This document shows, piece after piece, positions 1-64,000 of a stretch of 64,000 bases of DNA (its first letter is position 1; each line of letters starts with the position of its first letter). The stretch is taken from positions 1,674,001 to 1,738,000 of the forward strand of contig NZ_CP045144.1 of the NCBI RefSeq assembly GCF_009223885.1, in the 5' to 3' direction. The notes beneath the pieces were generated by a model, which saw only the letters and a list, made by a program, of their open reading frames with translations, did not search any database and was not told where the DNA came from. The translations under genes and the position numbers were made by a program. The stretch is from Ancylobacter sp. TS-1. Its GTDB lineage: Bacteria; Pseudomonadota; Alphaproteobacteria; Rhizobiales; Xanthobacteraceae.

Positions 1-492
1 GGACTGCATGTCGGGATATTGCAGCTTCACCGCCAGCTCGGCGCCGTCGGGCGCACGGGCACGGTGCACTTGCCCGAGCGAGGCGGCGGCGGCCGGCTCC
101 TTGTCGAAGGAGAGGAAGCGGCCGGCCCAGTCGGGGCCGAGTTCCGCCATCATGCGGCGCTTCACGAAGGCCCAGCCCATGGGCGGCGCCTGGTTCTGCA
201 GCGTCGCCAGCTCGGCGGCATATTCGGGCGGCAGCGCGTCGGGAATGGTGGCCAGAAGCTGGGCGACCTTCATGATCGGGCCCTTGAGGCCCCCCAGCGC
301 GGCGGCCAGCGCCGCCGCATTGCCGCCATTGTGGTCGTCGACCCCGAACAGCCGCATGCCGGCGATGCGCGCCGCGACGCCGCCGACCTTCGTTCCGACG
401 CGCGCATAGCGCGCCGCGCGGGCGGTCAGGCGGTTGGCCTCGCTGTCGCGCGGCGGGACCGGGGCGGAATCGGGCGTGTCGTCGTCGGACAT
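1..492 (-). CDS. AarF/ABC1/UbiB family kinase-like protein (3' end outside window)
   Basis: Reading leftwards from an ATG at 492, the frame stays open for 164 codons to the window edge, so only the N-terminal part is visible. It begins MSDDDTPDS and contains an ABC1/UbiB-type extension with LKGPIMKVAQ (about residues 64-73), which corresponds to the family KxGQ motif with Ala in place of Gly. An alanine-rich nucleotide loop, AAAASLGQVHRA, follows at about 137-148 and a VAIK-like Lys in AVKLQYP near 156-162. ABC1 proteins are atypical kinases or ATPases that support ubiquinone biosynthesis or membrane lipid handling. This type is usually annotated AarF/ABC1/UbiB and need not be true UbiB. The family call is secure; the role is inferred. 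Confidence 0.85.
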   Translation of the reverse strand, partial: MSDDDTPDSAPVPPRDSEANRLTARAARYARVGTKVGGVAARIAGMRLFGVDDHNGGNAAALAAALGGLKGPIMKVAQLLATIPDALPPEYAAELATLQNQAPPMGWAFVKRRMMAELGPDWAGRFLSFDKEPAAAASLGQVHRARAPDGAELAVKLQYPDMQS

Positions 493-538
493 GCCCACTA
501 GCTAGGACGCCGGCGCCGGCGCGCAACCGGGACGGCGC

Positions 539-1039
539 TCATGTCGCAGGACCGCCGCGCCGCGCCAGCTTCTGCGCCAGCAGCAGGCCGAGCACCGCCA
601 GCGGGGTGAGGAAATCGGTGTAGAGGATGGGGCCGGCATTGCCGGCGGCGTGATTGCCGGTCTCGGCGATCTGGACGAGATGGCCGACGCCGGCGCCGCC
701 GAGGAAGCCGAGCGAGACCACGCCGACCGCCGCGCGGAAGCCGGGCGACGACACGAAGGCGCCGATCACCCCGGCCAGGCCGATGCCGAGATTGGCCATG
801 CCGACCTCGAACTGGAACGGGCTCGGCGCCCAGCCGATGGCGGCGGCGGACTGCGCGGCGAAGAAGACATGGCCGAGAAAGGCCCACAGCCCGACAAGGC
901 CGACCGGGATCAGCAGGATGTACCGCAGAAGCTGGTCGGCTACCGCCGCGAGCGTGAGCGGGCGCGGCCCGCGCAGCAGGAGGACCGCCGGAATCGCCAG
1001 CGCCGCGACCCAGGCCAGCAGCGGAACCCAGAACACCAT
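539..1039 (-). CDS. DUF6790 family integral membrane protein
   Basis: A 166-residue hydrophobic protein with about five membrane segments. I chose the ATG at 1039 (MVFWVPLL) because GGAGAT lies just upstream; a longer frame to 1069 lacks a ribosome binding site. SPFQFEVGMANLGIG around residues 73-87 and GHLVQI plus AAGNAGPILY near 119-138 match the pattern I associate with DUF6790 proteins, which have no established function. It lies 46 bp from the ABC1 gene on the same strand and 70 bp from the DUF3445 gene upstream, so co-transcription is possible. Confidence 0.8.
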   Translation of the reverse strand: MVFWVPLLAWVAALAIPAVLLLRGPRPLTLAAVADQLLRYILLIPVGLVGLWAFLGHVFFAAQSAAAIGWAPSPFQFEVGMANLGIGLAGVIGAFVSSPGFRAAVGVVSLGFLGGAGVGHLVQIAETGNHAAGNAGPILYTDFLTPLAVLGLLLAQKLARRGGPAT

Positions 1040-1109
1040 GTTGCATCTCCCCATGCGGGCCGGCCGCAAGGCCGCGCCCGAATGTCGGCACTCCCAAGCG
1101 CGAGTAAGC

Positions 1110-2048
1110 CTACTCGCCCCGGGCGATGCGCTCCAGCGCGGCGGCGACGGCGTCGCGGTGCTCGGTCAGCGCCTTGTAGGCGAGCTGCTCGGCATCGAGG
1201 CCGAGGATCTGCTCACGTAGCGAGGCGGCGAGCGCCCTCCCCTCCGGGTGGCGGCGGAAGGTCGAGAACGGGTCGACATGGATGCGCACCGCGAACAACA
1301 TGTCGCCGCTCGCCGGCATGCGGCGCAGCGCCTGCCGCTCCACCCGCACGAAGGCCTCCGGCGCCAGATTGGCGGGGTCGTCGAACCACTGGCGCGGGCG
1401 CTCCTTGGATTCGGGGTGGTGCAGTTCGTCGTCGGGATAGATCGACCAGTTCACCCGCCAGACCGGCTGGTCGACCTTCAGGTTCTCGAAGATGCGGTTC
1501 ATCACCCTGGCGAGCTTGGAGGGATAGCCCGGCACGTTCTCGTGCAGCCGGTCGAGCGTCTGGCCGAAACGCTCGGCAAGCGACCAGGCGGAGGGGAAGC
1601 ACAGCACGGCGGCGGTCAGCCGGTAGCCGGCCTCGCTCGGGGTGAGGATAAGCAGATCGTCGGAGACGAGCTGGCCGGCGATGGCGAGCGGCGCCTCGTC
1701 GGGATCGTCGAGGTCGAAGCTGCGGCCGGTCGGCACAACGGTGATGCGCCGCCCCTCCAGCCGGTAGAGGTCGGGGAAACGCGCCGTCACATGGTCGACG
1801 ATGAGCTGCAGCGCCTCGGCCTGCGACGGCCGGCTCGACGGCTCCTCGCGCAGCACCACGTCGCGCTTGTCGCGGATCAGCGCCTCGCGCTGCGCCAGCG
1901 TGGCGGCGAGCTTCGGGTCGGGCTCGATCCATTCGGCGAGATCGAGCGGGGCGAGGCCGACGGAGAACGCCTTGCGCGAGCCGTCATAGGGCGTGTGGGC
2001 GAAATAGGGGGCGTCATCGGAGGCGGGGGACGGGGCGGCGACGTTCAT
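1110..2048 (-). CDS. DUF3445 (haem-dependent oxidative N-demethylase alpha-like) protein
   Basis: This 312-residue soluble protein resembles DUF3445/HODM alpha-subunit-like proteins. Visible landmarks are the N-terminal AHTPYDGSRKAFSVGLAPL, VVLREEPSS, CFPSAWSLAERFGQTLDRLH in the middle, WRVNWSIYPDDELHHPES, and the C-terminal FAVRIHVDPF followed by a short helix. In the characterised HODM enzyme the alpha subunit binds haem and oxidatively demethylates dimethylamine together with beta, gamma and delta subunits; none of those partners is seen here. Many bacteria carry DUF3445 as a stand-alone gene of unknown substrate, and that seems to be the case. The family assignment is from recalled sequence pattern. 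Confidence 0.8.
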   Translation of the reverse strand: MNVAAPSPASDDAPYFAHTPYDGSRKAFSVGLAPLDLAEWIEPDPKLAATLAQREALIRDKRDVVLREEPSSRPSQAEALQLIVDHVTARFPDLYRLEGRRITVVPTGRSFDLDDPDEAPLAIAGQLVSDDLLILTPSEAGYRLTAAVLCFPSAWSLAERFGQTLDRLHENVPGYPSKLARVMNRIFENLKVDQPVWRVNWSIYPDDELHHPESKERPRQWFDDPANLAPEAFVRVERQALRRMPASGDMLFAVRIHVDPFSTFRRHPEGRALAASLREQILGLDAEQLAYKALTEHRDAVAAALERIARGE

Positions 2049-2204
2049 CGGTCCATGCTCGGCTGGGGGGCGCGGGCAAGCGGCCCGAACCTTCCCAGCT
2101 TAGAACGCGTGCATCCGTTTCGTCAGCCCAACTTTTAGCCACGCCTCCGGGAATGCGCCGCCCTCCCCCGCGGCCTCAGCCCCGGCGGCCCTTGCCCCGT
2201 CGCG

Positions 2205-3227
2205 CTAGCCGAGCTGGTAGGTCAGCGGCACCCAGCGATAGCCCTCGCCGCGCCGCTCGACATAGCCGATGGACGGGAAGGAGGTGTGATAGGCCGCCAC
2301 CGCCAGCCGGTCGGTCGCCGCCATGTCGTAGATCTTCCGCCGCGTGGCGACGCCCGCCTCCTTGTCCTGATCGAACAGCGCGTGCCAGTCCGGCCGCGCC
2401 AGCGAGGCGACCTCGTGATGGGCGCAGTCGCCCCACACCAGCAGGCGCTTGCCCTCGCTCTCGACATGGAAGGCGAGATGGCCCGGCGTGTGGCCATGGG
2501 CCTTCACCGCGCGGATGCCCGGCAGCACCTCGCCGTCGGCGGCGACGAAGCTGGTGCGGTCGGCCAGCGGCAGGAAATGCGAGCGGAACATCACGGCGGA
2601 GCCGTATTCGTTGCTCTCCTTCGGCGCGGCCAGCGGCTTGTCGCTCTTCCAGAAGTCGAACTCGGTGGCGCCGATGACGTAGCGGGCCTTCGGGAAGGTC
2701 GGCTTGCCCTCCGACATCAGCCCGCCAATGTGGTCGGGGTGGGCGTGGGTGAGCACCACCACGTCCACCTGTTCGGGCGTGTAGCCCGCGCTCGCCAGCG
2801 ATTTCACCAGCCAGCCGCCGGCGGGCGGCGGCACGAAGCCGTTGGCGCCGTTGCCGGCGTCGAACAGCACGAGTTCGCGCCCGGTATTGACCAGCGTCGG
2901 CGAGAAGCCGGGGCGGAAACGCTTCTCGGGCAGCAGGTTTGCCGCCATCAGCGCCTCTACCTCGGTGGCCGGGCGGTTCTCGCCGACGATGGGCCACGGA
3001 CCGTCGATCATGGCGCTGGCGTCGAGCAGGCTGGTGACCTCGAAGGTGCCGAGCCGGAAACGCTGGAAGGTCGGCGTCGCGGGCCCCAGCTCCGGCGCGG
3101 CGGCGAAGGCCGGCACGCCGCGCAGTACGGCCGGGGCGGCGAGAAGGCCGAGGGTGGCCGCCAGCGCGTGGCGGCGCGACAGCGCGGGCCCCCGGCGCGG
3201 GCCGGAAGGCGGGAAAAGGGTGTGCAT
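2205..3227 (-). CDS. Tat-exported metallo-beta-lactamase-fold hydrolase
   Basis: A 340-residue MBL-fold metalloenzyme. The N-terminus carries SRRHALAATLGLLAAPAV, a twin-arginine-type signal (RR then hydrophobic core), so it is probably exported folded to the periplasm. The zinc motif HxHxDH is present as THAHPDHIGG, with further ligands in GHTPGHLAFH and WGDCAHHE. The overall layout resembles the MBL group that includes lactonases and glyoxalase II-like enzymes; the substrate cannot be read from sequence. It is divergent from an AraC-type regulator 84 bp away, which may control it. Confidence 0.88.
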   Translation of the reverse strand: MHTLFPPSGPRRGPALSRRHALAATLGLLAAPAVLRGVPAFAAAPELGPATPTFQRFRLGTFEVTSLLDASAMIDGPWPIVGENRPATEVEALMAANLLPEKRFRPGFSPTLVNTGRELVLFDAGNGANGFVPPPAGGWLVKSLASAGYTPEQVDVVVLTHAHPDHIGGLMSEGKPTFPKARYVIGATEFDFWKSDKPLAAPKESNEYGSAVMFRSHFLPLADRTSFVAADGEVLPGIRAVKAHGHTPGHLAFHVESEGKRLLVWGDCAHHEVASLARPDWHALFDQDKEAGVATRRKIYDMAATDRLAVAAYHTSFPSIGYVERRGEGYRWVPLTYQLG

Positions 3228-3276
3228 GGGCGTCCTCCGGGACCGCTTCGCGGCGGGCCTTTTTGATGTTCAAATG

Positions 3277-3295
3277 GGTGCATCGGGCGCGCACC
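3277..3295. promoter_or_regulatory. inverted repeat between divergent MBL and AraC genes (possible operator)
   Basis: The 84-bp divergent gap contains GGTGC at 3277-3281 and its complement GCACC at 3291-3295. A dyad here would suit binding by the neighbouring AraC-type regulator, but the half-sites are short and this is inference only. Confidence 0.25.
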
Positions 3296-3311
3296 TTCGA
3301 GGAGGCTACCC

Positions 3312-4157
3312 ATGGCGCCGCCGAGCCGCTTGTACGAACGTGCGCCCTCCGCCGCGCCGCCCGCAATGGCGGCGCCTGCGCCGCTCTGGCATCTCGATTC
3401 CGAGCGCACCTGCTTCATCGGCCGGCTGACCTACAACGCGCCGCACCAGCACGGCGCGCCGGTTTTCCTCGCCGGGCTCTATGGCTGCTTCGGCCTGCGG
3501 CTCGGCAACGGCCCGTGGCAGTGCGTGCGCACGGCGATGATCCCGGCCGGCGTGGTGCACGAACTCGACGTCGGCGGCGATCCTATCGCCGTGCTCTATA
3601 TCGAGCCGACGCTGGAGGGCGCCCACACGCTGGCGGCGCTGACCGCCGCGGCGTCGGAATCCGGCGGCGGGCTGGTGGCGCAGGCCGGCGAGTTCGCGCT
3701 GCTGCGGGAGATGTGGGAGGACGCGGGCAGCGTCGCCTGGGCGGGCGCAGCGCTCGACGACCTGCTCGGCTTCGGCGCACGGCAGGCGCGCCGGCCGGTC
3801 GATCCGCGCGTCGCGCGCATCCTCGACATGCTGACGGGCGGCGCCGATGACGGGCCGGGCGTCGCCGCCGCCTGCGCGCAGGTGGGGCTCTCGCCGCACC
3901 ATTTCCAGCACCTGTTCACCCGCGAGGTCGGCGTGCCCTATCGCCGCTACCGCGCCTGGACGCGCATGCGCCGGGCCATCGCGACGGTCTCGCAGGGCAG
4001 CAGCTTCACCCGCGCGGCGCATGAAGCCGGCTTCTGCGACCAGGCGCACTTCACCCACGATTTCCGGCGCACCTTCGGCGCGCCGCCCTCGTGGAGCCTC
4101 AGCGGGGTGAGGCTGTCGGGAGACGCGACGCGCCGCAAGGCCGCCGCGTATCCCTAG
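3312..4157 (+). CDS. AraC family transcriptional regulator
   Basis: A 281-residue regulator started by GGAGG six bases before the ATG. The N-terminal half (about 20-110) is a cupin-like sensing domain with APHQHGAPVFLAGLYG-type features (NAPHQHGAPVF). The C-terminal 100 residues hold two helix-turn-helix motifs: GVAAACAQVGLSPHHFQHLF, and AAHEAGFCDQAHFTHDFRR, which matches the AraC signature. It is divergent from the Tat-exported MBL gene, the usual arrangement for a local regulator. The effector is unknown. Confidence 0.92.
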   Translation: MAPPSRLYERAPSAAPPAMAAPAPLWHLDSERTCFIGRLTYNAPHQHGAPVFLAGLYGCFGLRLGNGPWQCVRTAMIPAGVVHELDVGGDPIAVLYIEPTLEGAHTLAALTAAASESGGGLVAQAGEFALLREMWEDAGSVAWAGAALDDLLGFGARQARRPVDPRVARILDMLTGGADDGPGVAAACAQVGLSPHHFQHLFTREVGVPYRRYRAWTRMRRAIATVSQGSSFTRAAHEAGFCDQAHFTHDFRRTFGAPPSWSLSGVRLSGDATRRKAAAYP

Positions 4158-4160
4158 GAA

Positions 4161-4210
4161 GGAGGCTCACGCCTCCTCAGCATCCCCAAGGGGGAGGCTC
4201 ACGCCTCCTC
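4161..4210. terminator. duplicated hairpin at the convergent AraC / pepF ends
   Basis: GGAGGCTCACGCCTCCTC occurs twice, at 4161-4178 and 4193-4210. Each copy folds into a 6-bp stem (GGAGGC/GCCTCC) with a TCAC loop. The second copy overlaps the stop codon and last codons of pepF; the first lies in the 41-bp gap. The two genes converge here, so a bidirectional transcription stop is likely, although there is no clear U-tract. Confidence 0.5.
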
Positions 4211-6043
4211 CATCGCCTCCAGCTCGGCGATCATCCGCTCGATGAGGTTGAGGCCGGTCTGCCAGAAAGCCGGGTCGCGCGCGTCGAGGCCGAAGGGCTT
4301 GAGCAGTTCGGAATGATGCTTGGTGCCGCCGGCCGCCAGCATGGCGAGGTAGCGCTCGGCGAAGCCCTCGGAAGCGTTCTCGTAGACCGCGTAGAGCGAG
4401 TTCACCAGGCAGTCGCCGAAGGCGTAGGCGTAGACATAGAACGGCGAATGGATGAAGTGGCCGATATAGACCCAGTAGTTCTCGTAGCCGGGGCCGAGAT
4501 GGATGGCATCGCCCAGGCTCTCGCTCTGCACCTCCATCCAGATCTTGCAGATGCGCTCGGCGGTCAGCTCGCCATTCTTGCGCTCGGTGTGGATGCGGCG
4601 CTCGAAGGTGTAGAAGGCGATCTGGCGCACCACCGTATTGATCATGTCCTCCACCTTGGAGGCCAGCATCGCCTTGCGGGCGCGTGCATCCGGCGCCGCC
4701 GCCAGCAGGCGGCGGAAGGTCAGCATCTCGCCGAACACGGAAGCCGTCTCGGCCAAGGTGAGCGGGGTCGGCGCCATCAGCGCGCCGTTCGGTGCCGCCA
4801 GCACCTGATGCACGCCATGGCCCAGTTCATGGGCGAGGGTCATCACGTCGCGCGGCTTGCCCATGTAGTTGAGCAGCACATAGGGGTGCGCGGAGGGCAC
4901 GGTCGGGTGTGCGAAGGCGCCCGTCGCCTTGCCGGGGCGCACGCCGGCATCGATCCAGCTCTTGTCGAAGAAGTCGCGGGCGATGTCGGCCATGCGCGGC
5001 GAGAAGGTGGAATAGGCGCCCAGCACCGTGTCGCGGGCCTCGTCCCAGCCGATGGGGCGGGTCTCGACCTTGGGCAGCGGCGCGTTGCGGTCCCAATATT
5101 CCAGCTTGTCCTTGCCGAACCACTTCGCCTTCAGCCGGTAATAGCGGTGGGCGAGGCGCGGATAGGCGGCGTGGACGGAGGAGACCAGCGCGTCCACCAC
5201 CTCGCGCTCGACGCGGTTGGCGAGGTGGCGGGAATCCGCGATGTCCTCGAAGCCGCGCCAGCGGTCGGAGATTTCCTTGTCCTTGGCCAGCGTGTTGGTG
5301 ATGAGGGTGAACAGGCGCAGATTCTCGCCAAACACCTTGGCCAGCGCGTCGGAGGCGATCTTGCGCTTTTCCTCCTCCGGCTCGGCGAGGTAGTTCAGCG
5401 TCTGCTCCAGCGGCAGGATCTCGCCGGCGACGTCGAAGCGCAGCCCGGCGATGGTCTCGTCGAACAGCCGGTTCCACGCCGAGCGGCTGCTGACGCCCTT
5501 CTCGTGGAAGAGCTGCTCGATGCGGTCCTCAAGCTGGTAGGGCTTCTCGGCCCGCACATCGTCGATCCACGGCCGGTACTTGCCGAAGGCGGCCGTGTCG
5601 AGCGCCGCTTCCATCTTCGCGTCGTCGAGCCGGTTCAGCTCCAGCGAGAAGAACAGCAGGTGCGAGGAGGCGTCGGTCAGCTTCTCCTGCACGTCGCCAT
5701 AGAACTTGGCGCGCACCGGGTCGGTGGTGTCGCCGGAATAGACGAGGCCGGCAAAGGAATAGAGGCGGCCGAGCAGGTCCTCGATCTTCTCGTAGCGGGC
5801 GACGATCACGGCCATCTGGCCGCCGGCGTCGGGGGCGTCGAGGACGCCCGCAAGCTTGCCCTTGAAGGCTTCCTCGAAGTTCACGCACTCGGCGGCGACC
5901 GTCGCGAGGTCCGCATGCAGCTCGGGCGAGTCGATCGCCGGATACAGGTCCGTCAGGTCCCATTGCGGGAGATCGCCGAAGGCGGCGGCGGAGGCTTCGG
6001 GCGAGCGGGGCACGAAGGCGAGGCGGTCGAATCGGCGCTGCAT
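4199..6043 (-). CDS. pepF: oligoendopeptidase F (M3 family metallopeptidase)
   Basis: A 614-residue cytosolic zinc peptidase that degrades short peptides. The HExxH motif is in LAHELGHGVHQVL (about 400-412), with the third zinc-ligand region in ETASVFGEML. The C-terminal YVYAYAFGDCLVNSLY and GPGYENYWVYIGHF are typical of PepF/M3B enzymes, and about 600 residues is the normal length. I set the start at the ATG at 6043 (MQRRFDRLAF) with GGAG five bases upstream; a frame extending to 6874 runs through the divergent neighbour and is spurious. Two copies of a palindrome lie at its 3' end. Confidence 0.95.
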   Translation of the reverse strand: MQRRFDRLAFVPRSPEASAAAFGDLPQWDLTDLYPAIDSPELHADLATVAAECVNFEEAFKGKLAGVLDAPDAGGQMAVIVARYEKIEDLLGRLYSFAGLVYSGDTTDPVRAKFYGDVQEKLTDASSHLLFFSLELNRLDDAKMEAALDTAAFGKYRPWIDDVRAEKPYQLEDRIEQLFHEKGVSSRSAWNRLFDETIAGLRFDVAGEILPLEQTLNYLAEPEEEKRKIASDALAKVFGENLRLFTLITNTLAKDKEISDRWRGFEDIADSRHLANRVEREVVDALVSSVHAAYPRLAHRYYRLKAKWFGKDKLEYWDRNAPLPKVETRPIGWDEARDTVLGAYSTFSPRMADIARDFFDKSWIDAGVRPGKATGAFAHPTVPSAHPYVLLNYMGKPRDVMTLAHELGHGVHQVLAAPNGALMAPTPLTLAETASVFGEMLTFRRLLAAAPDARARKAMLASKVEDMINTVVRQIAFYTFERRIHTERKNGELTAERICKIWMEVQSESLGDAIHLGPGYENYWVYIGHFIHSPFYVYAYAFGDCLVNSLYAVYENASEGFAERYLAMLAAGGTKHHSELLKPFGLDARDPAFWQTGLNLIERMIAELEAMEEA

Positions 6044-6220
6044 GTTCACTCCGGCGGGTAAGATGTGATGGCAGTGATATCGTGCGCGCTGGCGGGCTAT
6101 CAACCGCCGCGCCGCACGAAGTGAGCGGGTTCGCTTCTTCCGCCCGCGCCCAAAGGGCCGCGCTGTCCTTGCGAGGCCGTCGGCACGGCGCCATGGTACC
6201 GGCACCAACGGGGAACTGGA

Positions 6221-6958
6221 ATGACGGCTCGACGCGCGCTCGCGCTCCTCGCGACCCTTCTCGCCGGCCTTGCCGGCACCCTCCCCGCCGGGAACGCCGA
6301 CGCGGCGCCGAGGCGGATCGTCATCGTCCGCCACGGCGAGAAGCACACGCCGCTCACCCTGTGCAGCATCGGCAAGGAGCGGGCGCAGGCGCTGGCCGCG
6401 CAATATCTCAGCCCGACGAGCCCGATGAGCCTGCTGCGCGGCGATCCGCCCGCCGCCATCCTCGCCATGACGCTGCATACGGTCGAGACCGCCCGCCCCA
6501 TCGCGCGGGCGTGGAAGATGAAGCTGGTCGCCCCGCCCATCGGCTATGTGCCGATCCGCAACGACCGTTACTTCAACGCCAAGCTCAACACGGTGAACCA
6601 GCGCGTCGCGCGCGACCTGCTGGAGAATCCGCGCTGGCACGGCAAGACGGTGCTGATGGTGTGGGAGCACTTCCACATCGCCAGCGCGGCGCTGGAGGCC
6701 GAGTTCGCCGGCGAACAGATCACGCTGCGCCAGCTCCTGAATCTCGACCGGGTGAAGGGCGTGCCCGGCGGGGTGCCGAAGACCTGGCCGAACCCCAACT
6801 ACAATTTCTTCTGGATCCTCACCTATGACCGGCCGGAGGACACCGTGCCGAGCCGGTTCGAGGTGATCCGGCAATATTTCGCCGAGCCCTTCGCCAACCT
6901 GCCGTCGAATAACTGGGGCGCGCCCGAGCCCCGGCCGCCCGGCAGCGGCTGCACCTGA
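6221..6958 (+). CDS. secreted histidine phosphatase superfamily protein
   Basis: A 245-residue protein with a Sec-type signal (MTARRALALLATLLAGLAG, cleavage near the Ala-Asp-Ala-Ala region). Next comes the branch-1 histidine phosphatase motif RHGEK (IVIVRHGEKHTP), with the phospho-accepting His in R-H-G. A second conserved His would be in VWEHFHIA. The arrangement resembles small extracytoplasmic phosphoglycerate-mutase-like phosphatases; the substrate is unknown. It is divergent from pepF across 177 bp and appears monocistronic. Confidence 0.82.
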   Translation: MTARRALALLATLLAGLAGTLPAGNADAAPRRIVIVRHGEKHTPLTLCSIGKERAQALAAQYLSPTSPMSLLRGDPPAAILAMTLHTVETARPIARAWKMKLVAPPIGYVPIRNDRYFNAKLNTVNQRVARDLLENPRWHGKTVLMVWEHFHIASAALEAEFAGEQITLRQLLNLDRVKGVPGGVPKTWPNPNYNFFWILTYDRPEDTVPSRFEVIRQYFAEPFANLPSNNWGAPEPRPPGSGCT

Positions 6959-7008
6959 CGCCGGCGGCGGGACGTCGTGTCCGGCCTTCCTTTCGGCGGC
7001 GGCGGCGC

Positions 7009-7038
7009 CAAAAGAAAGGGCGCCTTTGCGGGGCGCCC
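7009..7038 (-). terminator. intrinsic terminator of the 88-residue secreted protein gene
   Basis: On the minus strand GGGCGCC and GGCGCCC (7032-7038 and 7018-7024) form a 7-bp stem followed by a U-rich run read from AAAAGAAA on the plus strand. It sits 36 bp after the stop codon of the minus-strand gene. Confidence 0.65.
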
Positions 7039-7074
7039 GAGGTCATTGGTCCGAATGCAGGAAAGAAGCGGCGG

Positions 7075-7341
7075 TCACTCGAAGGTCCGCTTCATCCGCT
7101 GCCAGGGCGAGTTGTAGCCCTGGTAAAGCGGGCCGAAGACCGGCTGGTAGATCGGCACGCCCGCCGTCTGACGGACCTGCTTTTCGCGCACCCGGTCGTG
7201 CTCGCGCACCTGCGCCCGCTCCGGACTTTCGCCGACACGCGGCTGCTCGCGCGGACCGTTGGAGGTGGCGCCGGCGGGAACGACAGCGGCAAGGACGGCC
7301 GCAGCCGCAAGTGCGGCGATGCCTGTGGTTCGAATGCTCAT
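7075..7341 (-). CDS. small secreted protein, unknown function
   Basis: An 88-residue protein beginning MSIRTTGIAALAAAAVLA, a clear Sec signal with cleavage after PAGATS or nearby. GAGGAGG stands six bases before this ATG, which decides the start against a longer frame. The mature part is about 60 residues, charged (Arg, Glu, Gln) and ends VFGPLYQGYNSPWQRMKRTF. I recognise no domain. It is followed by its own terminator. Confidence 0.75.
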   Translation of the reverse strand: MSIRTTGIAALAAAAVLAAVVPAGATSNGPREQPRVGESPERAQVREHDRVREKQVRQTAGVPIYQPVFGPLYQGYNSPWQRMKRTFE

Positions 7342-7503
7342 GACTGCCTCCTCAAAGGTTGGCCTGCCCCGATAACCGGCGAGCCCGCCTGAAAGTTTCA
7401 CGGTCGGCGGCATTCCATGCCCGCGGCGCGGCCTTTTCCCGAATGTGTAGAGAAAGATGGAAAGGCCGGGAACCTTTCGGCCGTCCGCAGCGTTCACACG
7501 CTC

Positions 7504-7761
7504 ATGGAACAGCTCTCCGATCCCTCGCGACTGGTACCGCCCCTGCGCCTTTCCGGCGGGGACGGCGTGCAGGACATCGCGACGCTCGACGAGGCGCTCG
7601 CCTTTGCGGAGCTAAATCCGCATCCCAGAGGCGACTATGAAGGCATGATCCGCCGGCTGCAGGGAGCGCACAGGGCGGAAGATCTCGTGGAAGCGGGCCA
7701 CGCGTTCCGCTGGTGGGCTGAGTCCAATGCGCTTCTCGTACCCCAGCCGCCCGCCCGCTAG
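7504..7761 (+). CDS. small DUF982-like protein
   Basis: An 85-residue acidic protein that I start at the ATG at 7504 (MEQLSDPSRL). The central pattern, DEALAFAELNPHPRGDYEG followed by an Arg-Leu-rich helix and AEDLVEAGHAFRWWAESN, resembles the DUF982 layout common in rhizobia (a short acidic lead, a helix, then an Ala-rich helix ending in a hydrophobic tail). The similarity is weak and by eye. No partner gene is obvious. Confidence 0.55.
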   Translation: MEQLSDPSRLVPPLRLSGGDGVQDIATLDEALAFAELNPHPRGDYEGMIRRLQGAHRAEDLVEAGHAFRWWAESNALLVPQPPAR

Positions 7762-7990
7762 GCGGCCCCCGCTCCGTCGGCCGGCGCAGGACCGCAGCCC
7801 GCCGATGCGTGGCGGCTTGCCTTCTGGTTGTCGCCGCACGAGAATAACCGGGAGGAGTTGCCGTCGCGTGACGTCTTTCCTCGACTCGGCCCCCCCGGCT
7901 GTTCAAAGCTGCATGGCATTTCTTTCCGGCGTCCGTCGGCACAGCCCGGAGTGACCAGCGTATGTGCCGACAGCGGGGGGCCTTCCGTCG

Positions 7991-9544
7991 ATGAAGCACG
8001 CGCTTAAGGAAGGCGTCATTTTCCTGCTGGTCGGCGCCATCGTCTTTGCGCTGCTGGTCTCGTTCGACCTCTATGGCGAGCTTCGCGATTTCCTCAGTCG
8101 CCACGACATGTTCCCGCTCGACCATGTGGTGCTGGCGCTGTTCGTGATCGGGGCCTCAGGCTTCGTCTACGGCATGCGGCGGATCAGCGACCTGCGCCAC
8201 GAGGTCCAGCGCCGCGCCGCCGCCGAGACGGCCGCCGATTTTCTCGCCTTCCACGACATGCTGACCCGGCTGCCCAACCGGCATTTCGTCGAGCAGCGGC
8301 TGCCCGAGGCGGCCCGCAGGGGCGGCTTCAACGCGATGTTCATGCTGGACATCGACAATTTCAAGCAGGTGAACGATCTCGTCGGCCATCACGGCGGCGA
8401 TGCCGTGCTGTCCTCCTTTGCGGAGCGGCTGCGCACGACGGTGCCCTCGGCGCTGGCGGCGCGTATGGGCGGCGATGAGTTCCTCTTGGTGGCCACCGTG
8501 CCGCGCGGCGACATCGCGGCCATGGCGGAACACCTTTCCGACATGGCCCGCCGCCCGCTGAACATCGAGGGCACCGCCATCCAGATCAGCGTGTGCATCG
8601 GCTTTGCCCCGCTTGAAGGCGCCGCGCTGAATGAGGCGATCTTCGCCGCCGACCTCGCCATGCACGAGGCCAAGCGGCATGGTGCGGGGCGGTTCCATCC
8701 CTATCACCCCCGTCTCGGCGACGACCTTACCCGCCGGCTGGCGATCGAGCGCAAGCTGCGCACCGCCATAACCGACGACCTGATCGACGCGCATTTCCAG
8801 CCGCTGGTCCAGTTGAGCGACCGCCGGGTGTACGGTTTCGAGGCGCTCGCCCGCTGGCAACTGGACGACGGCACCCAGGTGCCGCCGGACCTGTTCATCC
8901 GCGTCGCCGAGCAGGCCGGCCTGATCACCGACCTGTCGAACCGGCTGCTGCGCAAGGCCAGCACCCAGGCCCTGAAATGGCCGGGCGAGATCATGGTCGC
9001 CTTCAACATCTCGCCGCCGCAGCTCAGCGACGGGCTCATCGCCGGCCGCATCCTCGCCATCCTGCGGGAAGTCGGGCTGCCGCCGCATCGCCTTGCGGTG
9101 GAGCTGACCGAGTCCGCCATCATCGCCGACCTCGATTCGGCCATGCGCACGATCCGCCAGCTCCGGCAGGCGGGGGTGCGCGTCGCCCTCGACGATTTCG
9201 GCACCGGCTATTCCAGCCTGTCGCAGCTCGCCAACCTGCCCTTCGACAAGATCAAGATCGACCGGCAGTTCGTCGCCAACTTCCTCGAGAACGAGAAGCA
9301 GGCGAAGATCGTCAACGCCATCATCGGCCTTGGCCAGGGCCTCGGCATCGCCACGCTGGCCGAGGGCATCGAGACCGAGGCCCAGTACGAGGCGCTGCGC
9401 GCGCTCGGCTGCGATCTGGGTCAGGGCTTCCTGTTCGGGCAGGCGATGCCCGGCCACGCGGTCCCGGCCTATCTCGCCAGCCACGAATCGGTCTCGCCCA
9501 ACGACGCGTCGCCGCCGCCGCGCGCGGCGGCCGGTCACGCCTAG
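7991..9544 (+). CDS. membrane GGDEF-EAL c-di-GMP signalling protein (both domains intact)
   Basis: A 517-residue protein with two N-terminal membrane helices (about 7-25 and 41-61). A GGDEF domain follows with MGGDEF at about 159-164, and then an EAL domain with GFEALARW, AFNISPPQL, VELTESAII, DDFGTGYSSL, KIKIDRQF, LAEGIETEAQ and LGQGFLFG. All the usual phosphodiesterase residues are present and the GGDEF signature is canonical, so it could both make and break c-di-GMP; no RxxD inhibitory site precedes GGDEF. I prefer the ATG at 7991, behind a G-rich run, over an in-frame GTG at 7964. No separate sensory domain is visible. Confidence 0.93.
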   Translation: MKHALKEGVIFLLVGAIVFALLVSFDLYGELRDFLSRHDMFPLDHVVLALFVIGASGFVYGMRRISDLRHEVQRRAAAETAADFLAFHDMLTRLPNRHFVEQRLPEAARRGGFNAMFMLDIDNFKQVNDLVGHHGGDAVLSSFAERLRTTVPSALAARMGGDEFLLVATVPRGDIAAMAEHLSDMARRPLNIEGTAIQISVCIGFAPLEGAALNEAIFAADLAMHEAKRHGAGRFHPYHPRLGDDLTRRLAIERKLRTAITDDLIDAHFQPLVQLSDRRVYGFEALARWQLDDGTQVPPDLFIRVAEQAGLITDLSNRLLRKASTQALKWPGEIMVAFNISPPQLSDGLIAGRILAILREVGLPPHRLAVELTESAIIADLDSAMRTIRQLRQAGVRVALDDFGTGYSSLSQLANLPFDKIKIDRQFVANFLENEKQAKIVNAIIGLGQGLGIATLAEGIETEAQYEALRALGCDLGQGFLFGQAMPGHAVPAYLASHESVSPNDASPPPRAAAGHA

Positions 9545-9656
9545 GCGCGAAAGGCCACGGCGCAGGCCGGACATCTTCGAAGAAATGAGGAGAGAAAGGC
9601 CGGGGGAAATCGTCTCGCCCGGCGGGACGGCGCCGCCGCCGGCGGAGGGTTCGGAA

Positions 9657-9731
9657 TGGTGGGCGCGACAGGGATTGAACCTGTGACCCCCTCGATGTCA
9701 ACGAGGTGCTCTCCCGCTGAGCTACGCGCCC
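9657..9731 (-). tRNA. tRNA-Val (GAC), CCA encoded
   Basis: The minus strand reads as a full cloverleaf: acceptor GGGCGCG/CGCGCCC, D arm GCTC...GAGC, anticodon arm CCTCG-TTGACAT-CGAGG with anticodon GAC, T arm ACAGG-TTCAATC-CCTGT, discriminator A and encoded CCA. GAC reads GUC/GUU valine codons. Confidence 0.97.
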
Positions 9732-9761
9732 ATTCCGTGGTCTCTTGCGAGCGGGGCTCCC

Positions 9762-9790
9762 CTATAACGGGAAGCCCGCCGCCGCGCAAG
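9762..9790 (-). promoter_or_regulatory. sigma-70-type promoter of tRNA-Val
   Basis: On the minus strand CTTGCG (9785-9790), a 17-bp spacer and TTATAG (9762-9767) lie about 30 bp before the tRNA. The G/C-rich segment after the -10 box resembles the discriminators of stringently controlled stable-RNA promoters. Confidence 0.55.
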
Positions 9791-9853
9791 CGGGTGCCGA
9801 GGCTGTGGACAGCGACGGCGGCACCGGCCGGCGCCGGAGGCCGCTCAGGCCGC

Positions 9854-10213
9854 TCAGGCCGCCAGCATCTTGCCGACCTCGTTGACGAGATCGCGCAGAT
9901 GGAAGGGCTTGGACAGGACCTTGGCGTCCTTGGGCGTCTGGTTGTCGGCATTGAGCGCGACGGCCGCGAAGCCGGTGATGAACATCACCTTGATGTCGGG
10001 ATCGAGCTCTGTCGCGCGGCGCGCCAGTTCTATTCCGTCCATCTCCGGCATCACGATGTCGGTGAGCAGCAACTCGAACGGCTCCTCGCGAAGCCGGTCA
10101 TAGGCCGAGCGGCCATTGTCGAAGGCGACGACCTCGTAGCCCGCATTCTGGAGCGCCTTCACCAGAAAGCGGCGCATGTCGTGGTCGTCTTCGGCGAGCA
10201 GGATCTTGAGCAT
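9854..10213 (-). CDS. cpdR: CpdR, single-domain cell-cycle response regulator
   Basis: A 119-residue receiver-only protein. The acidic pair Asp9/Asp10 (LLAEDD), phospho-acceptor Asp52 (LLLTDIVMPEMDG), Thr80 (MFITGFAAVAL) and Lys102 (VLSKPFHLRDLV) are all present, and there is no output domain. The sequence matches alphaproteobacterial CpdR closely. CpdR, when unphosphorylated, binds ClpXP and primes degradation of cell-cycle substrates; the CckA-ChpT phosphorelay switches it off. The protein ends in Ala-Ala, as expected for a protein that is itself turned over by ClpXP. The divergent N-formylglutamate amidohydrolase gene is the usual neighbour. Confidence 0.94.
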   Translation of the reverse strand: MLKILLAEDDHDMRRFLVKALQNAGYEVVAFDNGRSAYDRLREEPFELLLTDIVMPEMDGIELARRATELDPDIKVMFITGFAAVALNADNQTPKDAKVLSKPFHLRDLVNEVGKMLAA

Positions 10214-10535
10214 CCCGGACTTCCTGATTCTCGGGGCCGCGGGGCGATGGCGACCCGGCGTTGGCGCGCCTCGGCCACGATCGCATGCATACCCCGTTTA
10301 CACGTCCCCCTTGGGTACTCCGGCGCCTCTTAGCACATCGTGAACGCGCGGCGATGCGCGCGCATCCCGTCAATCGCGGTTCTCCGGCCGCCGGCTCGCG
10401 CTGACGTGTTCCCAGAATCCCCGGACAACCGGACCGGCCCGCATTCCACGTGGCAGGCCAGCATGATAGACAGGTCCGACGGGGCGCGGCCTGACGGGCG
10501 CGCCGACAGAGGAAGCGGGCTCGGTTCTGGTAGGG
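10214..10535. other. divergent intergenic region cpdR / N-formylglutamate amidohydrolase
   Basis: This 322-bp gap must hold the promoters of both divergent genes. I found no convincing CtrA site (TTAA-N7-TTAA), strong -35/-10 pair, RNA gene or coding frame. Confidence 0.5.
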
Positions 10536-11417
10536 ATGATGGCCGTTCTAGCCGACACGATCGACCCGGCCTTCGAGACCGTCCAGCCGGCAACCCTGAC
10601 CGCGCCGTTCCTGTTCAATTCCCCGCACAGCGGCATCGTCTATCCGCGCAGCTTCGTCGACCAGTCGCGCCTGGAGCTGCCCGTGCTGCGCCGTTCCGAG
10701 GACACGCTGGTCGACCGCCTGTTCAGCGATGTGACCCGCCTCGGCATGGGTTTCATGCGGGCGCATTTCCCGCGCTGCTTCCTCGACGTCAATCGCGAGC
10801 CCTACGAGCTTGATCCGCGCATGTTCGAGGGCCGGCTGCCGGCCTATGCCAATACGCGCTCCATGCGGGTGGCCGGCGGGCTCGGCACCATCGCCCGGAT
10901 CGTCGGCGAGGCGCAGGAGATCTACGGCCGGCGCATCCCGGTCGACGACGCCATCAACCGCATCGAGACGCTCTACAAGCCCTATCACCGCACCCTGCGC
11001 CAGCTGATGGTGCAGATGCAGCGCAGCTTCGGCGTGGCGGTGCTGGTGGACTGCCATTCCATGCCGTCCGGCTGCCAGCGCGACCAGCGCATCGACATCG
11101 TGCTGGGCGACCGCTACGGCACCAGTTGCGCGACGATCATCCCCGACATCATGGAAACCGAGCTGCGCCGGCGCGGCTATACGGTGGTGCGCAACAAGCC
11201 CTATGCCGGCGGCTTCATCACCGAGCATTACGGCAATCCAGCCTCCGGCATGCACGCGGTTCAGATCGAGATCAACCGCGCGCTCTACATGCACGAAGCC
11301 ACCTACGAGCCCGCAGAAAGTTTCCAGACCGTGCGCAGCGACCTGCTCGACATGGCGCTTTCGCTGTCGCGCATCGCCCAGATCGAGCTCGCCCCGCAGC
11401 GGACGGCTGCCGAATAG
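10536..11417 (+). CDS. N-formylglutamate amidohydrolase family protein
   Basis: A 293-residue hydrolase of the N-formylglutamate amidohydrolase family. Landmarks are FNSPHSGIVYPRSF (metal-binding His), HFPRCFLDVNREPYELD, VLVDCHSMPSG, IDIVLGDRYGTSC and GGFITEHYGNP. The family hydrolyses N-formylglutamate or related N-formylamides in histidine breakdown, but this copy lies beside cpdR and not in a hut operon, so its substrate is uncertain. Two adjacent ATGs (10536, 10539) are equally usable. A stem-loop with a short T-run lies 51 bp downstream. Confidence 0.9.
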   Translation: MMAVLADTIDPAFETVQPATLTAPFLFNSPHSGIVYPRSFVDQSRLELPVLRRSEDTLVDRLFSDVTRLGMGFMRAHFPRCFLDVNREPYELDPRMFEGRLPAYANTRSMRVAGGLGTIARIVGEAQEIYGRRIPVDDAINRIETLYKPYHRTLRQLMVQMQRSFGVAVLVDCHSMPSGCQRDQRIDIVLGDRYGTSCATIIPDIMETELRRRGYTVVRNKPYAGGFITEHYGNPASGMHAVQIEINRALYMHEATYEPAESFQTVRSDLLDMALSLSRIAQIELAPQRTAAE

Positions 11418-11468
11418 GCCCGCCTTTTCAAAGCGTTAATCCTATACCCGCGAAATTTTGATCGGGTG

Positions 11469-11500
11469 ATGCAAAAGGCCGCATAAGAGCCTTGCATTTT
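11469..11500 (+). terminator. stem-loop terminator after the amidohydrolase gene
   Basis: ATGC at 11469-11472 pairs with GCAT at 11494-11497, and AAGGC with GCCTT inside it after a 2-base bulge; TTTT follows. It is the first stem-loop downstream of the gene ending at 11417. Confidence 0.5.
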
Positions 11501-11699
11501 GGACATGAGACCTATACGAATTCTGCACGCTCGGTTCCGGGCCGGCTTTTCCCCATCGCATGGTCGGGGTTTCACCGCGAAGACGCGGAGGGAATTGGTC
11601 GGTTCAAGGGATTGCGCTGCCCTTCGAGGGCGTTCGGACAGGCACGTAGACGACTTCGCAAGATGGCAAAGCCACAGCGGGCGCATCTTCGGTCCGGCG

Positions 11700-11801
11700 C
11701 AAAAGAAAGAGGCCGCTTACGCACAGCGCAAGCGGCCCAAGTCTAGGGAGGAAACGCCCAAGGAGGGCTGTACGGAGCGACGCCAATCGCTGCGTACGGG
11801 C
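11700..11801 (-). ncRNA. structured small RNA, copy 1 of 3 (alpha-r14/Cuckoo-like)
   Basis: First of three homologous minus-strand RNA genes, about 100 nt. In 5'-3' order: a hairpin (11797-11770 on the plus strand numbering) with stem GTACG-C-AGCGA / TCGCT-C-CGTAC and loop UUGGCG; a GCCC-UCCUU-GGGC hairpin exposing an anti-Shine-Dalgarno loop; a single-stranded UUUCCUCCCUAGACUU; and a 12-bp terminator stem starting GGCCGCTTGCGC, then CUUUCUUUU. The promoter is weak by eye (CTTGAT, 15 bp, CTACAT at 11807-11812). Architecture resembles the alphaproteobacterial alpha-r14/NfeR1 and Cuckoo/CcsR RNAs with CCUCC motifs; that family link is recalled, not tested. Confidence 0.72.
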
Positions 11802-11884
11802 AGAAGATGTAGGTGCATTGCGGAATAATCAAGGCAGGCACTAGGCTTTTCTGGCATACCAAATACGAATTGAACCCCCGGTGT

Positions 11885-11940
11885 GGCATTAATGCCTCAT
11901 GCGGTGGTGCCAAAGCACCATTAAAGGCAGTCTCTGCCTT
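11885..11940. repeat. cluster of three short palindromes
   Basis: GGCATTAATGCC (11885-11896) is a perfect 12-mer palindrome. TGGTGC-CAAA-GCACCA (11905-11920) and AAGGCAG-TCT-CTGCCTT (11924-11940) follow as hairpins with 6-bp and 7-bp stems. They lie upstream of RNA copy 1 and could be part of another RNA or binding sites; I cannot decide. Confidence 0.45.
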
Positions 11941-12499
11941 GACGGGCGTCGGCTGGTCGACCGGGGGGTCGCGATCAGCCGGCGCCCGTTTGCTTTTGGG
12001 CCCTGCCGGCCGCGCGACGACGACGCCCGCCTGCCCGTCGCACCGCCCGCTTGCCGAGGCTGCGCCGGAGCCCGCGCGACGCTGACGCACCTCGCCGGCA
12101 CCCGGCGCCGCAGCCGCCGCTCCCAGGTGAGATGCCCTCCCCATCCCTCCCCGGCTCCGGCGGCACGCCCGGGATCGGCATGCGCGGCGCCGCCGGCCTG
12201 GCGGGATGGCACCCGAATGCCGCGCTAGGTCCCGCAAGGCGCTCTTACCTATGCTCCTGACGCACGCGTCCCGTTGGCCGTCGCACGGCCGCCGGCGCTG
12301 ACATGCGCCGCTCAGGCCCATCCGTGCGCCGGCTGCCTCCAGGATGCGCAGGAGCGCCGGACTACCGAGCGCCAGACAGACTGACACGCCCCTCGCGCGC
12401 AGGACTGTGACAGGTGCGCCTTATGCGGCACGCCTTTGCGCCGGCCGCGCCCTTGCCGGCGCAGCGTCATGAAGCAGATGGGAGGTTGGGGTGGCGTTG

Positions 12500-12601
12500 A
12501 AAAGAAAGAGGCCGCTCGCGTTGCCGGAGCGGCCCAAGTCTAGGGAGGAAACGCCCAAGGAGGGCGGCGGCGACGTGACGCCAATCACGTTGCCGCAACG
12601 C
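12500..12601 (-). ncRNA. structured small RNA, copy 2 of 3 (alpha-r14/Cuckoo-like)
   Basis: Second copy, about 102 nt. The 5' hairpin (12567-12596) has stem GCGGC-A-ACGTGA / TCACGT-C-GCCGC and the invariant loop UUGGCG. The CGCCC-UCCUU-GGGCG hairpin, the single-stranded UUUCCUCCCUAGACUU and a GGCCGCTC/GAGCGGCC terminator (12510-12534) with U-rich tail follow as in the other copies. The stem bases differ from copies 1 and 3 but pairing is kept, which is evidence of selection on structure. A well-formed promoter lies directly upstream. Confidence 0.78.
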
Positions 12602-12606
12602 AATAA

Positions 12607-12635
12607 ACATAGCCACACGACGCGAAAGTGACAAG
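12607..12635 (-). promoter_or_regulatory. sigma-70 promoter of small RNA copy 2
   Basis: On the minus strand CTTGTC (12630-12635), a 17-bp spacer and CTATGT (12607-12612) match the rhizobial housekeeping consensus CTTGAC-N17-CTATAT. The predicted start near 12601 is at the foot of the first RNA hairpin. Confidence 0.65.
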
Positions 12636-12843
12636 CCGGAAACGAAAGAAACGAAACCGACATTTGGTCGCAGGCCTTCGAATGACGAGATTCGCGCATC
12701 GCTCGCACATTTTCCGGCCCGCAGCACGGATCGCCGCCTTCCCGAACGGCAGGCGCCCGCCGCGTACCGCAGCCGCGATCAGCCGCGCGGCGCGACAGGT
12801 CGCGTGCGGTATAGGAAACATCTTGAAATTCAGGAAGTTGCAG

Positions 12844-12944
12844 AAAAGAAAGGGGCCGCTCACGTTGCCGGAGCGGCCCAAGTCTAGGGAGGAAACGCCC
12901 AAGGAGGGCGGCGGTAGGGCGACGCCAATCGCCTTACCGCGCTG
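12844..12944 (-). ncRNA. structured small RNA, copy 3 of 3 (alpha-r14/Cuckoo-like)
   Basis: Third copy, about 101 nt. The 5' hairpin (12911-12940) has stem GCGGTA-A-GGCGA / TCGCC-C-TACCGC and loop UUGGCG. The anti-Shine-Dalgarno hairpin (12896-12910), single-stranded UUUCCUCCCUAGACUU and terminator (stem 12854-12861 / 12871-12878, U-rich tail at 12844-12850) are almost identical to copy 2. Promoter elements GTTGCC (12973-12978), 17 bp, CCATAT (12950-12955) stand upstream. Together the copies suggest a multi-copy trans-acting RNA targeting ribosome binding sites, which is inference. Confidence 0.78.
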
Positions 12945-12949
12945 CAATA

Positions 12950-12978
12950 ATATGGCAGCTTCGCCTCCCGGAGGCAAC
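12950..12978 (-). promoter_or_regulatory. promoter of small RNA copy 3
   Basis: GTTGCC, a 17-bp spacer and CCATAT on the minus strand are positioned like the promoter of copy 2, ending about six bases before the RNA's first stem. Confidence 0.5.
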
Positions 12979-13210
12979 GACCCGGACTGCTCATTTCTTG
13001 AACTTGCCGGAATAGCAGCCATGCGTTGAGCGCGGGGCAATCCGAGGCACGAACTCACCGCGCCGTGCAGGGCTGACACGGCACACCGCCTGCCCGCGAC
13101 GGCGGCGGCGGTGGGCGCTCCCGCGTGGCAGAGATTGCCGATCCCCCCGGCGACCGATATGCGTTGGCCGGGCCGGCCTGCGTCGCCGGCGGGCGACGGG
13201 AGCGCAGCCG

Positions 13211-13996
13211 ATGAGTGCGGTGGATTTCGAGACTTTCGTGCATGAACTCGCCACCGTCTCCGGTCAGGCCATCCTGCCCTTCTTCCGCACCGCGCTCGGC
13301 GTCGAGGACAAGAGCGGGGGCGCCACCTTCGATCCCGTCACCGCCGCCGACCGCGCCGCCGAGCAGGCGATGCGCACGCTGATCCGCCGCACCTTTCCCA
13401 GCCATGGCGTGCGCGGCGAGGAATTTCCCGACGACGGCATCGACGCCGACTATGTCTGGGTGCTCGACCCGATCGACGGCACCAAGTCGTTCATCTGCGG
13501 CATGCCGGCCTGGGGCACGTTGATCGGCCTGTGCCGACATGGCCAGCCGGTCTACGGCATGATGCACCAGCCCTTCGTGCGCGAGCGCTTCTTCGGCGAC
13601 GGCGCGCAGGCCCGCTATCGCGGCCCGGCCGGCGACCGCCGCCTCTCGGTGCGCGCCTGCGCCGGCCTCGCCGAGGCGGTGATGATGACCACCAGCCCGC
13701 TCCTGATGGATGCCTCCGACCGCGCGCTCTATCAGGAAGTGGAGCGGCGCGTGCGCCTGCCGCGCTATGGCGGCGACTGCTACGCCTACTGCATGCTCGC
13801 GGCCGGCCATGTCGACCTCGTGATCGAGACCAATCTCAACGATTTCGACATCGTGCCGCTGGTGCCCATCGTCGCCGGCGCGGGCGGCCTCGTCACCAAC
13901 TGGGAAGGCGGCGCCGACCTGTCGGGCGGGCGCGTGGTGGCCTCGGGCGACCGCCGCGTCCATGACGAGGCGCTGAAGGTGCTGAACGGCGGCTGA
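13211..13996 (+). CDS. hisN: histidinol-phosphatase of the inositol monophosphatase family
   Basis: A 261-residue metal-dependent phosphatase. The IMPase motifs are clear: DPVTAADRAAEQAM, GEEFPDD (metal-ligand Glu), WVLDPIDGTKSFICG (Asp-Pro-Ile-Asp-Gly-Thr) and the C-terminal VIETNLNDFDIVPLVPI. FICGMPAWGTLIGL after DPIDGT is typical of the HisN subgroup that dephosphorylates histidinol phosphate in histidine biosynthesis, and not of inositol phosphatases. Its neighbourhood with cpdR and the amidohydrolase is also typical in rhizobia. It converges with the next gene, stop codon to stop codon. Confidence 0.88.
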   Translation: MSAVDFETFVHELATVSGQAILPFFRTALGVEDKSGGATFDPVTAADRAAEQAMRTLIRRTFPSHGVRGEEFPDDGIDADYVWVLDPIDGTKSFICGMPAWGTLIGLCRHGQPVYGMMHQPFVRERFFGDGAQARYRGPAGDRRLSVRACAGLAEAVMMTTSPLLMDASDRALYQEVERRVRLPRYGGDCYAYCMLAAGHVDLVIETNLNDFDIVPLVPIVAGAGGLVTNWEGGADLSGGRVVASGDRRVHDEALKVLNGG

Positions 13997-14956
13997 TCAG
14001 GGCGGCGCGCTGCCGGGGATGAAGGCGTCGAAGGCGGCCAGCAGCGGCTCGCGGAAGATGTCGCGCTCCTGCAGCAGTTCGTGCCGCGCGCCGGGTATCA
14101 CCACATGCGCGCCGGCGATGAGCCGCGTGCCCAGATGCTCGATCGAGGGCGTCGAGACGATCCGGTCGGCGCCGGCCGCCACCATCAGCAGCGGCTGGCG
14201 GATCGCCCGCGCCGTCGCCGGGTCGGCCAGTTCCTCCATCAGGTCGAAGGCCGCCTTCACCCAGCCGATGGTCGGCGGGCCGACATCGAGCTGCGGCTGC
14301 TCCATGGTGATGGTGAGGTTGCGGGCGAAGCGGGTGCGGTCCGAGGTCAGCCGGTTGCCGTCGAAATGCACCTCGTGCAGCGGCTTCATGCGGCGCGTCG
14401 GCACATAGGCCCTCGACAGCCCCAGCCGCGCCAGGAAGCGCGCCAGCCGCCGCGCCGCCACGTCGTGCTTCACCAGCGACAGGTCCAGCATCGGCGCGAC
14501 GAGGAACATGCGCTCGAAGGCCTTGCCCCCGCGCCGGGCGTGATCGAGCAGGATCGACGCGCCCATGGAATGGGCAAGCGCGAAATAGGGGCCGGGCAGT
14601 TCCGGCCGCACCGCCTGCTCCAGAAAAGCGTCGAGATCGTTCTGGTACTCGGCGAAATCCCCGACATGGCCCTTCATCGGGTTGGACAGCAGACGCTGCG
14701 AACCGCCCTGCCCCCGCCAGTCCAGCACCGCGACGGCGAAGTGACGGGCGCGCAGGTCGCGCACCGTCTCGTAATATTTCTCGATCTTCTCGGTGCGGCC
14801 CGGAAAGACGCAGACCGTGCCCCGGCACTCGCCATTCGACGGCCGCCAGCGGCCGAAGCGCAGATTCACCCCGTCAGAGGTGGTCACGGCGCCGCACACC
14901 GCGCCCTCGGGCACGGGGTTGTCCTGGGTACTGTACAGAATCATCTCGGGCGGCAT
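13997..14956 (-). CDS. alpha/beta hydrolase, lysophospholipase (PldB-like)
   Basis: A 319-residue alpha/beta hydrolase. The nucleophile elbow is FALAHSMGASILL (AxSxG-type with Ser in HSMG); the oxyanion region is VCVFPGRTEKIEKYYETV near residue 50, and an acid/His pair should lie in AAGADRIVST and IPGARHELLQERD. FPGRTEKIEKY is characteristic of proteins annotated as lysophospholipase L2/monoglyceride lipase. An ATG at 14944 (MILYSTQ) is an alternative start. The stop codon abuts that of hisN. Confidence 0.87.
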   Translation of the reverse strand: MPPEMILYSTQDNPVPEGAVCGAVTTSDGVNLRFGRWRPSNGECRGTVCVFPGRTEKIEKYYETVRDLRARHFAVAVLDWRGQGGSQRLLSNPMKGHVGDFAEYQNDLDAFLEQAVRPELPGPYFALAHSMGASILLDHARRGGKAFERMFLVAPMLDLSLVKHDVAARRLARFLARLGLSRAYVPTRRMKPLHEVHFDGNRLTSDRTRFARNLTITMEQPQLDVGPPTIGWVKAAFDLMEELADPATARAIRQPLLMVAAGADRIVSTPSIEHLGTRLIAGAHVVIPGARHELLQERDIFREPLLAAFDAFIPGSAPP

Positions 14957-15037
14957 GTCCGGGCGGCGATGGAAAATGTCCAGCGGCTTATACCCCAGCC
15001 GGGCGGCGCCACAAGGCGGCGCGACGCCGCCATTGCC

Positions 15038-15421
15038 TCAATAACGCTTGTCCCCGAAGCCGATCACCTTCATGCCGCTGATCGCGCCGGACGTGCTGTC
15101 GACCACGATCTGCACGCGCTCCCCCCTCGGCCCGTTGGCCTCGAAAATGAGGGTCGCCCCCCGGCGCCGGACAACCGAGATCTTGGTGAAGCCGCGCGCG
15201 GCCAGCATGCGCGTCGCCGCGTCGGCATCCACCGGCTGGCCGGCACCCGGGCGCCGGGCCGAAGGCGCCTCATAGGGGGCATAGGGGCCGGGAGCGGGCG
15301 CATAGGGGCCGGGAGGCGGCACGAAGCCTTGCGCCTGCGCCGCCCGGCCGGTCAGGCCGGAAGCCAGCGGAGCCGCCAGCAGCCCCACCGCAACCATCAG
15401 CACCGCCGCTGCACGTCCCAT
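15038..15421 (-). CDS. secreted PepSY-like protein with proline-rich spacer
   Basis: A 127-residue exported protein. I start at the ATG at 15421 (MGRAAAVLMVAVGLLAAP), which gives a proper Sec signal ending AAQAQ. A Pro/Gly/Tyr/Ala segment with the unit GPYAP repeated (PPPGPYAPAPGPYAPYEAP) follows. The C-terminal 60 residues (AARGFTKISVVRR...LIFEANGPRGERVQIVVDS...SGAISGMKVIG) have the strand-helix pattern of PepSY-type domains. A related C-terminal pattern occurs in the protein at 16286-17233. Function unknown; periplasmic by inference. Confidence 0.72.
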   Translation of the reverse strand: MGRAAAVLMVAVGLLAAPLASGLTGRAAQAQGFVPPPGPYAPAPGPYAPYEAPSARRPGAGQPVDADAATRMLAARGFTKISVVRRRGATLIFEANGPRGERVQIVVDSTSGAISGMKVIGFGDKRY

Positions 15422-15566
15422 CGTTCCGTGACACTCCCCGCTCGCCGCCCGGCCTCGTTCGAGCCCTCTCCTTAGGCGGAGGGCACTGAACACGGTCCGA
15501 GCCGCCCGTTCATCCACCGTTCATCTTCGCGCCGGGCCGGCCGCCGCGATCGGCCCCCGCCCCCCT

Positions 15567-15594
15567 CTTGCGCCGGCAGAAGCCCTACCTATCT
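15567..15594 (+). promoter_or_regulatory. putative RpoH-type promoter of the Hsp20 gene
   Basis: CTTGCG (15567-15572), 16 bp and CTATCT (15589-15594) resemble rhizobial heat-shock promoters of the form CTTG...CTAT. The predicted start near 15601 coincides with the first base of the leader hairpins. Confidence 0.4.
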
Positions 15595-15600
15595 CGACTC

Positions 15601-15691
15601 CGTACCGGCCAGATGGCGGTACGTGAACCGGGGCCGGCTCAGGCGAGAGGCCCCACCACCTGCATGTCGCTTAATGAGAGGATATGCCATG
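15601..15691 (+). promoter_or_regulatory. possible ROSE-type RNA thermometer
   Basis: The 88-nt leader of the Hsp20 gene can form three stem-loops. The first is 15601-15610 with 15615-15623; the second is GGGGCC (15630-15635) with GGCCCC (15649-15654), enclosing CTC/GAG. The third has GCATGTC (15662-15668) paired with GATATGC (15681-15687), covering the AG-rich ribosome binding site just before the ATG. UCGCU inside the last hairpin matches the U(U/C)GCU box of ROSE elements. Rhizobial small heat-shock genes are the classic ROSE hosts. Confidence 0.55.
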
Positions 15692-16171
15692 CGTACGTTT
15701 GACCTTACCCCCCTGCACCGCTCGACCGTCGGTTTCGACCGCCTGTTCTCCCTGCTCGACCAGGTGAACAATGTCGACAGCGCCGCCCCCACCTATCCGC
15801 CCTACAATATCGAGCGGACGGGCGAGAATGCCTATCGCATTACCGTCGCCGTCGCCGGCTTCACCGAGAACGACCTGTCCATCGAGGTGAAGGAGAACGG
15901 CCTCTCGATCCGCGGCGAGCACAAGGCGGAAGCCTCCGGCTCCGGCGAGGTGCTCTATCGCGGCATCGCCGCCCGCGCCTTCGAGCGCCGCTTCCAGCTC
16001 GCCGACCATGTCGAAGTGCGCGGCGCCAGCCTCGCCAACGGCCTGCTGCATGTCGAACTGGTGCGCGAGATCCCCGAGGCGAAGAAGCCCCGCGCGGTTC
16101 CGATCACCTCCAGCGCGAAGGCGCCTCAGGCGATCGAGGCCAAGGCCAGAGAGACCAAGGCGGCCGCGTGA
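15689..16171 (+). CDS. Hsp20/IbpA-like small heat-shock protein
   Basis: A 160-residue alpha-crystallin-domain chaperone that holds unfolding proteins in the cytosol. It starts MRTFDLTPLHRSTVGFDRLF, the class A (IbpA-like) N-terminus of rhizobial small Hsps, followed by PPYNIERTGENAYRITVAVAG, LSIEVKENGLSIRG and AFERRFQLADHVEV; GASLANGLLHVELVREIPE holds the family G-x-L-like segment. A Lys/Ala-rich tail follows. GAGAGG lies seven bases before the chosen ATG and is buried in the predicted leader hairpin. Its own terminator follows. Confidence 0.93.
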   Translation: MRTFDLTPLHRSTVGFDRLFSLLDQVNNVDSAAPTYPPYNIERTGENAYRITVAVAGFTENDLSIEVKENGLSIRGEHKAEASGSGEVLYRGIAARAFERRFQLADHVEVRGASLANGLLHVELVREIPEAKKPRAVPITSSAKAPQAIEAKARETKAAA

Positions 16172-16233
16172 GGCCCGTTGCCAGCACCCGGACGGGCGCT
16201 GGCCCCGCCTGACCGGACGAGAACGAATGCAGG

Positions 16234-16260
16234 CGCCCCGGGAGACCGGGGCGTCTTTTG
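16234..16260 (+). terminator. intrinsic terminator of the Hsp20 gene
   Basis: CGCCCCGG (16234-16241), loop GAGA and CCGGGGCG (16246-16253) form an 8-bp GC stem followed by TCTTTTG. Confidence 0.75.
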
Positions 16261-16285
16261 TTGTGGGAACGTGGAAGAGCCGTGA

Positions 16286-17233
16286 TCAGTCGGCCGGCGG
16301 CGCGGGCTTGCCATTGTCACGCGCCACCACCGAGGCGGTGCCGGCCGGCGTGGTGCTGCCGGTGCCGGTGCCCGTGGAGGGCGCGGATGGCGCAGCCGCC
16401 GCCGGCGCCTCGGGAGCCGACGTCTCGGAGGCGGAAGCCTCGGGCGGAGCAGCGTCGGCCTTGGCGTCGGTCTTGGCGTCGCCCTTGGCATCGACCTGCG
16501 CCTCGCCGGGGGCTTCCGTGGCGGGCGCCGGTGCGTCCCCGGCCGCCTTCTGCGGTGCCGTGCCGGGCGGCGTGGCGATGCCGGGGATGACCCGTACGGT
16601 GCCGCTCTCCGGGGCGGGAGCGGCGGGCACTGCTTCCGCCGGCAGGGCAGCGGAGCCGGCGCCGGCCTCGGCCTCGGGGCCGGTTAGCGGCGGCGGCGCG
16701 GGCACCGTCACCGCCGCGATCTCGGGCGGCTTCCTCGGCGGCAGCGGGGCGGTGGCGGCACGCGGCGGCCCGACAGGCGCCTGCCGGGCCACCGGGGCCG
16801 CTCCGGTCGGCGCCAGTGCGAGGATGCGGCCGTTGAACGCGTCGATCCGCACCCGCACCCGCGTTCCTGACGGGTCGGTAGCGTCCACCACATAGGTGTT
16901 GCCCTCGACGCGCACGCGGCCGATGGCCCGCATGCCCATCGAGCGCAGCATCGGCTCGATATCGGTGAAGGGGAAACGCTCAGGCGCCCGATAGACCGGC
17001 GCCGGCGGCTCGGGATAGTAACCGCCCGGCGGCAGCGGCTCGTAGTAGCGTTCGACATAGACGCCGCCGAACGGGCGGAAGAAGAATTCCGCCTGCGCCG
17101 GTGCCGCCGCCATCACCACGACGCCCGCCAGCAGCGGCGCCAGAACCGGCGACAGGCGCAGGCGAGCGCGCATCGGCGCCATCGCGGGCGCCGGCGGGAG
17201 CGACAGGCGCGTGGACGCGCGGGACTTGGGCAT
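16286..17233 (-). CDS. secreted Ala/Pro-rich protein with PepSY-like segment
   Basis: A 315-residue exported protein of unknown function. I place the start at 17233 (MPKSRASTRL) because GGAGG is five bases upstream. A long n-region and a hydrophobic segment (LAPLLAGVVVMAAAPAQAE) form the signal, followed by a Tyr/Pro-rich stretch (VYVERYYEPLPPGGYYPEP). A compact region, DIEPMLRSMGMRAIGRVRVE...TYVVDATDPSGTRVRVRI...NGRILALAP, resembles a PepSY fold. The last 150 residues are low-complexity Ala/Pro/Glu/Thr, probably disordered. It may be a cell-envelope protein; similar in plan to the protein at 15038-15421. Confidence 0.72.
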   Translation of the reverse strand: MPKSRASTRLSLPPAPAMAPMRARLRLSPVLAPLLAGVVVMAAAPAQAEFFFRPFGGVYVERYYEPLPPGGYYPEPPAPVYRAPERFPFTDIEPMLRSMGMRAIGRVRVEGNTYVVDATDPSGTRVRVRIDAFNGRILALAPTGAAPVARQAPVGPPRAATAPLPPRKPPEIAAVTVPAPPPLTGPEAEAGAGSAALPAEAVPAAPAPESGTVRVIPGIATPPGTAPQKAAGDAPAPATEAPGEAQVDAKGDAKTDAKADAAPPEASASETSAPEAPAAAAPSAPSTGTGTGSTTPAGTASVVARDNGKPAPPAD

Positions 17234-17494
17234 CGATGCCTCCGGGAAGACCGGCCGCGATCCGCGACCGGACCTACGGGAACGTGAAAATGCGGCGGGG
17301 GAAAGACCTCGCACCGCCCCCTGCCGGCGCCCGGCACCCGGCGGCCGGGGACCGCAACGGCATTGCGCGCAGCCGCTCGGGGCCTTACCGTTCCTTTCGT
17401 AACGGACGCCACACTCGCAACAAGCGCGAAAAAACGCACCGGCGACCGCCCGCGCGGCGCTTGTGCGCGGACGTCAATTCTGGCATCTTCGCGA

Positions 17495-17523
17495 TTGATA
17501 GGGCAGCCATGCTGTCCTATAAT
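17495..17523 (+). promoter_or_regulatory. strong sigma-70 promoter candidate for gltB
   Basis: TTGATA (17495-17500), exactly 17 bp, TATAAT (17518-17523): eleven of twelve consensus bases, unusual in a genome of this GC content. It lies 150 bp upstream of the gltB start codon. Confidence 0.65.
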
Positions 17524-17551
17524 CCGGGTTGTCCGTGCCGCCAGACCGGCA

Positions 17552-17567
17552 TGGCACGGCGGATGCT
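17552..17567 (+). promoter_or_regulatory. sigma-54-type promoter candidate for gltB
   Basis: TGGCAC-GGCGG-ATGC puts GG (17553-17554) and GC (17565-17566) ten bases apart as in -24/-12 promoters (consensus TGGCAC-N5-TTGC, one mismatch). It would start transcription near 17578. Nitrogen control of gltBD makes this plausible, but one match of this length can occur by chance. Confidence 0.35.
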
Positions 17568-17670
17568 AGCGTAGTTTGGCGAGCGTGCACGCCTTGCGGG
17601 GGAGCGCCCTGCGGGGCTCGAACCGTGTCGGCGCGCCGGACGAGATGCGACCCTTTAGGGAGAGACGGGA

Positions 17671-22401
<4,731 letters not shown>

Positions 22402-22572
22402 GCCGCCGTCCCCTCGCCGGCATCGTGCGGGGGGAGGCCCGGAAGCGGGCCACGGCTACCGCCGTGGCGCGGCCGTGTGCCGCGCCGTCATTTTCCAACT
22501 GGCATGATTGATGTATCTGGCACCGGAGGTGGAATGCCTCCAAGGTGGCGGTGCTCCGCGAAAGAGGGCGCA

Positions 22573-23997
<1,425 letters not shown>

Positions 23998-24021
23998 GCC
24001 GGGCCGGATCGACCTTCGACG

Positions 24022-24054
24022 AAGCCGGGCCGGCCCTGCCGCGCCCGGCTTTTT
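24022..24054 (+). terminator. intrinsic terminator of gltBD
   Basis: AAGCCGGGC (24022-24030) pairs with GCCCGGCTT (24043-24051) and is followed by further T residues, 25 bp after the gltD stop. Confidence 0.75.
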
Positions 24055-24064
24055 CGTGTCGCGC

Positions 24065-25486
24065 TCAGGGAGCGGCGGTGCCGGTGCCGGTACCCGTACC
24101 AGCCGCCCCGGAGAGCGGCGCCACGACGGGTGGCAGCACTGAAGGCGGCATGGGCGGCACCAGCGGGTCCGTCGTCGCCGCCGGCTGGCCGGCCGGCCAG
24201 CGAAAATCGTCGGTCCGGCCCGCCACCGGGGGCAGCGTCGTGCCGCTCACCAGCACGCTCGCCGGCTCGGGAACGGCGCTATCCGGCGTCGCCGCCTGCA
24301 CGATGCTCGCCGGGGTCGCGGGGGTCGCCCCCGGCCCGCCGGCCAGCGCGCGCGCATTGCCCACCGGCCCGCCGGTCAGATTGACGATCGAGGGGCGCGC
24401 GTCGGCCGGGTCCGGCGCTTCGGCCGCCGGCGTGTCCTTGCGCACCATCAGGTCGTCGAGTTCGCGGTCGACGAAGAAGGCGAGCTTGCGCGCGCCGGCC
24501 CGGGTGAAGCCGATGCCGTCGGAGGTGCGCAGGCGCCGGCGCTGCCCGTCGACGGCCGGGCCGGACATCATGAACTTGCCGTTCTCGTCGACGAATCCGT
24601 CGGTGACATCGACGAAGATGAGCCCGGCGCGCTCGACCTGCTCCTTGAGCAGTTCGTTGAGCCGCACGATCTGCGCGTTGCGGACATCGTCCTCCGCCGG
24701 CGGCAGGCCCACCACCACGACGGGGCGGCCCTGCATCTTGAGCGCGAGCAGGAATTCCTGGAAGCGGCGCCCATAGATGTCGCGCCAGCGGTCGTCCAGC
24801 AGTTCGGCCCTGCCGGCGGGGTCCTCGATCGGCTTGAGGTCATTGCCGCCCGCGAACACCACGATCACGTTGGGCTGGTCGCTGCCCACCGGAAACTGCC
24901 GCGCCGTCGCGATCCAGTCGAAGCGGTTGCCGGGCGCGAAGCCCGACCCGTCCTCGGACCGCCCCACCACCACGGCGCCCTCGCGATCGGCGGCGAAGGC
25001 GTCGGCGAGGCCCTGCGCCAGCGGCCCGGCCTGCTCGTCGCCGAGCACCAGCACGATTTCCTTGAGGTCCGGCGTATCGGCGCGCGCCTCGGCCGTGCTG
25101 GCGAAGACCTTGCCGCGCGGCTCGGCCGGCTGCTGCGCCACCACGGGCGGCGGCGGCGCCTGCGGCACCTGCCGGGCGCGCGAGCCGCCGCTGAAGAGAT
25201 CGATGAGCGGCTGGAAGGGCGACCAGGCGCGGCGCGGCTGGGCCTCCCGCGCCGGCTGCTGCGCCGAGGGACGGGCCTGCTGCTGGCGGCTGTTCTGCCT
25301 CGGCTGCTGCGCCTGCTGGCGCGAAGGAGCCTGCTGGCGCTGCACGGAGTTGCGACCGGAGGACTGTCCGATATCGGCCGGCGGGCGGAACCAGTCGCTC
25401 TGCGCCTGCGCCAGCGAGCAGCCGGCGACCAGCACGCCGGCCACCGCCAGCGTCTTCAGTCCGAGCCGGAATCCGCGCGCGCGCAT
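24065..25486 (-). CDS. DUF459 SGNH-fold protein lacking canonical catalytic residues
   Basis: A 473-residue exported protein. The start at 25486 (MRARGFRLGLKTLAVAGVLV) has AAGGA eight bases upstream and a signal ending SLAQAQ, with a Cys nearby that could be lipidated. A Gln/Arg/Ser-rich, probably disordered segment covers about 30-110. The DUF459 (SGNH-like) domain follows, about 120-360, with VLVLGDEQAGPLAQGL, VIVVFAGGNDLKP and VVVVGLPPAEDD. The block I Ser is Glu (GDE) and the block V DxxH His is Gly (DGIGFTRAGARKL), so ordinary esterase chemistry is doubtful. The C-terminal 110 residues are Ala/Pro/Val-rich. Function unknown; envelope polysaccharide modification is sometimes suggested for the family. 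Confidence 0.85.
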   Translation of the reverse strand: MRARGFRLGLKTLAVAGVLVAGCSLAQAQSDWFRPPADIGQSSGRNSVQRQQAPSRQQAQQPRQNSRQQQARPSAQQPAREAQPRRAWSPFQPLIDLFSGGSRARQVPQAPPPPVVAQQPAEPRGKVFASTAEARADTPDLKEIVLVLGDEQAGPLAQGLADAFAADREGAVVVGRSEDGSGFAPGNRFDWIATARQFPVGSDQPNVIVVFAGGNDLKPIEDPAGRAELLDDRWRDIYGRRFQEFLLALKMQGRPVVVVGLPPAEDDVRNAQIVRLNELLKEQVERAGLIFVDVTDGFVDENGKFMMSGPAVDGQRRRLRTSDGIGFTRAGARKLAFFVDRELDDLMVRKDTPAAEAPDPADARPSIVNLTGGPVGNARALAGGPGATPATPASIVQAATPDSAVPEPASVLVSGTTLPPVAGRTDDFRWPAGQPAATTDPLVPPMPPSVLPPVVAPLSGAAGTGTGTGTAAP

Positions 25487-25577
25487 GAAGCGTTTCCTTG
25501 GCCGTTCCCTGATGGCGACACCCCGTGAGCGGTGAACCATTATCGCGGCCGTTTCAAGTCCCCGCGTCGGGCGGCGC

Positions 25578-26993
25578 TCACGATCCGTCGCGGGCGCGCA
25601 GGCTGTCGAGCACCTCGCCGCTCGCCATGCCGTCGGGCGTCAGGCCGGCGCTCACCTGATATTCGCGCACGGCGACGCGGGTCTTGCTGCCCAGCGCCCC
25701 GTCATGCGGGCCGACATCGTAGCCGCGCGAGGCGAGCCGCTTCTGGAGTTCGGAGCGTTCGTTGCGCGATAGCGCGCGCTGGTCGTCCGGCCAGGGCTGC
25801 ACGAAGGGCCCGCCGCCCCGGATGCGGTCGGCGAGATGGCCGATGGCGAGCGCATAGGCGTCGGCGGGGTTGTAGCTCAGGATCGCCTTGAAGTTGCCGG
25901 TCATCAGGAAGGCCGGCCCCTTGGCGCCGGCGGGTAGCAGCAGATAGGCCGTCTCGCCGGCAGGCGGCATCGGCCGGCCATCGGGGCGATGGATGCCGAG
26001 CGCCGCCCATTCGCGCATCGGCTTGCGGATGTTCTTGTCGGCGAGCAGATAGTCGAAGCGGCGCGGCAGCACCACCTCGTAGCCCCAGCTGCGGCCCTGC
26101 TGCCAGCCGCCGCGCTTGAGCTTGTTGGCGGTCGAGGCCATGGCGTCGGCGACGGAATCGACGACATTGGGGTGCCCGTCGCCGTCGAAATCCACCGCGT
26201 CGCGCTGGAAGGCGGTCGGCATGAACTGGGTGAGGCCGAAGGCGCCGGCCCAGGAACCCTTCAGATGGCCCTCGGGAATGTCGCCACGGTCGAGAATGCG
26301 CAGCGCGGCGACGAACTCGTCGCGGAAATAGGCCTGCCGCCGGCCGACGCAGGCCAGCGTGCCGGTCGCCTGCAGCACCGGATAGGAGCCGCGCGCGCTG
26401 CCGTAATTGGTCTCGATGCCCCAGATCGCCGCCACCACATAGGGGTCGACGCCATAGGTGCGGCCCACCGCCTCGAACACGGCGGCGTTCTGCGCCATCG
26501 CCTCGCGGCCCTTGCGGATGCGGGTTTCGGACACCAGCATGGTCACGTAGTCGCCGGCCGTGCGGGTGAATTCCGGCTGCGTCTGCAGCTTCTCCATGAT
26601 GCCCATGTCGGGCCTGAGCCCGGCCGTGTAGCGCCGAAAGCCGGCCGCCGAGACGCCGGCGGCGCGCGCCTTGGGCTCCAGAGCGGCGATGCAGCGGCTG
26701 AAATTGGCCTCGGCCTGAGCCAGCGCCTGGGGCGTCATGTCGGGATGGGTGGCGGCCGGCGTCACGGCGGAAGCGCGGCGGGGGCTTGCCGGACGGGGGG
26801 CGGCCTGCGCGGTGTGAGCGGTGTGCGCCACGGGCGAGGTGAAGGCGCCGGTGATATCGTCCGACGAGGCGCAGCCGGCCAGGCCGAAGCCGATCACGGC
26901 GAGGACCCCTCCTCGCACGGTTCCCCCGAGGGCGCCCCGGAGGGCGCTTCTGCCGGCGAACGCAGGCCGGCCGGCAACGCAGCGGTGACTCAT
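25578..26993 (-). CDS. lytic murein transglycosylase (MltB type) with peptidoglycan-binding domain
   Basis: A 471-residue lipoprotein-type lytic transglycosylase. The lipobox LAGC places Cys41 as the lipid-modified residue. The catalytic Glu is in AAIWGIETNYGSARGSYP, followed by KGSWAGAFGLTQFMPTAF, DFDGDGHPNVVDSVADAMAS and AGAKGPAFLMTGNFKAILSYN, all family 103 (MltB) landmarks. The C-terminal 65 residues form a PG_binding_1 domain (LQKRLASRGYDVGPHDGALG). It cleaves glycan strands to 1,6-anhydro products and acts in the periplasm. It is 91 bp upstream of the DUF459 gene on the same strand. Confidence 0.94.
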   Translation of the reverse strand: MSHRCVAGRPAFAGRSALRGALGGTVRGGVLAVIGFGLAGCASSDDITGAFTSPVAHTAHTAQAAPRPASPRRASAVTPAATHPDMTPQALAQAEANFSRCIAALEPKARAAGVSAAGFRRYTAGLRPDMGIMEKLQTQPEFTRTAGDYVTMLVSETRIRKGREAMAQNAAVFEAVGRTYGVDPYVVAAIWGIETNYGSARGSYPVLQATGTLACVGRRQAYFRDEFVAALRILDRGDIPEGHLKGSWAGAFGLTQFMPTAFQRDAVDFDGDGHPNVVDSVADAMASTANKLKRGGWQQGRSWGYEVVLPRRFDYLLADKNIRKPMREWAALGIHRPDGRPMPPAGETAYLLLPAGAKGPAFLMTGNFKAILSYNPADAYALAIGHLADRIRGGGPFVQPWPDDQRALSRNERSELQKRLASRGYDVGPHDGALGSKTRVAVREYQVSAGLTPDGMASGEVLDSLRARDGS

Positions 26994-27250
26994 AACGCAA
27001 CCCTAACGCGGTTCTGGGCGGCGATTAGGCGGGGATCGTGGTTTCGAGCCTGTTAACGCCGTCGCAATTTCCCCTGCGTCAGGGGCATTTTGCGTCCACA
27101 ATCGTGCCATCGCGGCGTGAACCTATGCCGTCACCTGCGCGTTATCCCTCCGGTGCATTGCAGAAGGTGAAACGTTAAACTGAATTTCATAGAAATTTCG
27201 TTCTGCTCGGCCCTACCCATCAAGCGACATCAAGGCGGCACAAGTCCCAA

Positions 27251-28141
27251 ATGGTAGCTCCCATTCGCAAAGCGATCCTGCCCGTGGCCGGCCTCGGCAC
27301 GCGGTTTCTTCCGGCGACCAAGGCGGTTCCCAAGGAAATGCTCACCGTGGTCGACCGTCCGGTCGTCCAGCACGTGGTGGACGAGGCCCGCGCGGCGGGC
27401 ATCGAGCACATCGTCTTCGTCACCGGCCGCAACAAGGGCGTGATCGAGGATCATTTCGACCGCCAGTACGAGCTGGAAGACACGCTGCTGGAGCGCGGCA
27501 AGACCCAGATGCTCGAACAGCTGCGCCGCGAGACGATGGGTCCGGGCGCCACCAGCTTCACCCGCCAGCAGCTCCCGCTCGGCCTCGGCCACGCGGTATG
27601 GTGCGCGCGCGACATCATCGGCCATGAGCCCTTCGCGCTGCTGCTGCCGGACATGCTGCACAAGCCGAGCAACGGCAAGGGATGCCTTGGCCAGATGGTC
27701 GAGGCCTATGCCAAGACCGGCGGCGGCAACCACCTCGCGGTCTATGAGGTGCCGCCCGAGCAGACCGACCAGTACGGTATTGTCGGCCTCGGCGACGAGG
27801 TGGCCGAGGGCGTGCACAAGATCGCCCGCATGGTCGAGAAGCCCAAGCGCGACGTGGCCCCGTCCAACCTCGCCATTTCCGGCCGCTACATCCTCCAGCC
27901 TGAAATCTTCGAGCTGCTCGCCACGCAGGAGCGCGGCGCCGGCAATGAGATCCAGCTCACCGATTCCATGCTGAAGCTGGCGCAGAGGCAGGATTTCTAC
28001 AGCGTGACCTTCGACGGCGCGATCTACGACTGCGGCTCGAAGCTCGGCTTCCTGATGGCCAATGTCGCCTATGCGCTGGACAATCCGGAAATCTCCGGCG
28101 CCTTCCGCCCCGAACTCGACGCGCTGCTGGCGAGGGTCTGA
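27251..28141 (+). CDS. galU: UTP-glucose-1-phosphate uridylyltransferase
   Basis: A 296-residue nucleotidyltransferase making UDP-glucose for exopolysaccharide, lipopolysaccharide and glycan synthesis. The nucleotide loop [20 protein letters not shown] (residues 10-29) and [18 protein letters not shown] are diagnostic; [17 protein letters not shown] and [17 protein letters not shown] are also typical. Length is normal. The 257-bp upstream gap, divergent from the lytic transglycosylase, contains AT-richer DNA around 27170-27210 likely to hold the promoter. Confidence 0.97.
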
Positions 28142-28151
28142 GGGCGGCACA

Positions 28152-28182
28152 CGATCCCGGATCGGCCTGCGGCCGTCCGGGA
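28152..28182. repeat. dispersed 31-bp hairpin repeat, copy 1
   Basis: A 31-bp sequence identical to 58652-58682. Its core CCCGGA-T-CGGCC-TGC-GGCCG-TCCGGG forms an 11-bp stem with one bulge. Both copies lie between genes near 3' ends. This is the usual look of a genome-wide dispersed intergenic repeat. Confidence 0.6.
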
Positions 28183-28210
28183 TGACGGTTGCGGGAGACG
28201 ATCTCACGAA

Positions 28211-28240
28211 AAAGGGCGCCTCGCGGCGCCCTTTCTGTTT
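28211..28240. terminator. bidirectional terminator between galU and clpB
   Basis: AAAGGGCGCC (28211-28220), loop TCGC, GGCGCCCTTT (28225-28234) is a perfect 10-bp stem with T-rich sequence after it and A-rich sequence before it. galU and clpB converge here, so it can serve both. Confidence 0.8.
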
Positions 28241-28261
28241 TCTGCGATCGGGACCGGAAGG

Positions 28262-30880
<2,619 letters not shown>

Positions 30881-31066
30881 ATCGCGTTGCCTCCTGGCCC
30901 CCCGTCCGCCCTGATGAGGCACGAACGGTCACTCGGGACGACGGCGCCCGTATCCCGGCCGCCGTGCCGGGCCCCGTTGCGGCAGCCCGACGGCCTTCAT
31001 GTAGTGTGGCGAAACGGCAACGGAAGGGCGTTGAGCAAGGTCAAGGAAGGGATTTTGAGCGAGGCC

Positions 31067-31813
31067 TCACGCCGCCGTCTTCTCCGCCAGCATCACATAG
31101 TTCACCGACAGGTCGGACGAGCGGCGCCACTCGTCCGCCAACGGATGGAAGACCACGCCCTCGCGGTCGATGACCGACAGGCCGCCGGCCACCAGCGCCG
31201 CCTCCAGTTCCTCGGGCGTGAGGAAGCGGTTCCAGTCATGCGTGCCCTTGGGCAGCCAGCCGAGCACATATTCGGCGCCGACGATGGCCAGCGCGAAAGA
31301 GCGCTTGGTGCGGTTCAGCGTCGCCGCCACCAGCAGGCCGCCCGGCTTCACCATCTCGGCGGCGCGGGCGAGGAACAGGCCGACATCGGCGACATGCTCC
31401 ACAACTTCCATGGCCATCACCACGTCGAAGCGCGCGCCCGAATCGGCCAGCGCCTCGGCGGTCGTCGCGCGGTAATCCACAGCAACGCCGCTTTCCTGCG
31501 CATGGAGGGCGGCGATGCGGACATTCTTCTCGGCCGGGTCGATGCCGGTGACGGTCGCGCCCATGCGGGCCAGCGGCTCGCTCAGCAGCCCGCCGCCGCA
31601 GCCGATGTCGACGAGGCTCAACCCCTCCAGCGGGCGGATGGCGCGGGCGTCGCGGCCGAAATGGGCGGTGATCTTCTCGCGCAGATAGGCGAGGCGCACG
31701 GGGTTGAAACGGTGCAGCACGCGCATCTTGCCGCGCGGGTTCCACCATTCGGCGGCGAGCGCGGCGAAGCGCTCGACTTCCCGGGGGTCGACGGTGGTGG
31801 CGGTTTCGCTCAT
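31067..31813 (-). CDS. ubiG: ubiquinone biosynthesis O-methyltransferase UbiG
   Basis: A 248-residue SAM-dependent O-methyltransferase for both O-methylation steps of ubiquinone synthesis. The UbiG N-terminus [22 protein letters not shown] is unmistakable. SAM motif I is [20 protein letters not shown], and [14 protein letters not shown] and [20 protein letters not shown] follow. I set the start at the ATG at 31813 (MSETATTV); the longer frame runs into the divergent lysC. It lies 186 bp upstream of clpB on the same strand. Confidence 0.96.
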
Positions 31814-31873
31814 CGACGCTCTCTCAACGCGGTTCGGCCCTGCCGGGACGGATTCCAAGCTCGCGCGGCGGCG

Positions 31874-31902
31874 TTGCGGGCCGGGCGCGAGGTGGATATG
31901 TA
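31874..31902 (+). promoter_or_regulatory. sigma-70-type promoter candidate for lysC
   Basis: TTGCGG (31874-31879), a 17-bp spacer and TATGTA (31897-31902) lie 72 bp upstream of the lysC start in the divergent ubiG-lysC gap. Confidence 0.4.
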
Positions 31903-31974
31903 TACGCGCCTTTTGGGCCGGGAGCCCACCTCTCCCGCCCGGCCCCACAGAAGAACACGGTACGGTTTCCCGCA

Positions 31975-33225
31975 ATGGCACGTCTGGTGATGAAGTTCGG
32001 CGGCACCTCAGTCGCCAACATCGAACGCATTCGCAATGTCGCGAGGCACGTGAAACGGGAGGTCGAGGCGGGCAACGAGGTGGCGGTCGTGGTCTCCGCC
32101 ATGTCCGGCAAGACCAACGAGCTGGTCGCCTGGTGCCGCGAGACCGCCGTGCTGCACGACGCCCGCGAATACGACGCCATCGTCGCCTCGGGCGAGCAGG
32201 TCACGTCTGGCCTCTTGGCCATCGCGCTGCAGGACATGGGCATTCCGGCCCGCTCCTGGCAGGGCTGGCAGCTTCCCATCTCCACCGACGACGCCCATGG
32301 CGCGGCCCGCATCCTCGACGTCAATGGCGAGGAGATCATCCGGCGCTTCGCCGATGGCGAGGTCGCGGTGATCGCCGGCTTCCAGGGCATGCATCTGCCA
32401 AGCGGCCGCCTCACCACGCTTGGGCGCGGCGGCTCGGACACCAGCGCGGTCGCGGTCGCCGCCGGCATCAGGGCCGACCGCTGCGACATCTACACCGACG
32501 TCGACGGCGTCTACACGACCGACCCGCGCATCGTTCCCAGGGCGCGCCGGCTCGACAAGATCGCCTTCGAGGAAATGCTGGAAATGGCCTCGCTCGGGGC
32601 CAAGGTGCTTCAGGTGCGCTCGGTCGAGCTTGCCATGGTACACAAGGTCCGCACCTTCGTGCGCTCCAGCTTCACCGACCCGGACGCCCCGGAACTGAAG
32701 ACCGCCGGCGACCCGCCGGGCACCCTGATTTGCGACGAGGAGGAAATCGTGGAGAGTGAAGTCGTCACCGGCATCGCCTTCGCCCGGGACGAAGCCCAGG
32801 TCAGCATCCGCCGCGTGCCCGACAAGCCTGGCATCGCCGCGAGCGTGTTCGTGCCGCTCGCCGATGCGCACATCAATGTCGACATGATCGTGCAGAACAT
32901 TTCGGCCGAGGGCTTCACCGACATCACCTTCACCGTGCCGACGGCCGATTTCGAGCGCGCCAAGGCGGCGCTGGCGGCTGTGAAGGACGAAATCGGCTAT
33001 GGCAGCGTCGAGGGCGCCACCGATGTCGTCAAAATCTCGGTGATCGGCATCGGCATGCGCTCGCATGCCGGCGTCGCGGCCCGTGCCTTCAAGGCGCTGT
33101 CCGAGCGCGGTATCAACATCCGCGCCATCTCGACCTCCGAGATCAAGATCTCGGTGCTTATCGATGCCGCCTATACCGAGCTTGCCGTGCGAACGCTGCA
33201 TTCGGTATACGGGCTCGACGCCTGA
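31975..33225 (+). CDS. lysC: aspartate kinase
   Basis: A 416-residue enzyme phosphorylating aspartate, the first step to lysine, threonine, methionine and diaminopimelate. The kinase domain starts [19 protein letters not shown] and contains [31 protein letters not shown] and [16 protein letters not shown]. Two ACT regulatory domains cover about 265-416 ([18 protein letters not shown] and [20 protein letters not shown]), the layout of feedback-regulated alpha/beta-type aspartokinases. ptsP follows after 82 bp. Confidence 0.97.
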
Positions 33226-33307
33226 GGACAGGCAACGGCGCGGCCGCCAGCCGCGCCTTCGACATCGACGCTCCGGGAACGCGGCTCCCGGAAACCGAGG
33301 ACGGCCA

Positions 33308-35575
33308 ATGCGTGGCGCACTCGGCGGTCCGCGCGTGCTGCTCAGGCGCCTCCGTGAGGTCATGGCGGAGCCGGTCAGCGCGCAGGACCGCCTCGACAAG
33401 ATCGTGGTGCTGATCGCGGCCAACATGGTGGCCGAGGTGTGCTCGGTCTATGTGCTGCGCGTCGACGGCACCCTCGAGCTCTACGCCACCGAGGGCCTGA
33501 ACCGCACCGCCGTGCATCTGACCGTGATGCGGATCGACGAGGGCCTCGTCGGCACCGTCGCCCGCGAGGCCGAGCCGATCAGCCTGTCCAATGCGCAGGC
33601 CCATCCCGCCTTCTCCTACCGGCCGGAGACGGGCGAAGAAATCTACCACTCCTTCCTCGGCGTGCCGATCCTGCGCGCGGGCAACACGCTCGGCGTGCTC
33701 GTCGTGCAGAACCGTGCCCACCGCTCCTACACCGAGGAGGAGATCGAGGCGCTCCAGACCACCGCAATGGTGCTGGCCGAGATCATCGCCTCGGGCGAGC
33801 TTACCGCCATGGCGCTGCCCGGCGCCGAGCCGGCGGCGCGCCGCCCGCTGCACCTCAAGGGCATTTCCCTGTCGGAGGGCATCGGCCTCGGCCATGTGGT
33901 GCTGCACGAGCCGCGCATCGAAGTCACCAAGGTCATCGCCGACGACCTGCCGGCCGAGTTGAACCGGCTCGACGGGGCGGTCGACACGCTGCGCGCCTCC
34001 ATCGACATCATGCTGGAGGATGAGGGCGTCGCCCGCGTCGGCGAGCACCGGGACATTCTCGAAGCCTACCGCATGTTCGCCCATGACCGCGGCTGGATCG
34101 GCCGCATGCGCGAGGCGGTGATGACGGGCCTGACCGCCGAAGGCGCGGTCGAGCGCGTTCAGTCGGACACCCGCGCCCGCATGCTGCGCATGACCGACCC
34201 CTATCTGCGCGAGCGCATGCACGATCTCGACGATCTGGCCAACCGCCTGCTGCGCCAGCTCACCGGCCGCGCCGGCGGCTCCGAGCACACCGGCCTGCCC
34301 GACAACGCCATCATCGTCGCCCGCAACATGAGCCCGGCCGCGCTGCTCGATTATGACCGCACGCGCATTCGCGGCCTCGTGCTGGAGGAAGGCGCGGCGA
34401 CGAGCCATCTCACCATCGTCGCCCGCGCGCTCGGCATCTCGGCGGTCGGCCATGTCGAGAACATCGTCGGGCAGGTTGATTCCGGCGACGCCATCATCGT
34501 CGACGGCGTCAGCGGCGAGGTGCAGGTGCGCCCGCCGGCCGATGTCGAGGCCGCCTATGTCGAGAAGGTGCGCTTCCGCGCCAAGCGGCTGGAGCAGTAC
34601 GCGGCGCTGCGCGACCTGCCCACCGTCACCCGCGACGGCGTCGAGATCGAGCTGCACCTGAACGCCGGCCTGCTGGTCGACCTGCCGCACATCGCCGAGA
34701 CCGGCGCCACCGGCATCGGCCTGTTCCGCACCGAACTCCAGTTCATGATCGCCTCCGCCTTCCCGCGTACCAACGAGCAGCTCAAGCTCTACCGCTCGGT
34801 GCTCGACGCGGCCGGCGACCGCCCCGTGGTGTTCCGCACGCTCGACATCGGCGGCGACAAGGTGCTGCCCTATATGCGGGCGATCGAGGAGGAGAATCCG
34901 GCGCTGGGCTGGCGCGCCATTCGCCTCGGCCTCGACCGGCCGGGCCTGCTGCGCAGCCAGATCCGCGCCCTGCTGCGCGCCGCCACCGGGCGCGAGCTTC
35001 GCCTCATCTTCCCGATGGTGTCGGCGGTGGAGGAATTCGACCGCGCCCGCCACATCGTCGAGCGCGAACTGACCCATCTGCGCCGCCACGGCCACGATCT
35101 GCCCGAGCGGGTGCTGGTCGGCGTGATGCTGGAGGTGCCGGCGCTGCTGTTCCAGCTCGACCAATTGTTCTCGCGCGTCGACTTCGCCTCGGTCGGCTCC
35201 AACGATCTCGTGCAGTTCCTCTATGCCGCCGATCGCGGCAATTCGCGCGTCGCCGACCGCTTCGACGCGCTCGCCCCCGCCACGCTGCGCGCCCTGAAGA
35301 TGATCGCCGACAAGGCCGCCCAGTACGGCAAGCCGGTCACGCTCTGCGGCGAGCTCGCCTCGCGCCCGCTGGAGGCGCTGGCGCTGGCCGCCATCGGCTA
35401 CCGCAAGCTCTCGCTGTCGCCGGCCTCCTACGGGCCGGTCAAGGCGATGCTGCTGGAACTCGACCTTGCCGCCGCCGCCGCCCTCGTCGCGCCGCTGCTG
35501 ACCGAGGGCGGGGAGATCGCCTCGCTGCGCCAGCCGCTGCGGGCGTTCGCCGAGAAGGCCGGCCTGCCGCTGTGA
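33308..35575 (+). CDS. ptsP: phosphoenolpyruvate-protein phosphotransferase PtsP (EI-Ntr)
   Basis: A 755-residue enzyme I of the nitrogen PTS. An N-terminal GAF domain (about 30-165, with [21 protein letters not shown]) marks EI-Ntr and distinguishes it from sugar EI. The phosphohistidine site is [17 protein letters not shown], and the PEP-binding TIM barrel has [39 protein letters not shown] and [15 protein letters not shown]. It passes phosphate from PEP to NPr and EIIA-Ntr, influencing potassium, nitrogen and storage-carbon control. The start is the ATG at 33308 with GAGGA seven bases upstream. The lysC-ptsP-prfA-prmC order is common in rhizobia. Confidence 0.96.
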
Positions 35576-35585
35576 GTGCACGACC

Positions 35586-36679
<1,094 letters not shown>

Positions 36680-36683
<4 letters not shown>

Positions 36684-37531
36684 TTCCCCGCGCGGGGCTC
36701 CTGCGCGAGATCGCCGCAGCCCTCGCCGCGGCCGGACTGGAGACGCCCGAGCGCGAGGCGCGCGCCCTGCTGAAAGCCGGCCTCGGCCTGACCGATGTCG
36801 ACCTCCTCGCCCGCGCGGAAGATCCGGTGACGGAAGCCGACGCCGCCCGGCTGCGGGAGATGGCCCGGCGCCGCGCGGCGGGCGAGCCGCTGGCCCGGCT
36901 GTCCGGCCGGCGCGAGTTCTGGAGCCTCGATTTCGCGCTCTCGCCCGACACGCTGGTGCCGCGCCCGGAGACCGAGACGCTGGTGGAGGCCGCCCTCGCC
37001 GCCTTTCCCGACCGTGCCGCGCCGCTGGCCCTTCTCGACCTCGGCACCGGCTCGGGCGCCCTGCTCGCGGCGCTGCTGAGCGAGTATCCGAACGCCTTCG
37101 GCGTCGGCGTCGACCTGTCGCACGGGGCCGCCCGGCAGGCGCGGGAAAACCTTGCGCGGCTTGGGCTTGGCGAACGGTCGGCGGTGCTTGTCGGGCGCTG
37201 GGCGCAGGCGCTCGCCGGGCGCTTCGACCTCGTGGTCTCCAATCCGCCTTATATTCCCAGCACCGATATCGCCGCGCTCGATCGCGAGGTGCGCGAACAC
37301 GATCCGCTCCTCGCGCTCGACGGGGGCCCGCAGGGGCTCGACGCCTATCGTGCGCTCGCGAGCGCCCTGCCCGGCCTGCTCCGGCCGGGCGGACGCGCGG
37401 TGCTCGAACTCGGCATTGGCCAGGAGGCCGACGTCGCCGCGCTGCTTGCGGCGGCGGGGCTGCCGGCCGACGGACCTGCGCGGGCCGACCTTGCCGGGAT
37501 CGCACGCGCCATCGTGACACGGCCGGCCTGA
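36680..37531 (+). CDS. prmC: release factor N5-glutamine methyltransferase
   Basis: A 283-residue SAM-dependent enzyme methylating the GGQ glutamine of RF1 and RF2. SAM motif I is [20 protein letters not shown]; the catalytic NPPY motif is [40 protein letters not shown] is the typical family segment before the SAM site. It overlaps prfA by four bases, so translation is coupled. The length matches the family. Confidence 0.96.
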
Positions 37532-38115
37532 GAATGCCGGCAATGCAGCAAAAAAGGGCTTGGAACGAGGTACCGAACCGATTAGTGTCCGTTTCAGGAA
37601 TCGTCCTGACACCTCATCAGCCTTGCCGTGTTCGGATGCGCTTCGCTCTTGTCGAGTGAACGCGGCCATCGCGCAAGTAACGTTCGAGCCCCTGCGGAAG
37701 GCGCGGACGGATGAAGCGTTTTGATAGGACGAACGCTCCACGAGTTTATCAGTGCGGCCTTGGTTGCACGATGAAACATGGGGTCGGCTGTAGCGCCTTT
37801 GGGCGCTCGCCGGATCCGGGTCGGGGAATGCGACCCGGAGATCGCGGCCGGCCTGTCCGGCAGCGGGCATCGTGACGATGCGCTCCCATGGAAGAAGTCC
37901 GACGGTCGGTGGCGACCTGCGGCACGCCCGGGACCTTGCGGTTCCCGGCCTGTGCCCGGTTTGCCCAGACCCAGGACAACATTTCACGACATGCCGTTCC
38001 CTTTGGCCATGGCCTGGGGGACGGGATGGCGGAAACAGAGGCGATTGACCCGCCCGTACCTCATCCGACCGGGGCCCGCCCCGCCGGCGGCGTACCGGCA
38101 TCAGAGACCAGCTCG
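37532..38115 (+). other. 584-bp gap between prmC and the DUF4167 gene
   Basis: No gene recognised. A frame open from 37888 continues into the DUF4167 protein, but its extra 76 residues look random and I do not include them. One strong stem-loop stands at 37816-37838 (CCGGGTCG / CGACCCGG, loop GGGAATG), perhaps in a long 5' leader. Confidence 0.5.
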
Positions 38116-39222
38116 ATGCGAAATAATAACCAGCAGAAGCGTATGCGTGGCCGCAACAACGGCAATCGTCGCAGTCAGAATCCGCTTACGCGCGTCTATG
38201 AGTCGAACGGCCCCGACGTGAAGGTGCGCGGCACCGCCCAGCACATCGTCGAGAAATACCAGCAGCTGGCCCGCGACGCGCAGGCGTCCGGCGATCCGGT
38301 GGCGGCGGAGAACTACCTCCAGCACGCCGAGCACTATTACCGCATCATCGCCGCCGCCCAGGCGCAGTTCGGCGTGCAGGGCCAGCCCTTCCAGCGCTCC
38401 GACGACGAGGAATACGAGGACGACCTCGACGACGCCGGTTCCGATGGCCAGCCGGCCTACCAGACACGCGAGCCGCAGGGCGGACGCGACGGCGGCCAGC
38501 GCGATGGCCAGCGCGACTTCTACCGCGACCGGCCGGAGCGCTCCGAGCGCCCGGACCGCGACCGGCAGGATCGTCCGGAGCGGCAGGACCGCGACCGTCC
38601 CGATCGTGACGGGCGCCGCGACAACAATCGCGAGCGCGGGCAGGATCGCGGGCAGGATCGCGATCGTCCCGACCGTGACCGGCAGGACCGCCCGGACCGC
38701 GACCGGCAGGATCGTCCGGAGCGGCAGGACCGCCCCGAGAGGCAGGATCGCCCCGAGCGTTCCGAGCGTCCGGACCGCGACAACCGCTGGTCCCGCGACA
38801 ACCGCCCCTATCGCGAGAACCGCGAGCCGCGCGAAGGTGGTGAGCAGGGCTACCGCGACCCCGCCCAGCAGCCGCAGCCGCGCCTCGGGCCGGAAGTGGA
38901 AGCCGAGATCGGCCTGCCCGCCTTCATCACCCAGAGCAGCGCCGTGCCGGTGAGCCCGGTTCCCGAGCCCGCCCCGAAGGCGGAGCCGCGGGCCGAAGCC
39001 AAGGCCGAGCCCAGGAAGGCCGCGCCGTCCCCGGAAGCTTCCGAGGCCGCCGAAGCCGCCCCTGCGGCGCGCGAAGGCACCACCCGTTCGCGCGCCAAGG
39101 CCGCGCCCAGCGAGGACGGCGAGGCCGCCGCCCCGCGCACCCGCCGTCGCCGCTACCGTCGCGCCGATGCGGAAGGCGAGGGCGAAGGCGCCGAGGCTGC
39201 GCCGGCGGAAGCCGGCGAGTGA
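38116..39222 (+). CDS. DUF4167 domain protein with Arg/Asp-rich repeats
   Basis: A 368-residue protein. The N-terminal 80 residues (MRNNNQQKRMRGRNNGNRR, then DVKVRGTAQHIVEKYQQLAR and AENYLQHAEHYYRIIAA) are the DUF4167 domain of alphaproteobacteria. An acidic patch (DDEEYEDDLDD) leads to about 120 residues of RPDRDRQDRPERQDR-like repeats (38520-38830) encoded by tandemly related DNA. An Ala/Glu/Pro/Lys region and a basic patch TRRRRYRRADAEGE end it. The composition suggests a disordered RNA- or nucleic-acid-binding protein; this is inference. No enzymatic motif is present. A strong terminator follows. Confidence 0.9.
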   Translation: MRNNNQQKRMRGRNNGNRRSQNPLTRVYESNGPDVKVRGTAQHIVEKYQQLARDAQASGDPVAAENYLQHAEHYYRIIAAAQAQFGVQGQPFQRSDDEEYEDDLDDAGSDGQPAYQTREPQGGRDGGQRDGQRDFYRDRPERSERPDRDRQDRPERQDRDRPDRDGRRDNNRERGQDRGQDRDRPDRDRQDRPDRDRQDRPERQDRPERQDRPERSERPDRDNRWSRDNRPYRENREPREGGEQGYRDPAQQPQPRLGPEVEAEIGLPAFITQSSAVPVSPVPEPAPKAEPRAEAKAEPRKAAPSPEASEAAEAAPAAREGTTRSRAKAAPSEDGEAAAPRTRRRRYRRADAEGEGEGAEAAPAEAGE

Positions 39223-39266
39223 TCGCCCGACGCCACGCCTGCGGGCGGAGCGACGGCTGAAAAGAC

Positions 39267-39296
39267 AAAAGGCCCGGCTGTGAAGCCGGGCCTTTT
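39267..39296. terminator. bidirectional terminator between DUF4167 and MOSC genes
   Basis: AAAAGGCCCGGCT (39267-39279), loop GTGA, AGCCGGGCCTTTT (39284-39296): a perfect 13-bp stem with T-tracts in both directions, between convergent genes. Confidence 0.85.
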
Positions 39297-39351
39297 TGCT
39301 TTGGAAATTCGCGGGCGAGGCCCGGTCTCCCGCGTTCGGGAAAACGCCGCC

Positions 39352-40197
39352 TCAGAGGCTGATGCGGACGGAATCGCCCTCGGCGATCAGTCCGCCCTGC
39401 ACCACTTCGGCGAAGATGCCGCAATCGGTGTGGCCGAAGCTGCGCATCAGCGTGCCAGGCACGTCGAGGTCGCGCCGGGCCGTGACCGGATCGACATTGG
39501 TGGCGGCGCAGCGGAAGATGCGCTGCGTCACCTTCAGCCGCACATGGTTGCCGATCTCGATGGTGTGGCCCACGAGGTCGAACTCCTCCCACGGCTCCAT
39601 GCCGTCGAGATAGAGATTGGCGCGGAAGCGCAGCGGATCGACCGGCTGGCCGATGATCTCGCCCAGCGCCCGGCAGCTCGCCACGTTGATCAGCGAGATG
39701 TAGCCCTCGGTGGTGTCGACGAAGCGGAAGCCGTCCGGCGCCCCCAGCACGCGCGGCGCGCCGCGCAGCTCGTAGCGTGAAAAGCGCTGGAAGAAGAGCT
39801 CGATGGCCTCGCACCCCTCGGGCGTGTCGAGCCGGCCGCGCACCACTTCCGCCGCGTCCTGCTCGATGACCAGCTCGTGCGTGGCGTCGATGTAATGGGC
39901 GTCAAGCGCGGCCAGGCGCTCGTTGCGCATCAGCATCAGGAACTTGATCTTGGGCTGGAAGGCCGGCGCCAGCGGATCGAAGCCCGAAGGCCCGTTCTCG
40001 ATGGCATAGAGCCGGTCGCCCGGAAAATAGGCGCCCTCCTCCAGCTCGACCACTTCCAGCCGCTCGGGCGTCAGGCCCTTCACCGGGTAGCGGTAGATGG
40101 ACTGGATGCCGGCAAAGCTGACGGCAACCGCCGGCGCCTCGGCGGAGGCGGCTCCGGCGGGGGTGAAAAGATCGTCGTTTTCAGTCGATTCGCTCAT
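39352..40197 (-). CDS. MOSC domain-containing protein
   Basis: A 281-residue protein. The N-terminal MOSC_N beta-barrel starts with SFAGIQSIYRYPVKGLTPERLE, and GAYFPGDRLYAIENG follows. The MOSC domain (about 135-281) contains SLINVASCRALGE, RFRANLYLDGMEPWEE and the conserved Cys in IFRCAATNVDPVTARRD. The family includes molybdenum-cofactor sulfurase C-terminal domains and mARC/YcbX-like N-hydroxylated-base reductases; the Cys in RCAATNVDP is the expected Mo/S ligand. No partner ferredoxin domain is attached. Specific substrate unknown. Confidence 0.9.
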   Translation of the reverse strand: MSESTENDDLFTPAGAASAEAPAVAVSFAGIQSIYRYPVKGLTPERLEVVELEEGAYFPGDRLYAIENGPSGFDPLAPAFQPKIKFLMLMRNERLAALDAHYIDATHELVIEQDAAEVVRGRLDTPEGCEAIELFFQRFSRYELRGAPRVLGAPDGFRFVDTTEGYISLINVASCRALGEIIGQPVDPLRFRANLYLDGMEPWEEFDLVGHTIEIGNHVRLKVTQRIFRCAATNVDPVTARRDLDVPGTLMRSFGHTDCGIFAEVVQGGLIAEGDSVRISL

Positions 40198-40413
40198 CGT
40201 CCCTCACCATATAGGCTTGCACGGTCGCGGTCAGCCGTAACCGGAAACCAACCGAATACCGCAGGCCCCCCGCAGAACCGCAAGAGGAGCGGCGGGAGTG
40301 GCGGCAGGATGACGGCCTGTGTTTTGCCTGTCGCATTTTCGGCTTTTCCTCAGACCGCGAATCCGTCTCAATCGGAGATGGGTTCCCGAGTCGGTAACTC
40401 ACAGGAGGGGGTC

Positions 40414-40947
40414 ATGCCGCGGCTCTTCACCGCCCTCGAGATTCCGTCGGATGTCGCCGAGCAGCTGTCGATGCTGCGCGGCGGTCTGCCGGGCGCACGC
40501 TGGATCAGCCCGGAATTCTACCACGTCACCCTGCGCTTCATCGGCGATGTCGACCATGTGGTGGCGCGCGACGCCGCCGCCGCGCTCGACGAGATCGACC
40601 GCTTCGGCTTCGACCTCACCTTGTCGGGCGTCGACCAGTTCGGCAATCACAAGCCGCACTCGATCTTCGTCGGGGTGAAGAACAACGAGGCGCTGAACGA
40701 CCTTCAGGCCGAGCATGAGCGGGCGATGAAGCGCATCGGCCTGCCGCCGGAAGGGCGCAATTTCCGGCCCCATGTCACGCTCGCGCGGCTGCGCGACGCG
40801 GCGCCCCGGCAGGTCGCCGACTATCTGGCGCTGCGCGGCTATTTCCGCTGCCCCACCTTCGAGGTCTCGCGCTTCGTGCTCTATTCCTCGCGCGATTCCG
40901 TCGGTGGCGGCCCCTACCGGGTCGAGGCGGCCTATCCGCTGATGTGA
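40414..40947 (+). CDS. thpR: RNA 2',3'-cyclic phosphodiesterase (2H phosphoesterase)
   Basis: A 177-residue 2H-family enzyme (formerly 2'-5' RNA ligase). It starts MPRLFTALEIPSDVAEQL with AGGAGG just upstream. Both HxT motifs are present: YHVTLRFIGD and PHVTLARLRD, the two catalytic histidines. GGGPYRVEAAYPL at the C-terminus is the usual family ending. It opens 2',3'-cyclic phosphates on RNA ends. Confidence 0.95.
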   Translation: MPRLFTALEIPSDVAEQLSMLRGGLPGARWISPEFYHVTLRFIGDVDHVVARDAAAALDEIDRFGFDLTLSGVDQFGNHKPHSIFVGVKNNEALNDLQAEHERAMKRIGLPPEGRNFRPHVTLARLRDAAPRQVADYLALRGYFRCPTFEVSRFVLYSSRDSVGGGPYRVEAAYPLM

Positions 40948-41051
40948 GACGGCCCGGCCGGGCGCATTGCGAAATGCCACGGCCGGGGCCATCTCATCGG
41001 ACGGCCCCGGGGCAGGCTCGCCTGAAAACCCGCCGGGGTCGGAGGAGACCG

Positions 41052-41498
41052 ATGCTTCGCTGGTCCGACTGGAAATCCGCGCGCGCGCCCGGCGCGGCGC
41101 ACGGCCCCGCGACGATGGCCGATGCCGCCGACGAGGCGCGGGTGCGCGCCGGCTTCTGGCGCAAGATCGCCTCGGTGGCCACCCGCGTGCCCTTCGCCGA
41201 CGACGCCACCGCCGCCTATTACTGCGCCCTGGACAGCCGGACGCCGACGCGCGTGCGCGCGCTGCTGTTCGGCGCCCTCGCCTATTTCCTGCTGCCCACC
41301 GACGCCCTGCCGGACGTCTTCGCCGGCATCGGCTTCACCGACGACGCGGCGGTGCTCGCCACCGCGCTCAACCTGCTCGCCAGCCACATCACCCCGACGC
41401 ATCGCGAGGCGGCCCGCGCCGCGCTGGCGGGCCTGCGCGCGGACGCCCCCGGACCGGAGCCCCGGCCGGACGACGCGGCAACGCACGGCGCCCGGTAA
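41052..41498 (+). CDS. YkvA family (DUF1232) membrane protein
   Basis: A 148-residue protein started by GGAGGAGACCG before the ATG at 41052. The DUF1232 core is ALLFGALAYFLLPTDALPDV followed by FAGIGFTDDAAVLATALNLL, with two hydrophobic segments and the typical D-x-x-P-D motif. The flanks are Ala/Pro-rich. Function of the family is unknown; inner-membrane location likely. It follows thpR by 104 bp on the same strand. Confidence 0.9.
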   Translation: MLRWSDWKSARAPGAAHGPATMADAADEARVRAGFWRKIASVATRVPFADDATAAYYCALDSRTPTRVRALLFGALAYFLLPTDALPDVFAGIGFTDDAAVLATALNLLASHITPTHREAARAALAGLRADAPGPEPRPDDAATHGAR

Positions 41499-41695
41499 AT
41501 GAGTGGCGCATAGCGGTAAGATTTCATTCACCATGCCTTCAATTTGCCGCCCCCCAGCGGGCATTTGAACGGCAAAGGCGCCGCATTGCGGCACCAAGGG
41601 TTCACAGGGGCGAGTCGGGCGGATATCCCTGTGGCGGCCTGAATGGAGAATCAATGCAGACCGCATCGCGGCAGACGACACGGAGGACAGAGACC

Positions 41696-42214
41696 ATGGC
41701 ACGACGCATCGTGCGCGCGGCACTCGCCGGCTTGGCACTGGCATTCATCGGCGTCACAGGCGCCAGCGCACAGGGAGCGCCCAAGCTTGTCGGCCAGTTC
41801 GGCGACTGGGGCGTCTATGTCGACACCAGCGGCAGCGGCAAGATCTGCTACGCGCTGGCCCAGCCCAAGACCCGGCTTCCCGCAGGCCTCAGCCGCGACC
41901 CGGCCTATTTCTTCATCTCGACCCGCACCGCCGAGAATGTGAAGGGCGAAGTGAGCGTCGTCATGGGCTTCCCGCTCAAGGAAGGCACCGACGCCACCCT
42001 CACCATCGGCCCGACCAACTTCGACCTCTACACCCGCGGCACCGGCGCCTGGGTGCGCAACGTGGCCGAGGAGACCCGCCTCGTCGACGCGCTGCGCAAG
42101 GGGCGCGACGTGGTGGTCAAGAGCACCTCGATCCGCGGCAACGTCACCACCGACAGCTATTCGCTGAGCGGCATTTCCGCCGCCATCGACCGCGCGGCGC
42201 AGGAATGCCGTTGA
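41696..42214 (+). CDS. invasion-associated locus B (IalB) family protein
   Basis: A 172-residue periplasmic protein. MARRIVRAALAGLALAF gives a signal cleaved after GASAQ, with GGAGG upstream; an alternative ATG at 41654 adds 14 residues and has its own GGAG. The mature part begins KLVGQFGDWGVYVDTSG and includes KICYALAQPK, YFFISTRTAENVKGEVSVVM and FDLYTRGTGAWVRN, all IalB family features. The name comes from Bartonella; rhizobial members are common and do not imply virulence. Confidence 0.92.
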   Translation: MARRIVRAALAGLALAFIGVTGASAQGAPKLVGQFGDWGVYVDTSGSGKICYALAQPKTRLPAGLSRDPAYFFISTRTAENVKGEVSVVMGFPLKEGTDATLTIGPTNFDLYTRGTGAWVRNVAEETRLVDALRKGRDVVVKSTSIRGNVTTDSYSLSGISAAIDRAAQECR

Positions 42215-42327
42215 CGAACGGCGCCGTCGAATGCCGCTGACGCACGCGGCTCCCTTGCACTAGAGTGAAGAACGGGCGGCAGCCGCCGCCCGTCCTCCTT
42301 CCGGGGCGATCCATTCCGAGGAAATCC

Positions 42328-43101
42328 ATGGCGGCTGAACTGCGGCTCATCCCCTGCCTCGCCGACAACTACGCCGTGCTGCTGCACGACCCGGTCACCG
42401 AGGCGACCGCCGTCATAGACGCGCCGGAAGTGGCGCCGATCCTCGCCGCCCTGGAGCGCGAGAACTGGACGCTGACGCATATCCTCGTCACCCATCACCA
42501 CACCGACCACATCGCCGGCGTGCTGGCGCTCAAGGAGCGCTACGGCGCCACTGTCGTCGGTCCGCGCGCCGAACGCGAGACCATTCCCGGCCTCGACGTG
42601 GCGGTGGTCGACGGCGATCCGGTGGCGGTCGGCAGCCTGGTCGGCCGCGTTCTGGAAACCCCCGGCCACACCAAGGGACATATCGTGTTCCTGTTCGAGG
42701 AGGAGCGCCTGCTCTTCTCCGGCGACACGCTGTTCGTGCTCGGCTGCGGCCGGCCCTTCGAGTGCGACCCGCCGGTGCTGTGGGAATCGCTCGCCCGGCT
42801 GCGGGCGCTGCCCGACGACATCTCCGTCTATTGCGGGCACGAATACACCGTCTCCAACGGGCGCTTCGCCGTGTCGGTGGAGCCGGACAATGCCGCCCTC
42901 GCCGCCCGGCTGAAAGAAGCCGAGGCGCAGCGCGCCGCCGGCCAGCCCACCCTGCCGACCACGATCGGCGCCGAGAAGGCGACCAACCCGTTCCTGCATG
43001 CCGACGACCCCGAGCTTGCCGAGCGCATCGGCCTGCCCGGTGCCGAGCCCGGCGCGGTGTTCACCGAGCTGCGCAGCCTGAAGAACAGCTTCAGGGGCTG
43101 A
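42328..43101 (+). CDS. gloB: hydroxyacylglutathione hydrolase (glyoxalase II)
   Basis: A 257-residue MBL-fold binuclear zinc enzyme releasing D-lactate and glutathione from S-lactoylglutathione. The motif is LVTHHHTDHIAGVLALKE (HxHxDH); further ligands are in TPGHTKGHIVFL, FSGDTLFVLGCGRPFE and YCGHEYTVSN. The start is the ATG at 42328 with GAGGAAATCC upstream. The C-terminal glutathione-binding helix region ends TELRSLKNSFRG. A DUF985 cupin gene follows ten bases later. Confidence 0.96.
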   Translation: MAAELRLIPCLADNYAVLLHDPVTEATAVIDAPEVAPILAALERENWTLTHILVTHHHTDHIAGVLALKERYGATVVGPRAERETIPGLDVAVVDGDPVAVGSLVGRVLETPGHTKGHIVFLFEEERLLFSGDTLFVLGCGRPFECDPPVLWESLARLRALPDDISVYCGHEYTVSNGRFAVSVEPDNAALAARLKEAEAQRAAGQPTLPTTIGAEKATNPFLHADDPELAERIGLPGAEPGAVFTELRSLKNSFRG

Positions 43102-43111
43102 GGAGGCCGGC

Positions 43112-43564
43112 ATGGCCAACCGCCCTTCCCCCGAAGCGCTCACCGCCGCCGAGATCGTCGCCCGGCTCGGCCTGACGCCGCACCCGGAAGGCGGGCACTT
43201 CCGCGAAATGTTCCGCGATCACCGCCGCAGCGCGGAAGGTCGGGCGTTGTCGACCGCCATCTATTTCCTGCTGGCGGCGGGCGAGCGCTCGCACTGGCAC
43301 CGCGTCGACGCGGTGGAGATCTGGCACTGGTACGCCGGCGCGCCGCTGGAGCTGACCGTCGCCGGCTCCGACATGGGGCCGGTCGAGACGCTGCGCCTCG
43401 GTCCCGATCTGGCGAACGGGGAAGAGCCCCAGCGCATCGTGCCGCAGGACGCCTGGCAGGCGGCGCGCAGCCTCGGCGACTGGACGCTGGTCGGCTGCAC
43501 CGTGGCGCCGGCCTTCGAGTTCGCCGGCTTCGAGCTGGCCGCGCCCGGCTGGTCGCCGGGCTGA
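43112..43564 (+). CDS. DUF985 cupin-fold protein
   Basis: A 150-residue cupin. The DUF985 pattern is clear: LTPHPEGGHFREMFRDHR, STAIYFLLAAGERSHWHRVD, AVEIWHWYAGAPLELTV, and WTLVGCTVAPAFEFAGFELA at the end. His residues in SHWHRVD...EIWHW are the likely metal ligands. The gene starts ten bases after gloB with AGGAGG and probably shares its mRNA. Substrate unknown. Confidence 0.93.
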   Translation: MANRPSPEALTAAEIVARLGLTPHPEGGHFREMFRDHRRSAEGRALSTAIYFLLAAGERSHWHRVDAVEIWHWYAGAPLELTVAGSDMGPVETLRLGPDLANGEEPQRIVPQDAWQAARSLGDWTLVGCTVAPAFEFAGFELAAPGWSPG

Positions 43565-43583
43565 CCTCCCGGCCCGGTCGCCT

Positions 43584-44450
43584 CTAGCGGCGCGCCAGCA
43601 GCGTCGCCACCGCCGCGCCGCCGACAATCAGCGCGCAGGCGAGCGCCAGCGACCAGCTCAGCGCCGCGAAGCCGGCCGCCACCAGCAGCAGGGTCGACAG
43701 CACCGGCGCGGCATAGGAGAGGACGCCGAGCAGGCGGATGTCGCCGCGCTTCATGCCGATGTCCCAGGTGTAGAAGGCGATGCCGACCGGGCCGATGCCG
43801 AGCGCCAGCACAGCCAGCCATTCCCCTGTTCCCGCCGGCCAGATCGAGGGCTCGAACAGCGCGTGGCAGAGCGCGGAGAGCGCGGCGGTGGCGAGGCAGA
43901 AGCCGGCGACCACCTCGGTCGGCACCGTCGCGAAGCGCCGCGAGGCCACCGAATAGACCGACCAGATCACCGCGCACAGCGCCGCCGCCAGATAGCCCGG
44001 CACATATTCCGGCGCGAAGCCGAAGCCGCCGGCGCGCCCGCCGAGCAGCACCACGGTGCCGGCAAGACCCATCAGCGCGCCGCCTATATGCGCCGGGCGC
44101 AGCTTCTCGCCCGGCAGGAAGGCGGAGAACAGCACGATGAGCAGCGGCCACAGATAGGCGATCAGCCCGGCCTCGGCCGGCGGGGCCAGCTTGAGCGCCG
44201 AGAAATAGAAGAAGTGATAGCCGAACAGCCCGCCCACGCCATGCACCCACACCGGCCAGGGCTGGCGCAGCACGGAAAGCCCGACCCCGCGCACCAGCGC
44301 CGCCACGATGCCCACCAGCCCGCCAATGGCGAAGGTCAGCGCGGTCAGCAGGAAGGGCGGCACCGCCCCGGTCGAGGAGGTGGCGAGCGCCAGCGTCGAC
44401 CACAGCAGGATCGCGGAAAAGCCGATGAGGGTGGCGGAGGAACGGGACAT
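43584..44450 (-). CDS. EamA/DMT family exporter (YddG-like)
   Basis: A 288-residue inner-membrane protein with about ten hydrophobic segments in two EamA repeats. The first is near LIGFSAILLWSTLALATSSTG, and the second near LAAALCAVIWSVYSVASRRF. GLFGYHFFYFSALKLAPPAEAGLIAYLWPLLIVLFSAFL closely resembles the YddG aromatic amino acid exporter subgroup, but substrate prediction within DMT proteins is unreliable. It converges with the DUF985 gene. Confidence 0.88.
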   Translation of the reverse strand: MSRSSATLIGFSAILLWSTLALATSSTGAVPPFLLTALTFAIGGLVGIVAALVRGVGLSVLRQPWPVWVHGVGGLFGYHFFYFSALKLAPPAEAGLIAYLWPLLIVLFSAFLPGEKLRPAHIGGALMGLAGTVVLLGGRAGGFGFAPEYVPGYLAAALCAVIWSVYSVASRRFATVPTEVVAGFCLATAALSALCHALFEPSIWPAGTGEWLAVLALGIGPVGIAFYTWDIGMKRGDIRLLGVLSYAAPVLSTLLLVAAGFAALSWSLALACALIVGGAAVATLLARR

Positions 44451-44586
44451 GCGGCGGGAACCTGTGACTCGGGCGGCTCCTTATGGCCGCTGCGCGAGCG
44501 TCCGCCAAGCCGGAGCGGCGATGGACGGCGTTGGGATGAAGGCTTACCCTTCGGCAGCCCGTTCCGGCCCAACCGAGGAGACGTCC

Positions 44587-44832
44587 ATGCTGCGCCCGGC
44601 TCTCGCTCTCGCCGTCGTCCTTCTCTCCGCCCCCGCCTTCGCGCAGGCCAGCATCGGCATCGACGAGGCGCTGGTGATCGTGCGCGCCAACGGCATGGCG
44701 GTGGTCGCCAAGCTGGAGCACGAGCATGAGAAGGGCGTGTCGAAATGGGAGGCGGAAGGGCTCGACGCCGCCGGCAAGAAGCTGGAGATCGAGATCAACG
44801 CCGTGGACGGCAAGGTGATCTCGATCAAATAG
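44587..44832 (+). CDS. small secreted PepSY-domain protein
   Basis: An 81-residue protein with signal MLRPALALAVVLLSAPAFAQ and a single PepSY domain: ASIGIDEALVIVRANGMAVV, then EKGVSKWEAEGLDAAGKKLE and EINAVDGKVISIK. GAGGAGACGTCC precedes the ATG. PepSY domains are periplasmic inhibitor or binding modules; here it stands alone. Confidence 0.88.
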   Translation: MLRPALALAVVLLSAPAFAQASIGIDEALVIVRANGMAVVAKLEHEHEKGVSKWEAEGLDAAGKKLEIEINAVDGKVISIK

Positions 44833-44897
44833 GCGCCGGCCCGCCGGACAGCACCGGGCGGCGACGCCGCCCGGCCGTGGCGCTCAGGCCGCGGGCG

Positions 44898-45623
44898 TCA
44901 CGCCAGATACTGGCCGCCATTGGCGGTGAGCGTCGAGCCGGTGATGAAACCGGCCTCGTCGGCGGCGAGGAAGACGACGCAGCGCGCGATTTCCTCGGGC
45001 TCGCCGAGCCGCCCGACCGGGATCTGCGGCAGGATGCGCTTCTCGAGCACCTCCTGCGGCACCGCGCGCACCATCTCCGTGCCGATATAGCCCGGGCAGA
45101 TGGCGTTGACGGTGATGCCCTTATTGGCGTTTTCCTGCGCCAGCGCCTTGGTGAAGCCGATCTCGCCGGCCTTGGCGGCGGAATAGTTGGTCTGGCCGAG
45201 CTGGCCCTTCTGGCCGTTGATCGAGGAAATGGTGACGATGCGCCCGAAGCTACGCTCGCGCATGCTCTCGATCACGTTGCGGCTCATGTTGAACACCGAG
45301 TTCAGATTGGTGTTGATGACCGCGTACCACTGGTCGGGCGACATCTTGTGCAGCATGCCGTCGCGGGTGATGCCGGCATTGTTCACCAGCACGTCGACCG
45401 GGCCGAGCTTGGCCGTGACCTCGGCGATGCCGGCCTTGCAGGCCTCGAAGTCCGACACGTCCCACTTGAAGGCCGGAATGCCGGTCTCGGCGGTGAAATC
45501 GGCGGCGGCGGCATCGTTGCCGGCATAGTTGGCGGCCACCGAATAACCCGCCGCCTTCAGGGCCTTGCAGACCGCCGCGCCGATACCGCGCGTGCCGCCT
45601 GTGACCAACGCAACACGACCCAT
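44898..45623 (-). CDS. phaB: acetoacetyl-CoA reductase
   Basis: A 241-residue NADPH-dependent short-chain dehydrogenase making (R)-3-hydroxybutyryl-CoA for polyhydroxybutyrate. The cofactor motif is ALVTGGTRGIGAAVCKALKA; NNAG is in VDVLVNNAGITRDGMLHKM; the catalytic Ser, Tyr and Lys are in TISSINGQKGQLGQTNYSAAK. GYIGTEMVRAVPQEVLEKRI is specific to PhaB. It follows phaA across 133 bp containing a strong hairpin. Confidence 0.97.
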   Translation of the reverse strand: MGRVALVTGGTRGIGAAVCKALKAAGYSVAANYAGNDAAAADFTAETGIPAFKWDVSDFEACKAGIAEVTAKLGPVDVLVNNAGITRDGMLHKMSPDQWYAVINTNLNSVFNMSRNVIESMRERSFGRIVTISSINGQKGQLGQTNYSAAKAGEIGFTKALAQENANKGITVNAICPGYIGTEMVRAVPQEVLEKRILPQIPVGRLGEPEEIARCVVFLAADEAGFITGSTLTANGGQYLA

Positions 45624-45688
45624 CTCACTCCCCCCTTGCGTCCCTTAACTGGGAACGTCCGACGGCTTGTACGTCGTTTTTCCGTGAC

Positions 45689-45713
45689 GGCAAGGCGGAA
45701 CCTCCGCCTTGCC
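45689..45713. other. strong hairpin between phaA and phaB
   Basis: GGCAAGGCGGA, loop ACC, TCCGCCTTGCC is a perfect 11-bp stem in the phaA-phaB gap. In the direction of transcription (minus) it is not followed by a U-run, so it is more likely an mRNA-stability or processing element than a full terminator. Confidence 0.5.
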
Positions 45714-45756
45714 GGAAGAGCCTGTCACAGCGCAAACGGGCTGTGCCTGCGGCGCA

Positions 45757-47025
<1,269 letters not shown>

Positions 47026-47188
47026 TCAAGTGATCCATGTCAATGGCGTGCGGTTTTTGTGGCTCCGCTGCCGGCGCCGCGCCGCGCGCCCTCCGGTCAT
47101 AAACCGGGTTTGTAACAATTCCTGTAGCCGTCCGCCGGGAAACGTCCTAGAGTTTTCAATGGGAAACGACCAAGGCGACCGGATCACA

Positions 47189-47773
47189 ATGGCAAAATCC
47201 AACGAACCCGTCACCATCAAGAAGTATGCAAATCGCCGTCTCTACAATACCGGGACGAGCACCTATGTGACGCTGGAAGATCTCGCCCAGATGGTGAAGA
47301 ACGGTGAGGACTTCGTCGTTTATGACGCAAAGTCCTCCGACGACATCACGCATTCGGTGCTGACGCAGATCATCTTCGAACAGGAAGGCAAGGGGCAGAA
47401 CCTGCTGCCGATCAACTTCCTGCGCCAGATCATTCGTTTCTACGGCGACAGCATGCAGATGCTGGTACCCCGCTATCTCGACATGTCGATCGAGAACTTC
47501 ACCAAGGAGCAGAGCAATCTGCGCGAGCACTTCTCCAAGACGTTCGGCGTCGGCGGCTTCGGCGTGCTGGAGGATCAGGTGCGCCGCAACATGGAAATCT
47601 TCGACCGCACCTTCAAGATGTTCCTGCCCAATGGCCGGCTCGACGAGACCCAGGGAACGGCGGGAGCCGCGGGGGCAGCGGCACCGGCCGACGATTTCGA
47701 CGAGCTGCGCCGCCAGGTGGCGGAGATGCAGAAGCGGCTGGACCGTCTCGGCGAAGGCGGCAAGAAGGACTGA
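47189..47773 (+). CDS. phaR: polyhydroxyalkanoate synthesis repressor PhaR
   Basis: A 194-residue regulator. The N-terminal DNA-binding domain starts VTIKKYANRRLYNTGTSTYV, the PhaR/PHB_acc_N signature, and continues EDLAQMVKNGEDFVVYDAKS. PHB-granule-binding segments follow (GQNLLPINFLRQIIRFYGDS and YLDMSIENFTKEQSNLREHF). A helical C-terminus (about 160-190, DELRRQVAEMQKRLDRLGEG) may oligomerise. It represses phasin and its own genes until polymer granules titrate it. Another in-frame ATG at 47159 adds ten residues. Confidence 0.96.
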   Translation: MAKSNEPVTIKKYANRRLYNTGTSTYVTLEDLAQMVKNGEDFVVYDAKSSDDITHSVLTQIIFEQEGKGQNLLPINFLRQIIRFYGDSMQMLVPRYLDMSIENFTKEQSNLREHFSKTFGVGGFGVLEDQVRRNMEIFDRTFKMFLPNGRLDETQGTAGAAGAAAPADDFDELRRQVAEMQKRLDRLGEGGKKD

Positions 47774-47825
47774 CGCCGGCAGGACCGGCGTTTCCTGTCT
47801 CCCGAACCGCTGAAGTCGCGCCGGT

Positions 47826-49553
47826 TCAGACTTCGAACGGCCCCTCGGGCGGGACGAGGCTGTCCGCCGGCAGGCCGATGAGCTCGCCCTGAAGATAGGT
47901 GCAGCCCCACTCCACGAGCTGGCGGCCGGTGTCCTCGTCGAGCACCCATTCGGCCACGGTCTCGATGCCGAGCTGGCCGGCGAGGTCGAGCAGCATGCGC
48001 ACGAAGCTGCGGTCGTCCTCCGACTGCATCATGGTGCAGATGAAGCTGCCGTCGATCTTCAGCATGTCGACATGCAGGCTGCGCAGATTGCGGAACGAGG
48101 TGTAGCCGACGCCGAAATCGTCCATCGCCACCCGGCAGCCAAGGCCGTGCAGCCAGGCGATGCGCGAGCCCATGGCGTCCATGTCGGGGATGCTGGACGA
48201 TTCGGTGATCTCGACGATGAGGCGCGGGCCGAGGCCCTCCTGCGTGCCTTCCTCGACGATCTGCCGCCAGGTGGCGTCATGGATCGAGGTCGGCGAGACG
48301 TTGACCGAGAGGCTCAGCCCCGGATTGTCGCGCAGCGCCGCCAGCGCCAGCGTCATCGAGCGGCAGTCGAGCAGCCGCGTCAGGCCGAAGCGGTCGGCGG
48401 TCGGGATGACCGTTCCGCCATCGAAGACGCGCCCATCCCGCCCGGTGATGCGGGCGAGGCATTCATGGAAGGCGATGTCGCGGCTGCCGCCACGCGCGAT
48501 CGGCTGGAAGGCCAGCGACACCCTGTCCTGCCCGAGCGCGCGCACGATCTCGTCGGCGAAGCGCACATTGGCGTGGCGCTCGGCGGCGCGGTCGAGCCCG
48601 GGCGAAAAGAGTTCGAGCGAGCCGCGCGCGTTGCGCCGCGCCCGCTGCAGCGCGTCCTGCGCGTGCGAGAAGATCTCCGACACGGTGCGGGCCTGCCGGG
48701 GCGCCACCAGCCCGCCGGCGGAGATGGTGACGGCCACCGCCCCGGCGCTGGTGCGCGGCGCGGTCAGGTTGACGGCGGCCAGGAAGCGGCGCATGGCGCC
48801 CGACAGTTCCTCGCCCGAACTCGCCCGCAGCAGCAGGCCGAACTTGCTGCCCGAGAAGCGGGCGATCTCCTCGCCCTCGCCGAGCTGGGCGCGCAGGCGC
48901 AGCCACACCACGTCGATCACCTCGTCGGCGACCACGAAGCCGAAAGCGTCGTTGAGAGTGCCGAGCTGGTCGATGCCCACCAGCGCGAAGCCGAACTCGC
49001 GATCCTCGTGAAAGCCGCGCGCGAGATGCTCCTCCAGCAGCCCCGCCAGCCGCTGGCGGTCGGTCTTCGGCTCGACGCCGAGATCCATCGCGATGCGGAC
49101 CGGGCGGCCGACCGAGAGGCGGCGCAGGAAGCCCTCCACCCGCAGCAGCGTGCCGGCGGCGTCGAAATAGGCGACGCCGCGATCCTCGACCCACAGCCGC
49201 CGCTGGCGGCCGCCGGGCGGCAGGGCGAGGCAATAAACCGTCTCGAAATAGCGCGCGCTCGGATCGAGGCCCGGCACCATGTCGAACTGCATGGCGGCGA
49301 GGGCGGCCTCGCGGCGGGAGGCGCCGGAGCCGGCCTCGATCAGCGCGTGATAGTCCGCCCCGCTTCCGGCGGCAGGCAGGCGCTCGCGGCCGAGCACGTC
49401 GGCGACATTGGAACTCCAGCGCAGGCGGTCGTCGTCCAGGGTCCAGCTATAGGCGGTCTTGCCGAGCGCGTGCACGGCTCCCACCACCGTCTCCGGAAGG
49501 AGCGTGGCGTCGACGCCGGTGTCGATCTGGGCGGCCGTCTCAGGCCTCGGCAT
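47826..49553 (-). CDS. EAL phosphodiesterase with degenerate GGDEF domain
   Basis: A 575-residue soluble protein. The first 140 residues look like a PAS-type sensor (TAYSWTLDDDRLRWSSNVAD and VEDRGVAYFDAAGTLLRVEG). The GGDEF site has become FSGSKFGLLL (about 235), so cyclase activity is unlikely. The EAL domain keeps Glu of ECLARI, Asn of LSVNVSPTSI, Glu of VEITESSS, DDFGVGYTSF, Lys of MLKIDGSFI, Glu of ETVAEWVLDE and Gln of YLQGELIG, so c-di-GMP hydrolysis is likely. It converges with phaR, 52 bp apart. Confidence 0.92.
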   Translation of the reverse strand: MPRPETAAQIDTGVDATLLPETVVGAVHALGKTAYSWTLDDDRLRWSSNVADVLGRERLPAAGSGADYHALIEAGSGASRREAALAAMQFDMVPGLDPSARYFETVYCLALPPGGRQRRLWVEDRGVAYFDAAGTLLRVEGFLRRLSVGRPVRIAMDLGVEPKTDRQRLAGLLEEHLARGFHEDREFGFALVGIDQLGTLNDAFGFVVADEVIDVVWLRLRAQLGEGEEIARFSGSKFGLLLRASSGEELSGAMRRFLAAVNLTAPRTSAGAVAVTISAGGLVAPRQARTVSEIFSHAQDALQRARRNARGSLELFSPGLDRAAERHANVRFADEIVRALGQDRVSLAFQPIARGGSRDIAFHECLARITGRDGRVFDGGTVIPTADRFGLTRLLDCRSMTLALAALRDNPGLSLSVNVSPTSIHDATWRQIVEEGTQEGLGPRLIVEITESSSIPDMDAMGSRIAWLHGLGCRVAMDDFGVGYTSFRNLRSLHVDMLKIDGSFICTMMQSEDDRSFVRMLLDLAGQLGIETVAEWVLDEDTGRQLVEWGCTYLQGELIGLPADSLVPPEGPFEV

Positions 49554-49676
49554 GAACCACCCTCGTCATCTCGCATGTGCAAAGCATAGGGTCGATGCTT
49601 ACAGGCAAGCCAGCAACCTAATCGTTAAAGGGCCGCCGGAAATCCGGCCGGCGGGACGCCCGCGCGGCGATCGGCC

Positions 49677-50870
49677 TCAGTGGAGCGGGGTGACACCGGC
49701 CGCAACGACCGGCGCGCCCGTGTCGACCGTCGGGTCGGCAGCCACCGCCGGCAGGTCCGAGCCGATCTGTCCGGGCTTCAGGCGGTCGACGCCCGAGAAG
49801 CGGATGCCGGCGACCTCGACATTGCCGGCTGACGGTCCCGACCCCTGCGCCCGCGCGATCAGGCCCCGCAGTTCCGGCGCCATTTCGGCAAGCTGGGCGA
49901 ACTTGCCGTGATTGAAGCCGTCCTGCGACTTCACATTGCTCATGTCCACCACGACGGCGCCGAGTTCCACCAGCTCGGCATCGTTGGTGTAGGCGCCCAG
50001 CCGCGGCTTGTCGCCGGCGATGAAATCGGAGAAGGCCAGCGCCTTGTCGTCGCGCGAGACGATGACGATGAACGGCCGGGTCGGCTTGCCGAAGCGCTTG
50101 AGCTGGCTCTTGAACACGTCGACATCGATGTCCGGCGCCGCCAGGATGACGTTGCCGAACTTCTCGGGCGGCGGGCGCTTGCCGGAGATCTGGATCTGCC
50201 GCAGCGCCTCCACCGCCACCCAGTTGCCCATCGAATGGGCGAAGATCGTCACCTTCTCGGCGCCGCTGTCGAAGACGAGCCGGATGGTTTCCTCCAGCCG
50301 GTCGCGGGCCGAGGTGGCGCTGTTGTTGTCGTAGACATAGTCGGAGACCCCGCCCCGCGAGGCCCAGGTGAACAGCACCGGCACGGAAGGCGATTTCGAA
50401 TCCTCTGCCAGTTGGGTAATCCGGTACAGCGCCTCGGAAAACAGCGTGTTGTAGCCGTGCACGAAGATGACCGCCTGTTTCTGCCCCGGCGGGCGGCGGC
50501 TCAGTTCGGCCTTGAGGTCGGAGAGGAATTCCTTCTCGGTGTCGCGGTACAGCGCCTCGCGCACGGTCATGTCGGTGGCGGGGTTGGCGGCGCCACGGTC
50601 GGGATACTCGACCATGCCCGGCTTGTGGGTCGGCGGCACGGTGATTTCCACCCGCGCGAAGCTGAGGGCCGGCGTGCGCTCGCCGCTGTAGAACACGCCG
50701 GGGCGCGGATCGCGGGCCCGGGAGGAGGCGACGAGGATCACATGCTCCTTCACGCCGGGCACATGTTCGGGAATCGCGGTCAGCGCGTCGTCGCCGGGGC
50801 GCGAGGCGCATCCGGCCAGAAGCGGGCCGACCAGCGCCACGACGAAGCACCAGGTGACGACCCGACGCAT
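49677..50870 (-). CDS. alpha/beta hydrolase lipoprotein (DUF900)
   Basis: A 397-residue exported protein. From the ATG at 50870 it begins MRRVVTWCFVVALVGPLLAGC, with lipobox LAGC; a GTG at 50897 is a less likely start. The DUF900 alpha/beta hydrolase domain has FVHGYNTLFSEALYRITQ (oxyanion), TWASRGGVSDYVYDNNSA and the nucleophile elbow IFAHSMGNWVAVEALRQ. An expected Asp/His pair lies further on (ILAAPDIDVDVF and VSRDDKALAFSD). Substrate unknown; envelope-anchored by inference. Confidence 0.9.
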   Translation of the reverse strand: MRRVVTWCFVVALVGPLLAGCASRPGDDALTAIPEHVPGVKEHVILVASSRARDPRPGVFYSGERTPALSFARVEITVPPTHKPGMVEYPDRGAANPATDMTVREALYRDTEKEFLSDLKAELSRRPPGQKQAVIFVHGYNTLFSEALYRITQLAEDSKSPSVPVLFTWASRGGVSDYVYDNNSATSARDRLEETIRLVFDSGAEKVTIFAHSMGNWVAVEALRQIQISGKRPPPEKFGNVILAAPDIDVDVFKSQLKRFGKPTRPFIVIVSRDDKALAFSDFIAGDKPRLGAYTNDAELVELGAVVVDMSNVKSQDGFNHGKFAQLAEMAPELRGLIARAQGSGPSAGNVEVAGIRFSGVDRLKPGQIGSDLPAVAADPTVDTGAPVVAAGVTPLH

Positions 50871-51047
50871 ACCACTGTCCGCGCTACGCAACGTCACAAG
50901 CTCCCACCCGCACGACTGCTGAACCTAGCACCATTCCCGCATCCCGATAAGCCGACCGGCAGCGCCAGCGCCCGCCCGGCTCTGGATACCGCCGGCATGG
51001 TTACCGGGCGGTGACGACCGCGCGTCGCGCGCCACATCGCCCCAACG

Positions 51048-51075
51048 CAAAAAAGCCGACCCGTGGGGGCCGGCT
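51048..51075 (-). terminator. intrinsic terminator of rpmF
   Basis: On the minus strand AGCCG (51071-51075) pairs with CGGCT (51054-51058), with CCC/GGG inside, and six U residues follow (A-run at 51049-51054 on the plus strand). It is 46 bp after the rpmF stop. Confidence 0.7.
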
Positions 51076-51121
51076 TCATGCAGGCGGCAACGCAACCGGC
51101 CGGAATTCCGGCCGATGCCGG

Positions 51122-51307
51122 TCAGGCCTCGGCCTTGACCTTGAGAACCTGGCGACCCTTGTACATGCCGGTCTTCAGGTCGAGGTGGTGCGGACGGCGA
51201 AGCTCGCCGGAATCCTTGTCCTCGATGTAGGTCGGCTTGGCGAGGGCGTCGGCGGAACGGCGCATGCCGCGACGCGACGGGCTGGTTTTCTTCTTCGGAA
51301 CGGCCAT
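51122..51307 (-). CDS. rpmF: 50S ribosomal protein L32
   Basis: A 61-residue basic ribosomal protein starting [20 protein letters not shown], the invariant L32 N-terminus, and continuing [30 protein letters not shown] precedes the ATG. It has its own promoter (51382-51410) and terminator. Confidence 0.98.
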
Positions 51308-51381
51308 CGTCTTCTCCTGTACCGGCTTCTCACGCCCCAAGCGGGGGCCGGCGCCGGACTCGTGCGTAATTCGAGTGGCGG

Positions 51382-51410
51382 CTTATACAGACTCATGCGC
51401 GCGAGCGAAA
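51382..51410 (-). promoter_or_regulatory. sigma-70-type promoter of rpmF
   Basis: On the minus strand TTTCGC (51405-51410), 17 bp and TATAAG (51382-51387) stand 75 bp before the rpmF start; the -10 box is good and the -35 box weak. Confidence 0.45.
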
Positions 51411-51462
51411 GGGGCTGACGCAATTCTGTCGCGCAACGCTGCGCCGCCGGAAAACGGGGCGC

Positions 51463-52131
51463 TCACAGGCAGGCGGTCAGCTCCGCCCCCTCGCGCGGCA
51501 GCCGCGCCTGAAGGTTGCTTGCCAGCCGGTTCAGCCCCCGGCCCGGCTTGGCCGGATTGCGCCGGTAGGGATTGGGCAGCGTCACCGCGAGCAGCGCCGC
51601 CTGACGGGGGGAAAGCGCGCCGGCGCCCACGCCGAAGGCCCGTCGCGCCCCCGCCTCGGCGCCGAACTCGCCATCCGGCCCCCATTCAGCGATGTTGAGA
51701 TAGAGTTCGAGCTGGCGCGACTTGGACATCACCAGATTGATGTAGAGCGCCAGCGGCATCTCCAGCCCCTTGCGGATGTAGCTGCGCCCGTTCCACAGGA
51801 ACAGGTTCTTGGCGAGCTGCATGGTGATGGTGGAGGCGCCGCGCGCGGGCTCGCCATCCTCGGCGCTGTCCATCACGTTCTGCAACTCCACCAGATCGAC
51901 GCCGATATGCTGGCAGAAGCGCGCATCCTCGGAGGCGAGCACCGAGCGCACCAGCGCCGGCGCGATGGCGTCGAGCGGCACGAAGTCGCGCTCCACCGTC
52001 TGGCCGGTCGCCCAGCGCGCCAGCATCAGCGTCGAAGGAGCGGGCACGACAATGTAGAGCAGCGTCAGGACCAGCGGGGCCAGCACCAGGACCAGCGCGG
52101 CCTTCCACGCCCATCGCCACACAAGGCCCAT
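51463..52131 (-). CDS. mtgA: monofunctional biosynthetic peptidoglycan transglycosylase
   Basis: A 222-residue family 51 glycosyltransferase polymerising lipid II. One N-terminal membrane anchor (about 10-32, [20 protein letters not shown]) is followed by [20 protein letters not shown], with the catalytic Glu in SEDxxFxxHx[41 protein letters not shown] and [21 protein letters not shown] are all standard. I start at the ATG at 52131 ([10 protein letters not shown]). It lies between rpmF and the divergent ispA, as in many rhizobia. Confidence 0.96.
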
Positions 52132-52274
52132 TGCGTCCCGCACCCCCGACACCCGACCCCGCCACTCTAGCCGGCCGGCCGGGCGCGGTCGACCGCGCCC
52201 GCCCATGGGGGCGGCGGCTTGACCGCACCTGCCGCCTCGGGCACGGAAGCGGCGATCCGCCAACAGGTTTCCCC

Positions 52275-53204
52275 ATGTCCGCCGAACCCCGCGCCGCCGC
52301 CCCGCTCTCCGACGCGCTCGCCCGCACGGCACGCGAGGTCGCCGCCTATATCGACGCCGCCATCGCGGCCAGCGGCGCCCCCGGCGAGCGGCTCGCCGGC
52401 GCCATGCGCCACGCCACGCTGGCGGGGGGCAAGCGGCTGCGCCCCTTTCTCGTGGTCGAGAGCGCGGCGCTGTTCGGCGTTTCGCGGCAGGCCGCCCTGC
52501 CCGCCGCCGCCGCGCTCGAATGCATCCACTGCTATTCGCTGGTGCATGACGACCTGCCGGCCATGGACGACGACGACCTGCGCCGGGGCCGGCCGACCGT
52601 CCACCGCGCCTATGACGAGGCAACCGCGATACTCGCAGGCGATGGCCTGCTCACCCTCGCCTTCGAGATCCTCGCCCGCGAGGACGCCGGGCCGGACGCG
52701 GGCGTGCGCATCGCGCTGGTGGCCAGCCTCGCCCGCGCGGCCGGCGTGGCGGGCATGATCGGCGGGCAGATGCTGGACCTCGCCGCCGAGGGTCGATTCG
52801 GCGACGGCGCGCCGCTCGACCTGCCGGCGGAGGCGATCATCGAGCTTCAGGCGATGAAGACCGGCGCCCTGCTGCGGCAGGCCTGCGAGGCGGGCGCCCT
52901 GCTCGGGCGCGCCGACGCGGACGGGCGCGCCGCTCTCGACCGCTACGCCCGTGCCGTCGGGCGCGCCTTCCAGATCGCCGACGACCTGCTCGACGTCGAG
53001 GGCGAGGCCGGCACGGTGGGCAAGGCGGTCGGCAAGGATGCCGCCGCCGGCAAGGCGACTCTGGTCGGCAGGCTCGGCATCGAGGGGGCCCGGGCCGAGC
53101 TGGGGCGGCTGGTGGGCGAGGCCGAGGCGGCGCTGTCCGGCTTCGGCACGGCTGCAACACTCCTCGCGGAAGCGGCGCATTTCGTTGCCGAGAGGCGGAA
53201 TTAG
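52275..53204 (+). CDS. ispA: polyprenyl (farnesyl) diphosphate synthase
   Basis: A 309-residue trans-prenyltransferase. The first Asp-rich motif is [19 protein letters not shown] and the second [30 protein letters not shown] starts the domain and [14 protein letters not shown] is typical. The insertion in the first DDxxxxD motif is that of bacterial farnesyl/geranyl diphosphate synthases. The product feeds ubiquinone, undecaprenyl phosphate and hopanoids. Start at the ATG at 52275 ([10 protein letters not shown]). Confidence 0.93.
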
Positions 53205-53298
53205 TACTTCCCTCATCTCGACGGAACGATAAGTTGCGATCATTCTTGTCGTGACGTAATCGTCCGCATCGCGGCGGATTCGTCGCTGGGAGGTTCTG

Positions 53299-53574
53299 AT
53301 GCGTATCGCCTTGTTCGCCCTCGCCGCTCTCGTTGCCGGCTCCGCGCTGATCGCCACGGCACCGACGGCCGACGCGCAGGAGACGCGCATCATCATCCGC
53401 AAGATGCCGCCGCGCTCCTATCTGGATCCCGGCCCGGTGGTGAAGCCCGGCACCAGCCGCGACCTCAACTATGTCGAGCTGATCACCCCGCGCTACCCGC
53501 AATATGGCGACACCGGCGGCATCACCGGCATGCGCTGGCCGCTGCCGAGCCGCTTCGAGCTGCCGGGCTACTGA
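53299..53574 (+). CDS. small secreted protein, unknown function
   Basis: A 91-residue protein with a Sec signal (MRIALFALAALVAGSALIAT, cleavage after ADAQ). GGGAGG lies just before the ATG. The mature part is about 65 residues, rich in Pro, Arg and Tyr (PPRSYLDPGPVVKPG and ELITPRYPQYGDTGG), with no Cys and no known domain. It has its own terminator. Confidence 0.75.
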   Translation: MRIALFALAALVAGSALIATAPTADAQETRIIIRKMPPRSYLDPGPVVKPGTSRDLNYVELITPRYPQYGDTGGITGMRWPLPSRFELPGY

Positions 53575-53603
53575 TCCCGCCGCCGACGGCCTCGCCCAAC
53601 GAA

Positions 53604-53627
53604 AAAGCCCGGCTCGCGCCGGGCTTT
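53604..53627. terminator. bidirectional terminator, 53299-53574 gene and leuB
   Basis: AAAGCCCGGC (53604-53613), loop TCGC, GCCGGGCTTT (53618-53627): a perfect 10-bp stem between convergent genes. Confidence 0.75.
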
Positions 53628-53677
53628 GTCATTTCAGAGCCGCCCCGAAGGGTGGCGCACGCGGTGGGGACGGCGGC

Positions 53678-54787
53678 TCAGGCCGCCTTCTCCAGCTCCG
53701 CCAGCAGCGCGTCGCCCATGCCGGACGTGCCGACGCGGGTCAAGCCCTCGGAATAGATGTCGTTGGTGCGGAAGCCGGCCGCCAGCACGCCGGCGATCGC
53801 CGCCTCAATCCGGTCAGCCGCCTCCAGCTCGCCGAAGGAATAGCGCAGCGCCATGGCGAGCGAGCCGACCATGGCGATCGGGTTGGCGAGGCCCTTGCCG
53901 GCGATATCAGGCGCGGCACCGTGCACGGGCTCATAGAGCGCGCGGCGCTTGCCGGAGACCTCTTCCACCGCGCCGAGCGAGGCGGAGGGCAGCATGCCGA
54001 GCGAGCCGGTCAGCATGGCGGCGACGTCGGAGAGAATGTCGCCGAACAGGTTGTCGGTGACGATGACGTCGAACTGCTTGGGCGCGCGCACCAGCTGCAT
54101 GCCGCAGGAATCGGCGAGCTGGTGCTCCAGCACCACGTCGGCATAGTCCGAGCCGTGCACCTCGCTCACCACCTGCTTCCACAGCAGGCCGGTCTTCATG
54201 ACGTTGTGCTTCTCGGTCGACACCACCTTGTTGCGGCGGGTGCGGGCGAGATCGAAGGCGACGCGGGCGATGCGCTCAATCTCGTAGGATTCGTAGACCT
54301 GCGTGTCGACGGCGCGCTTCTGCCCGTCGCTGATGTCGGTGATGGTCTTGGGCTCGCCGAAATAGACGCCGCCGGTCAGCTCGCGCACGATCAGCACGTC
54401 GAGCCCCTCGACGAGTTCGCGCTTCAGGCTGGAGGCGTCGGCCAGCGCGGGATAGCACACGGCCGGGCGCAGATTGGCGAACAGCTGAAGGTCCTTGCGC
54501 AGACGCAGCAGGCCCGCCTCGGGGCGGCACTCATAGGCGACATTGGCCCATTTCGGGCCGCCGACCGCGCCGAGCAGGATCGCGTCGGCGGCGAAGGCGT
54601 TGGCCATGGCCTCCTCGGAGATCGGCTGGCCGCAGGAATCGTAGGCCGCGCCGCCGACGAGGTCTTCCTCGATGGTGAAGGACGCGAGGCCGCGCGCATC
54701 GAGCCAGTCGATGACCCGCTTCACTTCGGCCATCACCTCGATGCCGATGCCGTCGCCGGGGAGGAGGAGGAGCTTGTGGGTGGCCAT
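53678..54787 (-). CDS. leuB: 3-isopropylmalate dehydrogenase
   Basis: A 369-residue NAD-dependent dehydrogenase, third step of leucine synthesis. It starts [20 protein letters not shown]; the substrate Arg residues lie in [17 protein letters not shown] and the metal-binding Asp in [40 protein letters not shown] is the adenine-recognition loop. leuD and leuC lie on the same strand 4 and 7 kb upstream, not adjacent. Confidence 0.97.
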
Positions 54788-54899
54788 GGAGTCCCTCGTC
54801 TACGCCTGTTCGTGAAGCGTCCGCGCCGGGCGTCTCAGCCCGGCGAGCGAGTGCTAATGGCTGACGCGGACGCTGGCAAGCGGTGCCGGCCCCGGCGCC

Positions 54900-54936
54900 A
54901 AAAGAAAGGCCGCCGGCAGGGTGTCTGCCGGCGGCG
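54900..54936 (-). terminator. intrinsic terminator of the GMC oxidoreductase operon
   Basis: On the minus strand an 11-bp stem (54926-54936 with 54910-54920) with a 5-base loop is followed by a U-rich tail (AAAAGAAA on the plus strand). It is about 40 bp after the GMC gene. Confidence 0.75.
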
Positions 54937-54977
54937 GGAGGGAAGGCGGCGGCACGTGCCGCCCGGGAGGCTCAGGC

Positions 54978-56549
54978 TCAGATCGTACCCTTGGACATTT
55001 CGGCCGCGACGAACTCGGCCTGGCGGATCGCCAGCGCCACGATGGTCAGCGTCGGGTTCTCCGCGCCGCCGGTGGTGAACTGGCTGCCGTCGGAGACGAA
55101 CAGGTTCTTGATGTCGTGCGTCTGCCCGTTGCGGTTCACCACGCCGTCGCGCGCCTTCTCGCTCATGCGGTTGGTGCCGAGATTGTGGGTCGAGGGATAG
55201 GGCGGCGTGGGAAGCGTGCGGATGGCGCCGACCGAATCGTAGATCGCCGCGCCCTGGCGGTAGGCGTGGTTGCGCATGGCGACGTCGTTGGGGTGATCGT
55301 CGAAATGCACGTCCGCCACCGGCAGGCCGTACTGGTCCTTCACATCGGTGTTGAGCGTGACGCGGTTGGTCTCCTGCGGCATGTCCTCGCCCACCAGCCA
55401 CATGCCGGCCGTGTTGACATAGCCGTCCATGGCGGAGGTGAAGGAGCGCCCCCAGCCGCCCGGATCGAGGAAGGCGGCCATGAAGGGCACGCCGAGCGAG
55501 AGCGTCTCCATCTCGTAGCCGCCGACGAAACCGCGCTTGGTGTCGAACACCGCCTCGTCGCGCACGATGCCGGCCATGGTGGTGCCGCGATACATGTGCA
55601 CCGGCTTGTCGAACACGCCGTAGACCGAGCCGGTCATGTGCCGCATGTAGTTGCGCCCGACCTGACCGGAGGAATTGGCCAGCCCGTCCGGGAACATGGC
55701 ACTGGCGGAGTTGAGCAGCAGGCGCGGGCTCTCGATCGAGTTGCCGGCCACCGCCACGATGCGGGCCTTCTGGCGCTGGGTCTTGCCGTCCTTGTCGACA
55801 TAGACCACGCCCGTCACCTTGCCGGAGGCGTCGTGCTCGATCTTCTGCACCATGGACTGCGGGCGCACTTCGAGGTTGCCGGTCGCCTCGCCGCGCGGGA
55901 TCTCGGCGATCAGCGTCGACCATTTCGCGCCGGACTTGCAGCCCTGGAAGCAGAAGCCGATCTGCTGGCAGGCGCCACGGTCGTTGCGGGGCTGCGAGTT
56001 GATCGCCATGCGGCCGGTGGAGACTTCCTTGTAGCCGACCTTCTTGGCGCCGGCCTCGAACACCTTGAAGTTGTTGTTGCCCGGCAGGCCGGGAATGCCG
56101 TTGGTGCGGGTCACGCCCATCCGGTCCTCGGCGCGGGCGTAATAGGGCTCCAGCTCCTTCAGCGTGATCGGCCAGTCGAGCAGGTTGGCCCCGTCGAGGT
56201 CGCCATAGGTCGAGCGGGTCTTGAACTCATGCTCCTGCAGGCGCAGCGAGGCGCCGGCCCAGTGCACCGAGGAACCGCCCACCGCCTTGACGATCCACGC
56301 CGGCAGGTTGGGGAAGTTCTTGTGCACGCGCCAGGAACCGGACGTGGTGCGCATGTCCTTCCAGGCGAGCTGGCCGAAGCTCTCCCACTCGTTATTGACG
56401 AAATCTTCCATGTTGTGGCGTTCGCCGGCCTCAAGGATCACCACCTTGATGCCCTTGAGCGCGAGATCGGTGCCGAGCGTGCCGCCGCCGGCGCCCGAGC
56501 CGACGATGACGACGACGGAATCGTCATTCAGATCGAAGGGTGCAGCCAT
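54978..56549 (-). CDS. GMC-family flavoprotein oxidoreductase
   Basis: A 523-residue FAD enzyme. The FAD dinucleotide motif is VVVIVGSGAGGGTLGTDLAL, then VVILEAGERHNMEDF, and VGGSSVHWAGASLRLQEHEF. The C-terminal half has VAVAGNSIESPRLLLNSASA, the active-site region STHNLGTNRMSEKAR and GGAENPTLTIVALAI. The pattern is that of membrane-associated dehydrogenases such as the large subunit of gluconate 2-dehydrogenase, and the small subunit-3-like gene 15 bp upstream supports that. No Tat signal is on this subunit, so it may be exported by hitch-hiking on its partner. No cytochrome c subunit is present. Substrate unknown. Confidence 0.92.
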   Translation of the reverse strand: MAAPFDLNDDSVVVIVGSGAGGGTLGTDLALKGIKVVILEAGERHNMEDFVNNEWESFGQLAWKDMRTTSGSWRVHKNFPNLPAWIVKAVGGSSVHWAGASLRLQEHEFKTRSTYGDLDGANLLDWPITLKELEPYYARAEDRMGVTRTNGIPGLPGNNNFKVFEAGAKKVGYKEVSTGRMAINSQPRNDRGACQQIGFCFQGCKSGAKWSTLIAEIPRGEATGNLEVRPQSMVQKIEHDASGKVTGVVYVDKDGKTQRQKARIVAVAGNSIESPRLLLNSASAMFPDGLANSSGQVGRNYMRHMTGSVYGVFDKPVHMYRGTTMAGIVRDEAVFDTKRGFVGGYEMETLSLGVPFMAAFLDPGGWGRSFTSAMDGYVNTAGMWLVGEDMPQETNRVTLNTDVKDQYGLPVADVHFDDHPNDVAMRNHAYRQGAAIYDSVGAIRTLPTPPYPSTHNLGTNRMSEKARDGVVNRNGQTHDIKNLFVSDGSQFTTGGAENPTLTIVALAIRQAEFVAAEMSKGTI

Positions 56550-56564
56550 GATCGCGTCCTCCCC

Positions 56565-57101
56565 TCACAGCCAGACGATGTCGTTGAAGCCGCGGTCGAT
56601 GTAACCGCCCTTGTCGGCCGAGGAGCCCTCGTAGCCGAAGATCGGCCAGACCTCTTCCTGGTTGTAGAGGCCGACCACGAGGCCGCCGCGCACCTTCTGG
56701 AAGAAGGCCCCGTCCTCGATCTCGCGCAGGAGGGCGACGCGCTGCTCCTCCCAGCCGACATCGGCATAGGGCACGCCGTATCTGGCCATGGCGAGGGTGT
56801 CGAGCGTCGTCACCCCGTCCTCGACCATCGCCTTGAACGCGGGATCCTTGGCGGCATCGGCCTCGTAGGGCTTCATCGCGATCGCGTAGAAGCGGTTCGG
56901 CACCTTGTCGTGCGGGTAGATGTCCCGCGCCAGGACGATGAGGGTGCGCATGGTCTGCGGCTTGAGCGCCGAGACCTCGAGCCCCCAGGCCTCGCGCGGG
57001 CTGAGCACGGCCGCGCCGCTCACCATGAGGGCACCGGCCGCGCCGATGCCCGTGAGCACCGCACGGCGGGATACACCTCGCCTGTCGATCAGTGTTGGCA
57101 T
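56565..57101 (-). CDS. Tat-exported gluconate 2-dehydrogenase subunit 3-like protein
   Basis: A 178-residue protein with a twin-arginine leader (GVSRRAVLTGIGAAGALMV). The rest (about 45-178) matches the gluconate 2-dehydrogenase subunit 3 pattern: TLIVLARDIYPHDKVPN, then YNQEEVWPIFGYEGSSADKG and GYIDRGFND. This small subunit normally carries the GMC flavoprotein through the Tat system. It ends 15 bp before the GMC gene, so the two are almost certainly co-translated partners. Confidence 0.88.
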   Translation of the reverse strand: MPTLIDRRGVSRRAVLTGIGAAGALMVSGAAVLSPREAWGLEVSALKPQTMRTLIVLARDIYPHDKVPNRFYAIAMKPYEADAAKDPAFKAMVEDGVTTLDTLAMARYGVPYADVGWEEQRVALLREIEDGAFFQKVRGGLVVGLYNQEEVWPIFGYEGSSADKGGYIDRGFNDIVWL

Positions 57102-57169
57102 TGTAACCTCCCGGACTTCTTATGTATTTTTGGTATCATCCGCGCCGTCTGGCGTGCCGGCGCGGGTTA

Positions 57170-57565
57170 TCAGCGGTATCGACCGTGCTTCTGGAGCACC
57201 TCGATCTTGTAGCCGTCGGGGTCCGCCACGAAGAAGAACTTCGCGAGCAGAACGCCGTCGTGGAAGAATTCCTTGATGGGATTGGGCGAGAGCCCCTCTT
57301 CGATGAAGCGGGCATGCTCGGCGTCGAGATCGTCGACCACGAAGGCGATGTGGCCATAGCCATCGCCGAGCGCATAGGGCTCCGTGCGGCCGTGATTGAC
57401 CGTGAGTTCGACCTCGAAATCGGCTTCCGGATTGCGCAGATAGATCAGCGTGAAGCCGTCGAACGGCAGCCGCGTCGCGACCTCCAGCCCGAAGGCGCGC
57501 ATGTAGAAATCAACCGAGCGCGCCTCGTCGAGCACGCGGATCATCGAATGAATGGCCTTCGCCAC
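57170..57565 (-). CDS. VOC-family protein, lactoylglutathione lyase-like
   Basis: A 131-residue glyoxalase/bleomycin-resistance fold protein: HSMIRVLDEARSVDFYMRAF, RTEPYALGDGYGHIAFVVDD and the C-terminal FFVADPDGYKIEVLQK. Metal ligands His7, Glu and His/Glu positions of glyoxalase I appear preserved (H in HSMIRV, E in FEVELTVN, H in GHIAF, E in KIEVL). It is close to GloA; a second glyoxalase gene, gloB, is at 42.3 kb. It lies 68 bp upstream of the dehydrogenase pair on the same strand. Confidence 0.88.
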   Translation of the reverse strand: MAKAIHSMIRVLDEARSVDFYMRAFGLEVATRLPFDGFTLIYLRNPEADFEVELTVNHGRTEPYALGDGYGHIAFVVDDLDAEHARFIEEGLSPNPIKEFFHDGVLLAKFFFVADPDGYKIEVLQKHGRYR

Positions 57566-57717
57566 CTGTTCCTCCGGCCTTGAACCTCGTCGCGGCGGGG
57601 ATTCCGCCGATAACGGGGATGCTAGGCCGCGGGGCGGGCCGTGGGTGGTACGCTGCTAACACATCACCACGATGTGCTTTTTCACGGGTGGACGGGCGGA
57701 AGAACCGCCCGCGCGCC

Positions 57718-58059
57718 TCACTCCGCCGCCTCGAGGTGCAGGCGGGCGCTCTCGCACAGATAGCGCTCGCGGGCGGGCGCGGCAGCGACACCGGCGGGAC
57801 GGACCTCGGCGAGATAGATCAGGCAGGAGCAGCGCAGCAACGAGGCGAAGTTGCGTACCTCGCCATGCAGGTCGAGCACCTCGTCATGCAGCTTGGTGAC
57901 GAACTTGCCCAGGCTCATGCCCTGATGGGCGGCGACGTCCTCGAGCACGGTCCAGAACGCCGCCTCCAGGCGAATCGAGGTCGAATGGCCGCCGATCCGC
58001 ACCGAACGGGTCTGGCTCTCATAGGTTTCGGGCGGTTGGCCCGCGAAGATGTGGCACAT
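57718..58059 (-). CDS. ribbon-helix-helix domain protein
   Basis: A 113-residue protein beginning MCHIFAGQPPETYESQTRSV at the ATG at 58059 (GGGAG upstream). The next 70 residues (RIGGHSTSIRLEAAFWTVLE, DVAAHQGMSLGKFVTKLHDE) match the rhizobial ribbon-helix-helix family with the strand RSVRIGGHSTSIRL followed by two helices. Such proteins are small DNA-binding regulators or of unknown role. No partner toxin gene is visible. Confidence 0.85.
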   Translation of the reverse strand: MCHIFAGQPPETYESQTRSVRIGGHSTSIRLEAAFWTVLEDVAAHQGMSLGKFVTKLHDEVLDLHGEVRNFASLLRCSCLIYLAEVRPAGVAAAPARERYLCESARLHLEAAE

Positions 58060-58139
58060 GGGGGGCGTCTCCCGGAATGTTCTGTTTATTTTGAACGATT
58101 CCATCCCGGGAACGGGGCGCTGTAAAGGCGAAAAATTGC

Positions 58140-58541
58140 TCAGCCCGGCAGCGGCGCGCTACGGCGGCGGGCCGTCACCTCGATCTCGATCTTCATTTCC
58201 GGCTGGAGCAGCCCGGCGACGATCAGCGTCGCGGCGGGGCGCGCGCGGGCGAAATATGCCCCGAAGACCGGAAACACCGTCTCGGCATATTCGGCGCGGG
58301 TCACGATGTAGCGCACCCGCACCACGTCATCGAGGCTGGCGCCGGCCTGCGCCAGCACGGCGGAGATGTTGCGGAAGCAGCCATGGGTCTGCGCGAGCAG
58401 ATCCTCGGGCAGTTCCATGATCGTGTAGTCGTAGCCGGTGGTGCCGGAAACGAAGATGTCGTCGCCGTCGACCACCGCCCGCGAATAGCCGGCCACGGCC
58501 TCGAAGGCGGAATGGGACGAGATCAGGCGGCGCTCGCTCAT
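58140..58541 (-). CDS. RidA family protein (reactive imine deaminase-like)
   Basis: A 133-residue protein of the RidA/YjgF family: YSRAVVDGDDIFVSGTTGYD, CFRNISAVLAQAGASLDDVV, and AATLIVAGLLQPEMKIEIEV with the Arg of EVTARR at the position of catalytic Arg105. The family deaminates reactive enamines or imines. The start is ATG at 58541; the stop lies 80 bp before the RHH gene on the same strand. Confidence 0.9.
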   Translation of the reverse strand: MSERRLISSHSAFEAVAGYSRAVVDGDDIFVSGTTGYDYTIMELPEDLLAQTHGCFRNISAVLAQAGASLDDVVRVRYIVTRAEYAETVFPVFGAYFARARPAATLIVAGLLQPEMKIEIEVTARRRSAPLPG

Positions 58542-58651
58542 GGGATACCGATCCTCGATGTCATTCCGGCCCCTCGGGTCCCGCCTCCGGCAATCCCAGG
58601 GGCAGGCTCAGGCGAGGTCGCAGAGAGCCGGGATCGCCCCGGCGCTTCCCG

Positions 58652-58682
58652 CGATCCCGGATCGGCCTGCGGCCGTCCGGGA
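58652..58682. repeat. dispersed 31-bp hairpin repeat, copy 2
   Basis: Identical to 28152-28182 over 31 bp, with the same imperfect 11-bp hairpin. It lies between RidA and leuD, 25 bp beyond the leuD stop. Confidence 0.6.
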
Positions 58683-58706
58683 GGACGATGAGTCCGCCCG
58701 AAGCCC

Positions 58707-59312
58707 TCAGGACCAGGGGCGATCCTCGGCGAGCTTCGCCTCGAAGGAGTGTATCTTGTCCGCCTTCACCTGGGTGAGGCCGATATCGTCGAGCCCGTTG
58801 AGCAGGCAGTGCTTGCGGAACGCGTCGACCTCGAAGGAGATCGAGCCGCCGTCCGGCCCGGTGATGGTCTGGCTTTCCAGATCGACGGTGATCTTGGCGT
58901 TGGCGCCGCGCGCGGCGTCGTCGAACAGCGCGGCGAGCTGCTCGGGGCTCACCTTGATCGGCAGGATGCCGTTCTTGAAGCAGTTATTGTAGAAGATGTC
59001 GGCGAAGGACGTGGAGATCACGCAGCGAATGCCGTGGTCCAGCAGCGCCCAGGGGGCATGCTCGCGCGAGGAGCCGCAGCCGAAATTGTCGCCGGCGATC
59101 AGGATGGTGGCGTCGCGATAGGCCGGCTTGTTCAGCACGAAGTCGGGGTTCTCCGAGCCATCGTCCTTGTAGCGCAGCTCCGAGAACAGGCCCTTGCCGA
59201 GGCCGGTGCGCTTGATGGTCTTCAGATACTGCTTCGGAATGATCATGTCGGTATCGACATTGACCAGATGCAGCGGCGCCGCGACGCCGGTCAGGGTGGT
59301 GAACTTGTCCAT
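58707..59312 (-). CDS. leuD: 3-isopropylmalate dehydratase small subunit
   Basis: A 201-residue subunit of isopropylmalate isomerase: [39 protein letters not shown] and the loop [17 protein letters not shown]. With LeuC it converts 2- to 3-isopropylmalate. I use the ATG at 59312 with GGGAG upstream. leuC is encoded 2.6 kb upstream on the same strand. Confidence 0.97.
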
Positions 59313-59486
59313 TCCGATACTCCCGGGCCGTACCGCCAAAGCGGTGACGGCTCCATAGCAAATTACGACAGGGCAGCCTAGCGCCGGGCTCGATTCAGGC
59401 CTAGGACTGGTAATTAATAACCACTCATCTGGAGCTCGCCCATTATGGCCGCACCGCAGGCAACGACCGACTGGGCAGGCAGGACG

Positions 59487-59972
59487 ATGCGGGCACTGAT
59501 CGCGGGAAGCGTGGCCGGCGCCATCGCCCTCCTCGCGGCCTCTCCTGCCTCAGCGGCAAGCCGATCGCAGACCATTCGCAGGATCGGCCCGTTCACCATC
59601 GACAAGGTCTGGGAGAACAACCGGTTCGACCGTTGCGCCGCCACCCTCAAGGGCCCTGCGGGGGAATTGCGGATCGCGCAGAACACCAATCAGGTCTTTG
59701 CAGTGAGCGTGCCGGGTGTCGCCAAGACCGATCCCTTCCTGATGACGCTGGATCTCGGCCCGCACGGCATGATGACGTTCGATGCCAACGGCAACAAAAT
59801 CCGTGCCTGGGCCCGCATCGACACGGAAGCGCTCGCCGCGGTCCTCGAACTGCGGAACGTCATCAAGGTCGAGGTCGGCAACAAGCGGTTCAACTGGAAC
59901 ATCGGCAACACCTCCATGAATGATGTGATGATCGCGGTCGAGAGCTGCGTCGAAGCGGGCGTCAACGGCTAG
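59487..59972 (+). CDS. secreted protein, unknown function
   Basis: A 161-residue exported protein. From the ATG at 59487 it begins [20 protein letters not shown] with cleavage after ASA; an in-frame ATG at 59445 with GGAG ten bases upstream adds 14 residues. The mature part ([60 protein letters not shown]) has two Cys that may form a disulfide (FDRCAA and VESCVE). I recognise no family. Confidence 0.75.
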
Positions 59973-60082
59973 GCTCGCCAGGGGAAGCGCCCAACCCCGC
60001 CTCCGCATTTCCGCACGACGCGCCAACTCCCATTGAATCCCGCGTCCCCTCGAAAGGCTTCGAGGGAGGCCCCGGAGCGCGT

Positions 60083-60643
60083 TCAGCGGTGCGGCAGCAT
60101 GCGGCGCAGCACGTCGTCCCGGAAGACGACATGATGCACCAAGGCCGCCGCGGCGTGCAGCAGGGCGAGCACGACGAGCGCGTTCGCCAGCAGTTCGTGC
60201 ACCTCGATCACCTGCCGGGCGGCCGTCCGGTCCACCGCCACCGGCGACGGGATCGTGAACAGGCCGAAGAACGTCACCTCGTTGCCGCGCAGGAAGGCGA
60301 GATAGATCCCGACGAGAGGTGTCGCGACCAGCAGCGCATAGAGCAGCACGTGCGCCACGCTCGCGGCCAGGTGAGCCGGCCGCGACAGGGCCGCCGAAGG
60401 CGGCGGCACCGGCCCGACGACGCGAAACACCAGACGCAACGCGACGAGGCCGAGAATCGACAGGCCCACCGAGATGTGGGTCCACCAGACGAGGGCGCGC
60501 TCGGGCGTGCCGCTCGCGAACAGGTCCTCCAGATAGGTCACTCCGTAGACGACGACGATGGCGATCACCGTCAGCCAGTGGAGGCCCCTCAGGGGCAGGC
60601 TGTAATGGTCGGCCGCGCTCGGGCGGGACGGATGCTGCGTCAT
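60083..60643 (-). CDS. cytochrome b561-type membrane protein
   Basis: A 186-residue di-haem cytochrome b561 family protein with four membrane helices. Candidate haem-ligand His are in LRGLHWLTVIAIVVV, VWWTHISVGLSI, ASVAHVLLYALLVATPLVG and EVHELLANALVVLALLHAAA, ending VHHVVFRDDVLRRMLPHR. The family shuttles electrons between quinones and periplasmic acceptors. It is the last gene of a minus-strand group with a zincin and a 44-residue membrane protein. Confidence 0.93.
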   Translation of the reverse strand: MTQHPSRPSAADHYSLPLRGLHWLTVIAIVVVYGVTYLEDLFASGTPERALVWWTHISVGLSILGLVALRLVFRVVGPVPPPSAALSRPAHLAASVAHVLLYALLVATPLVGIYLAFLRGNEVTFFGLFTIPSPVAVDRTAARQVIEVHELLANALVVLALLHAAAALVHHVVFRDDVLRRMLPHR

Positions 60644-60708
60644 GGCCTTATCACCTCTCCGTTTGGATTGGTTCTAAGTTACGCGCCGCCCCGCTCACAT
60701 GCGGTTCG

Positions 60709-61122
60709 CTACGTATCGGCCTCCTCCTCGATCCGCTCCATGTCGTCGTCCGACAGGCCGAAATGGTGGCCGATCTCGTGCACCAGCACATGGGTGACGA
60801 TGTCGCCGAGCGTCTCCTCGTTCTCCGCCCAATAGTCGAGGATCGGGCGGCGGTAGAGGAAGATCATGTTGGGCAGCATGCCGGTGGCGGTCTCGTAGCC
60901 CTGCGCCAGACCGAAGCCCTGGAACAGCCCGAGCAGGTCGAACGGGGTCTCCGTCTCCATCTCCCGCTGCACCTCATCGGTCGGGAAATCCTCGACGCGG
61001 ATGACGAGGTTGCCGCACATGGCGCGGAAGGCGTCGGGCAGCCGGGCATAGGCTTCCCCGGCCATCGCCTCCATCTCCGCCAGCGAGGGCGCCCCGCGCC
61101 GCAGCCAGTCCGTCGCGTTCAT
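60709..61122 (-). CDS. metallopeptidase family protein (zincin, DUF1025-like)
   Basis: A 137-residue small zincin. HEIGHHFGLSDDDMERIE gives the HExxH motif plus Asp downstream, and PFDLLGLFQGFGLAQGYETA, MLPNMIFLYRRPILDYWAEN are family features. The start is ATG at 61122 with AGGTGAACCG upstream. Substrate unknown. It begins four bases after the 44-residue gene, and the b561 gene follows after 65 bp. Confidence 0.92.
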   Translation of the reverse strand: MNATDWLRRGAPSLAEMEAMAGEAYARLPDAFRAMCGNLVIRVEDFPTDEVQREMETETPFDLLGLFQGFGLAQGYETATGMLPNMIFLYRRPILDYWAENEETLGDIVTHVLVHEIGHHFGLSDDDMERIEEEADT

Positions 61123-61126
61123 CGGT

Positions 61127-61261
61127 TCACCTGAGATAGGTCGCGAAGAGGTAATAGGCGAGCCCGAGCCCCACCAGAATGGCGAGCCCGCGCCCGATGC
61201 GACGGCCCCAGATCTCGATGGGGTCGTCCGGCGGCGGAAACTCATGCGGCTCGCGGCTCAT
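61127..61261 (-). CDS. 44-residue single-pass membrane protein
   Basis: A short frame starting MSREPHEFPPPDDPIEIWGR with one membrane helix (LAILVGLGLAYYLFATYL) at the C-terminus. GGGGAGAC lies upstream of the ATG and the stop is four bases before the zincin start, arguing for translational coupling. No family recognised. Topology would place the N-terminus in the cytosol if the Arg pair follows the positive-inside rule. Confidence 0.65.
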   Translation of the reverse strand: MSREPHEFPPPDDPIEIWGRRIGRGLAILVGLGLAYYLFATYLR

Positions 61262-61419
61262 GCCCGTGTCTCCCCGCGCCGCAGCACACACGCCGGCACT
61301 CCGTCCTTGCCGATTCGCACCTTCATGCGCGGGTCCCGCTGCGTCAGAGGGCGGGACAAGGCGCGGGCGTCTCCCCACATCGTCACCGGGCGACGTCCCT
61401 CAATGCGAGGACGACGACA

Positions 61420-61866
61420 ATGACACTCTTCACTCCGCGCGTGGCCGGCGCGCTCAAGACCGGCCTTCTCGCGCTCTCGCTGCTGGCCGCTGGTGCCGGC
61501 GCGGCCTCCGCGCATGGCGGCTTCGGCGGCGGTGGCGGCCATATGGGCGGCGGCTTCGGCGGCGGCTTTCACGACGGGGGAGGCTTCCATGGTGGAGGCT
61601 ACGGTGGCGGCTTCCATGGCGGCGGCTTTCACGACGGGGGAGGCTTCTACCCGCATGGCGGCTTCTTCCATGGCGTGCCGTTCAGCAACGTCTACCATCA
61701 CAACGACCATGGTTACGGCTACGGGTTCTTCGGCTTCCCGTACGACGACAGCTACGGGCCCGACCCCTATCTGAACTCGTATGACGGGGGCCTTTGCGGG
61801 TACCACACTGTGCGCATCGGGCTGCCGCATCACTACCGCTATGTGCGGGAATATGGCTGCGCCTGA
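61420..61866 (+). CDS. secreted Gly/His-rich protein
   Basis: A 148-residue exported protein: signal MTLFTPRVAGALKTGLLALS ending GAASA, followed by about 60 residues of Gly/His/Phe repeats (GGGFHDGGGFHGGGYGGGFH). A 29-bp DNA segment is repeated at about 61561 and 61620. The C-terminal part contains YHHNDHGYGYGFFGF and a Tyr/Asp segment ending in Cys-Ala. His richness suggests metal binding or envelope structure; no domain is recognised. Confidence 0.8.
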   Translation: MTLFTPRVAGALKTGLLALSLLAAGAGAASAHGGFGGGGGHMGGGFGGGFHDGGGFHGGGYGGGFHGGGFHDGGGFYPHGGFFHGVPFSNVYHHNDHGYGYGFFGFPYDDSYGPDPYLNSYDGGLCGYHTVRIGLPHHYRYVREYGCA

Positions 61867-61919
61867 CACCGACGACCGGCGGCCGGGCTCCTTGTCGGGC
61901 CGGGCCGCCGGGCAGCGCC

Positions 61920-63341
61920 TCACGCCGCGTGCGGCCAGCGGCGCACGTCGACGAAATGGCCGGCGATCGCCGCCGCCGCCGCCATGGCGGGGGAAACGAG
62001 ATGGGTGCGGCCCTTATGGCCCTGCCTTCCCTCGAAATTGCGGTTCGAGGTGGAGGCGCAACGCTCCTCCGGGCCGAGCTTGTCCGCGTTCATGGCCAGG
62101 CACATGGAGCAGCCCGGCTCGCGCCAGTCGAAGCCGGCGGCGCGGAAGATCGCGTCCAGCCCCTCGGCCTCGGCCTGCAGCTTCACCAGACCCGAACCCG
62201 GCACGATCATGCCGGCCACGCCCTCGCGGACCTTGTGGCCGGCGACGATCTTGGCCACCGCGCGCAGATCCTCGATGCGGGCATTGGTGCAGGAGCCGAT
62301 GAACACCTTGTCGATGGCGATGTCGGTGATCTTCGTGCCGGCGACGAGGCCCATATAGGCCAGCGCCCGCTTCTTGGCGTCGCGCTTGTCGGCGTCCTCG
62401 ATCAGCTCCGGGTCGGGCACCGCGCCCTCCACCGAGATGACGTCCTCCGGGCTGGTGCCCCAGGACACGATGGGCGGCAGCGCGCCGCCGTCGAGGCGGA
62501 TCTCCTTGTCGAAGAAGGCGCCCTCGTCGGTGCGCAGCGTGTCCCAGTAGCGCAGCGCCGCGTCCCACGCAGCGCCCTTCGGCGCGCGCGGGCGGTCCTT
62601 CACATAGGCGAAGGTGGTCGCGTCCGGCGCCACCATGCCCGCGCGGGCGCCGCCCTCGATGGACATGTTGCAGACCGTCATGCGGCCTTCCATCGTGAGG
62701 TTGCGGAACACCTCGCCGGCATATTCGATGACGAAGCCGGTGCCGCCGGCGGTACCGGTGGCGCCGATGATGGCGAGCGTCACGTCCTTGGCGGTCACGC
62801 CGTCGGGCAGCTTCCCGTCGACGGTGACGCGCATGTTCTTCGCCTTGCGCTGGATCAGCGTCTGGGTGGCGAGCACGTGCTCGACCTCGGAGGTGCCGAT
62901 GCCGTGGGCGAGCGCGCCGAAGGCACCATGCGTCGAGGTGTGGCTGTCGCCGCAGACGATGGTCGTGCCCGGCAGGGTGAAGCCCTGCTCCGGGCCGATG
63001 ACGTGGACGATGCCCTGGCGCTTGTCGAGTTCGTTGAAATATTCGATGCCGAAGTCGCGGGCGTTCTCCGCCAGCGTCTCGACCTGGATGCGGCTCTCGG
63101 GATCGTCGATGCCGAAGCGGCGGTCGGAGGTCGGCACGTTGTGGTCAACCACGGCGAGCGTCTTGGTCGGCGCGTGCACCCGGCGCCCGGCCACGCGCAG
63201 GCCCTCGAAGGCCTGCGGGCTGGTGACTTCATGCACCAGATGGCGGTCGATATAGAGCAGGCAGGTGCCGTCATCCTGGCGGTCGATCACATGGTCGTCG
63301 AAAATCTTGTCGTACAGGGTACGGGGAGCGGACGGACTCAT
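61920..63341 (-). CDS. leuC: 3-isopropylmalate dehydratase large subunit
   Basis: A 473-residue aconitase-family subunit. Cluster cysteines are in [17 protein letters not shown] and [39 protein letters not shown] contains the SHT motif; [24 protein letters not shown] regions follow ([10 protein letters not shown]). With LeuD it isomerises isopropylmalate. Start at the ATG at 63341 ([17 protein letters not shown]). The gene is separated from leuD by the zincin group and two plus-strand genes. Confidence 0.98.
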
Positions 63342-63436
63342 CTCGGCGTCTCACTTGAACAGATGGGAAACAGGGGTGGCTTCGGCAGGCGTGGCCGGGA
63401 ATGCGCGCATCGGGGGCGCGGCGCTCCGGGCGACGC

Positions 63437-63637
63437 TCAGCTAAGCCCGGCCACCGCGCAGGCGGTGAAACGGCCGAAGAAGCGCGCGGGCAGGCGCACA
63501 TGGTCGGGCACGGCGGCGAAGCCGATGGTCGTCGGCAGCCGGCGGCGCGCCTCGGGACGCGCGACAGCGCGCGCAGCGGCCGGTACGCGGCCCTGCACCC
63601 GGCGATCCGACGCCTTCCTGAAGCCCATCTTCATCAT
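63437..63637 (-). CDS. possible small basic protein (low confidence)
   Basis: A 66-codon frame upstream of leuC: MMKMGFRKASDRRVQGRVPA, rich in Arg and Ala, ending FFGRFTACAVAGLS. AAGGG lies five bases before the ATG pair. It is not homologous to anything I recognise, and composition is close to random for this GC content; it may simply be leader DNA. Confidence 0.3.
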   Translation of the reverse strand: MMKMGFRKASDRRVQGRVPAAARAVARPEARRRLPTTIGFAAVPDHVRLPARFFGRFTACAVAGLS

Positions 63638-63750
63638 GGAACCCTTCTAGCAAGTCTCGCCGCGCCGGACAATCGGCCGCAGCCACCGCAGACCCGGCCG
63701 CCGGCGCACGAGCGCGTGAAGCGCAAGTCACCATGACTGCGACTGAAATA

Positions 63751-63769
63751 ATGTATTACATAGTATTAT
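63751..63769. promoter_or_regulatory. AT-rich palindromic element upstream of the last gene
   Basis: ATGTATTACAT (63751-63761) is a perfect 11-mer palindrome in a short stretch far richer in A and T than its surroundings, with ATAAT and ATTAT half-sites (63748, 63765) around it. It may be an operator or promoter for the gene starting at 63871. Confidence 0.35.
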
Positions 63770-63870
63770 GGGTAGATATGGTGGGCAGACGGACAGATTT
63801 TCCTCAGCGTCATTAGGATATAGCGCGGGGCGAGACGCTGCGTTACGCTGGTTACGCAAGGGAGATTCCG

Positions 63871-64000
63871 ATGCGCGTAACCGACATCGCCCTGATCATT
63901 GCCACCGCCGGGACCTTCATCGCCGTCGAGGCGGGCAACCGCGTCGACATCGCGCCCATCGCCCGGGTCGCGCAGGCCAAGGCCGACACGATGATCACCT
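63871..64000 (+). CDS. unidentified protein, N-terminal 43 residues (runs out of window)
   Basis: An open frame from the ATG at 63871 (AAGGGAGATTCCG upstream) to the window end: MRVTDIALIIATAGTFIAVE then AGNRVDIAPIARVAQAKADT. The short hydrophobic N-terminus could be a signal or anchor. The visible part matches nothing I know. Confidence 0.6.
   Translation, partial: MRVTDIALIIATAGTFIAVEAGNRVDIAPIARVAQAKADTMIT

Follow-up and report, generated by a model that had tools for sequence, protein, structure and literature searches.

Small RNAs of the αr8 family are reported from all Alphaproteobacteria except the Rickettsiales, and are described as carrying UUUCCUCCCU downstream of a weak hairpin and upstream of a terminator, beside an N-formylglutamate amidohydrolase (FGase) gene in most species (PMC12559287). 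Few members have been characterized so far despite this wide spread. In Caulobacter crescentus, SisA represses its targets through the same 10-mer, UUUCCUCCCU (PMC12559287). Many genera are reported to carry several αr8 copies, some of them adjacent (PMC12559287), and tandem copies are therefore not new as such. In Sinorhizobium meliloti, the motif of the regulator PhaR has been defined, and PhaR binds the mmgR promoter in vitro (PMC12542648). To this known family the locus described here adds a triple array that is orthologous across the genus, a hairpin tip that stays constant while its stems covary, a PhaR-box core at each of the three promoters, and, as a candidate, a divergent RNA. Of these, the fixed array of three and the unchanging tip in this lineage look new.

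In the window, a 64,000-nucleotide stretch of the Ancylobacter sp. TS-1 genome, three minus-strand copies of ~100 nt span 11701..12942, between a hisN-like gene and the FGase gene. The former (13211..13996, plus strand) belongs to the inositol-monophosphatase family (PF00459) and is best named hisN (TIGR02067, 309.6 bits, cut-off 275.15); the latter (10536..11417, plus strand; PF05013, 234.4 bits) is the classic αr8 neighbor, present here as in most species. The initial annotation, which described three homologous small RNA genes in tandem and proposed a covariance search against Rfam, was borne out in sequence and coordinates. All three copies reached RF00519 (suhB, the family of MmgR, αr8, and SisA), with 65.4, 63.2, and 61.2 bits for copies 1, 2, and 3 against a gathering cut-off of 41 bits. 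The next-best families at a permissive threshold (E up to 1, in a search that hides overlapping matches inside one clan) were SorY with 23.9 bits (cut-off 111) and BjrC68 with 15.5 bits (cut-off 39). Because the RF00519 scores lie above the cut-off, the neighbors are FGase and hisN, and the 10-mer matches the published description, the three copies are αr8 RNAs, not αr14/NfeR1 or CcsR RNAs. They share their covariance family with MmgR of S. meliloti, which likewise has three predicted stem-loops and a PhaR/AniA box at its promoter (PMC7143759, PMC12542648) but is described as single-copy (PMC12559287), as opposed to three in tandem here. With SisA-D of C. crescentus they have in common the 10-mer, the weak hairpin before it, the terminator, the FGase gene (adjoined by SisA), and the existence of several siblings with unlike promoters, whereas SisB-D are dispersed and the copies here are neighbors (PMC12559287).

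All three copies, by sequence and predicted folds, present a single-stranded UUUCCUCCCU after a weak hairpin, followed by a Rho-independent terminator. Copy 1 (12844..12942, from its predicted start; RF00519 match and fold) comprises hairpin 1 at 12911-12940, hairpin 2 at 12897-12909, the 10-mer at 12886-12895, and the terminator at 12853-12879 plus tail, all on the minus strand. The corresponding parts of copy 2 (12500..12599, minus, likewise from a predicted start, RF00519 match, and fold) lie at 12567-12596, 12553-12565, 12542-12551, and about 12510-12535, and those of copy 3 (11701..11797, minus, delimited in the same way) at 11770-11797, 11756-11768, 11745-11754, and 11711-11738. On re-reading, the hairpin-1 stems, the UUGGCG tip, the GCCC-UCCUU-GGGC hairpin, the UUUCCUCCCU stretch, and the GGGCCGCU terminator were as first annotated, and the 10-mer and hairpin 2 are identical across the three window copies. 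Fold z-scores were -5.64, -5.14, and -4.90, each copy beating all 200 dinucleotide shuffles. A terminator consensus scan found two terminators, at copy 3 only, against a shuffle mean of 2.4, i.e., no excess.

Exactly three αr8 copies, in one order, were found in 30/30 Ancylobacter loci (the window and 29 congeners; counts omit one false core match in L036), and RF00519 scored above its cut-off in 51 of the 61 genomes searched. In a tree of the 90 array copies plus 19 from 12 named loci, copies 1, 2, and 3 each formed one clade of 30 (support 0.967, 0.977, and 0.997), and the array thus predates these Ancylobacter species. Where Xanthobacter relatives have a second tandem copy, it joined the copy 3 clade with weak support (0.616). 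Comparison copies from across the order (25 in the promoter set, 25 in the hairpin-fold set) come only from L006 and L065-L087. The two sets differ slightly; entry required an exact match to the core GTTTCCTCCCT, which L084 lacks, and copies too close to a locus end were excluded. Searching the genome itself for further αr8 copies yielded two weak matches, both below the 41-bit cut-off. L005 was rejected as a further copy, its match looking by eye like one of terminator type, and a repeat explanation for the intergenic stretch was set aside, as it has no second copy in the genome. Literature searches gave no direct account of the suhB motif or of copies in tandem within this group.

Each copy also has its own conserved upstream region across the 30 loci. 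The 17-bp promoter spacers first annotated for copies 2 and 3 hold, and copy 1 has one as well (TTGCCT-17-CATATT). On the minus strand, the predicted promoter of copy 1 (12938..12977, from sequence and conservation) has TTGCCT at 12972-12977 and CATATT at 12949-12954; that of copy 2 (12594..12634, from a consensus scan) has TTGTCA at 12629-12634 and TATGTT at 12606-12611; and that of copy 3 (11804..11832, from conservation) has TTGATT at 11827-11832 and CATCTT at 11804-11809. The copy 2 promoter alone passes a simple consensus scan (1 found, shuffle mean 0.2).

The PhaR/AniA-box core YGCRNYGCR occurs in 84 of the 90 array promoters (copy 1, 26/30; copy 2, 30/30; copy 3, 28/30), counts that are not independent, as the copies are related and the copy 1 and 2 cores overlap conserved RNA sequence. 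Among controls, the core appeared in 119 of 1926 background windows taken from these loci and in 27 of 1800 simple shuffles. Elsewhere in the order it was found in 18/25 αr8 promoters, and in this genome also upstream of the three phasin genes. Its position differs among the copies: between -35 and -10 in copy 3 (28/30), at the predicted start in copy 1 (26), and for copy 2 within the spacer in 12 loci and at the start in 25, some loci being counted in both. In the window, copy 1 carries the core TGCAGCGCG at its predicted start (12938-12946, minus), copy 2 has the start-site core alone (TGCGTTGCG, 12594-12602, minus), and the copy 3 promoter holds the full 21-nt PhaR motif between and over its -35 and -10 elements (11808-11828, minus). 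This full motif occurs once in the window, which is weak alone, 17 of 100 shuffles holding at least one. The window also contains phaR itself (46961..47773, plus strand, the true start probably further in; PF07879, PF05233; TIGR01848, 154.4 bits, cut-off 109.45), adjoining thiolase and acetoacetyl-CoA reductase genes, and the genome encodes Hfq along with the three phasins. With such cores at their promoters, the copies may be controlled by PhaR.

It is probable that the three copies are sibling trans-acting RNAs that repress translation with Hfq through an anti-Shine-Dalgarno sequence, from promoters under the influence of PhaR and carbon status. Each sibling would be transcribed from its own sigma-70-like promoter to its own terminator, and its single-stranded UUUCCUCCCU would pair with the Shine-Dalgarno regions of target mRNAs. 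This pairing, with Hfq, would lower translation of the targets, predicted to include solute-uptake genes. PhaR would act at the box cores as shown for mmgR of S. meliloti and, given those cores, αr8 output should follow polyhydroxybutyrate (PHB) and carbon status. An unlikely alternative holds that the copies are αr8 by descent, but that two of them play no part of their own, being silent or merely redundant in dosage; this would fit the identity of the 10-mer and hairpin 2 in the window copies and the report that one of six NfeR1 loci is reliably detected in S. meliloti (PMC7143759), but orthologues of each copy form a separate clade across 30/30 loci, each with a conserved promoter region of its own, and the siblings SisA-D are expressed differently (PMC12559287). 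If the three copies do act as separate siblings, they probably respond to different conditions, since their promoters differ in sequence and box position. A genus-wide triple array with PhaR-box cores at different positions lends itself naturally to the question of why siblings of one RNA persist.

Beside copy 3, a conserved near-palindrome, CTGGCATACCA(A/G)ATAC (11848..11868), is present in 25/30 loci, where it could be an operator or promoter part for either of its flanking genes. On its other side lies a candidate divergent structured RNA on the plus strand (11882..11997), shared by 13/30 loci. Its terminator hairpin (11943-11988, with a G6 run at 11963-11968 and a U-rich tail) is common to these 13 loci, in which the G6 run is invariant; in the remaining congeners different terminators occupy this place. 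Only 5 of the 13 loci were recovered by a strict regular expression for this terminator, its spacing being too narrow. Nine of 29 predicted pairs show at least one double change, a raw count with no shuffle baseline, and wobble pairs favor the plus strand by 22 to 3. The element matches no Rfam family.

CrfA is a known sponge of the αr8 family (PMC12559287), and the G6 run that the 13 loci have in this terminator hairpin would give the plus-strand RNA a means of sequestering the αr8 siblings in the same way. This role is very improbable, as in these loci duplex energies with the αr8 core were no better than those of dinucleotide shuffles (fractions 0.16-0.85) and the predicted folds pair some of the G run. 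The 17/30 loci without the G6 terminator, represented by an arbitrary 100-nt slice, gave mixed fractions of 0.02-0.82 (0.02 in L049 and L053, 0.05 in L055). CrfA is described as having a stem loop highly complementary to the αr8 10-mer (PMC12559287); with duplex energies at the shuffle level, no sponge like CrfA was found here. A G-rich stretch at ~12130-12150 on the minus strand was also rejected as a sponge, BLAST of the 29 congener loci covering none of 12040-12480.

The exposed anti-Shine-Dalgarno sequence that had been noted at first is present, the main one being a linker, single-stranded, that separates hairpin 2 from the terminator. CcsR (Cuckoo) RNAs are multi-copy, with a CCUCC-type sequence and CCUCCUCCC loops; the CCUCCUCCC loop motif is absent from the three copies. 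Like these copies, αr14/NfeR1 RNAs are multi-copy and have three hairpins, and, as proposed for these copies, they act in an anti-Shine-Dalgarno mode, but their motif is described as unpaired in all loops (PMC7143759), which does not hold for any of the three copies, where the main one lies in the linker and hairpin 1 is tipped by UUGGCG; αr14/NfeR1 is also a different covariance family. That the copies are αr14/NfeR1 or CcsR RNAs whose several anti-Shine-Dalgarno loops pair with many leaders, a likeness drawn in the initial annotation and in keeping with the exposed CCUCC sequences and the multiple copies, is hardly credible: it names the wrong family, as the family reached is RF00519, far above its cut-off, no αr14- or CcsR-named family matched at E up to 1 in Rfam (overlapping same-clan matches hidden), and the anti-Shine-Dalgarno sequence is not in all loops.

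As αr8 RNAs, the copies would pair through the 10-mer with leaders such as those bearing AGGGAGGAA 1-11 bases before an ATG, of which the genome has 4 (reversed pattern, 0). Across the congeners, AGGGAGGAAAC 1-9 bases before an ATG occurs at 26 sites in 17/30 (reversed pattern, 3). Such predicted sites double as ordinary Shine-Dalgarno sequences, so that their number is no proof of pairing and serves as a lead only; the three target leaders tested were picked for their match. By Pfam, six of the 26 frames behind these sites encode proteins of uptake (three TctC receptors, one ABC ATPase, and a further two solute-binding proteins). Another four are taken as arsenite oxidase large subunits, one by score and three by eye, and the others are mixed or short. 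Leaders of the phasin genes, the expected PHB targets, were not supported as pairing partners, being not clearly above shuffles (fractions 0.077, 0.747, and 0.643). The arsenite oxidase large-subunit gene with the Shine-Dalgarno sequence AGGGAGGAAAC, complementary to the αr8 10-mer, occurs in four Ancylobacter genomes (L181, L190, L197, and L198).

The Rfam match to RF00519 begins 3′ of the 5′ hairpin. This hairpin is nevertheless usual in the αr8 family: it folds at z < -1.5 (mononucleotide shuffles) in 89/90 Ancylobacter copies and in 23/25 distinct other copies of the order, the misses being L087 and one of L072. The compensatory changes claimed for it exceed chance by the fraction of standard pairs. 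Over 10 stem positions in 47 distinct hairpins from the 90 copies, 88.7% of cells hold standard pairs, compared with a mean of 70.9% after shuffling of columns or of whole arms (maxima 75.1% and 78.1%; 1000 shuffles each, which ignore the relatedness of the sequences) and 31-54% when the register is slid, in six such registers. Two more measures show no excess: a double change is seen in 9/10 pairs (shuffle mean 7.3, maximum 9), and further pair types number 23 (shuffle mean 21.7, maximum 27).

On these changing stems the UUGGCG tip (AUUGGCGU) is kept in 90/90 Ancylobacter array copies. Its suspected status as a lineage variant is upheld by an exact scan, which misses near variants, in which the tip and the αr8 core occur together in 14/397 genomes and 3/141 genera of the order: 2 sampled Ancylobacter and 12 from one other family, including 11/11 of one genus. 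Named matches include Xanthobacter, Azorhizobium, Aquabacter, Kaistia, Prosthecomicrobium, Bauldia, and Microvirga lupini; where Xanthobacter, Azorhizobium, and Aquabacter stretches have two tandem copies, one of the two bears the tip. Eight dispersed RF00519 matches above the cut-off, from five congeners (L088-L095), include two with the exact tip (L088, L092), one with UUGGCA (L089), and five without it. A description of this tip element was not found in the literature, the search by exact letters covering few papers. A constant tip on changing stems points to a putative second function of the 5′ hairpin, and the tip may serve as an additional seed or as a site where a protein or partner RNA docks. 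Only tentatively do we propose that it forms a second αr8 recognition element in Ancylobacter, Xanthobacter relatives, and Kaistia, common to siblings with different promoters.

Some further observations concern other elements. Weak matches to SorY, the Rhodobacter singlet-oxygen RNA, extend over hairpin 1 of two copies (23.9 and 21.4 bits at 12502-12596 and 12846-12940, minus strand; cut-off 111), and a distant kinship of SorY and αr8 is possible from this sequence likeness. A weak RF00519 match elsewhere in the genome (L004 1440-1580, C1:1385123-1385207; 31.6 bits) is without the 10-mer and has UUCCCCUCUGG instead. L094 (1540-1700) is a look-alike with UUCCCCUCUGG, its match in G028 reaching 41.1 bits, just above the cut-off; the L004/L094 element looks like a separate conserved small RNA. 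Elsewhere in the window, long frames at 7964-9544 (plus strand) and 47826-49553 (minus strand) read by eye like GGDEF/EAL cyclic-di-GMP proteins.
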